Shown one piece after another: positions 1-64,000 of a DNA stretch of 64,000 nt. Both the position numbers and the translations under genes were made by a program. The stretch is from Chloroflexota bacterium (GTDB lineage Bacteria > Chloroflexota > Anaerolineae > Aggregatilineales > Phototrophicaceae), in contig WTGB01000083.1 of NCBI GenBank assembly GCA_011523735.1, positions 67,158 to 131,157 of the forward strand, read 5' to 3'. Each line of letters begins with the position of its first letter. Position 1 is the stretch's first letter. The notes under the pieces were generated by a model, which worked only from the letters and a program-made list of their open reading frames with translations, was not told where the DNA came from and ran no database searches.

Positions 1-980
1 AAACTGCTGTACGCGTAGCCGCCGTCGATGTCGCTGCCAAGCCCGACGTGATCAACCACGCCGGTCAATTGGCAGACGTAGTCGACCGCATCGACCCAGT
101 GCGAGGTTGTGACACGGCGTTTTGGGTCGCTGGGATGCCAGTCCTTCCTCAGGTAACGATTATACACCATGATGCCCATGACTCCATCGCGCTCGGCGAG
201 TCTTAGGATCAAATCGTCGGATAAACAGCGCGGGCTGTCTTGAAAATAGCGCGGGTTGGCGTGGCTGGCGATGATCGGCGCCTCGTAGCGTTCGATGGCT
301 TCCGCGGCAGCCCGGTCGGACAAGCCGGAGATATCTAGGAGCACATTGTGGTTGGCCATGACCTCGAGCAGTTCGTAGCCGAGCAGGGTAAGTTCGCCAT
401 CGTATCCGGCGACGTATCGATTTGGCTGCCAGGCTGGCGCCACGATGCGCACACCGTTTTCCAGCCACTGTTCGCACTGCCGCGGCTCCGAGATTGGTTC
501 GGCGCCTTTCATCAGGATGACTATGCCCTGCAAGTGTTGGTCCAGGGTTTTGTCCTCCTGCCAGGATTCCAGCACATTTGTCAGGTCGGCCTTGGTGAGA
601 ATGAGTTCAATGCGGTCGCTGTCGCCCGCCAGCCGTCGGTAGTAGTCCAATTGCCAGCGCGCCAGTTGTTGAGCATCGTCGATGCTGCGGTAGGTATAGC
701 GCTGCCAGGGTTGCAGCGTCGGCGAAGATGCTGCGATGACTTGCAGGCTACCGAAGACGATGGCGATCCGGCCGAGCAGGTTGTCGCGCAGGCTGCTTGT
801 GGCGGGCGGCAGATCGCGTTTGAGTTGAGCTTGGCGCTGATGCCAAGCCCAGGTGGTAAAATCGCGCTCCAGTTGCTGGGCGTTGAAGGCGATATTCTGC
901 TGGGCGTCGACGATGAGCATTCGCAGATCCGAGAACTTGGCGGGCAGCTTAGATTCAGGTGAGAAACAACGTAAAAACAT
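1..980 (-). CDS. Membrane dipeptidase (peptidase M19 family), C-terminus truncated by window edge
   Basis: Reverse-strand translation gives MFLRCFSPESKLPAKFSDLRMLIVDAQQNIAFNAQQLERDF...NHNVLLDISGLSDRAAAEAIERYEAPIIASHANPRYFQDSPRCLSDDLILRLAERDGVMGIMVYNRYL...VDHVGLGSDIDGG; typical M19 motifs (D-x-SG, SHAN, GSDxDG). Start could be 980 or 920. Open at the left edge, so absent from the ORF track. Confidence 0.85.
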   Translation of the reverse strand, partial: MFLRCFSPESKLPAKFSDLRMLIVDAQQNIAFNAQQLERDFTTWAWHQRQAQLKRDLPPATSSLRDNLLGRIAIVFGSLQVIAASSPTLQPWQRYTYRSIDDAQQLARWQLDYYRRLAGDSDRIELILTKADLTNVLESWQEDKTLDQHLQGIVILMKGAEPISEPRQCEQWLENGVRIVAPAWQPNRYVAGYDGELTLLGYELLEVMANHNVLLDISGLSDRAAAEAIERYEAPIIASHANPRYFQDSPRCLSDDLILRLAERDGVMGIMVYNRYLRKDWHPSDPKRRVTTSHWVDAVDYVCQLTGVVDHVGLGSDIDGGYAYSS

Positions 981-1093
981 GATAGTTGAAATTGACAGTA
1001 GATGCCGCGACGAGAATTACGATATGTGTGGCAGCTTTCACTTGTGCTAATCTCTGGCTGGTCGCATCCAGTGTGTGGCACAAGAGACTATCG

Positions 1094-2749
1094 ATGCACA
1101 TTCTGCATGTCAACAACATCACGGTGAACTTTGCCGGGCGCGAGCTATATCGGGATTTGTCCTGGGTTATTGGCGATCGCGATCGCGTCGCGCTGGTGGG
1201 ACCCAATGGCGCGGGGAAATCGACATTATTCCAGGTACTGCTGGGCGAAGTTGAGCCGGATCGCGGGCATGTTTCGCGGCTAAGTGGCGCGCGCATCGGG
1301 TATTTGCCGCAAGATATTAGCTTGCCGGCGCAATTGACATTGATAGAAGCAGCGATGATCAAGCCGGCGGAACTGGCGGAAGCTGAGCGGGCTTTGAGTG
1401 CGATCGAGGAGCAACTGGCGGAGCCTGAGGTCTATGGCGATGAGGAAGGCTTGGCGCAGACTTTGGCGCGGCATGAAGCGCAATTGATGCAATATGAGCG
1501 AATGAATGGCAGCCGTCACGCGAGCCATGTGCGTGAGTTGCTGGCGATGTTGGGGTTTAGCGCGAAAGATTATGACTTGCCGACCGACGCGCTCTCTGGC
1601 GGGCAAAAGAAGATGGTGGCGCTAGTGCAGTTGGCTGTGTCCGCGCCAGATATACTGCTTCTCGATGAGCCGGACAACCATCTTGATATGCGGGGGAAGA
1701 ATCAGCTAGAGCGTTTCATTCTCAATTATCGCAAAAGCATCGTGATTATTTCTCATGATCGATATCTTCTGGATGAGGTGGCGACGCAGACGGTGGAGTT
1801 GGAGAACGGCAAGCTTTCGATTTATCACGGCAATTATTCGTATTATGTCAATGAGCGCGAGTTAGGGCGCTTGCGGCAGCAGCAGCAGTATGTGACGCAG
1901 CAAAAGGAGATTGCCCGCATTGAAGCGATGATCGAACGTTTTGAGCGTTGGGCGAAGCAGGTCTTAAGCCGCAAACACATGCTGGCAGCGCGGCAGAGAC
2001 GGCGGATGCTGCAGCAGATGGAAGAGCGCGGCGAGATCATCGAGAGGGTCTTCGACCCCAAGTTGATGGATTTCAAGGTAGAGGGTTGGCGCGGCAGCAA
2101 GAAGGCGCTTGAGTTCGTTGATGTGTCGCTGGCCTTTGATGATCAGCTGCTGATACGCGGTGCGAATCTTTTATTGCGGCATGGCGAGCGGGTAGGCCTG
2201 ATCGGTCCCAATGGCGCGGGAAAAACAGTGATGTTGCGGATGATTCTGGGCGAGATAGAACCGAGCGCGGGAGACATCAAGCTGGGTCCCAGTATACGCA
2301 TTGGCTACTATTCGCAGGAGCATCGGACGCTGGAAGATTGGCTGGACAAACCGCCGCTGGATCTCATCCGAAACTTGCAGAATAGCAGCGAGCAAAGCGC
2401 GGTGAACTTCCTTCTCCGGATGGCATTCAGCTACGAGCAAGTCCGTCAGCCGGTGCGAACGCTCTCTGGCGGGGAACGCAGCCGGTTGCAGTTGGCGCTG
2501 GTCATGCTTCGGCAGCCAAACTTGCTGCTATTGGACGAGCCGACTAATAATCTCGATATTGCCTCGGTGGAGGTGCTGGAAGAGGCGCTGGACGATTTTG
2601 TCGGCACTGTGCTCATTGTTTCGCATGACCGATATTTTCTGGACCAGACTGTGGACCGAGTCGTAGAGATCTCTGACGGCGAGCTACACGAATATCCGGG
2701 CGGCTATACAGAGTATCTTGTCGCGACAGGACGATCAATAGCCAGCTAA
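1094..2749 (+). CDS. ABC-F family ATP-binding protein
   Basis: Two NBDs (GPNGAGKST, GPNGAGKTV), LSGGQKK and LSGGERSRL signatures, charged inter-domain linker, no TM segments; start at MHILHVNNITVNFAG rather than the ORF-track start 986. Confidence 0.92.
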   Translation: MHILHVNNITVNFAGRELYRDLSWVIGDRDRVALVGPNGAGKSTLFQVLLGEVEPDRGHVSRLSGARIGYLPQDISLPAQLTLIEAAMIKPAELAEAERALSAIEEQLAEPEVYGDEEGLAQTLARHEAQLMQYERMNGSRHASHVRELLAMLGFSAKDYDLPTDALSGGQKKMVALVQLAVSAPDILLLDEPDNHLDMRGKNQLERFILNYRKSIVIISHDRYLLDEVATQTVELENGKLSIYHGNYSYYVNERELGRLRQQQQYVTQQKEIARIEAMIERFERWAKQVLSRKHMLAARQRRRMLQQMEERGEIIERVFDPKLMDFKVEGWRGSKKALEFVDVSLAFDDQLLIRGANLLLRHGERVGLIGPNGAGKTVMLRMILGEIEPSAGDIKLGPSIRIGYYSQEHRTLEDWLDKPPLDLIRNLQNSSEQSAVNFLLRMAFSYEQVRQPVRTLSGGERSRLQLALVMLRQPNLLLLDEPTNNLDIASVEVLEEALDDFVGTVLIVSHDRYFLDQTVDRVVEISDGELHEYPGGYTEYLVATGRSIAS

Positions 2750-3546
2750 TCAGGCGCAGCAGCGCCTCTAATGACCCCGCCGGGAATTGTGAAATCGAAA
2801 TCATCATTGCGTATCTTCAGGGGGAGACCGAAGCCGCGTTTTATGTCGGCAGGGGCGCCATTAAAAAGTGATTTAATCATTTCGGCGTTTTGAGGCGGCG
2901 TGGCCATGCGCTTCGTCCAGGTAGAAAAGTGAAGCGTCAGATCAAAGGTCAAAAGAACTTCAGATGCGAAGCCGGCGCCGGACAGCATCGCTCGCCATTC
3001 GGACAGGCGGTAATCGCGAACGTGTGATGGGTCGCGCAGGAGTTCAATCGTCTGCAAAAAAGTATCCTGAGCGTAGTTTTCGCTCGCCATGATGTCGCTT
3101 ATGAGCAACTTGCCGTTTGGCTTGAGCAGGCGGCGGAACTCCGCCAGCGCTCGCTCCGGATGCAGCCAATGGTGTGCGCTATAACGTGTGATCACGAGAT
3201 CGAAGCTATTCGCCGGGAAGGGCAGGCTATCCACATCGGCGAGTTGGGTTTTAACATTAAGAACGCCGTACTCATGCGTTAGCTTTTCTACCTGGTCGAG
3301 CATGGCCGGGGTAAAGTCGCAGGCGATGACGCGACCGACGTGCCCGGCAAAGGCAAGCGAGGCGTGCCCCGCGCCACAACCAGCATCCAGGACCACTGAT
3401 TCTGGCGTGAGAATGGCGGACTTGACCATCAGATCAAGGTCTTTGCCGCCCGCATGGACCTTGCTCGTACGGTAGTTGGCGGCGACATCGCCAAATTGAT
3501 GTTGTACGTGATCTTTCACATCGCGCATTTGCAAGCGGCATTCCAC
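2746..3546 (-). CDS. Class I SAM-dependent methyltransferase
   Basis: VLDAGCGAGHASLAFAGHVGRVIACDFTPAMLDQVEK and LPFPANSFDLVITRYSAHHW motifs. Confidence 0.9.
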   Translation of the reverse strand: MECRLQMRDVKDHVQHQFGDVAANYRTSKVHAGGKDLDLMVKSAILTPESVVLDAGCGAGHASLAFAGHVGRVIACDFTPAMLDQVEKLTHEYGVLNVKTQLADVDSLPFPANSFDLVITRYSAHHWLHPERALAEFRRLLKPNGKLLISDIMASENYAQDTFLQTIELLRDPSHVRDYRLSEWRAMLSGAGFASEVLLTFDLTLHFSTWTKRMATPPQNAEMIKSLFNGAPADIKRGFGLPLKIRNDDFDFTIPGGVIRGAAAPD

Positions 3547-3669
3547 ATTATAATTCGACGAACAATGGTAGTTACTTGTGCGGGAGGAATCAGCTTGGGT
3601 ATTGCCGTCGGAAGAAATTGTGATAGACTGATAGGAGGTAGCTCCAAAAGACGGTCAAGTTAAAGGTTA

Positions 3670-3702
3670 GTCTTGACAAGACCCTTCTTTGTGTTGTACG
3701 CT
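3670..3702 (+). promoter_or_regulatory. Candidate promoter upstream of rpoB with TTGACA inside a 13-bp inverted repeat
   Basis: GTCTTGACAAGAC (3670-3682) contains TTGACA 3673-3678; weak -10 TACGCT 3697-3702 (18-bp spacer). Confidence 0.3.
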
Positions 3703-3884
3703 GCAGGCTTGCAGTCCTCATGTTGTCACAAATTATCGGATAAATGATAGAGGGTCATAGGCACATTCCGTGTTGTATGCGCTTTAGCTATCCCTTTCGC
3801 CTGTCTAAGGACGTGGCTTAGGGTTTGTCGTGTTTTCGCCCAGATTGGTCAGCCGAGTCATCTATTCCTCCAAGGAGCCGTACC

Positions 3885-6800
3885 TTGAAACAGTATTATA
3901 ACGTGAAGAATTACGCTCGCACGCCTGAGATACAGGAATTGCCATCGCTGATCGATATTCAGAAGCAGTCATTTATGGACTTCTTCTACGGTGGCAAGCT
4001 GAAGGAATTGTTCGACGAGATCAACCCCATCAAGAGCTTCAACGGCAACTTGTCGCTTTACTTCCCGGGCAATCATCCGGAGTCGGAGGAGTTCGACTTC
4101 AGAGAACCGCCAGCAGAGCATCGCCCGTATACGCTGCTGAATGAATCCAAGAAGCCTAAGAAAGGCTTGCAGATTTACATGCAAGAGCCGAAGTACGATG
4201 AAGATGAGTGCATTGAACGCGATATGTCCTTTGCGGCGCCATTGTATGTCCAGGTTGCTATGGTGAATCACGAGCAGGGCGATGAGATAATCCGGCAGAA
4301 TATCTTCATGGGCGAGTTCCCTTTGATGACGGAGAAGGGCACTTTCATCATCAATGGGACGGAGCGAGTGGTCGTCAGCCAATTGATCCGCTCGCCCGGC
4401 GTTTACTTCGACGCCGACGAAGAGCGCGCGACTGGCCGCAAATTATCGAACGCCAAATTGATCCCCGACCGTGGCGCCTGGATGGAATTCGAGACGCGGA
4501 AGACGGATTACATCACGCTCAAGTTCAACCGCAAGCGGACGATTCCGGTGACGATATTGCTGCGGGCGCTGGCCTCTGTCGATGATGGCTTGCCGAAGTC
4601 AGCATCGCCAATCAAGACGGGAGAAGACGAGGAAATCCTCGAGTTGTTTGCGGCTGTTGACAATAACGAGGCGCATAAGTATATCGAGAGTTCGTTCAAG
4701 AATGAACCGGTCTGGGACATCAAAAAGAATCAGACACTGGCGGATGTCGCGCTGATCGAGTTTTACAAGCGCATGCGCCCGGGCGATCCGCCGACGCTGG
4801 ATAACGCGCGCGAATACCTGAAAGGGCAACTATTTGACCAGAGGCGCTATGACCTGGAGCGCGTTGGGCGATACAAACTCAATCAGCGTTTGGGGCTTGA
4901 AGGAGTCATTGATCTCTCACATCGGACGATTAGCAAAGCGGATATCGTCAAGTTGGTTGAGCAGATGATCATGATCAACAATGGCGCGCGCGCGAAAGAC
5001 GACATTGACCATTTGGGCAACCGCCGGGTCAAGACCGTTGGCGAATTGATTGGCAACAAACTGCGGATAGGCCTGCGGCGGATGGAGCGGGTGGTCAAGG
5101 AACGCATGTCCATCCGTGAAGCGGAGCAATTGACGCCGGTGTCGCTGGTCAATATCCGTCCGATTGTGGCGGCTGTGCGCGAATTCTTCGGCTCGTCGCA
5201 ATTGTCGCAATTTATGGAGCAGACGAATCCGCTTTCCGAATTGACGCACAAGCGCACGTTATCTGCGTTGGGACCGGGCGGCTTGCGGCGGGAGCGAGCC
5301 GGCTTCGATGTGCGCGATGTGCATCACAGTCATTATGGGCGCATCTGCCCGATTGAGACGCCGGAGGGACCGAATATCGGTTTGATCGGTCGGCTGGCGA
5401 GTTATGCGCGGGTGAATGACCTGGGCTTTATCGAGACGCCGTATCGCAAGGTTGTGAACATGATGGATGTCGGTGACCCGGCCCTTATCGGGCGGTCCGT
5501 TCGCGATGATGTCGAAGATGCCAAAGAAAAAGTCGTCATTGAAGAGGGAACGGTAATCGACAAGAAAGCTATCACGAAGCTCAAGAGGGCGAAGATCACA
5601 GAAGTGCCGGTCACTCCCTTCGCGACGCACGAGATTGAGTATTTGTCGGCCGATCGTGAAGACAAGTTCATTATCGCTCAGGCGAACGCGGTGCTTGACG
5701 AGCGCGAGCAGTTTGTCTCGAATCGCGTGTCGGCGCGCTATGAACAGGGCTTTCTGTCCGTGACGCCGCAGCGGATCGAATACATGGATATCGCCCCGCG
5801 GCAAATTGTAGGCATCAGCGCGGCGCTGATCCCCTTCCTTTCCCATGACGCGGCCAACCGCGCGCTGATGGGCTCGAATATGCAGCGGCAGGCAGTGCCA
5901 CTGCTCAGCCCCGATGTTTCGGTTGTCAGCACTGGCATGGAAAGGCAGGCGGCGTCGGACAGCGGTCAGGTATTGGTCTCCGATATAGAAGCGGAAGTGA
6001 TCAGTGTGCAAGGGCACCGCGTGATCGTCCGCACCAAAGATGACGCTGAGCACACTTTCCTGCTACGGAAGTACGAGCGTTCGAATCAGTCGACTTGTAT
6101 TGATCAGCGGCCGGTCGTGCGCAAGGGAGATTGGATCAAACCAGGCGATGTCATCGCAGACAGTTCGTCGACGTATGATGGCCACCTGGCTTTGGGGCAC
6201 GATGTTCTGACCTGCTTCTTGTCCTGGGATGGCGGCAATTATGAAGACGCCTTGCTGGTGAGCGAAGACTTGCTGCGCAATGACAAGTTCACCAGCATCC
6301 ATATTGAGAAGCACGAGATAGAAGCGCGGGATACCAAGCTGGGTCCGGAGGAAATCACTTACGATATCCCCAATGTTGGGGAAGATGCGCTGAAAGATCT
6401 CGATGAGCATGGCATTGTGCGTATCGGCGCGGAAGTGGGACCGAACGATATCTTGGTGGGCAAGATCACGCCGAAAGGCGAGAAGGAGTTGTCGCCGGAA
6501 GAGAAGCTGCTGCGGGCGATATTTGGCGAGCAGGCGCGGGAGGTGAAAGATTCATCGTTGCGGCTGCCGCATGGCGATCGTGGGAAGGTGATCGATGTTA
6601 AGGTATTTACAAGGAGCGAGGATCCTAACTTGTCGAAGCGACGCCAGGGCAAATTCTCTGACACGACCGAAGGTATTCTTGAGGAGATGGACACGGATCG
6701 AGGGCGAGACAAGGCGTACTCCGTTAAGTATCATTCCGATCTTTCAGCTGGTGTGGAAACGATGGTGCGGGTAAGCGTAGCGCAGCGCCGCAAGCTGACG

Positions 6801-8012
6801 GTGGGCGACAAGATGGCCGGGCGGCATGGAAACAAAGGGGTCATTTCGAAGATCGTCTCGGTCGCGGATATGCCCTATATCGATGGCGGAGTGCCGGTTG
6901 AAATCATTCTGAATCCGCTTGGCGTGCCGAGCCGTATGAACATCGGACAGATCCTTGAGCTACACCTCGGCTGGGCGGCGGATCGTATGGGCTTCCGCGC
7001 GATCACGCCGGTGTTTGATGGCGTTAAGGAGCATGAGATTCAAGCGGAGTTGGGTCGCGCCTGGATGATCGATTGGGCTTGGCGCAAGACGACCGGGCGA
7101 GCCTGGGAAAATCAGGAGCGGTTGGCGGCGACTATGAGAATGGAAGCGGCGGACTTTGATGACGACATGCATGTGATTAGCGCTTATCTGTACGAGCGTG
7201 TGGGCGAGTCTGGCGCCTACGATAACGAAAAGATCATCCTCGAGCGCGATCCGATTTATGTGCGGAGGGTAGCGGTGGCGGAGATGCTGCGAGAGTTTGG
7301 CTATGCTCCGGACGAGATCATGGTCTATGACAATAGCGACCTGTCTGACGAATTGCGCGATCAGCGAGATATGAAGGCGCTTGAGGCGTCGATCCGCCTG
7401 TGGATACAGGAGACGGCGGTGGCTGATATCGAGCTAACTGAGGACCTCTCTCTGCGTGAGCTGTTTGAGATCGCCAATCGCGTGATGTTTGAGACGGGCC
7501 AGCCCGTGCCGCATTATGGCAAGCAGACCTTGTTCGATGGGCGAACGGGCGAGCCTTTTGATCGGCATGTGGCGGTGGGTTATGTGCATATGCTGAAGTT
7601 GGCGCACCTGGTTGAGGACAAAGCGCATGCCCGTTCAACTGGTCCATACAGCTTGGTCACGCAGCAGCCTCTTGGCGGGAAGGCGCAATTTGGCGGTCAG
7701 CGTTTTGGCGAGATGGAAGTATGGGCGCTGGAGGCTTATGGCGCGGCGCATATCTTGCAGGAGATGTTGACGGTGAAGTCCGATGATGTGCAAGGGCGCG
7801 TCAAAACTTATGAAAGTATCGTCAAGGGCGAGCCGATCGAAGAGCCGGGGATACCCACGAGTTTCCGCGTATTGGTCAAGGAACTGCAGAGCCTGGGCTT
7901 GTCGGTTGAAGCGATCACTGGGGCCGGCGATGTGATTCGGTTTGGGAAGTATGATGAGCAGGCGCGCAAGCCGCAGCCGGAGACGGGTTTGCTGGGTTTG
8001 GGGACAAGTTAG
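3885..8012 (+). CDS. rpoB: DNA-directed RNA polymerase subunit beta
   Basis: RpoB motifs throughout ([61 protein letters not shown]). TTG start at 3885 preceded by AAGGAG at 3872-3877. Confidence 0.97.
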
Positions 8013-8038
8013 CGCCGGGCAGGAGATAGCCAGAATCA

Positions 8039-8073
8039 AAAGGACGCATCCCGGGGATGTGTCCTTTCTTTTT
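8039..8073 (+). terminator. Intrinsic terminator after rpoB
   Basis: AAAGGACGCATCC-CGG-GGATGTGTCCTTT (13-bp stem with one G-U) followed by CTTTTT. Confidence 0.85.
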
Positions 8074-8275
8074 CCGCGAGACTGGTTTGAGCCGGCTACC
8101 TGCCCCTGGCAACTCGTTTCTGTATTGTCTCGCGGATGCTCTCTGATCAGAAAAAGACTTCACTAATGCAGAATCTGTGGAAAACCAAGCGCAAGCTTGC
8201 TTGATTTTGCCAGAATAGTGTGCTAGTCTCACTACGAATTGGATTGTTCCAAAAAGCACAAATGGTTGAAGCCCG

Positions 8276-8638
8276 ATGTCGACCATCCTGGAATTTGGTC
8301 CCGTCACCGCGCTGCTGGTCATAGCTTCTGTTTTGGCGCTGATCATCGCGAATATCTCGCGGGTGATGGGTCCGCAGCGGCCTACTTACCGCAAGTCCGT
8401 ACCGTATGAAAGCGGCATGAAGCCGATTGGTCCGGCGACGCGGCGCCTGCCGGTAAAGTTTTACCTGGTCGCTGTGCTCTTTATCATTTTCGATATTGAG
8501 GTCATTTTCTTTTTGCCGTGGGCGGTCTCCATGCGCGACCTGGGTGTTTATGGTTTGGCGGTCATGGCTGTTTTCACGGTGATCCTGATCGTAGGCTTCG
8601 TCTACGAGTGGAAGAAAGGCGGTTTGGAATGGGAGTAA
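8276..8638 (+). CDS. nuoA: NADH-quinone oxidoreductase subunit A
   Basis: [38 protein letters not shown] motif. Confidence 0.95.
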
Positions 8639-9111
8639 GCTCAAAGCTTGGTAATTTGGGTGTCGTCACCACCACCGTTGAGCAAGCCGTGAATTGGGCG
8701 CGAACGGGGGCGATGTGGCCCCTGCTTTTCGGTTTGGCTTGCTGCGCAATAGAGTATATGAGTTCGCAAGCCTCGAGTTATGATCTTTCCCGCTTTGGCA
8801 TGGAGTTAAATCGGGCGACGCCGCGTCAGGCGGACCTGCTTATCGTATCAGGTCGTTTGACGCGCAAGATGGCGCCGGTGGTGCGGCAGCTTTACGATCA
8901 GATGGCGGAACCGAAGTGGGTTATTTCGATGGGCGATTGCGCTTCTTGCGGTGGCGTGTACAACAATTACGCGATCGTACAAGGCGTTGATGAGATTATC
9001 CCGGTCGATGTGTATATCGCCGGATGTCCGCCGCGCCCTGAGCAACTGCTGCACGGTATCTTGACTCTGCACGAGAAGGTCAAGGGCGAACGCATCGCTG
9101 ATTGGGCTTAA
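8629..9111 (+). CDS. nuoB: NADH-quinone oxidoreductase subunit B
   Basis: [45 protein letters not shown] at 8629 overlaps the nuoA stop by 10 nt. Confidence 0.95.
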
Positions 9112-9154
9112 GCCGCTTACGCTAGGGACGACGGGCAAAGAGGACAGCATAGAA

Positions 9155-9724
9155 ATGGAAGTACCGGCGGCGCGTAACCCGGTTGATGTCTTGCGTGAAA
9201 CATTTGGCGAGACCATTCTATTTGTTAAAGAATTCCGCGGTGAGACAACAGTTGTTGTCGAAGCGGCGCGGATGACTGAAGTGTTAGATTTTCTCCGTGT
9301 CAGTTCCGGGCTGGTCTACAATATGCTCTCGGATGTGAGCGCGGTTGATTATTATCCCGATGATTACGGCGAGCGTTTTGGCGACGACGCCGGTGATTAT
9401 CGGCCCGAGCGATTTGCAGTTTCTTATCACATCTTGTCGATGCTTTACAATCGCCGGCTGCGGGTCAAGATATTTGCTGACGAAGAAGACCCGCGGCTGC
9501 CCACGGCGACGATGATCTTTCCGGCAGCGAATTGGCTTGAGCGGGAAATCGCCGACATGATGGGTATCGTCTTTGAAGGACATCTCGATCAAAGGCGGCT
9601 GTTGATGCCGGATGACTGGCACGGGCATCCGCACAGGCGCGATTATCCGCTGGGCAAGGAAACGGTCGCCTTTTCATTTAATGAGGCGGAAATCCGCAAG
9701 TATAAGCCCTTTGCCACAGATTGA
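9155..9724 (+). CDS. nuoC: NADH-quinone oxidoreductase subunit C
   Basis: ANWLEREIADMMGIVFEGHLDQRRLLMPDDWHGHPHRRDYPL. Confidence 0.94.
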   Translation: MEVPAARNPVDVLRETFGETILFVKEFRGETTVVVEAARMTEVLDFLRVSSGLVYNMLSDVSAVDYYPDDYGERFGDDAGDYRPERFAVSYHILSMLYNRRLRVKIFADEEDPRLPTATMIFPAANWLEREIADMMGIVFEGHLDQRRLLMPDDWHGHPHRRDYPLGKETVAFSFNEAEIRKYKPFATD

Positions 9725-9738
9725 ACTTCGGGGTCGAT

Positions 9739-11007
9739 ATGGCAGTTGCAACAGCATCGCAATCCATAGAAGAGCAGCGCCGCTGGGAGGGCAGCCTGGA
9801 TCAGTTGCGCGGGCTGGTATCCGAACGCGCGATCACTGGCGAGACGATGCTGCTCAATATGGGACCGCATCACCCGAGCACGCACGGTGTTTTGCGCTTG
9901 CTATTGGAGTTGGATGGCGAGCAAATCGTGTCGTGCTTGCCCGATATTGGCTTCCTTCATACGGGTATCGAAAAATCTATTGAGGACAAGAGCTACGAGA
10001 AAGCGCTGCCGCTAACAGACCGGATGGATTACCTTTCGCCGATGTCGAATAACATGGCGTATTCAGCGGCGGTAGAGAAACTGCTTGACCTGGATGTGCC
10101 GGAGCGGGGGCAGATTATTCGCGTGGTCTGCCTTGAGTTGGCGCGCTGCGCGAGCCACCTGGTTTGGTTGGGTACTCACGCGATTGATATGGGGGCGATG
10201 AGCGTCTTGCTCTATGCCTTCCGCGAACGTGAACGCATCCTAGGGATGTTCGAGATGCTTTCGGGCCAGCGGATGATGAGCAGCTATATTCGTCCCGGCG
10301 GCGTTTGGCGTGATGTGCCGGATGAATTCTTACCGACGATCAAGCAGTTTCTGAATGACTTCCCGGCCAAGGTTGACGACTATGAAGCCTTGCTGACGCA
10401 GAACCCGATTTGGAAAGATCGGGCGCAGGGCGTGGGCGTCATCGAACCGGATGTTGCGTTGGCCTACGGTTTGACGGGACCGGCTCTGCGCGGCAGCGGC
10501 GTCAACTGGGATTTGCGGAAGGCGCAGCCCTATTCCGGTTATGAGACATACGATTTCAATGTGCCACTGGGCGAACATGGTGATGTCTATGATCGTTATT
10601 TGATTCGCATCCATGAATTCCGCGAGAGCATGAAGATTTTGAATCAAGCGGTAGCGCGGCTGGAACAGGTCAAGGGATCTTATCGTTCGGAGAATCGGAA
10701 GTATTGCCCGCCGCTGCGCAGTGAGTTAGGGCAGAGCATGGAGGCGGTGATCCATCACTTCAAGCTCTGGACCTATGGGTATGACGCGCCTGATGATGAG
10801 ATTTACAACGCCATCGAAAGCCCGCGAGGCGAGATCGGCTGCTATATTCACGGTACGGGGGCGAACAAACCGAGACGGGTTCATTTCAAGACGCCGTCCT
10901 TCATTCACATCAGCGCTCTGCCTGTGATGGCAAAGGGATACTTGCTGGCGGATATGGTGGCGATAATCGGCAGCGTCGATATTGTTTTGGGCGATTGCGA
11001 TAGATGA
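9739..11007 (+). CDS. nuoD: NADH-quinone oxidoreductase subunit D
   Basis: NMGPHHPSTHGVLRLLLELDGE, GFLHTGIEKSIE, SPRGEIGCYIH; ATG 9739 preferred over TTG 9721. Confidence 0.95.
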   Translation: MAVATASQSIEEQRRWEGSLDQLRGLVSERAITGETMLLNMGPHHPSTHGVLRLLLELDGEQIVSCLPDIGFLHTGIEKSIEDKSYEKALPLTDRMDYLSPMSNNMAYSAAVEKLLDLDVPERGQIIRVVCLELARCASHLVWLGTHAIDMGAMSVLLYAFRERERILGMFEMLSGQRMMSSYIRPGGVWRDVPDEFLPTIKQFLNDFPAKVDDYEALLTQNPIWKDRAQGVGVIEPDVALAYGLTGPALRGSGVNWDLRKAQPYSGYETYDFNVPLGEHGDVYDRYLIRIHEFRESMKILNQAVARLEQVKGSYRSENRKYCPPLRSELGQSMEAVIHHFKLWTYGYDAPDDEIYNAIESPRGEIGCYIHGTGANKPRRVHFKTPSFIHISALPVMAKGYLLADMVAIIGSVDIVLGDCDR

Positions 11008-11050
11008 GTATTTTCTAGAAACTAGCGTTTAAGGACTTGGGCTTTAGGAT

Positions 11051-11077
11051 GGATTCCCGCTGGAGAGCAGGGAATCC
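11051..11077. repeat. Perfect inverted repeat in the nuoD-nuoE gap
   Basis: GGATTCCC-GCTGGAGAGCA-GGGAATCC, 8-bp perfect arms. Confidence 0.75.
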
Positions 11078-11098
11078 GTTTATGAAGGAACTTATCGA

Positions 11099-11605
11099 AT
11101 GGCGATCATCGACAATCCGAAATACGAAGAGCGCATTAAGCATCATCTGGCGAAGTACGAAACGAAGCGCTCCGCGGTCATGCCCTTGTTGTTTATCGCT
11201 CAGGAAGAATACGGTTGGGTGAATCCTGAGGGGATTGCGGAGGTAGCGCAGATCCTCAACTTGGATCCGACACAAGTTAAGTCCATTGCCGGCTTTTACA
11301 CGATGTACTCGGAAAAGCCCAAGGGCAAGTATTGGTTGCAGGTCTGCACCGATTTGCCTTGCGCGCTGAAGGGGGCGGATGAGTTTCATGCTTGGCTGAA
11401 AGAGGAGCTCGGTGTGGAGGAAGGCGGGACGAGCGCTGATGGGATGTTCACTGTTGAGCATGTGATGTGCTTGGCCGCGTGCGACAAGGCGCCTATGCTG
11501 CAATGCAATTTTCATTACGTCGAAAGTCTTGATCGTGAAAAGATGCGCGACCTGCTGGCGAAATGGCGGCAGGAGGCGGCTCAAGCTGTGAATGGACATA
11601 GTTAA
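11099..11605 (+). CDS. nuoE: NADH-quinone oxidoreductase subunit E (2Fe-2S)
   Basis: QVCTDLPCALKGADE...VEHVMCLAACDKAPMLQCN, four-Cys thioredoxin-like ferredoxin. Confidence 0.93.
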   Translation: MAIIDNPKYEERIKHHLAKYETKRSAVMPLLFIAQEEYGWVNPEGIAEVAQILNLDPTQVKSIAGFYTMYSEKPKGKYWLQVCTDLPCALKGADEFHAWLKEELGVEEGGTSADGMFTVEHVMCLAACDKAPMLQCNFHYVESLDREKMRDLLAKWRQEAAQAVNGHS

Positions 11606-11652
11606 GTGCGTTTTGCCCTGCCTGGACAGGAAGTTAGGAACTGAAGGGGATT

Positions 11653-12903
11653 ATGCATATTCTCTTACGCGGGCGTGAAATTAAGAATATCAAGCAGCTT
11701 GACGTCTATGAGGGGCATGATGGATTCGCCGGTTTGAGAAAGGCGCTGGCGATGAAGCCGGCCGAGGTCATTAATGTTGTCAAGGCGTCTGGCTTGCGCG
11801 GGCGCGGGGGCGCAGGCTTCCCGACTGGCGTAAAGTGGAGCTTCATCCCGCAACATGAGCCGCTCAAATATGTCACGGTCAACGCGGATGAGAGCGAGAC
11901 GGGCACTTTCAAAGATCGCGAAATCATGGAAGAGAATCCTTATCAGTTGATTGAGGGATCGCTGATTTGCGCTTACGCGATTCAAGCGAAGGCTATCTAC
12001 ATCTATTTACGAGGCGAGTTCTGGGATATCGGCGACCAGTTGGACGCTTGCATTGAAGCGCTGCGTGAAAAGGGCTATGTTGGCAAAAACATTATGGGCT
12101 CGGGCTACGATTGCGAGGTGTATACACATCTCGGCGCGGGCGCGTATATCTGCGGCGAGGAGAGCGCGTTGCTCAACAGCCTGGAAGGCTATCTTGGTCA
12201 GCCAAGAGTACGTCCGCCTTTTCCGGCGCAAAAGGGCGGCGGCTTATATAAGGAAGCGACTGTTGTCAATAATGTTGAGACCTTGGCCAACGTCCCCTTC
12301 ATCTTAAACGAAGGCGCTGATGCCTTCAAAGCGATCGGCACGGCGCAAAGCACTGGCAACAAGATCTATTGTGTAAGCGGACATGTGAAGAAACCCGGTA
12401 ATTATGAGTTGTCGATGGGCACGACATTCCGTGAGTTGCTGTACGAACACGCCGGTGGACCGTTGTATGAAGATCGCGCTTTCAAAGCAATGTTGCCCTC
12501 GGGCGGTTCTGGTCCTATAGTGCCCTTGACTGACGAAGTGCTTGACACGCCGATGAGCTATGAAGACGCGGAGAAGATCGGCACGATCATCGGCTCTGCA
12601 TCAATCATCATCATGGACGAAACGGTGGATATGACCTGGGTCGCATCCAAGGTGACCAAGTTCTTCAAGCATGAGAGCTGTGGAAAATGTACGCCTTGCC
12701 GCGAAGGCACGTACTGGCTGGACAAAGTAATCGATCGCATTTTGGACGGGCGCGGTTCGCCGGATGATGTCAAACGCATCGCCGATGTGGCTGAGAATAT
12801 GGCTGGTACGACGCTCTGCGCCTTGGGCGATTTTGCTGCAAACCCGATCATTCATACTATTCGTCACTTTCCTGACGATTTTGCTCAGCACGTGGGGACC
12901 TAA
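11653..12903 (+). CDS. nuoF: NADH-quinone oxidoreductase subunit F
   Basis: [44 protein letters not shown] 4Fe-4S motif. Confidence 0.96.
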
Positions 12904-12911
12904 AGCGACTC

Positions 12912-13250
12912 ATGCGAATAGCTGCTGAGCGGGGAAACATTGGACGACGAATGCTGGGCGGGCTGATCAGCGCGGTCTACCAAGCACCTTTGGAGCGCGA
13001 GCGCGAGTTCTATCAACGACTCCGCGAGTTGAGCGAGTTAATCGGCGAAGCGCCCGACTCATTGACGCATGTAGTTATGCGCGGCGAGCTTTACTTGGAG
13101 CGAGGTGAGTACGAGCGAGCGAAGGCAGACTTTGAAACTGCGTTGGCCTTGGCTGAGAAGCTGGATGCTGAGAGGGGCTGGCTTATCGTAGAGCAGGTGA
13201 TGCGCGACCGCGCGCTTTATGGCTTGAGAATGGTGGAGCGGCAGTTCTGA
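12912..13250 (+). CDS. Small TPR-like protein between nuoF and nuoG
   Basis: 112-aa ORF; THVVMRGELYLERGEYERAKADFETALALAEKL fits a tetratricopeptide repeat; co-directional with short gaps on both sides. Confidence 0.7.
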   Translation: MRIAAERGNIGRRMLGGLISAVYQAPLEREREFYQRLRELSELIGEAPDSLTHVVMRGELYLERGEYERAKADFETALALAEKLDAERGWLIVEQVMRDRALYGLRMVERQF

Positions 13251-13293
13251 CGCATGCGCGTGGGCAAGCTGTGATGGTGATTTGGAGGGATGA

Positions 13294-15828
13294 ATGTCCG
13301 ATACGGTGAAGATCAACATCGATGGGACAGATTATGAAGTAGCGGCTGGATCGAACCTGGTGGATGCTGCGAAGTGGCACGCTGGAAATGACATTCCGGT
13401 CTTCTGCTATCATCCCAAGATGGACCCGGTGGGCATGTGCCGGATGTGCCTAGTGGAATTGGGCACACCGGCGAGAGATCGTGGGACTGGCGAGATAATG
13501 CTCAATGAAGATGGGTCGCCACAGATACGTTATTTCCCCAAATTGCAAACAGCCTGCACGACGTCCGTCAGTGATGGCATGCATGTCAAAACGAATACGC
13601 AAGAAGTCATTGACGCGCGAAATGATGTGCTGGAATTTTTGTTAAGCAGTCATCCGCTCGACTGCCCGATTTGTGACAAAGGCGGCGAATGTCCGCTACA
13701 GAATCTGACGATGCAGCATGGACCGCAAGCATCTAGGATGTACTTTGAAGACAAGCAGTTATTGGAGAAACACTATCCTCTTGGTGATTTAATTTTCCTG
13801 GATCAAGAGCGCTGTATTCAATGCGCGCGCTGCGTTCGTTTTCAGGATGAGGTTGTCGGTGACGATGTGCTGGCCTTCCATGAACGTGGACGGCGGCTGC
13901 AAATCATTACCAATTCTGATCCGGGATTTGATACTTATTTCAGCGGCAACACGACAGATATCTGCCCGGTTGGTGCATTGACGACGGCTGATTTTCGCTT
14001 TGGCGCGCGACCTTGGGAATTGACCGATGTACCCAGTATTTCGCCCTGGGATGCGGCCGGGGAGAATATCACGCTTAGCATGCGCTTGGACCGCGACTTT
14101 GGCGGCAGGGCGCTAATCAAGCGCGTGATGCCGCGGCAAAACGAGTTGGTCAACGAAATCTGGATCAGTGACAAGACGCGCTTCGGACATCATTTCACCC
14201 GGAGTGAGGATCGCCTGCATGCGCCGTGGATAAGAACGGGCGACGCTCTCCGTGAATCGAATTGGGAAAACGCATTCTCCGATATCGCCCAGATATTGAG
14301 GGACGCGGGCGGCGATGTGGCGGCTATCGCCGGCAGTGGCATGTCTAATGAAGACTTGTGGGAATTGCGGCGGTTGATGGAAGGGCTGGGCAGTTCTCGT
14401 TTGGGCGCTTGGCCCCCGACTCATGGCAGCGCTGAAGCGGTAGCTGAAGTCGGCGTGGGCTTTGGCACAAATCTGGGTCAGCTGGGCAAAGGCGATGCGG
14501 TTCTGGTGATCGCCTGCGACTTGGAGGAAGAAGTGCCGATTTGGCGTCTTCGGTTGAAGCAGGCGCAAGATCGTGGCGCATACCTGGTCGTCGCTAACGC
14601 GCGTAATACGAGGCTGGAAGATCTAGCCGTGCAAGGCGCACGCAACGACAAGGTGGTCGAAGGCGATTCCATTCGTTATGGCGCAGGCGAGGCTGTAGCC
14701 GTCATGCGCGATTTGAAGAGGCAACACAAGGCGATCGCAGACCGCTTAGGCAAGGCGGAGAACCTTGTGATCGTGGCTGGGGCGGAAGGTCTAAGTTTGG
14801 CAAGTAGTCGGGCGCTGGCGCAGGCGGCTGGCAACTTCTTGATCGAAACCGGTCATGCTGGGACAGTAAATAGCGGCTTGCTCTCGCCGCTGCCGGGCGC
14901 GAACGGCATGGGTTTGTACTACCTGGGCTATAAGCCTGACGCGAGCTTGGAGATCATGGCGAGTCCGCCGAAGGTGCTGTTTGTGGCGCAGGCGGAGTTG
15001 CTTGATGACGATCCGGCGGCGCGGACCTGGCTGGCCCAGGTTGAAACTGTAATTTACGCGAATTTCTTTGATGACGGCATATCGGACTTTGCCGACTTTG
15101 TATTGCCGCTCCAGACATTTGCTGAACGCGATGGCAGCTTTGTCAATGGCGAGCGGCGTGTGCAGCGCTTCACTGTAGCGCAAGGACCAGTGGGGCAGGC
15201 GCTGCCGGCCTGGAAACTCTTTGGCAGCATCAGGCAAGAAATGGGAATGAGCCATCTCAAGCCATCGGCGGCGGCGGTTATGCTGGAAGCAAGCAGAAAC
15301 ATCAAGGTCTTTGACGGCATGCGGTACAAAGCGCTGGCGCAGGTCAAGCGGCAGTTCCCTGATGTCGGTGGCCGGGATCAGTATTATGGCGGCACTGCTT
15401 ACGCGAACACTGGCGGCATAGGCATACAGATTCCCGCAGTTGCTGACAAGAATAAAAAGCTGAAGCCAAAAGAGTTGGGTGACGCTGGCGAGGGATTGGT
15501 TGGCGAGGGCGAAGTATTGATTATGCCGATCACGCGGCTTTACAATCGGCAGCGGAATTTCCGCCCGTCCTTGCTGATGGAACCACGGATACTGGCGCCT
15601 TATGCCATCATCCATCCGGCTGATGCCCAGCGATTTGGCGTCGTGCAGGATGATGTCGTTGCGATTTCAGCTGGCGATTCAGCGGTGCGCGTACGAGCGA
15701 CAATTAGCGACGAGATAGCCGCTGGCATTGTTGTCCTGCCACGACATATGACGGAAGCGGCAGTCCCACTGACAATAACCAGCGGGACGATCAGCCGAGT
15801 TGCGGAAGCGGTCGCTTCGGCGGACTGA
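13294..15828 (+). CDS. nuoG: NADH-quinone oxidoreductase subunit G
   Basis: CYHPKMDPVGMCRMCLVE, HPLDCPICDKGGECPLQNL, RCIQCARCVRFQDEV, followed by molybdopterin-oxidoreductase-like domain. Confidence 0.95.
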   Translation: MSDTVKINIDGTDYEVAAGSNLVDAAKWHAGNDIPVFCYHPKMDPVGMCRMCLVELGTPARDRGTGEIMLNEDGSPQIRYFPKLQTACTTSVSDGMHVKTNTQEVIDARNDVLEFLLSSHPLDCPICDKGGECPLQNLTMQHGPQASRMYFEDKQLLEKHYPLGDLIFLDQERCIQCARCVRFQDEVVGDDVLAFHERGRRLQIITNSDPGFDTYFSGNTTDICPVGALTTADFRFGARPWELTDVPSISPWDAAGENITLSMRLDRDFGGRALIKRVMPRQNELVNEIWISDKTRFGHHFTRSEDRLHAPWIRTGDALRESNWENAFSDIAQILRDAGGDVAAIAGSGMSNEDLWELRRLMEGLGSSRLGAWPPTHGSAEAVAEVGVGFGTNLGQLGKGDAVLVIACDLEEEVPIWRLRLKQAQDRGAYLVVANARNTRLEDLAVQGARNDKVVEGDSIRYGAGEAVAVMRDLKRQHKAIADRLGKAENLVIVAGAEGLSLASSRALAQAAGNFLIETGHAGTVNSGLLSPLPGANGMGLYYLGYKPDASLEIMASPPKVLFVAQAELLDDDPAARTWLAQVETVIYANFFDDGISDFADFVLPLQTFAERDGSFVNGERRVQRFTVAQGPVGQALPAWKLFGSIRQEMGMSHLKPSAAAVMLEASRNIKVFDGMRYKALAQVKRQFPDVGGRDQYYGGTAYANTGGIGIQIPAVADKNKKLKPKELGDAGEGLVGEGEVLIMPITRLYNRQRNFRPSLLMEPRILAPYAIIHPADAQRFGVVQDDVVAISAGDSAVRVRATISDEIAAGIVVLPRHMTEAAVPLTITSGTISRVAEAVASAD

Positions 15829-15846
15829 TATAAGAGGAAGACAAGT

Positions 15847-17415
15847 ATGAGCCGTAATGTGAAGATCGGCATCGGCATTGGCATAGTCGCTCTGATCGGT
15901 CTCGTCGTGGTCCTGGCTTTGATTCTCGCTAATCTGGGCGCGATCGCAGCATGGATCGGCTTTGATGAGGCCGGCAACCTCAACGGGCGCGAGGGTGCTG
16001 TCGGTATGCTGCTGAATCCGGAAGCGCGCGCGCAGAATGTGATTCAATGCCAAGATGATGCCGGTTGCTCTGCGCTTTGGCCTATTATATTTGCGGCTGG
16101 TTTCGCCTTTGTCATCGTCACCGGTTTCGCCTATACCACCTTGCTGGAGCGGCGCTTGCTGGCTTTCTTGCAGCACCGCGTTGGGCCGAATCGCGTAGGT
16201 CCGCTTGGTTTCTTGCAGCCAGCGGCTGACGGCGTCAAGCTCGTTTTCAAAGAGGATTTGATTCCGGCTGGGGCGGACAAATGGGTCTTCCGGTTGGCGC
16301 CCATGATTAAAGTGATTCCGATTCTGATGATCGCCGCGGTAATACCGATGGGACCTGACCTCGTCTTGCCCTGGTTTGCGCCATCGTTGGGCGATGTCTG
16401 GTATCAGGTGCCCCAGGGCTTAGTGGATTCCAATGTGGGCATCCTCTGGGTGATCGCGATCACGAGCATCGCGACTTATGGCGTGGTGCTAGCTGGTTGG
16501 TCGAGCGATAACAAGTATGCTATGTTGGGCGCGCTACGGGCATCGGCGCAGATGATCAGTTATGAGCTTAGTATGGGCTTGACGCTGGCAGTACCAGTGA
16601 TGATTGTCGGCAGTATGGCGATTGGCGATATCATCGACGCGCAGCGCAATATTTGGGACTGGTTCGTCTTTCAGAATCCGCTGGCAGCGGCGGTGTTGAT
16701 CCTGGCGCTGTTGGCGGAGACCAACCGCGCGCCTTTCGATTTGACCGAAGCCGAGCAGGAATTAACTCAAGGTTATATGACCGAATACAGCGGCATGAAA
16801 TTCGCCTTGTTTATGATGGCGGAATATCTGGGCATGATCGCGGTAAGCTTGGTGGCGGTGGCGGTCTTTTTCGGCGGCTATCACTTGTGGCCAATGGACG
16901 GCTTGCCGATTTTGGCGCCGGTCATTTTTATCGGCAAGGTGTTCTTGATGTTATGCGGCATGATCTGGATTCGGGCGACGTTGCCACGCATACGCTACGA
17001 CCGCTTGATGCAGTTCGGCTGGAAAGTGATGATTCCGCTGGCGCTGCTGGCGGTTGCCTGGACAGCGGTAGCCATAGTAGTTGGAGATGCCGTGGGCGGT
17101 GATGCCTATCCTTTGCTCTCCGGGGCAGTGTTCGTGATTGTGCTGGTCATAGGCGGTTTGGCGCTGCGCCGCATGAGCCGGGACCAAGACAGCGAAGAAG
17201 CGATCCCGCTGGAAGACGATCCGGCCTACACGGGCGAGCGGCGCGGGTTGGGCTGGGCGCTGGTGCATCTGGTTGGCATGCTGATCGCTATCCCCCTGGT
17301 TCATATCCGCTTTCAGGTAAGAGCGCTGGAGGGGCTGGCAAGTTTCGGGCGGACACCGGAAGAGGATCGCGTTTTGGAGAGCGGAGAGACTGCTCTCAAA
17401 CGAGCGGGTGATTAG
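15847..17415 (+). CDS. nuoH: NADH-quinone oxidoreductase subunit H with N- and C-terminal extensions
   Basis: AYTTLLERRLLAFLQHRVGPNRVGPLGFLQP, ETNRAPFDLTEAEQELTQGYMTEYSGMKFALF core; 522 aa, longer than typical NuoH. Confidence 0.94.
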   Translation: MSRNVKIGIGIGIVALIGLVVVLALILANLGAIAAWIGFDEAGNLNGREGAVGMLLNPEARAQNVIQCQDDAGCSALWPIIFAAGFAFVIVTGFAYTTLLERRLLAFLQHRVGPNRVGPLGFLQPAADGVKLVFKEDLIPAGADKWVFRLAPMIKVIPILMIAAVIPMGPDLVLPWFAPSLGDVWYQVPQGLVDSNVGILWVIAITSIATYGVVLAGWSSDNKYAMLGALRASAQMISYELSMGLTLAVPVMIVGSMAIGDIIDAQRNIWDWFVFQNPLAAAVLILALLAETNRAPFDLTEAEQELTQGYMTEYSGMKFALFMMAEYLGMIAVSLVAVAVFFGGYHLWPMDGLPILAPVIFIGKVFLMLCGMIWIRATLPRIRYDRLMQFGWKVMIPLALLAVAWTAVAIVVGDAVGGDAYPLLSGAVFVIVLVIGGLALRRMSRDQDSEEAIPLEDDPAYTGERRGLGWALVHLVGMLIAIPLVHIRFQVRALEGLASFGRTPEEDRVLESGETALKRAGD

Positions 17416-17467
17416 CGCAAAAGCGGCAATTTCTGTACGAGGACTGGAGAGCAAGGGGTTGCAGAGG

Positions 17468-17962
17468 ATGAATGTAGTCAAGGGTTTTGCCACAACCTTG
17501 AAGCACTTGATGGACGATGCGGTGACCGTACAGTATCCGGAACAGGTGCAGAAATTCCACGATCGATATAAGGGGCGGCATCATCTGCGTCGCTATGACA
17601 ACGGCTTGGAAAAGTGCATCGGCTGTTCGCTTTGCGCGGCGGCTTGCCCGGCCGACGCGATTTGGGTAGAGGCGGCGGAAAACACCGACGAAGAGCGGTA
17701 TAGCCCGGGCGAACGCTATGCCAAGACCTATGAGATAAACATGCTTCGCTGCATCTTCTGCGGCTATTGTGAAGACGCCTGCCCGACTGAAGCGATTCAA
17801 CTGGGTCATGAACATCAGATGTCGTTCACTGACCGGCGCGATGCGATCTATGTCAAAGACATGCTGATTGATCCGCCGCTCGAAGGCGCGCCGGGCACAC
17901 CGCAGGAGGTTGAACCGGGGGCATTTGATCGGTCGATACCCGATATGGAAGATCCGTCATAG
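17468..17962 (+). CDS. nuoI: NADH-quinone oxidoreductase subunit I (two 4Fe-4S)
   Basis: CIGCSLCAAACPADAI and CIFCGYCEDACPTEAI; ATG 17468 fits better than 17408. Confidence 0.94.
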   Translation: MNVVKGFATTLKHLMDDAVTVQYPEQVQKFHDRYKGRHHLRRYDNGLEKCIGCSLCAAACPADAIWVEAAENTDEERYSPGERYAKTYEINMLRCIFCGYCEDACPTEAIQLGHEHQMSFTDRRDAIYVKDMLIDPPLEGAPGTPQEVEPGAFDRSIPDMEDPS

Positions 17963-17996
17963 CGACCTAGTTGGGCCGCAGTTCAGGTATTGTAAA

Positions 17997-18025
17997 TTGA
18001 ACAGCGACGCCATTTGTGCTAAAGT
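17997..18025 (+). promoter_or_regulatory. Candidate sigma70-like promoter upstream of nuoJ
   Basis: TTGAAC (17997-18002), 17-bp spacer, TAAAGT (18020-18025); -10 bracketed by TTGTGC/GCACAA arms (18014-18019, 18026-18031). Confidence 0.45.
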
Positions 18026-18058
18026 GCACAATCGCATTTATCTTGGGAATTAACTCGT

Positions 18059-19447
18059 ATGGAATGGTTGTTTCTGGTTGTGAGTTTCGTGGCGGTCTTG
18101 GCGGCTGGCATGATGCTGACGCGGCAAAACGCAGTGCATAGCGCCCTCTTTCTTATCGTCAATTTTGGCTGCGTTGCCTTCCTTTATTTGATGCTGGATG
18201 CGCCCTTCCTGGCCATGGTGCAGGTGACCGTATACACTGGCGCCATTATGGTTCTATTCCTATTCGTCATTATGCTTCTCGGGGCGGAGGCGACGAGCGA
18301 TACCTCGGGGACAATGCGCTGGCTGGGTTTCGCTGGCACGGCGGTCGCCATCATTTTGCTGCTGATCTTTGCTTTTCCTCTTGCTTCGGACATGCTAGCC
18401 GACGAGACTATCGAGCGGCCGGATACGCAAGCGCGGCTCCGTGTCATCAACGCGATACCGGGTGGCGAGGCGGAGGTATTTACCGTAATGGAGAGTGGAT
18501 TCGCCATGCCCTTAGAGGGCACAGTCAGCAGTAATGTGCTGCTTGACGCGGCGGATGAGTCGTTCGAGGATTTGCGCTTGGATGATGCCGTTTATCAATA
18601 CGCGCGCGAATCGATTCAAGCGTACGTTGATTTGCCAGCGGGCGATTACACAGTGATTGCCGGTGTGGGGGATGGTAATTACGTTTCTGGACCTATATAT
18701 ACGGAAACTGTGAATCTGGCGCCGGACAGCGGGCATTCGGTTGTGTTCTTTGAGAACAGTGAAAACCTGATTGATGTCGTTGTAGTACAAGACGATGTCA
18801 GCGCGCCGAGTGTTGGCAAGATGCGGCTTACCGTCTTCAATGCTGTGACCGACAAACAGGTTTCGTTGGTAGATGTCGGCCAATATACGGCGCGGCGCAG
18901 TTTGTGTGAGAACGGCTCATGCAGTTCGTTGATTCCGCATAGTGTTTTGATCGAGCGGTTGCCAGCCGGTGAAAAAACAAGCCTGGAACTGGAAGAGGGT
19001 TCTTATAACCTGGCTTTCGTTGACCAGAATCAGTCTGTGCTGCGGACGCTCGCCGATTATGACGCGGAACGCGGATTGATCGAAACACGTGTCCTCGTCC
19101 GGGAACCGGGTGTCCCTGGCAGCCAGCCAAGCTATCGTGCCGCGGTATTCAATACCATTGCGATTCCAGCGTTCGGCAGTCCTGAGGCAGTCGGGCAGGT
19201 TCTGTTCATTGATTACGTATTGCCGGTGATGCTGGTTGGTGTATTGCTTTTGGTGGCGCTGATAGGCGTGATTGTATTGGCGCGACCGGACGCCTTGGCA
19301 CAAGCGGAACGCCGCCGGATCAATCGACGCCGGCGCGTGAACCGCCCCTTGGTCAGTGTGATCTCACAGCAGACCGGCGCTGATGTATTGAGCGGCGACT
19401 ACCTGGCGAAACTGCCCGGCGGCTCAGATGACAAAGCAGCCGAGTAG
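18059..19447 (+). CDS. nuoJ: NADH-quinone oxidoreductase subunit J with large DUF4397-like insertion
   Basis: NuoJ core NAVHSALFLIVNFGCVAFLYLMLDAPFLAMVQVTVYTGAIMVLFLFVIMLL and AVGQVLFIDYVLPVMLVGVLLLVALIGVIVLAR separated by ~250 aa of beta-rich sequence (ARLRVINAIPGGEAEVF...YVDLPAGDYTVIAGV). Confidence 0.92.
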   Translation: MEWLFLVVSFVAVLAAGMMLTRQNAVHSALFLIVNFGCVAFLYLMLDAPFLAMVQVTVYTGAIMVLFLFVIMLLGAEATSDTSGTMRWLGFAGTAVAIILLLIFAFPLASDMLADETIERPDTQARLRVINAIPGGEAEVFTVMESGFAMPLEGTVSSNVLLDAADESFEDLRLDDAVYQYARESIQAYVDLPAGDYTVIAGVGDGNYVSGPIYTETVNLAPDSGHSVVFFENSENLIDVVVVQDDVSAPSVGKMRLTVFNAVTDKQVSLVDVGQYTARRSLCENGSCSSLIPHSVLIERLPAGEKTSLELEEGSYNLAFVDQNQSVLRTLADYDAERGLIETRVLVREPGVPGSQPSYRAAVFNTIAIPAFGSPEAVGQVLFIDYVLPVMLVGVLLLVALIGVIVLARPDALAQAERRRINRRRRVNRPLVSVISQQTGADVLSGDYLAKLPGGSDDKAAE

Positions 19448-19466
19448 CCGCAGGAGAGGGTAGGCA

Positions 19467-19775
19467 ATGAACCCAATCGGCACCGAGCCGTATATCGTAC
19501 TTAGCATGGTACTTTTCCTGATGGGGGCGCTCGGCGTCCTCATGCGGCGCAATGCGATCCTGCTTTTCATGTCGGTTGAGTTGATGTTGAACTCGGCGAA
19601 CCTGGCGCTGGTGGCTTTCGCGCGCGAATGGGGCCAGGTCAATGGTCATGTCTTCGTATTCTTTGTGATGACAGTGGCCGCGGCCGAAGTCGCTATTGGT
19701 TTGGCTTTGATCGTAAATATTTTCCGCGAACGCCAAAGCATCAATATTGACGAATTGCGCCAGATGCAAGGCTAG
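19467..19775 (+). CDS. nuoK: NADH-quinone oxidoreductase subunit K
   Basis: [32 protein letters not shown]. Confidence 0.95.
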
Positions 19776-19805
19776 CGGACCGCCGTCGAAAGAGGCGCTT
19801 AAGGT

Positions 19806-22313
19806 ATGGAAAATCTGCCACTTTTGGTTCCATTGGTGATATTCGTTCCCGCCCTCGGGGCGATTATCAACTTCTTCTTTGGCGCTCGCCTCGGGGAGAA
19901 GTGGTCGGGTTATATCGGTTGCTTCGCATCGATTTTGGCCTTCATTGTATCTTTGCTGCTTTTGACCTATGTGACGGGCACGGATGGCGGCGCGGCAGTG
20001 GTCAATCCGCCATTCTTTGACGGCTGGTTGCGGATCGAATCAATCGACTTGGAAATCGCCTGGCAGATGCGAGTGGACTCGCTCAGCGTGACGATGATGC
20101 TGGTAGTCACCGGCGTCGGCTCGTTGATTCATCTCTACGCCCGTGGTTATATGCACGGCGATAAATGGTATCCGCGCTTCTTCGCCTACTTGAATATGTT
20201 CCTCGCCTTCATGCTGGTCTTGGTGACGGCGAATAATTTCCTGATGCTTTTCGTTGGCTGGGAGGGAGTTGGGCTTTGCTCTTTCTTATTGATTGGCTTC
20301 TGGTGGGATAAGAAAGCGCCGGAAGGCTGGAAGAACAGCAACGCGGCGCGCAAGGCTTTCATCGTCAATCGGATCGGCGATTTCGGCTTGCTGATGGCGA
20401 TGTTCTTGATCTTCTGGACCTTCGGCACGCTCGACTTTTTCAAGGCAGGCGAGCTGCCAAACACAGAAGCGAAATACCTGGTTGGATGGCGCGAGCATAA
20501 TGGTTTGCTAGAGCATGGTGCTGACAAAGATGGCAAGACGGAGAAAGAATCCGCGGACGAAGGCGATCATGGCGACGACGGGCATGGCGCGAAGTATGAA
20601 TGCGTACCCGCGGATGCTAAGATGCATAGCGAAGACCATATAAGCGATGAGTACGGTGATGACGGACACGGCAAGTCGAATCCCTTGGCGAAGGACATCC
20701 GCGCGATTTACTGCGACAACCATCGCTTCGATACGGAACTGCTCGGTGTATTCGGGCAGACGACCGAGCGCTTTGGCCAGGGTGAAATGGTCGACTTTGG
20801 CGGCTTCCAGATTGCTTTTGAAGACGTGATCTTCCTGATTGCGCTTTTCATGCTGCTGGGCGTGACTGGCAAGTCAGCGCAGATACCGCTGTTTATCTGG
20901 CTGCCGGATGCGATGGCTGGTCCCACACCGGTCAGCGCCCTGATTCACGCCGCGACGATGGTCACAGCCGGCGTCTACCTGATGGTGCGGTCGAATGTAT
21001 TTCTGTGGGAACTCAACCACGCGGGTTATGTGCTCGGGTTGATCATCACCTTAGTTGGCGCGGGGACGGCGCTGGTCGCTGGTTTTATCGCGCTGGGACA
21101 ATGGGACATCAAGCGCGTACTGGCTTATTCGACGATTTCGCAGCTTGGTTTTATGCTGGCGGCGGTAGGCATTGGCGCCCATGTTGCGGCGATGTTTCAC
21201 CTTGTGACGCATGCTGTATTCAAGGCGCTGCTTTTCCTCGGCAGCGGCTCAGTCATCCACGGCGTTGAACATGGGCATCATCACGCGCATGATCGGGGGC
21301 ACGGCGATCACCACGATAATGACTTCGACCCACAAGATATGCGTAATATGGGCGGCTTGCGCAAGCGGATGCCGATTACTTATATCACTTACCTCGTCGG
21401 CACTTTGGGTTTGGCGGGGATTTTCCCCTTTGCTGGTTTCTGGTCGAAGGACGAGATTCTGGCTGATGCCTGGTTTGAAGGCTTTGAGTTGAACGAAACA
21501 AGCGGCTTTATCGCCTTTGGCCTGCTGTTGGCAGCGGCGGCATTTACCGCCTTCTATATGTGGCGGCAGGTTGTTCTGGTCTTTTTCGACGATGCGCGTA
21601 GCGAGGCAGCCGAACGCGCGCCGGAAAGCAGCGGCGCCATGTTGCTGCCTTTACTAATTCTGGCGATATTCACTTGTATCATCGGTTTGATCAATGTGCC
21701 AAAAGCAACACCGATATTCGATGGCATCTACCATCCTTACGAATTCAAATATTTCCTCGAACACAGTTTGGTCAGCGTCTCCCGCGGGCACACGCTGGAC
21801 TTCAACTTGCTGATCGCCGGCGTCGCGCTGGCGCTGGGCATCGTATCAATTGTAGTCGCCCATCGCGTGTACAAGGGCAAGGGTTTGGCAAGCGACAAGC
21901 GCGATCAATTAGAAACGAGCGCGCCGACACGCGGTTTGTTTAGGCTGGCGAATGGCCGGCTCTATTGGGACGAATTCTATACGGCGGTTATCGAAAGCCC
22001 CTTTAACAGGCTGGCTGGCTTTTTGGCTGACCGTGTGGATTGGGAGTTCCTGCACGATTATTTCCACGATCGGATCATCAAGCGCGGCTTCGATACTATC
22101 GGGGACTTGCTCAGCAGACCAATTGATTTGGGCATTGTCGATGGCGCTGTCAATGGCGTCGGCATTTTTGTGCAGCGCGCGGCAAGCTGGATGCGCCGTT
22201 CGCAGACTGGCTATGTGCGCCTTTATGCGGTTGTGCTGTTCGTCGGTGTAGTTGTTGTAATCTTGTTCATGCTCATACCATTTATTCAGGCTCTGCTCCA
22301 AAGTGGCGCTTAA
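19806..22313 (+). CDS. nuoL: NADH-quinone oxidoreductase subunit L with acidic/His-rich insertions
   Basis: GVTGKSAQIPLFIWLPDAMAGPTPVSALIHAATMVTAGVY; 835 aa. Confidence 0.95.
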   Translation: MENLPLLVPLVIFVPALGAIINFFFGARLGEKWSGYIGCFASILAFIVSLLLLTYVTGTDGGAAVVNPPFFDGWLRIESIDLEIAWQMRVDSLSVTMMLVVTGVGSLIHLYARGYMHGDKWYPRFFAYLNMFLAFMLVLVTANNFLMLFVGWEGVGLCSFLLIGFWWDKKAPEGWKNSNAARKAFIVNRIGDFGLLMAMFLIFWTFGTLDFFKAGELPNTEAKYLVGWREHNGLLEHGADKDGKTEKESADEGDHGDDGHGAKYECVPADAKMHSEDHISDEYGDDGHGKSNPLAKDIRAIYCDNHRFDTELLGVFGQTTERFGQGEMVDFGGFQIAFEDVIFLIALFMLLGVTGKSAQIPLFIWLPDAMAGPTPVSALIHAATMVTAGVYLMVRSNVFLWELNHAGYVLGLIITLVGAGTALVAGFIALGQWDIKRVLAYSTISQLGFMLAAVGIGAHVAAMFHLVTHAVFKALLFLGSGSVIHGVEHGHHHAHDRGHGDHHDNDFDPQDMRNMGGLRKRMPITYITYLVGTLGLAGIFPFAGFWSKDEILADAWFEGFELNETSGFIAFGLLLAAAAFTAFYMWRQVVLVFFDDARSEAAERAPESSGAMLLPLLILAIFTCIIGLINVPKATPIFDGIYHPYEFKYFLEHSLVSVSRGHTLDFNLLIAGVALALGIVSIVVAHRVYKGKGLASDKRDQLETSAPTRGLFRLANGRLYWDEFYTAVIESPFNRLAGFLADRVDWEFLHDYFHDRIIKRGFDTIGDLLSRPIDLGIVDGAVNGVGIFVQRAASWMRRSQTGYVRLYAVVLFVGVVVVILFMLIPFIQALLQSGA

Positions 22314-22328
22314 GGAGAACGCGTTCCC

Positions 22329-23936
22329 ATGGACGTAACTGGACTTTCGCTTACTACCATCACCCTGTTCTTGCCTTTGATCGGGCTTGCCATTTTAGCC
22401 TTCATGAATGGCGAAACGCAGAAGGGCAACCTGAAATGGGTGGCTTTCGTTACGAGTTTGCTGACCTTTGTCGCGTCGGTGGTGATGTGGATAAATTTTG
22501 ATCCGAGTTCATCTGAGTTGCAGATGGTGCAGCGGAACACCTGGGCGGAAGTCTCTTTAGGCGAGTCTGTCATCAATGTGAGCTACTTCGTCGGTGTGGA
22601 TGGCATCAGTATGCTGCTGGTCCTCTTGACGACCTTCATCATGCCGATATCCATTCTTGGCTCCTTTGGCAGCCATATCTTTGAGGAGCGCGGACGGGAA
22701 AAGCTCTACTATATCTTTTTGATGCTGCTTGAATGGTCGATGATCGGGGTCTTCGTTGTACACGATCTCATCATCTTCTATGTCTTCTGGGAAGTGACAC
22801 TGGTACCGATGTATTTCCTCATCGGCATCTGGGGCGCGGAAGAGCGCATCTACGCTGCTGTCAAGTTCTTCCTCTACACGATGGCCGGCTCGATTCTGAT
22901 GCTGATCGCGATACTGTATGTCGGCAATCGCTCCGGCACCTTTAGCACCTACAGCGCTGGGGGCGATGTGGGCGTGATCGAAATGGTCCAGAACTTCGAT
23001 GGCGAAGGGACCTATTGGGATGCGCTCGGTCCGGACGGAGAGGGCGAAGACGGGGGCTTCCTCTTGGACTCGGTAGAGAGTTTTCTCTTCTTGGGCTTCT
23101 TGGTGGCTTTCGCGATAAAAGTGCCGATCTTCCCCTTCCATAGCTGGCTGCCTGATGCGCATGTGCAGGCGCCGACGGCTGGCTCGGTGATTCTGGCCGG
23201 CGTACTGCTGAAGATGGGCACATACGGCATCGTGCGCTTCAACTTGAATTTGTTCCCGGAAGCGACGGTGGCATGGGCGCCGACCATCGCTTTCCTCGGT
23301 GTAGTCGGGATCATTTATGGCGCCTGGGTCAGCTATGCGCAGGACAACGTCAAGAAGCTGGTCGCTTATTCGTCGGTGAGCCACCTCGGTTTCGTCGTGC
23401 TGGGCATTTTCGCGCTGAATTCGCAGGGTTTGCAAGGCGCTACGCTGCAGATGGTCAATCACGGCATTAGTACGGGAGGTCTGTTTCTGATCGTTGGCAT
23501 GTTGTACGAACGCTGGCACACCAAGGAGATGGCGGACTATGGCGGGATTTGGAAGGTGATGCCGCTCTTTGGCGCGATAAGTCTGGTCATCTCGCTCAGC
23601 AGCATGGGTTTACCCGGTCTTAACGGTTTCATCGGCGAATTTACGATCCTGCTCGGTTCGCTGGGCAGCGATTATCTTGGATTCGCGTTCACGCTGTTTG
23701 GCACGCTGGGCGTTATCCTCGCGGCGGTTTACCTGCTGAAGATGTTTCAACATGTCTTTATGGGCGAGCTCAAGAAGCCGCTGGCTGATGAAGCGGGTTA
23801 CAAACTGACCTGGTATGAGAAGGCGGCGTATATACCGATCATCATTATGATCTTCTGGATGGGCTTGCAGCCGATCGTCTTCTTCAACTTGCTGGACGTG
23901 TCGGTGGATAGCATCGTCGCCATGTTCGTTCGCTAG
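22329..23936 (+). CDS. nuoM: NADH-quinone oxidoreductase subunit M
   Basis: FHSWLPDAHVQAPTAGSVILAGVLLKMGTYG; WEVTLVPMYFLIGIWG. Confidence 0.95.
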   Translation: MDVTGLSLTTITLFLPLIGLAILAFMNGETQKGNLKWVAFVTSLLTFVASVVMWINFDPSSSELQMVQRNTWAEVSLGESVINVSYFVGVDGISMLLVLLTTFIMPISILGSFGSHIFEERGREKLYYIFLMLLEWSMIGVFVVHDLIIFYVFWEVTLVPMYFLIGIWGAEERIYAAVKFFLYTMAGSILMLIAILYVGNRSGTFSTYSAGGDVGVIEMVQNFDGEGTYWDALGPDGEGEDGGFLLDSVESFLFLGFLVAFAIKVPIFPFHSWLPDAHVQAPTAGSVILAGVLLKMGTYGIVRFNLNLFPEATVAWAPTIAFLGVVGIIYGAWVSYAQDNVKKLVAYSSVSHLGFVVLGIFALNSQGLQGATLQMVNHGISTGGLFLIVGMLYERWHTKEMADYGGIWKVMPLFGAISLVISLSSMGLPGLNGFIGEFTILLGSLGSDYLGFAFTLFGTLGVILAAVYLLKMFQHVFMGELKKPLADEAGYKLTWYEKAAYIPIIIMIFWMGLQPIVFFNLLDVSVDSIVAMFVR

Positions 23937-23944
23937 GAGAGAGC

Positions 23945-25483
23945 ATGTTTGAGTCGCCGACTATTGCGGAATTCCTCGCGGGTTCCAACCTAGCTTCAAC
24001 GTTGCCCGGTACGCTCCTGATGGCGTGGACACTGCTGCTGGTTATTGTGGATCTGTTCGCCGACGAGGATCGCCAGCATTGGACGCCGATCCTGGCATGC
24101 GTCGGTTTGGGCATCAGTTTTGTGGCGAATATCGGCGTTTATTCACTGGCTGAAGGCCAGCAGGTGGCGCTTTATGGCATGTTCATCGCGGATGAGTTCA
24201 CCGGCTTCCTGAACTTCGTAATACTGATCGCCACGTTGATTGCGATTCTGATGAGCTGGGATTACCTCAAGCGGGCTGGTATCCATCGCGGCGAGTATTA
24301 TATCCTCGCGCTTCTTTCTTCAGCTGGCGCCATGTTCATGATCGGCGCAAATGACTTGATCATCGTCTTCGTCGCGCTCGAGTTACTGAGCATACCGCTA
24401 TACATCCTGGCCGCATTCCGCTCGATCAAGAACGATGGCAGTGACTTGGCGCTGAAGTCCGAAGAAAGTGGCATGAAATATTTCATCCTGGGAGCCTTTT
24501 CCAGCGCGTTCCTGGTTTTCGGGGCGGCGCTGGTTTATGGCGCCACCGGCACGACGAATATCCCGCAGATTTTCGAAATCGCGGGTAGTGTCGCCGGCGC
24601 GACGTCAACCGCGACATTCTATCTGCTGGTGGGTACGGCACTGTTGATCGTAGGTTTGGGCTTCAAGGTCGCAGTTGTGCCCTTCCATATGTGGACGCCC
24701 GATGTATACGAAGGGGCGCCGACGCCGGTTACCGCTTTCATGAGCGTAACGGCGAAGATTGGCGGCTTCGCGGCTTTGCTGCGCGTCCTGATCACTGGAC
24801 TTTCCGTGCTCGTACTGGCGGATGGCGATGCTGTCGTTTGGCAAGCGACGGCCACTATCATTGCCATCCTCACACTTGTGCTGGGCAATTTCGTGGCGAT
24901 ATCACAGCGTAATCTCAAACGCATGTTGGCATATTCGTCGATTGCGCACGCCGGCTACATTATGGTGGCTGTGGCAGCGGCCGGCAGCGCACACGTCATT
25001 GACGCGGCGACGCAAGGCGCGCTAGTGTATATGCTCACGTATATGTTCACCAATCTTGGCGCATTCGCCGTGGTCATGACGATAGAGCGGGAAGACGGCA
25101 GCGGCGGCAATATTGATGACATCAGCGGTCTGGCTCAATCCCGCCCCTTGTTGGCAATGGCAATGGCGATATTCATGCTCAGCTTGACCGGTGTTCCGCT
25201 GACGGCGGGCTTTATTGGCAAGTTCATGATCTTCTCCGCAGCCTTGCAAGCCGGCTTGTTTGGCCTGGCGGTTATAGGTGTGCTGACAAGTGTGGTGAGC
25301 GCCTTCTACTATATTCGCGTGGTGGTCAACATGTACCTCCGCGACAGCGATGGCGAATTGCAGCCGCCGTTGGATACCCAGTACGTTCGCTGGGCAGTCT
25401 ATATCGCGCTGGCCGGGACGCTGGTTTTCGGCATCTTCTATCCCTTAGCGACCAACCTGGTCAGTATGGTCAGCATCGCTTGA
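23945..25483 (+). CDS. nuoN: NADH-quinone oxidoreductase subunit N
   Basis: GFKVAVVPFHMWTPDVYEGAPTPVTAFMSVTAKIGGFAALLR; NLKRMLAYSSIAHAGY. Confidence 0.95.
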   Translation: MFESPTIAEFLAGSNLASTLPGTLLMAWTLLLVIVDLFADEDRQHWTPILACVGLGISFVANIGVYSLAEGQQVALYGMFIADEFTGFLNFVILIATLIAILMSWDYLKRAGIHRGEYYILALLSSAGAMFMIGANDLIIVFVALELLSIPLYILAAFRSIKNDGSDLALKSEESGMKYFILGAFSSAFLVFGAALVYGATGTTNIPQIFEIAGSVAGATSTATFYLLVGTALLIVGLGFKVAVVPFHMWTPDVYEGAPTPVTAFMSVTAKIGGFAALLRVLITGLSVLVLADGDAVVWQATATIIAILTLVLGNFVAISQRNLKRMLAYSSIAHAGYIMVAVAAAGSAHVIDAATQGALVYMLTYMFTNLGAFAVVMTIEREDGSGGNIDDISGLAQSRPLLAMAMAIFMLSLTGVPLTAGFIGKFMIFSAALQAGLFGLAVIGVLTSVVSAFYYIRVVVNMYLRDSDGELQPPLDTQYVRWAVYIALAGTLVFGIFYPLATNLVSMVSIA

Positions 25484-25605
25484 CTCGTTGCTGCGCTTGC
25501 CGCGAGCGGCAGAAATGAAAGGTCGAGGCTGGGTTGTCGCTCGCCCCGTCTTTGTTTGGACTAGGACCTGAGCCGGCATTGGAGATTTGGGACTGCCGAT
25601 CAGAC

Positions 25606-26523
25606 ATGTCACGTCGAGAACGCGAGGGCTTCATTTGGATCTTGTTGGCGGCTGCTGGCTTCTCCGTAATGCCGGCTATGGTGAAGATCACCTATTTGCA
25701 TTCCACGCTTGAACCTATGGACATCGCAGTCTGGCGCTTCATCCTTGCGGTGCCGATGATGTGGGCAATGGTCATTTACAGACGGCGGTCTGCTTCTCCG
25801 TCGCGAAAGAGCGACGCACCGGTGAAGAAAGCATTGCTAATAGGCTTAATGCTATCGGCAGCTGTGTTGGCGGCCTTCTTCGCGCTGCAACGTCTGCCAG
25901 CCAGCACATATATCGTTCTCTTCTACACCTATCCCGCGATAGTGGTTTTGCTCTCTGTAATGCTTGGTGAGCGTATCGGCTATCGAGCCTGGCTGGCTTT
26001 GGCGATGGCGCTCACCGGAGTGATGTTGACGGTGCCGGATTTCTCCGGGCTTAGTACCGGCGACTTGTTCGGTGTTGTGCTCGTCTTGGGCAATGCTGCT
26101 ATCGTCGCTGTTTATTACATTCTTTCGAAACGAGCGCTGAATGGCGTTGCTGACATGTCTGGCTCGAGCGCGTGGATGATGCTCGGCACGCTGCTGGTCA
26201 TGCTGTTGCTGGTTCCATTTCGCGGCTTGCAATTGCCGCAGAATCCGCAAACGCTGCTTACGCTCGTCGGTATAGCCACCTTGGGCACTGTGTTGCCGGT
26301 CTTCGCGATCAACATCGCAATTCAGCAAATCGGGGCAGCGCGAGCTTCTCTGGTCAGCACGGTTGAGCCGCCGCTTTCAATGATCGTGTCAGTGATTATA
26401 TTAGGCGAGGCAGTATTTGCGATACAATGGCTGGGCGCAGCCCTGATTATCGGCAGCGTCCTTGTTCTGCAATTCCGTCCAAGAAATCGCATAGATGTTA
26501 GCATCGCGCACGAGGCGGGCTAG
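25606..26523 (+). CDS. EamA/DMT-family membrane transporter
   Basis: Ten hydrophobic segments, duplicated EamA-like architecture (LPASTYIVLFYTYPAIVVLLSVMLGERI; ARASLVSTVEPPLSMIVSVIILGE). Confidence 0.88.
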   Translation: MSRREREGFIWILLAAAGFSVMPAMVKITYLHSTLEPMDIAVWRFILAVPMMWAMVIYRRRSASPSRKSDAPVKKALLIGLMLSAAVLAAFFALQRLPASTYIVLFYTYPAIVVLLSVMLGERIGYRAWLALAMALTGVMLTVPDFSGLSTGDLFGVVLVLGNAAIVAVYYILSKRALNGVADMSGSSAWMMLGTLLVMLLLVPFRGLQLPQNPQTLLTLVGIATLGTVLPVFAINIAIQQIGAARASLVSTVEPPLSMIVSVIILGEAVFAIQWLGAALIIGSVLVLQFRPRNRIDVSIAHEAG

Positions 26524-26533
26524 GGCTTTAATT

Positions 26534-27061
26534 ATGAACAGTGGCGAACAGCTAACTCGAGAGGCGCGAAATGATCTTAAGCGCAACCGCGAGGGCAAAT
26601 TGTCGTCGCGACAATGGTTGCAACTGATAACTGAGCCGCTGACGACATTGCTACTGCTGTCAGTGCCCTTGGTGCTGCTAGTCGCGCGTTACGGCTTAGC
26701 TGGACGTGTCATTGTTCTGGTATTGCTGGCCGGGTTCGCCCTGACGATTGGCATGCGCGCCCTGCTTTTCGTCCGCGTTAAGCTGACCTATCGGGTTCTA
26801 TACGCTGAAGGGCTGCCAGCTCGTTGGAAGTTCTGGCGCAAGACCACCTTGACAAGCAAGTCAGGCGACGAGATTCGTTTCGAGCATCGGCTTGCGGAAA
26901 GGCTCAAACTAAAGCCAGACCAAGCCTTGCACGCCTATTACGTTGAGGCGGGCGGAAGACGCATCTTGCTCAGCATGTTGCCGCAGCGACACTCACAGGC
27001 AGATTTGGCGCAGCCGAGCGATAACTTCGAGCGCGCCGGCGGCAAGGTTTACGCAGACTAG
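26534..27061 (+). CDS. Hypothetical membrane protein (two N-terminal TM segments)
   Basis: Continuous ORF with hydrophobic LTTLLLLSVPLVLLVARYG...VIVLVLLAGFALTIGM; no family recognised. Confidence 0.6.
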   Translation: MNSGEQLTREARNDLKRNREGKLSSRQWLQLITEPLTTLLLLSVPLVLLVARYGLAGRVIVLVLLAGFALTIGMRALLFVRVKLTYRVLYAEGLPARWKFWRKTTLTSKSGDEIRFEHRLAERLKLKPDQALHAYYVEAGGRRILLSMLPQRHSQADLAQPSDNFERAGGKVYAD

Positions 27062-27870
27062 GCCAATTGGCCGCTCATTTCTACAACTTCCGTCCCATCT
27101 TCGTCCACCCATACGCCGCATTGACCGCCGCCTTTCGCGACATCAAGATCGACGGTGGTGCCATCAAAGCGCAATACCGGGTGATAATACTTCGCGACCT
27201 GCTCCGCATCGGCGTCAATGTAATGCCCAATGAGCGCGCGACGGAAGCGCGAAGGCGAGCGATTCGGGAAACTGCCATGGATCAACTGGCCGTTGAAGAA
27301 AAAGACATCACCCGCTTTCATGATTACCGGTTCGGGCTGCATATTGGCCGATAGAGGCACGGTGACATCGGTGAAGCTCTCGCTGGTATCGGCGTCGACC
27401 GGACAGAGAACGGGCAAGTCGTGGCTGCCCGGCACCACTTGCAGGCAGCCGTTCTCCTCATGACAATCGTCTAGCGCCATCCAGGCGGCGATGCAGGTGC
27501 CGGGTTGGACGCGAAGGTAGTATTGATCTTGATGCAAGGCTTGGCCGCGTGCGCCAGCTGGCTTGAAGTACAGCATGGTTTGTACAGCCAGCGGCTCTTT
27601 GCCCAGCAGTTGCCGAAAGACTGCGCCCAAGCGCGGGTCGATCATCCAGTCGAGGCTGACTTGGTCCCAACGGTGCATGTGGATGAGCCGCGGGTAACGC
27701 TTAAGAGGGTCGTTGCTCTGCATATCAACCCCACCGAAGTCGCCTGGATACGTCCCGCTTCGCCGCATATCCATGAAATGCTGCCGGTAACGCGCCACCT
27801 CGTCGTTTGTGAACAAACCGGAAACGGTGACGCAGCCTCGCTCCTTGAAGCTTTGAATATCAACTTGCAT
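27058..27870 (-). CDS. Phytanoyl-CoA dioxygenase (PhyH) family protein
   Basis: HQDQYYLRVQPGTCIAAWMALDDCHEENGCLQVVPGSHDLP...GDVFFFNGQLIHGSFPNRS. Confidence 0.9.
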   Translation of the reverse strand: MQVDIQSFKERGCVTVSGLFTNDEVARYRQHFMDMRRSGTYPGDFGGVDMQSNDPLKRYPRLIHMHRWDQVSLDWMIDPRLGAVFRQLLGKEPLAVQTMLYFKPAGARGQALHQDQYYLRVQPGTCIAAWMALDDCHEENGCLQVVPGSHDLPVLCPVDADTSESFTDVTVPLSANMQPEPVIMKAGDVFFFNGQLIHGSFPNRSPSRFRRALIGHYIDADAEQVAKYYHPVLRFDGTTVDLDVAKGGGQCGVWVDEDGTEVVEMSGQLA

Positions 27871-27959
27871 AGTAGCTTATCCCGTAAAACGCGCCATTGC
27901 GCATCTGCGCGCTTCCCATACAATCTTTGCCTGCAATTCTAATTCACAGAGAATCGATT

Positions 27960-28445
27960 ATGCAAGCGATGAGTGTAAAAGATGTAGAAGCGGCGCTTGA
28001 GTCGCTGGCGCTTGATACGCAGGTTATTGAGTTCGGTAGTTCCACGGCGACCTCACAGCAGGCGGCGGACAGCGTTGGCTGTCAGCTGGGCCAGATCGTG
28101 AAAAGCCTCGGTTTCATGATCAACAGATCGATGCCCGTCCTCGTGCTTGCCAGTGGCGATCAGACGATTGACGAGCGCAAGTTGGCAGCGATATTCGGCG
28201 TCGGGCGGAAGAAGGTTCGCATGATGACGGCCGCGCAATGCCTGGAGTTGCTGGGTTATGCGCCCGGTGGCATACCGCCGATCGCGCATCGCAGCAGCGG
28301 CATTATCATATATCTGGACGATATGCTTAGGCGCTTCCAGACTGTATATGCAGCGGGTGGCGCGGCGAATGCGATCTTTCCGATTGAATTAGGGGTGCTG
28401 CAAGCGGTGACCAGCGGAGCATTTGCCGACCTGGCGCGCGCATGA
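27960..28445 (+). CDS. YbaK/EbsC-type aminoacyl-tRNA deacylase domain protein
   Basis: TATSQQAADSVGCQLGQIVKSLGFMI, ERKLAAIFGVGRKKVRM, GYAPGGIPPIAH. Confidence 0.88.
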   Translation: MQAMSVKDVEAALESLALDTQVIEFGSSTATSQQAADSVGCQLGQIVKSLGFMINRSMPVLVLASGDQTIDERKLAAIFGVGRKKVRMMTAAQCLELLGYAPGGIPPIAHRSSGIIIYLDDMLRRFQTVYAAGGAANAIFPIELGVLQAVTSGAFADLARA

Positions 28446-28497
28446 GAAGATGAGAGACCGAAATCGGCAATCTAGCTGTTCGCGACAACCAGCGTTG

Positions 28498-28851
28498 TCA
28501 GGTAATACTCCTGCCGATTGCGCCTCCGCCGGGATATGCCAGCAAGAGTGGCTCGCCGGTCAAAGATTCTTTAGCCGCTAGGAGTAGGTCGAAACTTCGG
28601 CTGCTGATATCACAAGGAATAGCGATACTCGTGTGGTCACGATAAAACTTGCCTGCCTGCCAATCGCTGGTGAATTTGTTGGCAGGCACTGAGTTTTCGA
28701 TAGCTAGCTGTCTATCACCGTCTTCGTTCGCGAGGATGACACTTATTGTGTATGGCGTCGAATCTGGCTCTTCAATCTGCCACCAGCTCTCTATGGTAAC
28801 TGCCTGACAGGGAGCGGCGTCCGCCTGTTCAAGACGCTCCCAGGCATACAA
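28498..28851 (-). pseudogene. Possible orphan C-terminal beta-domain remnant (resembles the domain following GT39-type glycosyltransferases)
   Basis: PYTISVILANEDGDRQLAIENSVPANKFTSDWQAGKFYRDHTSIAIPC pattern; no ATG start in frame, in-frame TGA shortly upstream. Confidence 0.3.
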
Positions 28852-29098
28852 GTGTCGCTGGCGAAATGTTGTACCAGTTCAGATAGCGAAAACAAATTAG
28901 AAATATGAAGTACAACGATCTCGTCATCGCGGTTATTATGATTGCCGTATACATGGGCGTGGAGAAGTGTATTAATGAGGATCAGACAAGCTGCCGCCAG
29001 GATCGTCAGGTTTTCATGTTTCTTTGCCGCGCTTTAAATCCTGAGGCCGCGATGCAACATTCTCGGAAGCCATCAGTATTGCCCTTGACCACCAAATG

Positions 29099-32000
29099 CT
29101 AAGTTCTTGTCGCGGTAGACATGAGCTTCACCCGGTCTCCGAGCTTTTCGAGAATAAGCAGTAGCCGCTCTTGCCATTGGTCCTCTTCGGCTGGAATACG
29201 CACCTCCGTCCGCGTGACTTCAATATCGCTTCCCAGAGTCAGTGCCAGCAATTCACGCCGGACTGTGGCGAGATAGGGAAGTCTGATCAGGACCTGCTCA
29301 TGCGGCAGGCGAATGTGGGTGGCGCGCACCGCCAGCGCCAGCACTTTGACGCGTATCTGGTATAATAAGCCCTCAACCGCCGCTGGCAGCGGACCAAAGC
29401 GATCGACCAATTCATGGCGCATAGCATCCACCTCATCTAGTTTCTGGATGTTGCCGATACGACGATAGAGCTGAAGTCGCAGTGCCATCTCCGGTATCCA
29501 GTCCGTGGGCAGGTAGGCGGGCAGAGGCAAATCGATGATGATGCGCTCACGAGCGGAAGCAGGCGCTGGGTCCGTATCGTTTGTAGCGGCGCCACGTTGG
29601 TCTTTGACAGCGCGCTGCAACATTTCGGTGTAGAGATGCAAGCCGACGCTGGCGATGTGACCGGATTGCCGCATACTGAGAATATCGCCGCTCCCACGCA
29701 TTTCCAGGTCGCGGATGGCGATTTGAAAGCCGGCGCCGAGCTGTGTGTTTTCCGCCAAAGTTTCCAGCCGTGTGCGCGCTTCTTCCGTTAGAGTGCCCCG
29801 GTCATGAAAGAAATAGGCATAAGCCTGCTGCGCCGAGCGCCCGACCCGTCCGCGCAATTGATAAAGCTGCGCGACGCCGAAATGATCTGCCCGATCGACG
29901 ATCAGTGTGTTGACACGCGGCATATCGATTCCGTTTTCTATGATCGATGTCGATAGCAAGATGTCATACTCTCCGCGAGAAAACTCGGACATCACCGTTT
30001 CAAGGGCGCGAGGCGGCATTTGCCCATGCGCCACAGCGATTGAAGCTTCGGGCACTATGCGTTCAATCTTGTTGCGCAGGATATGAATGGACTTGACGCG
30101 ATTGTGGACAACGAAGACCTGCCCCCCGCGCTCGAGTTCGCGCATGATAGCTCGCCGGCTCAGCTTGTCGTCCCAGGAGCTAACCTGTGTGATCACAGGC
30201 AGACGCTCTTCTGGAGGCGTCTGAATCATGCTGATATCGCGGATTCCACTTAGGCTTAGATACAGTGTGCGCGGGATCGGCGTGGCGGTCAGCGTCAGGA
30301 TGTCAATGCGCGAGCGCAGTTTCTTGAAGTGTTCTTTGTGCTTGACACCGAAACGCTGCTCTTCGTCGATGATCATCAGACCAAGTTTCTTGAATCGGAT
30401 ATCGTCGGACAAGAGGCGATGTGTCCCGATGACGATATCAATCTCGCCAGACGTCAACTTGTCGACGATCTGTTTTTGCTGCGCCACATTGCGGAAGCGC
30501 GACATCATTTCTAATTCAACAGGAAAGGCGGATAATCGCGCGCGGAAAATATCATAATGCTGCTGAGCCAGAACGGTAGTCGGTACGAGCACGGCCACCT
30601 GCACGCCGTCTTGCACGGCTTTGAAAGCGGCGCGCAGGGCGACTTCGGTTTTGCCGAAGCCGACATCGCCACATATCAGGCGATCCATCGGCTTGCGGTC
30701 ATGCATATCGGTTTTGACTTCCCTGATTACGCGCAGTTGATCTTGGGTCTCGACGAAAGGAAAGCCAGCTTCCATCTCGTGTTGCCAGGCGGAGTCCGCG
30801 CTGAAGGCATGACCGACGGCAAGGGCGCGTCGACTGTAGATTGAAAGGAGTTCACGCGCTTCTTCTTCGGCGTTGCGTCGCGCCTTGTCCCGCGCTTTGA
30901 TCCACTGATCGGCTTTGCCCAATTGATTCAGTACAGGCGCCTTATCGTTGGCGCCGACGTAACGCGAGAGGCGGTCGGCCTGGTGAATTGGTACGTAAAT
31001 CGTATCCTCGCCGCGATACTCGACGAGCAGGTATTCGCGCTCTGTGTTATTGACTGTACGGTGGCGCAAGCCCTTAAATTTCCCGATGCCATAATCGACG
31101 TGAACCACATAAGTGCCTTCTTGCCAGTCGGTATAGCTGGTATCGCTCCCTTTGCCGCGCGTCTTTCCCGCGCTCTCAAGCCGCCGCCGGGGCTCGGGGC
31201 GCGTCCAGCCGAAGATTTCGGCATCGGTGATGAAATGCAGAGGACCGTGTGGGCTCAGGAGCGACCAGCCTTCCGCCGCCGTACCACGGACGAAGCGTAG
31301 ACTACCGCGTGGCGGCGCGCGGTCGATGACGTTCACGGTTGGAATCATGGTGGAGGCGTCCTGCTCGTACCACAGATTTTCCAAGCGCTCTACCTGCTCT
31401 GTCATGATGACGACGCTGTCACCGCGGTGCAGATGTCTTCGTACCTGATTGAGCATCAGTCGCAGCTGGCCGCCAAATCGCTCACCGGGTGAAAATGGCG
31501 TGGGAGAGTCTGAACCGGTCAAGGTGGACAGCGCCGCGGTCCTGTGGCATCCGAGTTGCGACTCCAGATCATTCCAGGTTAGGTATGGCAGCGGATGTTC
31601 GGGGGCTATCTGAAAGGTTGACTCGGCTTCAGCGCGATTGGCTTCAGCATCCTGGGCAGATTCCAACATCGTCTCTTCCAAGAAGTACGGTTCTTCAATA
31701 AGTATCAGCGCCTCATCACTTGCGTAACTGAGCAAGCTGGCCGGCTGCTCATAGAAGTATGGCAGGTAGTGTTCGAGGCAGAGAAAGGCACTGCCCTGTT
31801 TCAGCGCTTCAATGTCGGCGCTGGCGCTGGACAGGTCGTCGTGATTGTTCCCAATCGCTGTCGCCCACTGTTCCAGGCGCGTGCCAAGGGGCGCAGATAA
31901 CCGCGGCAGCGCCTCACGCGCAGGACAGATTCGTGCCGAACTTACGCGGTCTATACTACGTTGATCGGCCGGATCAAAGCGCCGCAGACTGTCTATTTCG

Positions 32001-32617
32001 TCGTCAAAGAATTCGATGCGCAAGGGGTATTCGCTCACCAGCGGAAAGATATCGAGGATGCCCCCACGGCGGCTGAAGCTTCCCGGCTCAATGACCAGAG
32101 GTGCTGGCTCATAGCCCATAGCAATCCAGCGCAGGATAAGGCTTTCCATTTGATGATGCTCGCCTTGACGGAGTTCAATCGTGGCTTGGCGAAAGACTGT
32201 CGGCGGTAATGTCTTTTGCATCACTGCCCGCGCTGAAGCCACCACAATGGGCTGGTCCGTTTCCTGCGGGTAAGTCAGCCCGGACAAGGCCGCGATTCGA
32301 TTACGAATAACACTAGGGTCCCAAGGCGCCCGATCATAGAAGAGGGCGGAGGGTTCTGCAAAGCGATAAAGGCGTTGGGGCTTGTCCAGCCAAAGGGGCA
32401 ATTGCTCGCTGACGTTATAGGCGCGGCGCACATCGGATGTTAAGTAAAATAGTGGACCGCGCCAATCCTTGGCCAAAGCCGCCAGCAAGAAGGGGCGTGC
32501 CGAGCGCACTACATTGAATTCGGCACGGGTCTGGGAGGCGGAGAACTTACTCAGCAACTGCTTGTAGCTGATTGTGTCTTGTAGCGCATTGAGCAAACCC
32601 GCAAGTTTCTGCGACAT
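29099..32617 (-). CDS. mfd: Transcription-repair coupling factor
   Basis: UvrB-like N-terminus, DYGIGKFKGL RNAP-interaction region, GDVGFGKTEVALRAAFKA, DEEQRFGVKHKE, TATPIPRTLYLSLSGIRDISMI. Confidence 0.96.
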   Translation of the reverse strand: MSQKLAGLLNALQDTISYKQLLSKFSASQTRAEFNVVRSARPFLLAALAKDWRGPLFYLTSDVRRAYNVSEQLPLWLDKPQRLYRFAEPSALFYDRAPWDPSVIRNRIAALSGLTYPQETDQPIVVASARAVMQKTLPPTVFRQATIELRQGEHHQMESLILRWIAMGYEPAPLVIEPGSFSRRGGILDIFPLVSEYPLRIEFFDDEIDSLRRFDPADQRSIDRVSSARICPAREALPRLSAPLGTRLEQWATAIGNNHDDLSSASADIEALKQGSAFLCLEHYLPYFYEQPASLLSYASDEALILIEEPYFLEETMLESAQDAEANRAEAESTFQIAPEHPLPYLTWNDLESQLGCHRTAALSTLTGSDSPTPFSPGERFGGQLRLMLNQVRRHLHRGDSVVIMTEQVERLENLWYEQDASTMIPTVNVIDRAPPRGSLRFVRGTAAEGWSLLSPHGPLHFITDAEIFGWTRPEPRRRLESAGKTRGKGSDTSYTDWQEGTYVVHVDYGIGKFKGLRHRTVNNTEREYLLVEYRGEDTIYVPIHQADRLSRYVGANDKAPVLNQLGKADQWIKARDKARRNAEEEARELLSIYSRRALAVGHAFSADSAWQHEMEAGFPFVETQDQLRVIREVKTDMHDRKPMDRLICGDVGFGKTEVALRAAFKAVQDGVQVAVLVPTTVLAQQHYDIFRARLSAFPVELEMMSRFRNVAQQKQIVDKLTSGEIDIVIGTHRLLSDDIRFKKLGLMIIDEEQRFGVKHKEHFKKLRSRIDILTLTATPIPRTLYLSLSGIRDISMIQTPPEERLPVITQVSSWDDKLSRRAIMRELERGGQVFVVHNRVKSIHILRNKIERIVPEASIAVAHGQMPPRALETVMSEFSRGEYDILLSTSIIENGIDMPRVNTLIVDRADHFGVAQLYQLRGRVGRSAQQAYAYFFHDRGTLTEEARTRLETLAENTQLGAGFQIAIRDLEMRGSGDILSMRQSGHIASVGLHLYTEMLQRAVKDQRGAATNDTDPAPASARERIIIDLPLPAYLPTDWIPEMALRLQLYRRIGNIQKLDEVDAMRHELVDRFGPLPAAVEGLLYQIRVKVLALAVRATHIRLPHEQVLIRLPYLATVRRELLALTLGSDIEVTRTEVRIPAEEDQWQERLLLILEKLGDRVKLMSTATRT

Positions 32618-32968
32618 GATAGTCTTGCTCTGCCGTCAACCTGGAAGGCGTCAGTATATCAAAGTGGCTGGCGACGGACTAGACACGCTCTTCTGCCTGC
32701 TCCCCAAGATGTGCGAGAATAGCTGAAGCATTCTGAAATGCGCGACTATTTGGTCGCCCCTCCGTGACGTTATTCTGTTATCGTAAAAGCCGCAATGCCT
32801 TTAAGAAGTGGCTAGTCACGCAGGTTCCCAAATCGTATTTACCGTTGTGTTCGAAAAGTTTCACTTTTGTCCGAGAACTGACAAAGCTTGATCACGTGCT
32901 GATGCCAAGGTTCTTTATCTTGCAATCAAGGCAATAGTTGAAAGCACGGTGGGCGAATCTATAAGGCG

Positions 32969-34108
32969 ATGCGTTATTTCACCGCGCTTGTCCTGCTGGC
33001 ATTGTTCTCGCTTTTGCCAGTCGCTTTGGCGCAGCAGGAGTCGGAGTTTGCTAGCGCTTGTGACTTGAACGAGGGTCGTGTAGCGCGCCGATTTTATCAG
33101 CGGGGTGCGGTGCCGGACGACTTCACGGATGACGAGCTGTGGCGGATATCAAGCTTGGACGCGCAGGGCATCGATTCGGCTGTCCTGGCTGATGGCTTGG
33201 CGCAGTTGGCGGAATCGTCTACACGGCAATCGTTCATATTGATGCGCAACGGGTTTATCGTGTACGAGCAGTACTTCAATAGCAGCCGACGTTCCGACAG
33301 CAACAATGTCGCCAGCGTGTCAAAAAGCTTTCTTTCGGCGCTATTTGGTATCGCTCTCAACGAAGGCTTTCTCGTAACAGTTGAAGACCGGATTGCAGAT
33401 TACTTGCCAGCTTATTTCTCGGCAGATGACAGTCCGTGGCTCCTGAATTTGCGTTTGCGCGATATGTTGACCATGACCCATGGCCTGGCATGGCAGGAAA
33501 ACGAGAGCCAGCGCTTGCTCAACCGAAGTCCCGACTGGGTGGCAGATATTCTAAGCTTGTCAGTTAGTAAGGAGCCGGGCACAGTGTTTCATTACAGCAC
33601 GGGCGCTTCGCATGTCATGTCGGCAGTGTTAACCGAAGCGACGGGCATGAGCACCTGCGAATTCGCACATCGCTTCCTTTTTGAACCGCTGGGCATAGAG
33701 GCAGAATTCTGGGGTGTCGATCCCAAGGGTTATTTCACGGGCGGCCACAGCGTAAGCATGACGGCTCGTGAAGTGGCCCGCTTCGGACAGCTCTTTCTCA
33801 ATGAGGGCAACTGGCAAGGCGAACAACTGATTCCCGGCTGGTGGGTGGTGGCTTCAACATCGCCGCAGGTGGATATCGGCAATAACTACGCCGGTTACGG
33901 CTATTATTGGTGGCTCAATCGCATTGGAACTTATGATATGTATTCCGCTCTGGGCGCTGGCGGGCAGATATTGCACATTATCCCGGCGCTCCAACTTGTG
34001 ATGGTCACGACGCACGGTTATAGCGGCAATCCACGTGACTATGCAGAAGAAGCCGAGTCCTATCAATTCCTGTGGAATTATCTCATTCCCGCGATTGACG
34101 ATCCCTAA
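32969..34108 (+). CDS. Secreted serine hydrolase, beta-lactamase class C-like
   Basis: N-terminal signal peptide, SVSK motif (NVASVSKSFLSALFG), HYSTGASHVMSAVL. Confidence 0.88.
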   Translation: MRYFTALVLLALFSLLPVALAQQESEFASACDLNEGRVARRFYQRGAVPDDFTDDELWRISSLDAQGIDSAVLADGLAQLAESSTRQSFILMRNGFIVYEQYFNSSRRSDSNNVASVSKSFLSALFGIALNEGFLVTVEDRIADYLPAYFSADDSPWLLNLRLRDMLTMTHGLAWQENESQRLLNRSPDWVADILSLSVSKEPGTVFHYSTGASHVMSAVLTEATGMSTCEFAHRFLFEPLGIEAEFWGVDPKGYFTGGHSVSMTAREVARFGQLFLNEGNWQGEQLIPGWWVVASTSPQVDIGNNYAGYGYYWWLNRIGTYDMYSALGAGGQILHIIPALQLVMVTTHGYSGNPRDYAEEAESYQFLWNYLIPAIDDP

Positions 34109-35322
34109 TCCACCAGCGCTTGATAGGCGAGCGCCCGAAAATCCTGCTGGAAAGGCAGCATATTGTCCATGAGCTGCGTCATGATGATGCCGAGCAATTG
34201 CTCCTGCGGGTCAACCCAGAAGTTTGTGGCGGCCGCGCCACTCCAGCCGTAGTTGCCATCCGAGTTGAGCACGCCGGTTTGAGCCGCGTCAATTATGATA
34301 TCGAAGCCCAAGCCAAAGCCGCGGCCAGGCATCTTGGCGAAGCCGATCGCCAGTGGCATTAGTTCGGGCTTGATGTGGTTGCGCGTCATGAATTCCAGCG
34401 TCTTGCGTCCGATGATGCGAACGTTGCCCGCCTCTCCCTCGTTTAAAAGCATATTGGCAAATTGCCAGTAGTCGGACATGGTGGAGACCAAACCGCCGCC
34501 CCCTGATGGCGCGCTCGCCGGCTTGGTATAGTCATGCCAGGGGATATGAGGTGTCCCCATGTATTCGCGGAAGCTGCCGTCTTGGATATTGTGTTGGTAG
34601 AGTTTGGCAAAGCGATCCATCTTGTCAGCGGTCACGTAGAAAGCGGTGTCTGTCATGCCAAGCGGCTGAAAAATCCGCTCGGCCAGGAAGTCTTCAAAAG
34701 GCATACCGGATAGCAGTTGCACCAGGTAGCCACAGATATCCGTGGCGATGCTGTAATACCAGGCGCTGCCGGGTTGAAAACGCAAGGGAAGCGCGGCCAT
34801 GCCAACGGTCTTCTCTTCCAAGGTGGCGGTTTCGCTTCGGAAGATGGAGTCGCGGTACATGTCGTCAATTGGCGTGTCAAAGTGGAATCCGTAACTCAAG
34901 CCGGCGGTATGGGTCAACAAATGATGGATTGTCATTGGCGGATCTTGCGGGACGAGTTGCTGCCCCATGTAGTCGTAGCCGCTCAACACTTTGGTGTTGC
35001 CGAAAGCGCTTATATAACGGCTTACAGGTTCAAATAGCTGGAACTTGCCTTCTTCGTGGAGCATCATCAAGGCGATAGAAGTAATCGGTTTGGTCATGCT
35101 ATAAATGCGGAAGATGGTGTCCTTTTCCATTGGCAGTTGCAGCTCAGCATCACGGAAGCCACAAGTTTCAAAATGAACCACTTCTGAATCACGGGCTACA
35201 AGAGTGACAAAACCGGGGACTTTCGCCTGGTTGACGTATCCCTGCAGCTTCGTGTTGATTCGATTTAGGCGTTCAGTTGACACGCCGACAGCTTCGGGCG
35301 CAATGATTTGCATGTGACGCAC
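34105..35322 (-). CDS. Serine hydrolase, beta-lactamase class C-like
   Basis: IYSMTKPITSIALMML (SxxK), YYSIATDICGYLV, GGGLVSTMSDYWQFANMLL. Confidence 0.9.
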   Translation of the reverse strand: MRHMQIIAPEAVGVSTERLNRINTKLQGYVNQAKVPGFVTLVARDSEVVHFETCGFRDAELQLPMEKDTIFRIYSMTKPITSIALMMLHEEGKFQLFEPVSRYISAFGNTKVLSGYDYMGQQLVPQDPPMTIHHLLTHTAGLSYGFHFDTPIDDMYRDSIFRSETATLEEKTVGMAALPLRFQPGSAWYYSIATDICGYLVQLLSGMPFEDFLAERIFQPLGMTDTAFYVTADKMDRFAKLYQHNIQDGSFREYMGTPHIPWHDYTKPASAPSGGGGLVSTMSDYWQFANMLLNEGEAGNVRIIGRKTLEFMTRNHIKPELMPLAIGFAKMPGRGFGLGFDIIIDAAQTGVLNSDGNYGWSGAAATNFWVDPQEQLLGIIMTQLMDNMLPFQQDFRALAYQALVD

Positions 35323-35346
35323 CTGCTTCCTTTCGTGATCTGCGTG

Positions 35347-36384
35347 TTACTCTGACGCAAGCGTTTCTTGCAGCGACTGATACATGTCCAGCGCCTTTGG
35401 ATGCTGGTGATTTATTGACAGCGCTCGCTGAACTTCTTCCAGAGCCGCAGCCCGATCACCATTGTCGCGAAAATGCTCTGCCAGGTTGAGATATCGACTC
35501 ACTGCTCTCTTCGCGTTGTCGCGAGCAAGGTACCATTCAGCGATCTCGCGCTGCTCGGCAACCAGCGATGGACGGATAGAAACCGCCTTCACCTTTTCGG
35601 CAATAGCGAGCTTAGCGTTGCCCTCCCTTTCGAACAGATGCGCCAACTTGAGGTGGTTGGTGACAGCGTCGTCAATCAGCCCCAACTTCTTTTGCAGCGC
35701 GATGAGTTTCATGAGCGGCTTATGGTCTGAAGGCGCTAATTCATGAGCGCGCAGCGAGAGCGCGAGTTGCTCTTTTAGATTGCGTCTGTTCGGTGCGTTT
35801 TTCGAGCCGATTGCATCACCGTTAAAACGAGACATGGCCTGTTCAATGCCTTCGCTAAGCCAGACCCCAACAGCATCAGCCGCACGTCCCGCCAGTTCAT
35901 TTGCGCGTATGACATCATCGATTTTGAAAGGCTGTAGTACATAATTGACAGGGTCCATCTTGCCGGGAGGGCGCCCAATGCCAAAACGCAGACGGGCGAA
36001 GTCTTTGCTGCCAAGGTGCTGGATTATGCTGCGCAGGCCATTCTGCCCGCCATGTCCGCCTGATTGGCGCAGACGCAGTATGCCGAAGGGCGTATCCAGA
36101 TCATCGTGTACGACAAGTAGATTCGAGAACGGAATATCATAATAATCCATCAATTGACGAACAGACTCGCCGCTACGGTTCATGTAGGTCATAGGCTTGG
36201 CGAGTTTGACCCTTAGACCTCGGATTTGGACATCCCAGGTCTGCGCGCGTTTTTCGCCTCGGCCCGCGCCGAGATTGTGACGCGCTACCAACTCGTCTAT
36301 GACCCGGAAACCGATATTGTGGCGGGTCTTCGCGTATTTGATGCCGGGATTGCCCAGGCCGACGATCAAGCGTTTGGAGGACAT
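35347..36384 (-). CDS. pth: Peptidyl-tRNA hydrolase with TPR-like C-terminal extension
   Basis: GLGNPGIKYAKTRHNIGFRVID, PMTYMNRSGESV, DLDTPFG, GGHGGQNGLRSIIQHLG; ~155 extra helical residues after the catalytic domain. Confidence 0.95.
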   Translation of the reverse strand: MSSKRLIVGLGNPGIKYAKTRHNIGFRVIDELVARHNLGAGRGEKRAQTWDVQIRGLRVKLAKPMTYMNRSGESVRQLMDYYDIPFSNLLVVHDDLDTPFGILRLRQSGGHGGQNGLRSIIQHLGSKDFARLRFGIGRPPGKMDPVNYVLQPFKIDDVIRANELAGRAADAVGVWLSEGIEQAMSRFNGDAIGSKNAPNRRNLKEQLALSLRAHELAPSDHKPLMKLIALQKKLGLIDDAVTNHLKLAHLFEREGNAKLAIAEKVKAVSIRPSLVAEQREIAEWYLARDNAKRAVSRYLNLAEHFRDNGDRAAALEEVQRALSINHQHPKALDMYQSLQETLASE

Positions 36385-36457
36385 GCCTTACTCGGTAGAT
36401 GCTGAGTCTGCCGTATCGTAACAGAGGGCTCGGACGATTGTCTAGCGACAACGGCGC

Positions 36458-37228
36458 CTAGAGTGGGCTATCGTCCACATAGCGCGGGTAGGTGGATTTC
36501 GCCACTTCAGCAAGGGCTAGATCAAGCTCGACTGTGACGAAGGGCTTCTCGTCACAAGTTGTGGCGAGCACGGTTCCGTCGGGATCGCACAGCCAGCCTG
36601 CGCCGCCGAGATCCAAATGTTTGATCTGGCCGGCATGGTTAGACGAAAGGCAAAATGCGCCGGAGACGACGGCGGCTGTTTGCCCGCCTGCGGTCCATTT
36701 GGCATTGGTGTGCCCGGGCGTACTGCGGGGATTGAGAAGCAGATGCGCACCGAGCTTTCCATATTCGCGGGCGTGTTGCAAGAACCAGATCTCGGTGCAG
36801 ATCATGAAACCGACGGTTAGCTGAGAGATGTGTGTGACCTGAAAATCGACTGGCGCGCGGTCATACCAGTTTGCTTCCCAATAGCCGTCGTCGTTGGGCA
36901 GGTAGGTCTTCTTGTGTGTCCATTGGAGGCCTTTTTGCCGCGTCCAAAGATAAGCAACGTTGTGTCGCTTATCGCTGATGTTTCGCGGCGCCGTGCCGGC
37001 GATGATATCGGCGGGGAGCTCAGGCAGCCTCGCGAGCCAGGCTTCGTGCGCAGCCACAGCGCTTTGCCAGGTATAGTCATTCTGGGCCGGTTCGCTGCAG
37101 AACCAAGGGGCAAAGCACATCTCTGGCAAAAGCACGAGTTGCGACTTATATTCCGCCACATGGCGTACGAGGCGCTGCCACTCAACATCAAGCTGGCTTG
37201 CGTCCAGTTGGATAATCGTTGCCTTCAT
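36458..37228 (-). CDS. Carbon-nitrogen hydrolase (nitrilase superfamily)
   Basis: LVLLPEMCFAPWF (Glu), HKKTYLPNDDGYWE (Lys), GFMICTEIWF (Cys). Confidence 0.9.
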   Translation of the reverse strand: MKATIIQLDASQLDVEWQRLVRHVAEYKSQLVLLPEMCFAPWFCSEPAQNDYTWQSAVAAHEAWLARLPELPADIIAGTAPRNISDKRHNVAYLWTRQKGLQWTHKKTYLPNDDGYWEANWYDRAPVDFQVTHISQLTVGFMICTEIWFLQHAREYGKLGAHLLLNPRSTPGHTNAKWTAGGQTAAVVSGAFCLSSNHAGQIKHLDLGGAGWLCDPDGTVLATTCDEKPFVTVELDLALAEVAKSTYPRYVDDSPL

Positions 37229-37243
37229 TGTAGTCGCCCCAGC

Positions 37244-39184
37244 TCAGGCCAATTCACGCTGATGGCTGAACTGCGTTTCGTAGAGATTGGCGTATAAACC
37301 GCCTCTTTCAAGCAGTTGCACATGTGTACCTCGTTCGACGATGACGCCGCGATCGAGCACAAGAATCATGTCGGCAGCGAGAATTGTACTGAGCCGATGG
37401 GCGATAACTATGCTCGTGCGACCACGCATGATATGGCTAAGCGCATCTTGTATCAGCGCTTCGGACTGACTGTCAAGATGGCTGGTGGCTTCGTCCAAGA
37501 CGAGAATGCGCGGGTCCTTCAGAACGACGCGCGCAATCGCCATTCGCTGTTTTTCACCGCCGCTCAAGCGATAACCGCGTTCGCCGACGATAGAGTCATA
37601 TCCGTCTCTGAGGCCTGCGATGAAGTCGTGAATATGGGCGACTTTGGCCGCCGTTTCGATCTCGGCTTGTGTGGCTTCTGGCTTGGCGTATAGCAGGTTC
37701 GTGCGAATCGTATCATGGAATAGGTAGGTCTCTTGCGTCACCATGCCGATATTTTCTGCCATAGTGCTTAAGGTCAAGTCGCGCAGGTCGTGCCCGTCGA
37801 GAGTGATGCGACCTTCTGACGGGTCGTAGAGACGTGGAATGAGGTAGGTCAGCGTGGTTTTGCCGGCGCCACTTGGACCGACCAGGGCGACAAGCTGCCC
37901 GGGCGCAATATTGAACGAAAGCTTGTTCAGCGCCAGATCGCGCGCTTGATGTACGGCGGCGCCTGTTGAATTGCCGTTGTCGCGCTGTTTGGGATTGCCG
38001 GAGCGGGTCGCTGCTACGTTGTCCATGCGCCCGATTCGCTCGACATCAGTGAGTAGCTGGCGTCTGTCAACTTCGTAACGGAAGCTAACATCAGCGAATG
38101 TCAATTCGCCGCGGACATCGGTAAGGTGAACCGCATCAGGTTTCTCTTCAATTTCTAATGGCAGGTCGATTATCTCGAAGACCCGCTCAAAGCTGACGAT
38201 GGACTGAGCGAAGTCGATAGGGGCATTGGTCAAAGCCTGCAATGGTGTATAAAGCTGCGTGAGGTAGGTTACAAATGCGACAATGTCACCGATAGTAAAT
38301 TGGTCTTGTATGACCAGAATACCGCCAATCCAGTAAACCAGAGCAGTACCAGCGACGCTGACCAGCCCAATAAGCACAAAGAATTGAGTGCCCAGGACAG
38401 CGCGCCGGATACCCGAATCACGTACATCGGCGGCGCGTTTTTCAAAGTGATCAACCTCTGAGTCGATCCGCCCAAATAACTTAACCAGGAGCGCGCCGCT
38501 GATGTCGAGAGTTTCGTTCATCATGGCGTTCATTTGCGCGTTGTAACCCATCTGCTCGCGGGCAATGTCTTTCAGCCTTCGGCCCAGGCGACGGGCAAAG
38601 AAGATGAACAAAGGCAGCACTAGAACGCCAAGTATGGTCAGCTCCCATTTCATGCTCATCATGACGGCTAGAGTGGCGATGACGGTGATGACATTCGTGA
38701 TGATAGAGACGATGGTGTTGCTGATGGCATTCTGGGCGCCAACCACATCGTTGTTGAGGCGACTCATCAACTCGCCTGATTTTGTGTTGGTGAAGAAGCG
38801 AAGCGACATCTTCTGCAGGTGGTGATATAGCGAGACGCGCAGATCGTAGATCACCCCTTCGCCTATAGAGACGTTTAGCTTGCGCTGAACGATTCGAACT
38901 CCACCATTGATCAAGGGGATGGCAAGCAGTCCCAGAACCAGCACATTAAGCTTGCCAATATCTTTTTCCGGCAGCGCTGAATCTATGATTTCGCGAAAGA
39001 TGAGAGGACTGAGCAGGCCGAGCCCGGTCGTCAACAGGATGGTTGAGAGCATCCCGACGATCTGGAATCGATAGGGTTTGGCATAAGCCAGCACACGCAG
39101 CAGCAAGCGCCGGGTGACATTCGGTTTCGTTGTTGCGTCGGCGCCGTGCCAGTAGCGGAACCAACCACCGCCTCTCATCATCAT
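37244..39184 (-). CDS. ABC transporter, fused permease/ATP-binding (exporter type)
   Basis: Six-TM domain then GPSGAGKTTLTYLIPRLYDP, LSGGEKQRMAIARVVLKDPRILVLDEATSHLD. Confidence 0.94.
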   Translation of the reverse strand: MMMRGGGWFRYWHGADATTKPNVTRRLLLRVLAYAKPYRFQIVGMLSTILLTTGLGLLSPLIFREIIDSALPEKDIGKLNVLVLGLLAIPLINGGVRIVQRKLNVSIGEGVIYDLRVSLYHHLQKMSLRFFTNTKSGELMSRLNNDVVGAQNAISNTIVSIITNVITVIATLAVMMSMKWELTILGVLVLPLFIFFARRLGRRLKDIAREQMGYNAQMNAMMNETLDISGALLVKLFGRIDSEVDHFEKRAADVRDSGIRRAVLGTQFFVLIGLVSVAGTALVYWIGGILVIQDQFTIGDIVAFVTYLTQLYTPLQALTNAPIDFAQSIVSFERVFEIIDLPLEIEEKPDAVHLTDVRGELTFADVSFRYEVDRRQLLTDVERIGRMDNVAATRSGNPKQRDNGNSTGAAVHQARDLALNKLSFNIAPGQLVALVGPSGAGKTTLTYLIPRLYDPSEGRITLDGHDLRDLTLSTMAENIGMVTQETYLFHDTIRTNLLYAKPEATQAEIETAAKVAHIHDFIAGLRDGYDSIVGERGYRLSGGEKQRMAIARVVLKDPRILVLDEATSHLDSQSEALIQDALSHIMRGRTSIVIAHRLSTILAADMILVLDRGVIVERGTHVQLLERGGLYANLYETQFSHQRELA

Positions 39185-39363
39185 GGGTTTCGCCCCCCTC
39201 TAGTTAGGACTATAACATAGCGTCAACCCTATACTGAATGCTACTGCCCATTTGGCTAGGCGCTCGGGGAGCTAGAGCTTGTTCAGCCTTAGCGCGAGGA
39301 AGGCAAGGATAGAATTGCAAAGAGGAATCACGCTGGAATCGAGGAATTGCTGAACACGCAAAG

Positions 39364-39756
39364 CTAGCGGTCTAATGCCAGGCCGCGGATGATGGCGCGC
39401 GCATCGGATAGGTTTGGGGCGAACAGGACCTCACGCCCCTCGACATCGTTATTGAGGGTCTTCTGCAAGGTCTGGTAGATGGTTCGCAGCGCGCCATTTG
39501 CGCCGACAACAACGCGAGCGCCTTCATTCGGCCGCGCTTCGCCGGATGCGAGCAGATTCTTCGCGCCAGTCAATATGTCGCGGGGGATCGACGCGCCTTC
39601 GAGGTCGATGATGAGATCGACAAAGTGTTCAACGCTGCCGATCAAATTGTCCGCTTTTTGTACCGCTGCTTCGAGTTCATCCCAAGTCCATTCTGATTCG
39701 AACTCGAGGAGGATGATAGTCTTTTTCTTGTTGTCCCAGCGGGTGACGATTGCCAT
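39364..39756 (-). CDS. Hypothetical protein, possibly STAS-like
   Basis: 130-aa ORF with alternating alpha/beta pattern; family assignment tentative. Confidence 0.6.
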   Translation of the reverse strand: MAIVTRWDNKKKTIILLEFESEWTWDELEAAVQKADNLIGSVEHFVDLIIDLEGASIPRDILTGAKNLLASGEARPNEGARVVVGANGALRTIYQTLQKTLNNDVEGREVLFAPNLSDARAIIRGLALDR

Positions 39757-39890
39757 CTCGCCTATCCTATAGATTTACCAAACTCATACATCGCTATACG
39801 CAACATTATGCCAGCAGTTGTATGCGATGCCAATCTCGAAATGCAGTGCTCGACCAGGGACCGATAGCCGATTCTTGAGTGAATATAGCT

Positions 39891-40685
39891 TTAAGCGCCC
39901 GTGATTTGGAAGGCAATCGGCGTGGCTATCGCGATGTCGTCAACACGTATCTCGACGCTCCACGAGCCGGGAATGAAAGTGGTATCCGTCTGGTCGATGA
40001 AAAACCAGATGCAGTTGCCGTTTATGTCGTTCTCCGCTTGAAAGCTGAAATAGGCGACTTCTGTGCCGCGGCGATACCAGCGCGAAGAAATAGTGGCGCC
40101 AGCGGCAACATTATATGCTTCGGCTACGATATAAATTGCCAATGACTGCGGCGTGAATCTGGGATTGGCGTCGATCGCGCAATCGTAGTCATTTACGCCC
40201 GATGCCATCACGATGTTTTCCAGGCGCGGTCGGTTTTCGTCTGCGGCCGGCTGGGGATTTGTGGCCTCGGCAGTGGCAGCGGCGATCGGCATATCTGTGG
40301 GGGGAAGTATTGGTGTGATCGCGCCGATTGCTTGCTCGCGAGTGCTAACTAGAGTTGGTTTAGGCTCCGGTGTCGGGATACTCCTTATCAGGTTCACGCT
40401 TGTCTCGACAAAGTTCGTGTCAGTACCAAGGTTTATCAAACTGTATCGCAGTAAACCGGCAGCTTCTTCCGCTTGCCCGACGCGAGTACCAGCATACTCG
40501 AGCGTGGTTTTCATCCGAGCACGGACAACGGTAGCAGTTGCGCGCAGACTCTCGATGTTGGAGTGGGCTTGGCTATAAACGGCGGTGGCGGTCATCTGTG
40601 GCGCGGTGGAAGTGCAACTGGCGAGAAGGAAAGAAAAGACGACGACTCGGACAGAGAAGATAGCGAGAGATAATCTTATGATCAT
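39891..40685 (-). CDS. Putative lipoprotein of unknown function
   Basis: MIIRLSLAIFSVRVVVFSFLLASC lipobox, Pro/Thr-rich linker, C-terminal beta-rich domain. ATG 40685 preferred over TTG 40730, which lies in the tmRNA terminator. Confidence 0.75.
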   Translation of the reverse strand: MIIRLSLAIFSVRVVVFSFLLASCTSTAPQMTATAVYSQAHSNIESLRATATVVRARMKTTLEYAGTRVGQAEEAAGLLRYSLINLGTDTNFVETSVNLIRSIPTPEPKPTLVSTREQAIGAITPILPPTDMPIAAATAEATNPQPAADENRPRLENIVMASGVNDYDCAIDANPRFTPQSLAIYIVAEAYNVAAGATISSRWYRRGTEVAYFSFQAENDINGNCIWFFIDQTDTTFIPGSWSVEIRVDDIAIATPIAFQITGA

Positions 40686-40708
40686 AATGTGGATGATTAT
40701 AGCCAATG

Positions 40709-40740
40709 AAAGCAAAACCGCCTTGTACAATTCAAGGCGG
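40709..40740 (-). terminator. Intrinsic terminator downstream of tmRNA
   Basis: Minus strand CCGCCTTG-AATTGTA-CAAGGCGG-TTTTGCTTT, perfect 8-bp stem. Confidence 0.85.
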
Positions 40741-40750
40741 CGATTAGTAG

Positions 40751-41138
40751 TGGAAGCGCCGGGGACCTGCCCCCCGGGTCCGCTGGTTTCGAATCTCGCA
40801 CATCTACAAGCTTAGCTCCCTGAAAAGATTCACATCATGCAGTCCCAGAGTGCGCGGTTCACATGACGCTAGCCGATAGGTCTTGGCGCCATCTTATCGG
40901 CGTGGACGGCGGGCACCCTAACTTTTTATGACACTCGTTGCAGATCACGAAGGGAGGCGATACTGCAGGAGCGGTAGAGGACTGTCTGCCTCTACACCCT
41001 CATCCCGGTTAGCTAAGCTACCATAGGAAGGGGTTGGAAATTGGGTTTTGCACCTATGTGCGTTGCCAGTTTAACGTGTTTTGGCGTCACGGCTTGCAGT
41101 GCGGTTTCAGCCACCAACGTCGAATCTAATTCGCTCCC
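40751..41138 (-). ncRNA. ssrA: Transfer-messenger RNA (tmRNA)
   Basis: Minus strand begins GGGAGCGAATTAGATTCGACG and ends GCTAAGCTTGTAGA...GGACCCGGGGGGCAGGTCCCCGGCGCTTCCA; acceptor GGGAGCG:CGCTTCC has G3-U70 and A73; internal tag ORF GCA...GTAGCTTAG; ~388 nt; terminator follows. Confidence 0.9.
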
Positions 41139-41305
41139 ATGATGGTTGGCGACATTCACCGACCCAATTCAGCCAATGTCACCATGCGAGGATACTATAA
41201 CATACCTAAAGCGCTCTGTGTAGCTCCTTTGTTATAGAAACACATAAAAGAGCGGGATGGGCAGCGAGCGACTGAACCAACCTAACATATCACCTTGATT
41301 GCGGT

Positions 41306-42340
41306 ATGATTGCGTCGTCGGGGGCGGGAGAAGCGAAAGATTGCTCTGTGGATGTCTTGATAGTTGGTGCAGGCATGTCGGGTTTAATGGCGGCGCGGAC
41401 TCTGCAAGGGCGCGGGATGTCGGTTGGTCTTATTGAAAGCGGACGAAGCGTTGGCGGACGGCTGGCGACGCGGCGGGTCGGCGATGGTGGTTTGGCAGAC
41501 CACGGCGCGCAGTTCTTTACCGTTCGTGGTGAGACGCTGCAGAAGCACGTGGAAAAGTGGCTTGCGCTTGACCTTGTGTATATTTGGGGCACTGGCTGGT
41601 CTGATGGCAGCGTCAAGCGCACGGCGGGGGATGGGCATCCAAGATATGCGACGCGCGGTGGCATGAACAAGCTGGCTAAGCATCTGGCAGGGGGGCTCGA
41701 CATCATGCTGGATCGACGCATCTTGTCCCTGCGACAGACCGCGGACGGCTGGACACTTGAAGATAGTGAGGGCGATATGCACGAGGGCGCGGGCTTGATT
41801 TTGACGCCGCCCATGCCGGAGACGCTCGCCTTGCTGGCACGGAGTGGTGTTGATCTGCACGCCGAGGACTTGGCTGATTTACGACGAATACGCTTTGGTC
41901 CTTGCCTATGCGGGATACACGAAATCGATGGTGAGGTGGAACTGCCGGAACCGGGCGCGGTACAGAACTTCCAGAGCGATATTTACTGGGTGGCGGACAA
42001 TGAGGCGAAGGGTATCTCGCAGATGACGATAGTCACCAGCCACGCCAACGCAAAATTCAGCCGGCAAAACTGGGATGCTTCCGAAGAAGATATCGTGCGC
42101 GAGTTGGAGTCAGCAGTATTGCCTTACTTATGTGCTGGCGCGAAGATTGCACATACGCAGCTTAAGAAATGGCGCCATTCTGTGCCATTAACTACGCATC
42201 CCCATGAATGCTTGCTGGCGCGTGACTTGCCGCCTTTGGTCTTCGCCGGCGATGCATTTGGTGGGCGAGGTCGCGTTGAAGGCGCTTTCATGTCAGGCAT
42301 CGCTGCGGGGAAAACCATGGTGGACGCACTGAAATTATGA
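41306..42340 (+). CDS. FAD/NAD(P)-dependent amine oxidase-like (renalase-like) oxidoreductase
   Basis: DVLIVGAGMSGLMAARTLQGRGMSVGLIESGRSVGGRLATRR; LVFAGDAFGGRGRVEGAFMSGIAAGKTM. Confidence 0.88.
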   Translation: MIASSGAGEAKDCSVDVLIVGAGMSGLMAARTLQGRGMSVGLIESGRSVGGRLATRRVGDGGLADHGAQFFTVRGETLQKHVEKWLALDLVYIWGTGWSDGSVKRTAGDGHPRYATRGGMNKLAKHLAGGLDIMLDRRILSLRQTADGWTLEDSEGDMHEGAGLILTPPMPETLALLARSGVDLHAEDLADLRRIRFGPCLCGIHEIDGEVELPEPGAVQNFQSDIYWVADNEAKGISQMTIVTSHANAKFSRQNWDASEEDIVRELESAVLPYLCAGAKIAHTQLKKWRHSVPLTTHPHECLLARDLPPLVFAGDAFGGRGRVEGAFMSGIAAGKTMVDALKL

Positions 42341-43098
42341 AGTCTTTAATGCCGCGGCGCCCGCTCGCGCGCTTCGCGTTGCTCGTGCTAATTTCAGTTG
42401 TTATTGTGGTCGTAGGTTTGGTGATTTACTTTGGCAGCCCAGCCGGCGAAGTAATGGCGGAGGCGGAAGCAGCGCTGGTTTCCGATGGAACCGTCAGAGT
42501 TAGTCGTGAGCCCTGGATTGTCTTTATGCCGACTGCCAACAGCATCACCAGCGGCTTCATCTTGTATCCTGGCGGCCGAGTTCCGCCCGAGGCTTACGCG
42601 CCTCTGGCAAGAGGCCTGGCTGAAGCTGGCAGCCTGGCTGTCATAATACCTATGCCGCTGAATCTCGCCATTCTCAATACGGAAGCAGCCACCGCTGTCA
42701 TTGAAGCCTATCCACGGATTTCGGCCTGGGTTATCGCCGGGCATTCGCTGGGCGGCTCAATGGCGGCTCGCTATGCTCACGAGAACCCCGGCCGTGTGGA
42801 TGGTTTGGTCATGCTGGCTGCCTTCCCGGAATCGCATTTTGATTTCCGTGGTCAGGACTTGGCTGTGGCGATCATCTATGGCGATCGCGACGGCTTGGCT
42901 ACTGTTGACGAAGTAGAAGGCTCATTCTCGCAGTTGCCTGCCAATTCGCTGAAGATCGTGATTGAAGGTGGCAACCATGCGCAGTTCGGCTGGTACGGCG
43001 AACAAGCGGGCGATCTTCCGGCGCAGATCAGCCGACGCGAACAGCAGGAAAAGGTTATCGACGCAGCATTGAGTCTCGTGCGTGAGGCTGGAAAATAA
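42337..43098 (+). CDS. Alpha/beta hydrolase with N-terminal TM anchor
   Basis: GHSLGGSMAARYA nucleophile elbow; ATGA overlap with preceding CDS. Confidence 0.85.
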   Translation: MKSLMPRRPLARFALLVLISVVIVVVGLVIYFGSPAGEVMAEAEAALVSDGTVRVSREPWIVFMPTANSITSGFILYPGGRVPPEAYAPLARGLAEAGSLAVIIPMPLNLAILNTEAATAVIEAYPRISAWVIAGHSLGGSMAARYAHENPGRVDGLVMLAAFPESHFDFRGQDLAVAIIYGDRDGLATVDEVEGSFSQLPANSLKIVIEGGNHAQFGWYGEQAGDLPAQISRREQQEKVIDAALSLVREAGK

Positions 43099-43152
43099 AT
43101 CTAATCCTTGTTAGATTAGCTTGCCTGAATTTGAGTGTGGAGGACAGCAGCG

Positions 43153-44307
43153 ATGGTCGGTCCGCAATTTGAGTTGAATGAAGAACAAGAAATGCTGGTT
43201 CGCATGACACGCGACTTTGTAGCGGACAATATTATCCCGGTGGCGGCCGAATATGATGAAAAGTCGATTTTTCCCGAAGACATTTTCCATAAGGCGCGGG
43301 AACTCGGCATCGTGAACATGCTGATTCCGCAAGAATACGGTGGCGTGGGCGCGACGGCATTTGAAGAGGTCTTGGTTTCTGAGGAATTGGGTTATGGCTG
43401 TACAGGCATCAGCTCAAGCCTGGGCGTGAATTCCTTAGCCATGTTGCCAATCCTGGTTGCAGGCAATGAAAAGCAGAAAGCATATTGGCTTGGCGAACGG
43501 GCGGGCACGCAAGGTCAATTCTGCTCGTATGGCGTCACTGAAGCCAATGCTGGCTCCAACGTGGCGGGCATACAGACGAGGGCTGACAAGAAAGGCGCCG
43601 CCTACATTATCAATGGAAGTAAGACATTCATTACAAACGCGAGCCACGCGCATTTCTTCACGATTTTCGCCAAGACGGATCTGTCTGCTGGGCATCGCGG
43701 AATGACCTGCTTCATCGTTGACCGAGACTCGCCCAGTGTCAGTGTGGGCAAGAAGTTCGACAAACTGGGCCAGCGTGCCTCTGATACTGCCGAGATTGTC
43801 TTTGAGAATGTTGAGGTGCCTGAGGAGAATATCGTCGGTGAGGTTGGCCAGGGCTTCTACATCGCCATGAAAGTTTTCGATTACAGTCGACCAGGGGTAG
43901 CGGCGGCGGCTTGCGGCTTGCAGCGACGGGCGCTGGAAGAATGCATCAGATATGCCAGCGAGCGCGAGGCATTCGGTGTGCCGATTTATCAGCATCAAGC
44001 GGTCGGGCACAAGATCGCCGACATGGCGATAAACTATGAGGCCTCGCGTCTGTTAACCTGGCAAGCAGCCTGGCAGGTGGACGCTGGAATCACCAATCCG
44101 CGGATCCCCGCTTATGCTAAAGCATTTGCCGCTGATATGGCGACCAAAGCGGCCGTGGATGCGGTGCAGGTCTTTGGCGGCTACGGTTATATGAAGGAAT
44201 ACCCGGTCGAGAAGCTGCTGCGCGATGTCAAGATCTTTCAGATCTATGAGGGCACGAGCGAGATACAGCGCAACATAATCGTGCGGGAATTGTTTCGGGG
44301 CAAGTGA
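43153..44307 (+). CDS. Acyl-CoA dehydrogenase
   Basis: YGVTEANAGSNVAGIQTRA, QVFGGYGYMKEYPVEKLLRDVKIFQIYEGTSEIQRNII; GGAGG upstream of ATG 43153. Confidence 0.95.
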   Translation: MVGPQFELNEEQEMLVRMTRDFVADNIIPVAAEYDEKSIFPEDIFHKARELGIVNMLIPQEYGGVGATAFEEVLVSEELGYGCTGISSSLGVNSLAMLPILVAGNEKQKAYWLGERAGTQGQFCSYGVTEANAGSNVAGIQTRADKKGAAYIINGSKTFITNASHAHFFTIFAKTDLSAGHRGMTCFIVDRDSPSVSVGKKFDKLGQRASDTAEIVFENVEVPEENIVGEVGQGFYIAMKVFDYSRPGVAAAACGLQRRALEECIRYASEREAFGVPIYQHQAVGHKIADMAINYEASRLLTWQAAWQVDAGITNPRIPAYAKAFAADMATKAAVDAVQVFGGYGYMKEYPVEKLLRDVKIFQIYEGTSEIQRNIIVRELFRGK

Positions 44308-44353
44308 TCTCGCTGACTGGTATGAAGGAAATGGCAATTGGCTGAATTTTGCC

Positions 44354-44382
44354 TTGACAGCTAATTGCGCTATTGATAATAT
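44354..44382 (+). promoter_or_regulatory. Candidate sigma70-like promoter of the str operon
   Basis: TTGACA 44354-44359, 17-bp spacer, TAATAT 44377-44382 (alternative GATAAT 44375-44380). Confidence 0.55.
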
Positions 44383-44567
44383 GCGCGATTGCACTCCCAG
44401 TTGACAACCTCCCTGAATGAGGCACTGGCGGCTGAATTGAGCGAATATGGCGAAAGTGCTTTGCCGATGCGAAGCGGCTCGCTATTAGAGAAGAGATAGG
44501 CGTATAGATGCGCCTGTTTGCATGTCTAAAGAAAGCAGTGCAGAAATAGAGATTGATGGAGTGATCA

Positions 44568-44984
44568 ATGCCAACAATCAATCAGTTAGTGCGAAAAGGT
44601 CGCAAGAGTAAGGGCAAGAAGAATAAGGCGCCCGCGCTCCAGTACACCTTTAACGCGCTTAAGAATCGGCGCTCGCGCCAGCAAAAGGGCGCGCCACAAA
44701 AGCGAGGCGTCTGCACGCAAGTTAAGACGATGACGCCGAAGAAGCCTAACTCGGCGCTGCGCAAAGTCGCGCGTGTACGCTTGACCAACGGCATCGAAGT
44801 CACGGCGTATATCGGTGGCGAGGGCCACAATTTACAGGAGCACAGCGTCGTATTGGTGCGCGGTGGACGCGTGAAGGATTTACCCGGCGTTCGTTACCAC
44901 ATCGTACGCGGCACATTGGATACCAGTGGCGTTGATGGCCGCGAGCAGGGGCGTAGCAAGTACGGGACCAAGCGTCGCAAATAA
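44568..44984 (+). CDS. rpsL: 30S ribosomal protein S12
   Basis: [12 protein letters not shown]...[17 protein letters not shown]... Confidence 0.98.
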
Positions 44985-45091
44985 TTGGCTTGCCAGCAGC
45001 AGACTCGCTCAGGCAGGCGCGCAGTAAGGTATCCGACAAGTTACATAGCCGCTGCCGGGCGAAAATGGTTTGTGAGATAAGGAGCTAAGGA

Positions 45092-45559
45092 ATGCCGAGG
45101 AGAAATCGTCCGCCCAAGCGTATCCCGCCGCCTGATGTTAAGTTCGGCAATTTACACGTGGCGATGTTTATTAATCGTATGATGCGTGGCGGCAAGAAGA
45201 GCCTGGTGACGCGCATCATGTACGAGGCTTTGGACTCTATGGGCGAGCGCACGAAGAAAGATCCAATCGAGGTCTTTGAGATTGCGATTCGCAACGTGAC
45301 GCCGGCGGTCGAGGTTAAGCCGAAGCGCGTTGGAGGCTCGACATATCAAGTGCCGATTGATGTGTCGCATGAACGCGGGGTGACGCTGGCGATGCGCTGG
45401 CTGATCCAGTTCGCGCGGGACCGCAGCGGCAGAAGTATGGCGGAAAAGCTGACAAATGAACTGCTCGATGCTTACAATGGGCAAGGCAGCGCAATCCGCA
45501 GGAAAGATGAAACGCATCGCATGGCAGAGGCGAATCGCGCCTTTGCGCACTTTCGCTAG
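45092..45559 (+). CDS. rpsG: 30S ribosomal protein S7
   Basis: MPRRNRPPKRIPPPDVKFGNLHVAMFINRMM; RRKDETHRMAEANRAFAHFR. Confidence 0.98.
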   Translation: MPRRNRPPKRIPPPDVKFGNLHVAMFINRMMRGGKKSLVTRIMYEALDSMGERTKKDPIEVFEIAIRNVTPAVEVKPKRVGGSTYQVPIDVSHERGVTLAMRWLIQFARDRSGRSMAEKLTNELLDAYNGQGSAIRRKDETHRMAEANRAFAHFR

Positions 45560-45598
45560 GGCGAATCCCGCTCGCAATACGCGGGAAGTGAATGGAAA

Positions 45599-47698
45599 AT
45601 GGCAAAGACGACACCTGGTTTCGATCTCAACAGAGTGCGCAACATCGGAATCATCGCGCATATTGACGCTGGCAAGACGACCGTCACCGAGCGCGTTCTA
45701 TATTACACCGGCATGGTGCACAAGATCGGTGAAACTCACGAAGGCTCCGCTACCACTGATTACATGGATCAGGAGCGGGAGCGCGGCATCACGATTACTT
45801 CGGCTGCTGTCACGGCGAGCTGGGATGATCATCAGATCAACATCATTGATACGCCCGGTCATGTGGACTTCACAGCCGAGGTACAACGGAGCCTGAGGGT
45901 GCTAGACGGTGGCATCACTGTGTTTGACAGCGTCGCCGGGGTTGAGCCGCAATCGGAAACCGTTTGGCGTCAGGCCTCTCAGTACAATGTGCCGAGGATG
46001 TGTTTCGTCAACAAGATGGATCGTACGGGCGCTGACTTTGACCGCTGCGTCAATATGATGGTCAACCGGCTAAAAGCGAATCCGGTGGTGATTCAAGCGC
46101 CTTATGGCAGCGGTGAGAACTTTGAAGGCATTATTGATCTGTTAAAGATGGAGTTGATCACCTACGGCAACGACGAAGGCACGGACATCAACTATCATAA
46201 GATTCCCGAGAGCCATAGGGAAATGGCGGAAACGCGTCGTGACGAGATGATCGAAAAGATCGTCGAGCACGATGAATACTTGACGATGAAATTTCTTGAA
46301 GAAGAGGAGATTACCGACGGGGAGATTCTCGCCGGCCTGCGCGCCGGGACGATCTCGGGTCAGTTGCATCCGGTCATGTGTGGCTCGGCATTGAAGAATA
46401 AAGGTGTGCAGGCGCTGTTGAATATGGTTGTGGCTTTGCTTCCGTCGCCGTTGGATATCCCGCCGGTTAAGGGCGAGGATCCAAAGGATGGCAAAGAGTT
46501 GTTTCGCTACGCCGATGACGAAGAACCAATGTCTGCGCTGGTCTTCAAGATCGTCTCCGATCCCTATGGCCGACTGGCGTTCACCCGTGTGTATTCCGGC
46601 GTTCTCAAGGCGGGCACAATGGTAGTCAATACAGCGAACGGTAAACGTGAGCGCATAGGCCGCATCGTACGCATGTTTGCCGACCGGCGCGAGGATGTCA
46701 AAGAGGTTCACGCCGGCGATATTGCTGCGATTATCGGTATGAAGGAAACATTCACTGGTGATACGTTGAGCGTGCCGAACAAGCCAATTCTGCTAGAAAA
46801 CATCACTTTCCCTGATCCGGTGGTAGAAGTCGCTATCGAACCCAACACCAAAGCCGATCAAGACAAGATGGGCATCGGTTTGCGGAAACTCGCCGAAGAA
46901 GACCCCACCTTCCAGATTGAGGTTGATGACCAGTTGGGCCAGACCAAGATCAAGGGCATGGGTGAGTTGCATTTGGAAGTCTTGGTCGATCGATTGATGC
47001 GTGAATATGGCGTCGAAGCGCGAGTGGGCCGGCCACGGGTTGCTTACAGAGAAACGATCACGCGGTCGATGGAAATCGATACGACCTTCAGACGTCAGAC
47101 AGGTGGCGCTGGTCAGTATGCGCGTTGCGTGATTCGCTTCGAGCCGATACCGGCAGAGGAGAAGGACGCCGCTGATAGCGAATTGCTCTTTGTGGATGCG
47201 ATCCGTGGCGGAGCGATTCCGAAGGAATATATTCCCGCGGTCAAGAAGGGTGTCACCCAGGCGATGCAGGGCGGTGTGGTGGCTGGCTATCCAGTGGTGA
47301 ATATCAAAGCGACGCTAATTGATGGCGCTTACCACGAGGTGGACTCCAGCGAAATCGCCTTCACCATCGCTGGTTCAATGTGTCTGAAGGAGGGCATTCA
47401 GAAGAGCGGGCCAGTTATTCTTGAGCCGTCTATGAGTGTCGAAGTCGTCGTGCCCGATAACTACACCGGCGCTGTTGTTGGGGACATTTCCTCACGTCGT
47501 GGCGTGATACGGGGCATGGAGCCGCATAGCGAAGGCATTTCGGTGATCAATGCGCAAGTGCCATTGGGTGAGATGTTTGGCTATGCTAATGACTTGCGCA
47601 ACAACACGCAGGGTCGTGGCAATTTCAGCATGGAATTTGATACCTATACGGTCGCGCCGGAAGATATTGCCGAGGCAGTGAAATCCGGCGCGCGTTGA
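45599..47698 (+). CDS. fusA: Elongation factor G
   Basis: NIGIIAHIDAGKTTVTERVLYYTG; full-length 699 aa. Confidence 0.98.
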   Translation: MAKTTPGFDLNRVRNIGIIAHIDAGKTTVTERVLYYTGMVHKIGETHEGSATTDYMDQERERGITITSAAVTASWDDHQINIIDTPGHVDFTAEVQRSLRVLDGGITVFDSVAGVEPQSETVWRQASQYNVPRMCFVNKMDRTGADFDRCVNMMVNRLKANPVVIQAPYGSGENFEGIIDLLKMELITYGNDEGTDINYHKIPESHREMAETRRDEMIEKIVEHDEYLTMKFLEEEEITDGEILAGLRAGTISGQLHPVMCGSALKNKGVQALLNMVVALLPSPLDIPPVKGEDPKDGKELFRYADDEEPMSALVFKIVSDPYGRLAFTRVYSGVLKAGTMVVNTANGKRERIGRIVRMFADRREDVKEVHAGDIAAIIGMKETFTGDTLSVPNKPILLENITFPDPVVEVAIEPNTKADQDKMGIGLRKLAEEDPTFQIEVDDQLGQTKIKGMGELHLEVLVDRLMREYGVEARVGRPRVAYRETITRSMEIDTTFRRQTGGAGQYARCVIRFEPIPAEEKDAADSELLFVDAIRGGAIPKEYIPAVKKGVTQAMQGGVVAGYPVVNIKATLIDGAYHEVDSSEIAFTIAGSMCLKEGIQKSGPVILEPSMSVEVVVPDNYTGAVVGDISSRRGVIRGMEPHSEGISVINAQVPLGEMFGYANDLRNNTQGRGNFSMEFDTYTVAPEDIAEAVKSGAR

Positions 47699-47778
47699 GG
47701 TGAGGCTGGGTGAACCAGTCGCCAGTTTTGTTCGGTCATTCATTTTCAAATCGGGGAGTTCACAAGAGGGATTGTCAA

Positions 47779-48978
47779 ATGTCTAAGGGGAAATTCGAGC
47801 GTAGCAAGCCGCATGTAAATATTGGAACGATCGGTCATGTCGACCACGGCAAAACGACCTTGACCGCCGCTATCACCAAGGTATTGGCGCTCAAAGGGCA
47901 GGCGCAAGAACGCGAATATGGCGACATCGACAACGCGCCAGAAGAACGCGCCCGCGGCATCACCATCAATATTCGCCATGTCGAGTATGAAACCGACAAT
48001 CGTCACTATGCGCACGTAGATTGCCCGGGCCACCGCGACTATATCAAGAACATGATCACCGGCGCGGCGCAAATGGACGGTGCAATCCTGGTCGTCAGCG
48101 CGCCCGATGGGCCGATGCCGCAAACACGCGAACACGTCTTGCTGGCCAAGCAGGTGGAAGTCCCAGCCATGGTTGTCTATCTCAACAAGACCGACCAAAT
48201 GGATGACGAAGAACTGATTGAGTTGGTTGAGATGGAGCTTGCCGAATTGCTTGAAGGCTATGGTTTTGATCCAGATACGCCAATCATAAAGGGTTCGGCT
48301 CTGGCAGCGCAGGAATGTGAAAGCAATGATCCAAGCGCGCCGGAATACGAGTCGATCATCGAGTTGATGGATGCCGTTGACGAGTGGATTCCGACGCCAA
48401 TGCGCGATGTCGACAAGCCATTCATGATGGCCATTGAAGACGTCTTCTCTATTAAGGGGCGCGGCACGGTTGTCACCGGAAGCGTTGCCCGCGGTACGCT
48501 GCTGAAGGGCACGGAGGTCGATATCGTTGGCTTGCGCGACGAAATCGTCAAAACGGTTGTCACTGGCATCGAAATGTTCAACAAGGAGCTAGACCAGGCG
48601 CAGGCTGGTGACAACGCCGGGATCCTCCTGCGCGGTATCGGTCGTGACGAGGTCCAGCGCGGCATGGTTATCGCCGCGGTTGGCTCGATTACGCCGCACA
48701 AGAAATTCAAATGTGAAGTCTATGTGTTGCGTCGTGACGAAGGTGGCCGACACAAGGCCTTTTTCAGCGGCTACCGTCCGCAATTCTACATTCGCACGAT
48801 GGATGTCACTGGCACAATCACGCTGCCGGATGGTGTGGAAATGGTCATGCCTGGCGACAATGTCAACCTTGATGTGGAACTGATCACGCCTGTTGCACTG
48901 GAACGCGGCTCTTCTTTTGCGATTCGCGAAGGTGGCCTGACGGTCGGCGCGGGCCGCATCACCGAGATTCTGGAGTAA
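47779..48978 (+). CDS. tuf: Elongation factor Tu
   Basis: [35 protein letters not shown] 47779. Confidence 0.98.
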
Positions 48979-49002
48979 GTTAGTCTAGGCGCGTAAGGAC
49001 CT

Positions 49003-49025
49003 GAGCCGGGTATAGTTCCCGGCTC
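49003..49025 (+). other. Stable hairpin between tuf and rpsJ, no U-tract
   Basis: GAGCCGGG-TATAGTT-CCCGGCTC. Confidence 0.6.
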
Positions 49026-49070
49026 GTCTAACCTGATCGGTGTCTTGATTGAACAGTTAAAGGTGGCGGA

Positions 49071-49379
49071 ATGGCAAAGAACAAGATACGTATCCGGCTG
49101 AAGGCTTACGACCACCGGGTACTTGATCAGTCAGCTCAGCGTATTGTGGACACCGCGGAACGAACCGGTTCGCGCGTAGTGGGTCCGGTACCCTTGCCGA
49201 CTCGGATTGAGCGCTTCACAGTTCGGCGTTCACCCTTTATTGACAAGGATTCCCAGGAGCATTTTGAAGTACGGACCCACAAACGGCTGATTGATGTGCT
49301 GGAACCGGATAGCAAGACGATTGATACCTTGATGCGGCTTAACTTGCCAGCGGGCGTCGATATCGAAATCAAGATTTAA
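49071..49379 (+). CDS. rpsJ: 30S ribosomal protein S10
   Basis: [27 protein letters not shown]... Confidence 0.98.
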
Positions 49380-49543
49380 CGGAGCTCGCGCGATACCTTT
49401 TTGTGCAAATGGCCTCTTGCGTAGCTCCCTCGCGATTCCTTGCGGGGCAAAGGCATGAGGCGTGCCATCCAGATGGCTGGTTACGAGGATTACCGGGTGT
49501 GTGCGAGAGAAGCATGCGAGCGCATCCGAGTGGAGACTAAATC

Positions 49544-50182
49544 ATGAAGGGCATGATTGGCAAAAAAGTAGGCATGACCCAGGTATTTGATGAACAGGGT
49601 ACGGTGACTCCGGTGACTGTGATTCAGGCGGGACCCTGCTACGTGACGCAAATACGTAACGTCGAACGCGATGGTTATATCGCGGTACAACTTGGATATG
49701 GGGAAGCCAAACCAAAGAGACTGACCAAGGGCCAACTGGGCCACTTGCAGCGGTCCGACTTGCCTGCGTTACGTCACCTGCGTGAATTTCGCCTGCCTGA
49801 AACTGCCGAATTGGCGGTTGCAGAGGGTCAAGAGATCAATGTCGATATTTTTGAGCGCGGTGAGCTGGTTGATGTCATTGGTACGAGCAAGGGACGTGGT
49901 CATGCGGGCACAATCAAGCGCCACGGCTTCGCTCGCGGACCGAAGACACACGGTCAATCCGACCGGATGCGTTCGCCCGGATCGATCGGCATGTGCGCCA
50001 CGCCTGGCAGGACGTTGAAAGGCAAGAGGATGGCGGGCCGCATGGGTAATGATCGTGTGACCGTGCAGAATCTACCCTTGGTCGTTGTTGATGCCCAGAA
50101 TAACCTGTTGGCTGTGAAGGGCTCCGTGCCTGGCGCCAAAGGCAGCATCGTCATGATCCGCCCGGCCGCGAAGCGCGCTTAA
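49544..50182 (+). CDS. rplC: 50S ribosomal protein L3
   Basis: MKGMIGKKVGMTQVFDEQG. Confidence 0.98.
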   Translation: MKGMIGKKVGMTQVFDEQGTVTPVTVIQAGPCYVTQIRNVERDGYIAVQLGYGEAKPKRLTKGQLGHLQRSDLPALRHLREFRLPETAELAVAEGQEINVDIFERGELVDVIGTSKGRGHAGTIKRHGFARGPKTHGQSDRMRSPGSIGMCATPGRTLKGKRMAGRMGNDRVTVQNLPLVVVDAQNNLLAVKGSVPGAKGSIVMIRPAAKRA

Positions 50183-50212
50183 CCGACGGCGGAGAAGACA
50201 GGAGAGTTGGCC

Positions 50213-50842
50213 ATGCAATTACCAGTTTTGGATAGCGCCGGTCGCGAAGTATCCCAGATTGACCTGCCGTCCGATATCTTTGAAGCCAAGATCAACGTGG
50301 GCTTGATGCACCAAGCTTTCGTCCGGCAGATGGCAAACGCCCGGCAAGGATCGCATAACACGCGTTCCCGCAGCGAAATCCGCGCGACCGGAGCAAAATG
50401 GTATCGGCAAAAGGGTACGGGCCGGGCGCGTCACGGCGCTCAAAGTGCGCCTATATTCGTCGGTGGCGGTTTGGCGCATGGACCCAAGCCTCGCGACTAT
50501 TCAAAGCGGATGCCGAAGAAGATGAGGCAAGGCGCTATCCGTTCGACGCTCAGCGCGTTGGTGCGTGATGACCAGTTGATATTAGTCGACAAACTCGATA
50601 TGGACGCTCCGAAGACTAAGGAAATGCGCAGTTTTATTAAGGCGCTGGTCGGCGATCAATCGGCATTGATCGTGGTGACGCGTGACCAGAAAACGGTCCG
50701 CAAGAGCGCAAGTAACCTAGCCAAAGTCCATTCACTCGTCGCCAATTACCTGAACGTCCGCGACTTGCTGAAATACGACAAGGTGATTATGTCTTTGGAC
50801 GCTCTCGATGTGATCAAGGGCATTTGGGGCAAGGGAGCGTAA
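50213..50842 (+). CDS. rplD: 50S ribosomal protein L4
   Basis: RQGSHNTRSRSEIRATGAKWYRQKGTGRARHG. Confidence 0.97.
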   Translation: MQLPVLDSAGREVSQIDLPSDIFEAKINVGLMHQAFVRQMANARQGSHNTRSRSEIRATGAKWYRQKGTGRARHGAQSAPIFVGGGLAHGPKPRDYSKRMPKKMRQGAIRSTLSALVRDDQLILVDKLDMDAPKTKEMRSFIKALVGDQSALIVVTRDQKTVRKSASNLAKVHSLVANYLNVRDLLKYDKVIMSLDALDVIKGIWGKGA

Positions 50843-50843
50843 C

Positions 50844-51146
50844 ATGGCCGAGCTACACCTTTATGATGTTATCCGCCGTCCACTAATCACGGAAAAGACA
50901 ACTGAGATGGCGGACGCGCAGAACAAATACGTTTTTGAAGTAGCACGGAACGCCAACAAGATTCAGGTCAAAGAAGCGGTGGAAGAGATTTTTGACCTTG
51001 AGGGCAAGGTGGTCAAAGTCAACACGATGGTGATGCCAGCCAAACGCGGACGCCGAGGTCGCAACCAGTACATTCGGTCCCGCGCGTGGAAGAAGGCAAT
51101 CGTAACGCTGGAGGATGGCGTTTCGATCGAGCTTTTTGATGTTTAG
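50844..51146 (+). CDS. rplW: 50S ribosomal protein L23
   Basis: [32 protein letters not shown]. Confidence 0.97.
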
Positions 51147-51160
51147 GGAGTGCATTTAGG

Positions 51161-51994
51161 ATGCCCATTAAGGTCTATAAACCCACATCGCCCGGTCGCC
51201 GTGATATGACCGGGTATACATTCGAAGAGATCACGAAGAAGAAACCCGAGCGTTCTTTAACGCGCGCCTTACGGAAGAAGGGCGGCCGGAATAACACCGG
51301 GCGGATCACAGTGCGGCACCGGGGCGGCGGACATAAGCGGCGTTATCGGATAATTGACTTCAAGCGGGACAAGGAAGATTGCCGCGCGGAGGTCATCGCT
51401 ATCGAGTATGATCCCAATCGTTCCGCACGTATCGCCCTGCTGCAATACGAAGACGGCGTCAAGAGTTACATCATCGCGCCCATGGGCCTTCAAGTCGGTA
51501 ACAAGATCGGAAACGGCGCCATGAGCACGTTGCGACCGGGAAATAGTCGGGCGCTGAAGGAAATTCCGCTGGGCACGGTGGTGCACAATATCGAAATGCG
51601 GCCGGGCAAAGGCGGGCAGTTGGCGCGTTCCGCCGGGACATCGGCGCAGATATTGGCATCGGAAGGCAAGTATATTACGCTCCGCCTGCCAAGCGGCGAG
51701 ATGCGAATGATTCTTGCTACTTGTCGAGCAACAATCGGGCAGGTGGGCAATGCTGAACATTCAAATGTCAAACTAGGTAAAGCTGGTCGGCGCCGTTGGC
51801 TGGGTTGGCGGCCCTCGGTCCGAGGCACGGCAATGGATCCGGCGAGTCATCCACATGGCGGTGGTGAGGGCAAGTCCGGCATCGGTATGGCAGCGCCGAA
51901 GACACCCTGGGGCAAGAAAGCGCTCGGCGTACGTACGCGGCGGAATAAGCGTACGAGTCAGTTCATCGTCCGCCGCCGCGGCAAGCGCCGTTAA
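51161..51994 (+). CDS. rplB: 50S ribosomal protein L2
   Basis: [12 protein letters not shown]...[18 protein letters not shown]. Confidence 0.98.
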
Positions 51995-52009
51995 TCAGGA
52001 GAGACGAAT

Positions 52010-52279
52010 ATGTCACGGTCACTGAAAAAAGGCTACTACATTAGTCCCAAGCTGTTGGAGAAAGTGGAGCGGCTTAACCAGCAGAACAAAAAAGTCGTCA
52101 TTCGCACGTGGAGTCGGGCGAGTACGATCTTTCCGCAGATGGTCGGTCATACGATTGCCGTGCATGATGGCCGGCGGCATGTGCCGATCTACATCACGGA
52201 GAACATGGTTGGGCACAAGCTGGGTGAATTTGCACCTACGCGCACGTTCCGCGGTCATATCACGGACAGTAGACGATAG
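52010..52279 (+). CDS. rpsS: 30S ribosomal protein S19
   Basis: [20 protein letters not shown]. Confidence 0.98.
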
Positions 52280-52290
52280 AGGTTGATGAT

Positions 52291-52644
52291 ATGGAAGTTC
52301 GCGCTATTTCTCGATATCTGCCGATCTCGCCGCGGAAGCTGCGTCTAGTCTGTGACAAAGTGCGCGGGATGGATGCGGAAGAGGCCTTGATTGTGCTGGA
52401 TTATATGCCGCAGAAGGGTTCGACTTTTGTAAGCAAGACATTGTCGTCGGCGATGGCTAACGCGGTGAACAATTTTGATCTGAACAGGGAAGAACTGTAT
52501 GTTTCGCAGATTTACGCTGGCGATGGTCCTACGTTGAAGCGCTTCAAAGCGGGCGCGCGCGGACGCTTCAAGCCGCGTTTGAAACGCACGTCTCACCTGT
52601 GGGTGATCTTGGCAGAGCGGGAGGAAGAATTTAATGGGTCGTAA
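52291..52644 (+). CDS. rplV: 50S ribosomal protein L22
   Basis: RYLPISPRKLRLVCDKVRGMDAEEAL. Confidence 0.97.
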   Translation: MEVRAISRYLPISPRKLRLVCDKVRGMDAEEALIVLDYMPQKGSTFVSKTLSSAMANAVNNFDLNREELYVSQIYAGDGPTLKRFKAGARGRFKPRLKRTSHLWVILAEREEEFNGS

Positions 52645-53332
52645 GGTTCATCCTAAGGGCTTTCGCCTGAAAGTCATCCGTGAATGGGATGCTCGCTGGT
52701 ATGCAGAAGGCGAGCAATACGTCAACTTGTTGATGGAAGATCGCAAGATCCGTAAATACCTCAAAGCGAAGACGGCGCGCGCCGGTGTGTCTCGCATAGA
52801 GATTGAGCGGAATCCGAACCTCGTGATTGTTACAATCAATACTGTCCGTCCCGGGCTAATCATCGGGCGGAAGGGCGAGGCAGTAAAGGAATTGCGACAG
52901 AACCTGCAGGATATGACTGGCAAGAAAGTGAAGGTCGAAGTCAGCGAGATCGAGAAGCCGGACCTGGATGCGACGCTGGTGGCGGAGAATGTTGCGTCCC
53001 AGCTCGTCCGCCGGATTGGCCATAGCCGCGCCATGAAACGCGCCATCATGCAGGCGATGCGGCAGGGCGCTGGTGGAATCCGTATCGAAGTCAGCGGTCG
53101 TCTCGGCGGCTCCGATATGGCGCGACGCGAGTGGATGTTTGATGGCCGCGTGCCGCGCAACACCTTAAGAGCCGATATCGACTACGGTTTCGCCGAAGCC
53201 TTGACGACCTTTGGTCAGATAGGCGTGAAAGTGTGGATTTACAAAGGCGATATCTTGCCGGGCGAAGATCCCTTCAGTACCGGCGCGCAGAGGCCTGCTG
53301 CCCGTGACGGTCGTCGCGGTCGACGGAACTAG
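52634..53332 (+). CDS. rpsC: 30S ribosomal protein S3
   Basis: MGRKVHPKGFRLKVIREWDARWYAEGEQY. Confidence 0.98.
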   Translation: MGRKVHPKGFRLKVIREWDARWYAEGEQYVNLLMEDRKIRKYLKAKTARAGVSRIEIERNPNLVIVTINTVRPGLIIGRKGEAVKELRQNLQDMTGKKVKVEVSEIEKPDLDATLVAENVASQLVRRIGHSRAMKRAIMQAMRQGAGGIRIEVSGRLGGSDMARREWMFDGRVPRNTLRADIDYGFAEALTTFGQIGVKVWIYKGDILPGEDPFSTGAQRPAARDGRRGRRN

Positions 53333-53356
53333 AGCGCTTCCAGAGGAGCAAACCAC

Positions 53357-53791
53357 ATGTTGATGCCGAAACGCAGAAAGTACAACAAGCAGATGCGCGG
53401 CCGCATGCGTGGCAAGGCGCGGCGTGGCGCGGTCGTTCAATTTGGAGATTATGGCTTGCAGGCGCTCGAGCCCAGTTGGGTTACCAGCCGACAGATTGAA
53501 GCCTGCCGGCGGGCGATGGTGCGTTATATTCGCCGTCGCGGCAAGGTTTGGATTCGTATATTTCCGGATAAGCCGGTGACGCAGAAAGCGGCTGAAACGC
53601 GCATGGGCAGTGGTAAGGGCTCGGTGGAGAAGTGGGTCTGTGTCGTGAAGCCGGGACGCATCCTATTTGAAATGAGTGGCGTGCCCGAAGATGACGCGCG
53701 CGAGGCATTGCGGCTGGCGTCGCACAAGCTGCCGATCAAGACCAAGTTTGTGAAGCGCTTCGATCCAATCTCGGGGCGGGAGGTCAATTGA
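53357..53791 (+). CDS. rplP: 50S ribosomal protein L16
   Basis: [24 protein letters not shown]. Confidence 0.98.
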
Positions 53792-54018
53792 TGTTTATCG
53801 ACGAAATCCGGGCTATGTCGAATGACGAAATCTTGGACAAGATCGAGGACCTAAAAGTTGAGATGTACACATATCGCTTGCAGAAGGAATCCGGCGAGCT
53901 TAAGGATACGACGCTGTTCCGTAAGACGCGGCGAGACATCGCGCGTTTGAAGACAGCGCTGCGTGAGCGCGAATTGGCGGCGGAAATGATTGCGCAAGGG
54001 GGACAGAATGCCGAATAA
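53791..54018 (+). CDS. rpmC: 50S ribosomal protein L29
   Basis: [44 protein letters not shown] junction with rplP. Confidence 0.95.
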
Positions 54019-54268
54019 TCGCAAACGCCTGGTTGGGACGGTCGTCAGCGACAAGATGGAAAAGACGGTTGTTGTGGCGATAGAGAATCGCAAAATGCAC
54101 CCGGTCTATCACAAGGTCGTGTCTTCCACCCGAAAGGTGATGGCCCATGACGAAACCGGGGCAGGCATAGGCGCATTGGTGCGCATCGTGCAGAGCCGCC
54201 CTCTCAGCAAGCGCAAACGTTGGGTGGTAGAGGAAGTATTGGAAGCGCCGGAGGTTGTGGTCAACTGA
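54008..54268 (+). CDS. rpsQ: 30S ribosomal protein S17
   Basis: [33 protein letters not shown] 54008 overlaps rpmC. Confidence 0.97.
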
Positions 54269-54312
54269 GTCGGCATAGTCGACTCTGGTTGCTTGAACGG
54301 AGAGTGCTAACG

Positions 54313-54684
54313 ATGATTCAGACAGAATCGCGTTTGAAGGTAGCCGATAACAGTGGCGCGCAAGAAATCTTGGTCATCCGTGTCACTGGCGGGTCAAGGG
54401 TGAAATATGGCCACGTCGGCGATATCGTAGTCGGCACGGTGAAGTCGGCTTCGACGACGGGCGGTGTGAAAAAAGGTGAACTGGTGCGGGCGGTAATCGT
54501 ACGTACTCACAAGGAATACCGCCGCTCTGATGGTTCCACCATCCGCTTTGACGACAACGCCGCGGTCGTGCTGGCGGAGGATCTTGAGAATCCCCGCGGC
54601 ACCCGCGTGTTTGGTCCCGTAGCGCGCGAATTGCGGGACAAGGGATTTATGAAGATCGTCTCACTGGCGCCGGAGACCTTGTAA
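54313..54684 (+). CDS. rplN: 50S ribosomal protein L14
   Basis: [28 protein letters not shown]. Confidence 0.98.
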
Positions 54685-54698
54685 ACGAGGGTAATGAG

Positions 54699-55028
54699 AT
54701 GCAACGAGTGCAGCAAGGGGACACCATTGAAGTTATTGCGGGCAAAGATAAAGGCCTGCGAGGTGAGGTCGTCCGCATCTTGGTCAAGAAGAATCGGGTG
54801 ATTGTCAACGGTGTGAACATTATGAAGCGGCACCGTAAGGCGCGCCCCGCGCCCGGCGGGCAGCAAATTCCGGCGCAGATCATCGAGTTTGAAGCGCCGC
54901 TCCATCTTTCAAATGTGATGGTGGTATGCAGCAACTGCGATGAGCGTACTCGTATCGGCTACCGCTGGACTGATGATGGGTACAAGTCGCGCTATTGCAA
55001 AAAATGCAAAAGTGATATCAGTTCCTAG
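54699..55028 (+). CDS. rplX: 50S ribosomal protein L24 with C-terminal zinc ribbon
   Basis: GDTIEVIAGKDKGLRGEVVRIL; CSNCDERTRIGYRWTDDGYKSRYCKKC. Confidence 0.97.
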   Translation: MQRVQQGDTIEVIAGKDKGLRGEVVRILVKKNRVIVNGVNIMKRHRKARPAPGGQQIPAQIIEFEAPLHLSNVMVVCSNCDERTRIGYRWTDDGYKSRYCKKCKSDISS

Positions 55029-55041
55029 AGCGAGGTGAATT

Positions 55042-55584
55042 ATGGAAAACCGCATGTACACCCGCTACCTCGAAGAAGTGGTGCCGACCCTGACACAGGA
55101 GTTCGGCTATAAAAATCCTATGCAGGTGCCGACGATCAGCAAGATTACGTTGAACATCGGCGTTGGCGAGGCAATTGATGAGCCGCGCTCGCTTGATGGC
55201 GCGGTCGAGGACTTGAAGACTATCACCGGGCAGCAACCGGTGGTCACCCGCGCGAAAAAGAGCATCGCGACATACAAGCTGCGTGAGGGCCGAGCGATCG
55301 GCACGAAGGTGACTTTGCGCAAGGAGCGGATGTGGGCACTCTATGACCGGTTGGTTAATATCGCGCTTCCACGTATTCGCGACTTCCGCGGCGTCCCGGC
55401 TAAGTTGGATGGTCGTGGCAACTTCACGGTCGGCTTGCGGGAGCAATTGGTCTTCCCGGAGATTGACTTTGACAAGATTGACAAGGTCCGCGGGATGGAA
55501 ATCACCATCGTTACCACAGCGAAAACAGATGAGGAGGGCCGCCGATTGCTGACTCTGCTCGGTATGCCTTTCCAAGGGAACTAG
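55042..55584 (+). CDS. rplE: 50S ribosomal protein L5
   Basis: [38 protein letters not shown]. Confidence 0.98.
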
Positions 55585-55594
55585 AGAGGGTTAC

Positions 55595-55777
55595 ATGGCG
55601 AAAAAATGTATGCAATTTCGGGAACAACGACGCAAGTACGCGGTGCGCGTCCGTCATCGTTGCAAAGTTTGTGGTCGCCCGCGCGGATATATTCGCCGCT
55701 TTGGCTTGTGCCGGATCTGCTTCCGCGAGATGGCTTTGAATGGCGAGATTCCCGGCGTTGTGAAGGCGAGTTGGTAG
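55595..55777 (+). CDS. rpsN: 30S ribosomal protein S14, zinc-binding type
   Basis: 60 aa with [25 protein letters not shown]. Confidence 0.97.
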
Positions 55778-55789
55778 GAGGCAGTTATA

Positions 55790-56203
55790 GTGTCTAACGT
55801 GACGAATGATCCAATTGCCGATATGTTGACGCGTATTCGCAATGCACTGACGCGCGGCAAGCCGGAAGTCATCGTGCCGATGTCCAAGATCAAAATTGAG
55901 ATCGCCCGGATCCTTCAGGAAGAAGGCTACATTGAAAATTTCTCTATCGGCGATGAAAAACCGGTACCGCTGATCAACGTGCAGTTGAAATATTTTGGGT
56001 CGCGCCGGGACCGGCAGCCTGTGATCACGCAATTGCAGCGAATCAGCAAACCGGGGCGCCGTGTCTATCGCAAGCGTAAGGAATTGCCGATCGTGCTGAG
56101 TGGCACGGGTATCGCAATCGTGACGACTCCAAAGGGTGTGATGACGGCGCAGCAAGCCCGACGCAATGGCGTTGGTGGTGAAGTGCTGTGTTACGTCTGG
56201 TGA
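55790..56203 (+). CDS. rpsH: 30S ribosomal protein S8
   Basis: DPIADMLTRIRNALTRGKPEV; GTGIAIVTTPKGVMTAQQARRNGVGGEVLCYVW. Confidence 0.98.
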   Translation: MSNVTNDPIADMLTRIRNALTRGKPEVIVPMSKIKIEIARILQEEGYIENFSIGDEKPVPLINVQLKYFGSRRDRQPVITQLQRISKPGRRVYRKRKELPIVLSGTGIAIVTTPKGVMTAQQARRNGVGGEVLCYVW

Positions 56204-56219
56204 TGGGAGGGAAGTTAAT

Positions 56220-56768
56220 ATGTCGCGAATAGGCAAGCAACCGGTCCCGCTGCCGGACAAAGTCAGCGTCACCATCGACCGGAACACGGTGAAAGTGATC
56301 GGACCCAAGGGCGAGTTGTCGCAGGATTTCAATCCGGATTTGACGGTCCGTCAGGAGAACGGGTCAATCGTCGTAGAGCGGCCCTCAGACCTGCGTCATC
56401 ACAAGGCGCTGCATGGATTGACGCGTTCGCTGCTGGCAAACATGGTGCGGGGCGTATCCGAGGGTTTCCGCAAGACGCTGCAAATCCAGGGTGTTGGTTA
56501 TCAGGCGATGTTGCAAGGCAAGAATCTGCAGTTGCGCCTCGGACATTCGCACGAAGTAATTGTTGAGCCACCGGCACATATCAGCTTTGACGTGCCGAAG
56601 GATTCGCGCGGTACGATCATTCACGTCGATGGCATCGACAAGCAAGTTGTCGGTCAAGTGGCGGCTGATATCCGCGGCTGGCGCCCGCCTGAACCGTATA
56701 AGGGCAAGGGTGTGCGCTATTTGGGCGAATACGTCCGGCGCAAAGCTGGCAAGGCTGGCAAACGATAG
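56220..56768 (+). CDS. rplF: 50S ribosomal protein L6
   Basis: MSRIGKQPVPLPDKVSVTIDRNTVKVIGPKGEL. Confidence 0.98.
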   Translation: MSRIGKQPVPLPDKVSVTIDRNTVKVIGPKGELSQDFNPDLTVRQENGSIVVERPSDLRHHKALHGLTRSLLANMVRGVSEGFRKTLQIQGVGYQAMLQGKNLQLRLGHSHEVIVEPPAHISFDVPKDSRGTIIHVDGIDKQVVGQVAADIRGWRPPEPYKGKGVRYLGEYVRRKAGKAGKR

Positions 56769-56851
56769 GGGCTAAACGCCTTCGGAATCGGGCGCAAGCG
56801 GTAGAAAGCTCGCGCAGAGTTGCGAGACGACAGAAGCAAGGGAATTAAGAG

Positions 56852-57226
56852 ATGGCAGATATCATTGGTCGAAAGAAATACGCCGCTCGTAAGAGACGTC
56901 ACCGGCGGGTGCGAAGGCATGTTTCCGGCACTGCCACGCGGCCCCGGATGAATGTTTTCCGCAGCAACAGCAATACATTTGTGCAAGTCATTGATGATAT
57001 TGCCGGGCGTACTTTGGTTTCCTGCTCGACGATCGACAAGGAACTGGCGCCTTCGCTGGCCGATAAGAACAAGGTCGAGGCCGCGAAGATGGTCGGTCAG
57101 ACCGTCGCCGAGCGGGCGAAGGCGGCTGGCATTGAACAGGTAGTCTTTGATCGAGGTGGATTCAAGTATACCGGTCGTGTTGCGGCGGTAGCTCAAGGCG
57201 CGCGCGAAGCAGGCCTGCAATTATAG
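56852..57226 (+). CDS. rplR: 50S ribosomal protein L18
   Basis: [43 protein letters not shown]. Confidence 0.97.
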
Positions 57227-57241
57227 GCGTGGAGGTCATTT

Positions 57242-57805
57242 ATGGCAGAAAGAAGAAGAAGGGATTCGCGCAGAAACCAAGAAGAGCGCGATGAATTTGA
57301 CGAGCGCGTAGTCGATATCCGGCGCGTCGCGAAGGTAATCAAAGGCGGCCGGCGTTTTGCCTTCCGCACTGTTGTCGTTGTCGGTGACAACAAAGGCAAT
57401 GTTGGTATCGGCATCGGCAAGGCGCGAGCGGTACCTGATAGCATCCGCAAAGCCGCCGAACGCGCGCGCCGCAATATTGAAGCTGTATCGCTTTCGGGCA
57501 CAACCATTCCCTATACGGTTATAGGGCGTCATGGTGGGGCGCGTGTCCTACTGAAACCGGCGGCGCCGGGGACTGGTGTCATTGCTGGCGGTGGTGTGCG
57601 CGCGGTGCTCGAAGTTGTCGGGGTGCGTAATATATTGACAAAGAGTCAAGGCAGCGCAAATCTGCTAAATGTTACGATGGCTACACTGGATGCGCTAAAG
57701 CAACTCCGTAGCGGCGAGCAATTGGCCGAGATGCGTGGCAAACCCGTGCATGAAGTGGCGCCAGTGTGGGAACGGCGCGGTGAACGAGGAGGTGAGCATG
57801 CCTGA
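57242..57805 (+). CDS. rpsE: 30S ribosomal protein S5
   Basis: [43 protein letters not shown]. Confidence 0.98.
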
Positions 57806-58010
57806 GCAAAGCGGCAAGCTGCTCAAAGTCACCTTGGTCAAGAGCCCGATCGGCTATAATAGCCGCCAGAAAGAAACGGTCAGATCACTGGGATTGCGCC
57901 GTATGAGCCAGAGTGTGCTTATCGGTGATGCGCCGCAGATACGTGGCATGATCGCTAAAGTACGTCATCTGGTGACGGTCGAAGAGGTCGAAGAGAATGA
58001 AACTACATGA
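57798..58010 (+). CDS. rpmD: 50S ribosomal protein L30
   Basis: [34 protein letters not shown] 57798. Confidence 0.96.
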
Positions 58011-58524
58011 CTTGAAGCCGGACGAAGGATCGAAGCGCAAGCGTACACGCGTCGGACGCGGGATCGCCGCCGGTAAAGGGAAAACTGCTGGGCGCGGGCA
58101 TAAGGGGCAGGGCGCACGCAGCGGGGGCGGTAAAGGTCCCTACTTCGAGGGTGGACAGTTGCCTTTGGTCCGACGCCTGCCGTTCAAACGCGGCTTCACC
58201 AATATATTCGGCATCACGTACCAGGTTGTCAATGTCGATATGTTGGAGGTGCGATTTGATGATGGCGCTGTCGTCAACGGTACGACGCTGGTAAAAGCGG
58301 GACTAGTCCGCGATGCGGGCGAACCGATCAAGGTGCTGGGCCGCGGTGAACTAAGCAAAAAGCTGGAAGTCCACGCCCATAAATTCACCAAAAGCGCCGC
58401 CGCGAAAATCGAGAGTGCTGGCGGTAGTGTAAACCGCCAAACCTTGAAAGTAACGGGTGCTCGTGCGACAGTAAAGCGCCTGCGTAAAGTTGATTTGGAA
58501 CGCTTATACGGCGACACGAATTGA
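57997..58524 (+). CDS. rplO: 50S ribosomal protein L15
   Basis: [43 protein letters not shown]. Confidence 0.98.
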
Positions 58525-58675
58525 TGCTGGCGGGCGAATCAATGGCCTGTGACGCAACAGGTTTGACCGGTTTTGCGTATAGCCCGTAGAGGCCTTGCAG
58601 TATCGGAGCGGATGTTGTTGCTCAGGCGCCATCACGGCAGCAGAAGGACATTATTTTGGACAGGGAAACGATCTC

Positions 58676-60022
58676 ATGATTCAAGCATTGCGTAATGCCT
58701 GGCGCTTGCCGGATGTGCGAAACAAATTGCTGTTCACCGTCTTCATTCTGATCGTTTACCAGTTTGCGGCGCACGTCCCGGTTGTCGGTGTGGATAGGAA
58801 TGTGTTGCGGCAAGTATTCGAAAGCGGCAGCAGCGCGGGAAATCTCATACAGGTGATGAACCTGCTTTCCGGTGGCGCCGTGGCGAATTTCAGCGTTATC
58901 GCAAATGGCGTTTATCCTTACATCACCGCATCGATTATCTTCCAATTGCTTGTGCCGATCGTGCCGGCGCTTGAGCGCATCCAACGCGAACCGGGCGGGC
59001 AAGAGAAGATCCAGCGTTACACTTACTATGTCGCGATCCCCATGGCGGTATTGCAGGCGCTGGGACAGATCAGCATCTTTAATCTGGCGACCGGAACCGG
59101 AGCAGAGATCATTCCGGGCTTCGGCTTCGGCATTGGCAGCAATCTGCTCTTGACGGTCTCCGTGCTGACCACTATGACAGCGGGTACGATGTTCGCCATT
59201 TGGTTGGGTGAACTAATCACTGAGCAGGGTATCGGTAATGGTATTTCGATCATCATATTCGCCGGCATCGTAGCGCAAGCGCCGCAGAATCTGATCCGCC
59301 TGTTGACACAGCAGCCCGATCGCAGCATTTACAACCTGGTGCTGTTTATCGTTATCACCGTACTCAGTGTATTGGCAGTGGTAGTGATTCAAGAAGGTGT
59401 TCGGCGCATACCGGTGCAATATGGTCGCCGAGTACGTGGTAATCGGCAGTTCGCTCAGCAAGACAGCTTCATCCCGCTGCGTGTCAACCCGGTTGGCATG
59501 ATCCCACTTATTTTTGCCCAGTCGATCATCACATTTCCGGCCATCATCGCGAGCTTGTTCCCCCCTGGTCCGGTTGGCAACACGATTCAGACGACCTTTG
59601 GCAATCAGCAGGGTCTGCTATATTGGGGCACGTTCTTCCTCATGACAGTCGGCTTTACATTCTTCTATGCAGAAGTGATGGTAGGCAACCAGAACCTTGC
59701 GGAGTCTCTGCAAAGAAATGGCGGCTTTATCCCTGGTATCCGGCCGGGCAAGCGGACTGAAGATTACATCAAGACGACTACACGCCGCATCACGTTTGTC
59801 GGCGCCTTTTTCCTAGGTGTCATTGCGGTAATTCCCGGTGTAATTGATCTGGTGAATCGCATCATTTTCCCGCTTGAGGCCTCTACTTCCGGTGCCGTCA
59901 TAAATGCCGGTCTTGTAATATCCGGTTCTGGTTTGATTATCGTGGTCGGCGTCGTCATCGATACGATGCGCCAGTTGGAGGCGCAATTGGTCATGCGTAA
60001 CTACGAAGGCTTTATGCGCTGA
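58676..60022 (+). CDS. secY: Preprotein translocase subunit SecY
   Basis: RNAWRLPDVRNKLLFTVFILIVYQFAAHVPVVGVD; ten hydrophobic segments; ATG 58676. Confidence 0.97.
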   Translation: MIQALRNAWRLPDVRNKLLFTVFILIVYQFAAHVPVVGVDRNVLRQVFESGSSAGNLIQVMNLLSGGAVANFSVIANGVYPYITASIIFQLLVPIVPALERIQREPGGQEKIQRYTYYVAIPMAVLQALGQISIFNLATGTGAEIIPGFGFGIGSNLLLTVSVLTTMTAGTMFAIWLGELITEQGIGNGISIIIFAGIVAQAPQNLIRLLTQQPDRSIYNLVLFIVITVLSVLAVVVIQEGVRRIPVQYGRRVRGNRQFAQQDSFIPLRVNPVGMIPLIFAQSIITFPAIIASLFPPGPVGNTIQTTFGNQQGLLYWGTFFLMTVGFTFFYAEVMVGNQNLAESLQRNGGFIPGIRPGKRTEDYIKTTTRRITFVGAFFLGVIAVIPGVIDLVNRIIFPLEASTSGAVINAGLVISGSGLIIVVGVVIDTMRQLEAQLVMRNYEGFMR

Positions 60023-60047
60023 TTATCGACGTGCCTAGAGATTGTTG

Positions 60048-60081
60048 GAGCCGAGTGTGGTCATAGCTCGGCTCTATTTTT
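60048..60081 (+). terminator. Intrinsic terminator between secY and adk
   Basis: GAGCCGAG-TGTGGTCATAG-CTCGGCTC followed by TATTTTT. Confidence 0.75.
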
Positions 60082-60148
60082 GTCAGCTGCGAGCGTTCGT
60101 CGCCGTGATTAGAGAGAAAGACGCGCAAGGGTTTCTGGAGTTGGCAAC

Positions 60149-60850
60149 ATGAGTCTGTATGTGATCTTGATGGGGATTCAGGGCGCCGGCAAGGGATTGC
60201 AGGCGAAACGGATCGAAGAGCATTTCGGCATTCCGCAGGTTTCGACCGGTGACTTGTTTCGGGCGATGCGCGCGCGCACAGACGAACTGGCACGCAAAGT
60301 GCAGCATATTATGGCGTCGGGCCAACTAGTGGATGACGATACGACAAACGCCATTGTTGTGGACAGGCTCTCGCAGGCGGATGCGCAGCGTGGCGTGATC
60401 CTGGATGGCTATCCTCGTAATCAGATACAGGCAGCTTTCCTCGAATCACATCTGGCAGAGATGGGCGCGCACGTGGGTGCTGTTCTGCTTCTCGAATTAG
60501 ACTTATTCACTGCTTTCAAGCGCGCGTTTGGACGGGTATCGGCCGCCGATGGCAGCAGTTATAATTATTACTACAATGCCCAAGGCGTTCACTTCAGTTG
60601 GGCACAGGATCCGGCAGGTAATTTCCCGCCACGGCTTGAAGCCACCGTGGTAGGCAGCGGAGAGCCGCTTAAGCGTCGTCCAGATGATGCCAGCGCCGAC
60701 GCGGTTATCAAGCGGATCGAAACCTACCTTGAAACGACGCAGCCTCTCATAAGTTATTTTGAAACGCGAGGCATTGTCCACAGGATCAATGCCGACCAGA
60801 GCATTGACGCAGTTTCGGCAGATATCAAGCGTGTGCTGGCGCGCCTTTAG
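60149..60850 (+). CDS. adk: Adenylate kinase, divergent P-loop
   Basis: MGIQGAGKGLQAKRIEEHFGIPQVSTGDLFRAMRA; GVILDGYPRN; LKRRPDDASADAVIKRIETY; syntenic position between secY and map. Confidence 0.88.
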   Translation: MSLYVILMGIQGAGKGLQAKRIEEHFGIPQVSTGDLFRAMRARTDELARKVQHIMASGQLVDDDTTNAIVVDRLSQADAQRGVILDGYPRNQIQAAFLESHLAEMGAHVGAVLLLELDLFTAFKRAFGRVSAADGSSYNYYYNAQGVHFSWAQDPAGNFPPRLEATVVGSGEPLKRRPDDASADAVIKRIETYLETTQPLISYFETRGIVHRINADQSIDAVSADIKRVLARL

Positions 60851-60877
60851 ACTTCGGCTAGACGCCGAGACCAAACG

Positions 60878-61663
60878 ATGGCACCGGTACTGAAATCACC
60901 CCAGGAATTGCAGTTGATGCGTGAAGCCGGGCGCATCGTGGCGATCGCTCACGAAGAAATGCGACGTGCGATCAAGCCGGGTGTCAGCACTAAAGCCCTA
61001 GATACCATCGCTTTGACCGTGTTGCGAGATCATGCTGCCGAGCCTTGCTTTCTGGGCTATGCGCCCGGCAATCATCCGCCATTTCCCGCAACGATCACTG
61101 CCTCTATCAATAACGAACTGGTACACGGTATTCCATCAGAAACTCGCACCCTTAATGAGGGTGACATCATCGGGCTGGACATTGCCTGTATTCATAAGGG
61201 CTTTGTGGGCGATGCTGCATTTACGCACCCGGTTGGTGAAGTCTCGCGTTCTGCACGGCGACTCATGGATGCGACCAAGGCGGCGTTGAACGCGGCGATT
61301 CAGGCATCGGTCCTAGGCAATCGAATAAGTGATGTGGCGAAAGCCACGGCAAAATCTGCTGCTCGGTCGGGCTATAGCGTAGCCCGCGAATATACTGGGC
61401 ATGGCGTCGGACGCGCCATGCACGAAGAGCCGCAAGTTCCAAACTGGTGGCACAGCAAAAAGAGCCAAGTCCAGTGGCAGGATTACGATTTGCAGGTCGG
61501 GATGACCTACGCCATTGAGCCTATGCTGATCGCCGGACGTTCGGATTTGGTGGAGCTGGATGACGGTTGGACGGTTGTGACGAAAGATGGCTCGCTGACC
61601 GCGCATTTCGAGCATACGGTCGCTATCACCGAAGTTGGTCCGCTGATTTTGACCTTGCAATAG
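60878..61663 (+). CDS. map: Type I methionine aminopeptidase
   Basis: TGHGVGRAMHEEPQVPN, GMTYAIEPML, FEHTVAITE; metal ligands present. Confidence 0.96.
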   Translation: MAPVLKSPQELQLMREAGRIVAIAHEEMRRAIKPGVSTKALDTIALTVLRDHAAEPCFLGYAPGNHPPFPATITASINNELVHGIPSETRTLNEGDIIGLDIACIHKGFVGDAAFTHPVGEVSRSARRLMDATKAALNAAIQASVLGNRISDVAKATAKSAARSGYSVAREYTGHGVGRAMHEEPQVPNWWHSKKSQVQWQDYDLQVGMTYAIEPMLIAGRSDLVELDDGWTVVTKDGSLTAHFEHTVAITEVGPLILTLQ

Positions 61664-61767
61664 GCACAAATTGAGTAAGCTGGACTCTATCAAGCAAGCT
61701 GCTTATGCTATGACATCGCTGGCTTTGAGTGTGCCTCATGTACATGCACCAGAACTCTGAAGAGCGT

Positions 61768-63231
61768 ATGTTCACGACGAATTGTAAAGCAGTGTTTGGG
61801 TTCATGGTTGTCGCCATTTGCGTTGTGCTGGTATTGGGAACTGTACACGCGCAGCCTGACTCACCTATAATTGAGTGGATCGACTGTCCAGCAACATTCA
61901 TTTCGTTCTCTAGGACTCACTCAGCTAAGATATCTTGTGGTCAGTTGCGCGTGCCTGAGGATCGGACGACACCCGCTGGCAGCTTGGTTCGCCTGTTTGT
62001 GGCAGTGATCGCCGCGCTTGAAAATCGCCCTCTACCACCGCTGCTTTATCTCGCTGGTGGACCTGGCGATGCCGCATCGAGCGAAATCGCGTCCTGGCTG
62101 GCCGCAGGATTGCATCAGCCGCAGGATATCATCTTTGTCGACCTGCGGGGGAGCGGCCGCTCTGAGCCGTCTCTCAATTGCCCGAAGTATGACGAACGGT
62201 TCGATAGTGACCGCCTGATCATGTGTCGTGACCGTTTGCTCTCTGAGGGTATCAATCTAGCCGCTTACAGTTCAGATGCCATCACCAGCGATATTGTGGA
62301 CCTCATCACGGCAATGCAACTGAGGTCGGTCAACATCTACGGATACTCTTATGGGACGCGATTGGCCTGGCGAGTCGCGGAGCAATTGCCCGAGCGTATC
62401 AAGGTGTTGGTGCTTGATGGCGCCTATCTACCAGGTGAGAGCGCGATTGAAGCTGTGGCGCCGAATACCCAGCGATCGCTACAACGAGTTTTTGCCGACT
62501 GTGACGCGGATCCCCTGTGCAACAGCGCCTATCCGCGCCTGCAAGCGGAATTCGAGCAGGCGGTGGCAGATCTGAATGCCGCGCCCATTGAAATCGACGG
62601 GTTCCTGCCGAGCGCTGTGCTTCGTCTCGATGGAACGGGCTTCCTACGCTTACTGCGGGAAATGCTAGCGGATTCCAAACGTTTGCCTTACATTCCAGCT
62701 TTCATCACCGCTGTCGCTGAAGGCGATCACACTATGTTTGCGAGGCTGGACGAATTGCGTTATGAGGAAGATATCGGCGACGGCGATGCGCATAGCGAGG
62801 GTCTTTACATGAGCGCTCTGTGCGCTGAAGAGATGGCGGCTACGTCTCTACAGAAGATTCGAACCGCAGCCGATAGTTTGTCCTCGATCTATGCGCCATT
62901 GGCAAGGTCGGCGCTTGAATTGCTTGACGACTGCGCTGTTTGGAATGGAAAACTTGTCGCAGACGATCTAACATTGGATTCATATTTAAATGTCCCGACT
63001 CTGTTTCTTTCCGGGCGCTACGATCCTATCGCTCCGGTGCATGGGCTCTCGGCACACTCTACGCAGGGCTGGAGCTACGAAGATCCGCAGCTTGGTCATG
63101 GCGTTCTATTGAGCAGCAAGTGCGCCCAGAATGTCATGCTGGCCTTCCTGTCAGATCCGGCAATCGAGCCGCGGCATGATTGTTTGCTTGACCAGGAGCC
63201 ACTTGAATTCTATCTGCGGCAGGATAATTGA
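61768..63231 (+). CDS. Secreted/membrane-anchored alpha/beta hydrolase (TAP-like, proline iminopeptidase-related)
   Basis: N-terminal hydrophobic signal, YLAGGPGDAASSEIASW, VDLRGSGRSEPSLNC, NIYGYSYGTRLAWRVAEQLP nucleophile elbow. Upstream alternative starts exist (61729). Confidence 0.88.
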   Translation: MFTTNCKAVFGFMVVAICVVLVLGTVHAQPDSPIIEWIDCPATFISFSRTHSAKISCGQLRVPEDRTTPAGSLVRLFVAVIAALENRPLPPLLYLAGGPGDAASSEIASWLAAGLHQPQDIIFVDLRGSGRSEPSLNCPKYDERFDSDRLIMCRDRLLSEGINLAAYSSDAITSDIVDLITAMQLRSVNIYGYSYGTRLAWRVAEQLPERIKVLVLDGAYLPGESAIEAVAPNTQRSLQRVFADCDADPLCNSAYPRLQAEFEQAVADLNAAPIEIDGFLPSAVLRLDGTGFLRLLREMLADSKRLPYIPAFITAVAEGDHTMFARLDELRYEEDIGDGDAHSEGLYMSALCAEEMAATSLQKIRTAADSLSSIYAPLARSALELLDDCAVWNGKLVADDLTLDSYLNVPTLFLSGRYDPIAPVHGLSAHSTQGWSYEDPQLGHGVLLSSKCAQNVMLAFLSDPAIEPRHDCLLDQEPLEFYLRQDN

Positions 63232-63251
63232 GGTCGAGGCGGAAATGTCCT

Positions 63252-63279
63252 TTGACGTGGCGGAAATCTATGATACAAT
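63252..63279 (+). promoter_or_regulatory. Candidate sigma70-like promoter for rpmJ-rpsM
   Basis: TTGACG 63252-63257, 16-bp spacer, TACAAT 63274-63279. Confidence 0.6.
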
Positions 63280-63434
63280 ACTCGCTTGTTGTCAGACGTC
63301 CCTATGCAGTTTTGGGACGCTCGCAAAACAAAAGATATTTTACGAACGATTCAAAGACAGATCTGCGGGCCGATTCCCCGGAGATTGTATAGTGTTTCGC
63401 GAAAGCGCAATGTAGCGTGAATGAGGCAAAGTGA

Positions 63435-63548
63435 ATGAAAGTTTCAGCCAGTGTCAAACGCCGCTGCCCGAAATGCCGGGTTATCAGGCGCAAACGTCGT
63501 GTCATGATCATCTGTGAGAACCCAAAGCATAAACAGAGGCAGGGCTAG
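63435..63548 (+). CDS. rpmJ: 50S ribosomal protein L36
   Basis: Translated by hand: [37 protein letters not shown], 37 aa; below the ORF-track length cutoff. Confidence 0.95.
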
Positions 63549-63579
63549 AACTGTCCGCAATTAGCAAGGAGTATGATTG

Positions 63580-63966
63580 ATGGCTCGTATTGAAGGTGTC
63601 GATCTGCCTAGGGACAAGCGTGTTATCATCGGCTTGACGTATATCTATGGCATCGGAAAGTCTACAAGTCAAAAGCTCTTGGATTCGGCTGGCATTGACT
63701 ACAGCACACGTGTACGAGACCTCAGTGAAAGCGAGGTGCAGCGCCTGCGTGAGTTGATCGGCGGCTTGACGATTGAAGGTGACCTGCGTCGGCAGACGCA
63801 GTTGAATATCAAGCGGCTGATGGAGATAAATTCGTATCGGGGCTTGCGTCACCGGCGGCGCTTGCCTGTTCGAGGACAGCGTACTCGTACTAATGGCCGC
63901 ACACGTCGCGGCAAGAAGCAGACCGTTGCCGGGCGTGGACGTCGGCGTGGCGCGACCAAGAAGTAG
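63580..63966 (+). CDS. rpsM: 30S ribosomal protein S13
   Basis: [34 protein letters not shown]...[25 protein letters not shown]. Confidence 0.98.
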
Positions 63967-63977
63967 GCTGATTTTCC

Positions 63978-64000
63978 GTGTCACAAATGGCAAGTGGAAA
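63978..64000 (+). CDS. Possible start of the next ribosomal gene (rpsK expected), truncated by window edge
   Basis: GTG TCA CAA ATG GCA AGT GGA AA; call rests on synteny only. Confidence 0.3.

Follow-up and report, generated by a model that had tools for sequence, protein, structure and literature searches.

A tandem DUF4397 insert between TM4 and TM5 of the complex I subunit NuoJ in one order of Chloroflexota

The nuoJ gene of the window (the whole stretch of 64,000 nucleotides analysed here) encodes a complex I subunit whose membrane core is interrupted, between TM4 and TM5, by an insert which profile comparisons show to be a tandem pair of DUF4397-like domains, the second copy being diverged. 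Within the order to which the host belongs, the phylogeny of neighbouring subunits further shows a single gain of this insert, followed by vertical retention with one loss. Both protein families are known; what appears undescribed is that the two are combined, that this occurs within a core pump subunit and that the combination is fixed across the order. A literature search, most subscription journals being outside its reach, indeed found no work in which NuoJ and DUF4397 were treated together, DUF4397 itself being seldom mentioned, and it did not bring to light the prior description of the insertion that the first-pass annotation had named as a possible refutation.

A NuoJ core split by a soluble insert

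Features of the nuo operon and of nuoJ (window positions, strand):
8276..25483, + strand: complete canonical 14-subunit nuoA-N operon (ORFs; Pfam for H-N; A-G by reading order and sequence)
18059..19447, + strand: nuoJ, 462 aa, NuoJ/ND6 with tandem DUF4397 insert (ORF, PF00499, PF14344)
18062..18385, + strand: TM1-TM4 of the NuoJ core, aa 2-109, with the strongly conserved TM3 segment VYTGAIMVLFLFVIMLLGAE (PF00499, AF2 helices)
18395..19174, + strand: insert between TM4 and TM5, presumed extracytoplasmic, aa 113-372 (DUF4397 in 39/39 homologous inserts, AF2)
18428..18793, + strand: insert domain 1, DUF4397 beta-sandwich, aa ~124-245 (PF14344 at aa 184-265; hhalign 99.6 against tandem secreted DUF4397; AF2 strands)
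18818..19159, + strand: insert domain 2, diverged DUF4397-like beta-sandwich, aa ~254-367 (hhalign)
19181..19285, + strand: canonical P-side FGSPEAVGQVLF segment and TM5, aa 375-409 (second PF00499 piece)
19286..19444, + strand: basic C-tail RRRINRRRRVNRPLVSVI..QTG, presumably cytoplasmic, family-conserved (alignment A1, charges)

NuoJ matched PF00499 with 126.5 bits (cut-off 33.2) in two stretches, the best of which covered aa 16-111, while the second, at profile positions 107-146, was located 3' of the insert when the genome was searched with this same Pfam family. In the AF2 model of the whole protein, helices were predicted at residues 2-21, 25-45, 50-77 and 87-109; five TM helices were recognised, with a conserved Y-G-A-I-M-V-L-F segment in TM3 (AF2, alignment A1), and the FGSPEAVGQVLF segment and TM5 were also found in the plain NuoJ of sister families. 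The core is split by about 250 soluble residues, in which no membrane-like segment was found using 19-residue Kyte-Doolittle windows (maximal mean 0.86). The NCBIfam NuoJ models matched the flanks only, with scores under their cut-offs, and the gene sits in the nuo operon beside other core subunits. The first-pass annotation, which had described a NuoJ of this length with TM blocks parted by a soluble insert, was thus borne out by the open reading frame and the split PF00499 match; the boundaries that it gave, aa 113-362, were correct to about 10 residues, and its placement of the insert between TM4 and TM5 agrees with the PF00499 pieces and the AF2 helices.

The pi-bulge gate of complex I lies in TM3 of NuoJ/ND6. 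The window protein shares with canonical NuoJ/ND6/Nqo10 (PF00499) the TM1-4 and TM5 core, the position between nuoI and nuoK and the sequence of the TM3 region, but the canonical TM4-TM5 loop of ~20-35 aa is replaced by a folded domain of ~250 aa.

Two DUF4397-like domains in tandem within the insert

The resemblance to DUF4397 noted at first reading was upheld by Pfam, PF14344 matching aa 184-265 with 45.6 bits (gathering cut-off 30.6; E 1.3e-11). DUF4397 was matched by all 39 aligned inserts, namely the window protein and 38 relatives from five families (E <= 0.001), with full-profile coverage in some relatives and a best E of 4.7e-24 in a full-length relative. The insert profile was co-linear with tandem secreted DUF4397 proteins over 178 columns (hhalign probability 99.9, E 6.7e-32), domain 2 aligned with repeat 2 of these tandem proteins (96.7) and domain 1 with domain 2 (95.7), which confirms the two repeats initially suggested. 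Domain 2 of the window protein, for which no Pfam match above the gathering score was found, is detected by profile-profile comparison alone, and domain 1 has an extra loop, of genus-level distribution, ahead of its Pfam match. Insert length ranged from 211 to 297 aa.

A beta-sandwich had also been proposed, with AlphaFold of NuoJ alone as a means of checking it. In the AF2 model of the whole protein, two beta domains accompanied the helices of NuoJ, and the insert alone, modelled with 39 sequences, was confidently predicted as a double beta-sandwich (pLDDT 86.4, pTM 0.84), the defined orientation of its two domains suggesting a rigid body and not a floppy loop.

Stand-alone DUF4397 proteins from other Chloroflexota (L154, L155, L158 and L159) contain two copies each and have signal-peptide-like starts, and one stand-alone relative ends in an LPxTG-like tail, both features being read from the sequence by eye. 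Proteins of ~900 aa, presumed secreted, in which four DUF4397-like units are followed by bacterial SH3 domains (SH3b), are recurrent in the order (host genome G000, contig C150, L151:685-3309; also L135, L136 and L137). The secreted proteins (L154, L155, L158, L159; L135, L151) share the domain family and the tandem arrangement of the NuoJ insert, but they have signal-peptide-like starts and stand outside any membrane enzyme, whereas the insert lies within one.

E. coli NuoJ has five TM helices in an N-out/C-in arrangement, which places its TM4-TM5 loop in the periplasm (PMC4604451), and the loop bearing the insert should accordingly face outward. The strongly basic C-tail, the acidic insert (41 D+E versus 17 K+R) and the presumed secretion of the DUF4397 relatives, with their signal-peptide-like starts, agree with this topology, and from homology and charge we infer, as had been proposed, an outward-facing insert; in these features, nothing points to the cytoplasmic location that the first-pass annotation had named as a possible refutation.

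Distribution and history of the insert

The insert was found in nearly every genome of the host family and, at the level of the order, in 105 of 121 genomes, either near full-length (101) or as fragments at contig ends (4). A plain NuoJ, in an open frame of 157-241 aa, was carried by 10 of the 121, all from families f2, f5 and f6 apart from one f3 genome, and canonical NuoJ was not found in the other 6. Of the 115 order genomes in which canonical NuoJ was found, 105 accordingly keep the insert, and these bearers span five GTDB families. Outside the order, no insert was found among the matches listed for 120 class and 121 phylum genomes, and NuoJ, otherwise conservative in size, was ~160-290 aa long in most of the Chloroflexota sampled there; in the survey of the phylum that the first-pass annotation had advised, the insert was thus confined to one order in the sample. 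Some of the long open frames among the class and phylum matches were inspected as possible bearers; of these, L138, L139 and L141, once traced to a start codon, turned out to be plain NuoJ of 170-193 aa, and no insert match was found in L140 and L145, long frames without a start codon. The host genus consists of metagenome-assembled genomes of Chloroflexota, one of which (MPMG bin20) came from the sponge Aplysina aerophoba (PMC5649159), and the insert-bearing order includes sponge-associated bacteria.

This distribution bears on the reality of the fusion. A chimeric assembly, which had been envisaged from the outset, or a mis-called fusion between a secreted protein and nuoJ, retains practically no probability: no supporting point was found, the reading frame is uninterrupted, a GC step at the insert junctions is absent, and the recurrence of this architecture in ~100 independently assembled genomes rules out chance or a chimera.

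In a tree from which NuoJ was left out, based on a concatenation of NuoH, I, K, L and M in which every ORF was attributed to the query that it matched best, the insert bearers formed one clade (UFBoot 100), with f2 and f5+f6 branching off earlier and the plain f3 genome (G110) nested inside f3. One bearer clade and one nested plain genome point to one gain and one later loss. A recent horizontal insertion was rejected, in view of the vertical distribution, this tree and the even GC. In G110 (L117), the insert is absent and the nuo operon fragment is intact, so the insert is dispensable in at least that lineage.

Mean identity within the genus reached 92% for TM1-4 and for TM5, as compared with 47% for domain 1 and 72% for domain 2. 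The corresponding dN/dS values, ~0.05 for TM1-4, ~0.26 for domain 1, ~0.12 for domain 2 and ~0.05 for TM5, are approximate because dS is near saturation. Read at this precision, these comparisons show an insert under purifying selection, yet evolving faster than the NuoJ core. Across the order, mean column identity of the insert was 22% and the only near-invariant positions were R128, G195 and R256 (window numbering), which fits a structural rather than an enzymatic role. An enzymatic domain was indeed rejected, a conserved set of polar residues not being found in the insert across the order.

The insert may also be a tolerated passenger, i.e., a neutral insertion in a permissive outer loop, kept since its removal is mutationally difficult and doing nothing more than fold harmlessly. 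This is possible, given the single clean loss and the fast evolution, and it would accommodate the variable length, the low conservation and the dispensability of the domain in all plain relatives. It is nevertheless improbable, as persistence over five families (in 105/115 genomes), DUF4397 matches in 39/39 inserts tested and dN/dS well below 1 weigh against it, and erosion ought to be more frequent if a core pump subunit carried a long domain of no use.

Possible roles of the insert

The explanation that we tentatively favour, while rating it somewhat short of probable, is that the insert acts much like an accessory subunit built into NuoJ, bracing the membrane arm on its outer face. In the ancestor of the five GTDB families, within the one order, a whole tandem-DUF4397 cassette of the secreted-protein type would have been inserted in frame, entering the short P-side TM4-TM5 loop of NuoJ, so that a canonical complex I would carry a fixed, acidic, two-lobed outer beta-sandwich adjoining the proximal membrane arm. 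This insert may pack over the outer loops of subunits H, A, K and N and brace the membrane arm or its assembly, and would be neither catalytic nor in the proton path. Lineage-wide retention, the rigid predicted fold, the few invariant residues and purifying selection are in line with such bracing, as are the enlarged presumed outer segments of other Nuo subunits (NuoL TM6-7 loop, NuoH N-terminus). In E. coli complex I, ordered extensions take the place of supernumerary subunits (PMC8357420). The G-loop and C-terminal extensions described there are, like the insert, lineage-specific core additions replacing accessory subunits, but they belong to the cytoplasmic peripheral arm and are not globular domains from a secreted family. 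Against bracing, fast evolution and low column identity suggest few conserved interfaces, and the insert was lost in G110.

The structural likenesses of the insert introduce the main rival explanation. Among solved structures, the best Foldseek matches were the extracellular domains of PepT2 and PepT1 (PepT2 5a9i: E 5.5e-8, TMt 0.73). In mammalian PepT1/PepT2 (5a9i, 5a9h, 5a9d), a tandem beta-sandwich is likewise inserted in a proton-coupled membrane transporter, there on the outer side, but the transporter family and the kingdom differ, identity to the insert is 12%, and PDB sequences searched by profile, as far as E 10, yielded no PepT chain; the likeness is one of fold and situation. AlgF (6czt/6d10), a periplasmic alginate O-acetylation protein, was also matched weakly, in fold and in sequence (E 0.038, sub-threshold); it is a soluble single protein, unlike the NuoJ insert, and its model weakly matches a secreted DUF4397 protein as well.

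The PepT domains are tandem Ig-like inserts reported to bind trypsin (PMC4597091). By analogy with this nearest solved fold, the outward tandem sandwich could dock onto another protein or the envelope, such as another respiratory complex, a secreted redox partner, peptidoglycan or a surface layer, thereby positioning complex I while leaving the core enzyme unaffected. Secreted relatives of the same order, in which DUF4397 is joined to SH3, the LPxTG-like tail of one stand-alone relative and the faster evolution of domain 1, as might be expected of an external recognition surface, all speak for docking. We consider it doubtful, however, since conserved surface residues are absent across the order, a candidate partner was not found and the PepT likeness is a fold resemblance at low identity. 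Its more specific form, a recognition module tethering complex I to one particular extracytoplasmic partner (respiratory complex or envelope), seems to us unlikely; if true, it would provide a genetically fused bacterial route to a supercomplex or to a fixed positioning of complex I.

Finally, the acidic insert and the acidic, His-rich NuoL outer loop could gather or buffer protons, or bind cations, outside the membrane. Net charge was indeed negative in 39/39 inserts (-5 to -41), and E, D and H are abundant in the NuoL outer loop throughout the order. Such an electrostatic role is nonetheless very improbable: extracytoplasmic DUF4397 domains from the same lineage are often acidic too, so the charge may be a general property, f7 inserts are mostly only weakly acidic, and the accepted proton exit sites do not include NuoJ.

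Bracing by an accessory-like domain stays our preferred reading of the role. From a broader point of view, the case suggests that a core pump subunit can accommodate a secreted domain on its P side without the gene being lost. The natural series of plain, gained and lost forms, to which a second, plain NuoJ within one cell is added, suits tests of accessory-domain effects on complex I assembly, stability and supercomplexes.

Neighbouring subunits and a second complex I-like cluster

NuoL (19806-22313) has a long acidic, His-rich TM6-TM7 outer loop at 20451-20813. This loop is enlarged across the order, with 94-203 residues between flanking motifs as compared with 55 in two class outgroups. A causal link between this enlargement and the NuoJ insert was rejected, the loop being enlarged in plain f2, f5 and f6 as well. 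In G110 (L117), the span measures 140 residues, versus 104-109 in insert-bearing f3 relatives, a single case that is possibly due to chance.

NuoH has a close Cys pair, C68-C74 (16048-16068), at its N-terminus, on the presumed outer side, and these residues seem likely to form a disulfide. The pair is CxxxxxC in most genomes and shorter in f5/f6; it is kept in f1, f3, f4, f5, f6 and f8, but not in f2 or the outgroups. Coupling of the pair to the insert was rejected, plain f5, f6 and G110 carrying it too. The C-terminus of NuoH is also extended, with an apparent extra TM helix.

A small TPR-like protein of 112 aa, with sub-threshold Pfam TPR matches, is encoded between nuoF and nuoG (12912-13250). 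In f4, a D-Ala-D-Ala-ligase-like gene (ATP-grasp by eye) lies between nuoI and nuoJ (L123:2572-3762, L147:3212-4390, L122:5822-6985); it was considered as a split donor of the insert and rejected, being unrelated to the domain.

The host genome contains a second complex I-like cluster (G000 C20, L134:255-8039, minus strand), with NuoH, J, K, L and two NuoM-type subunits in a row. No match to NuoF, NuoG or NuoI was found within the 14 kb examined. The NuoJ of this cluster is plain, without insert, and the cluster resembles the two-NuoM type of complex I.
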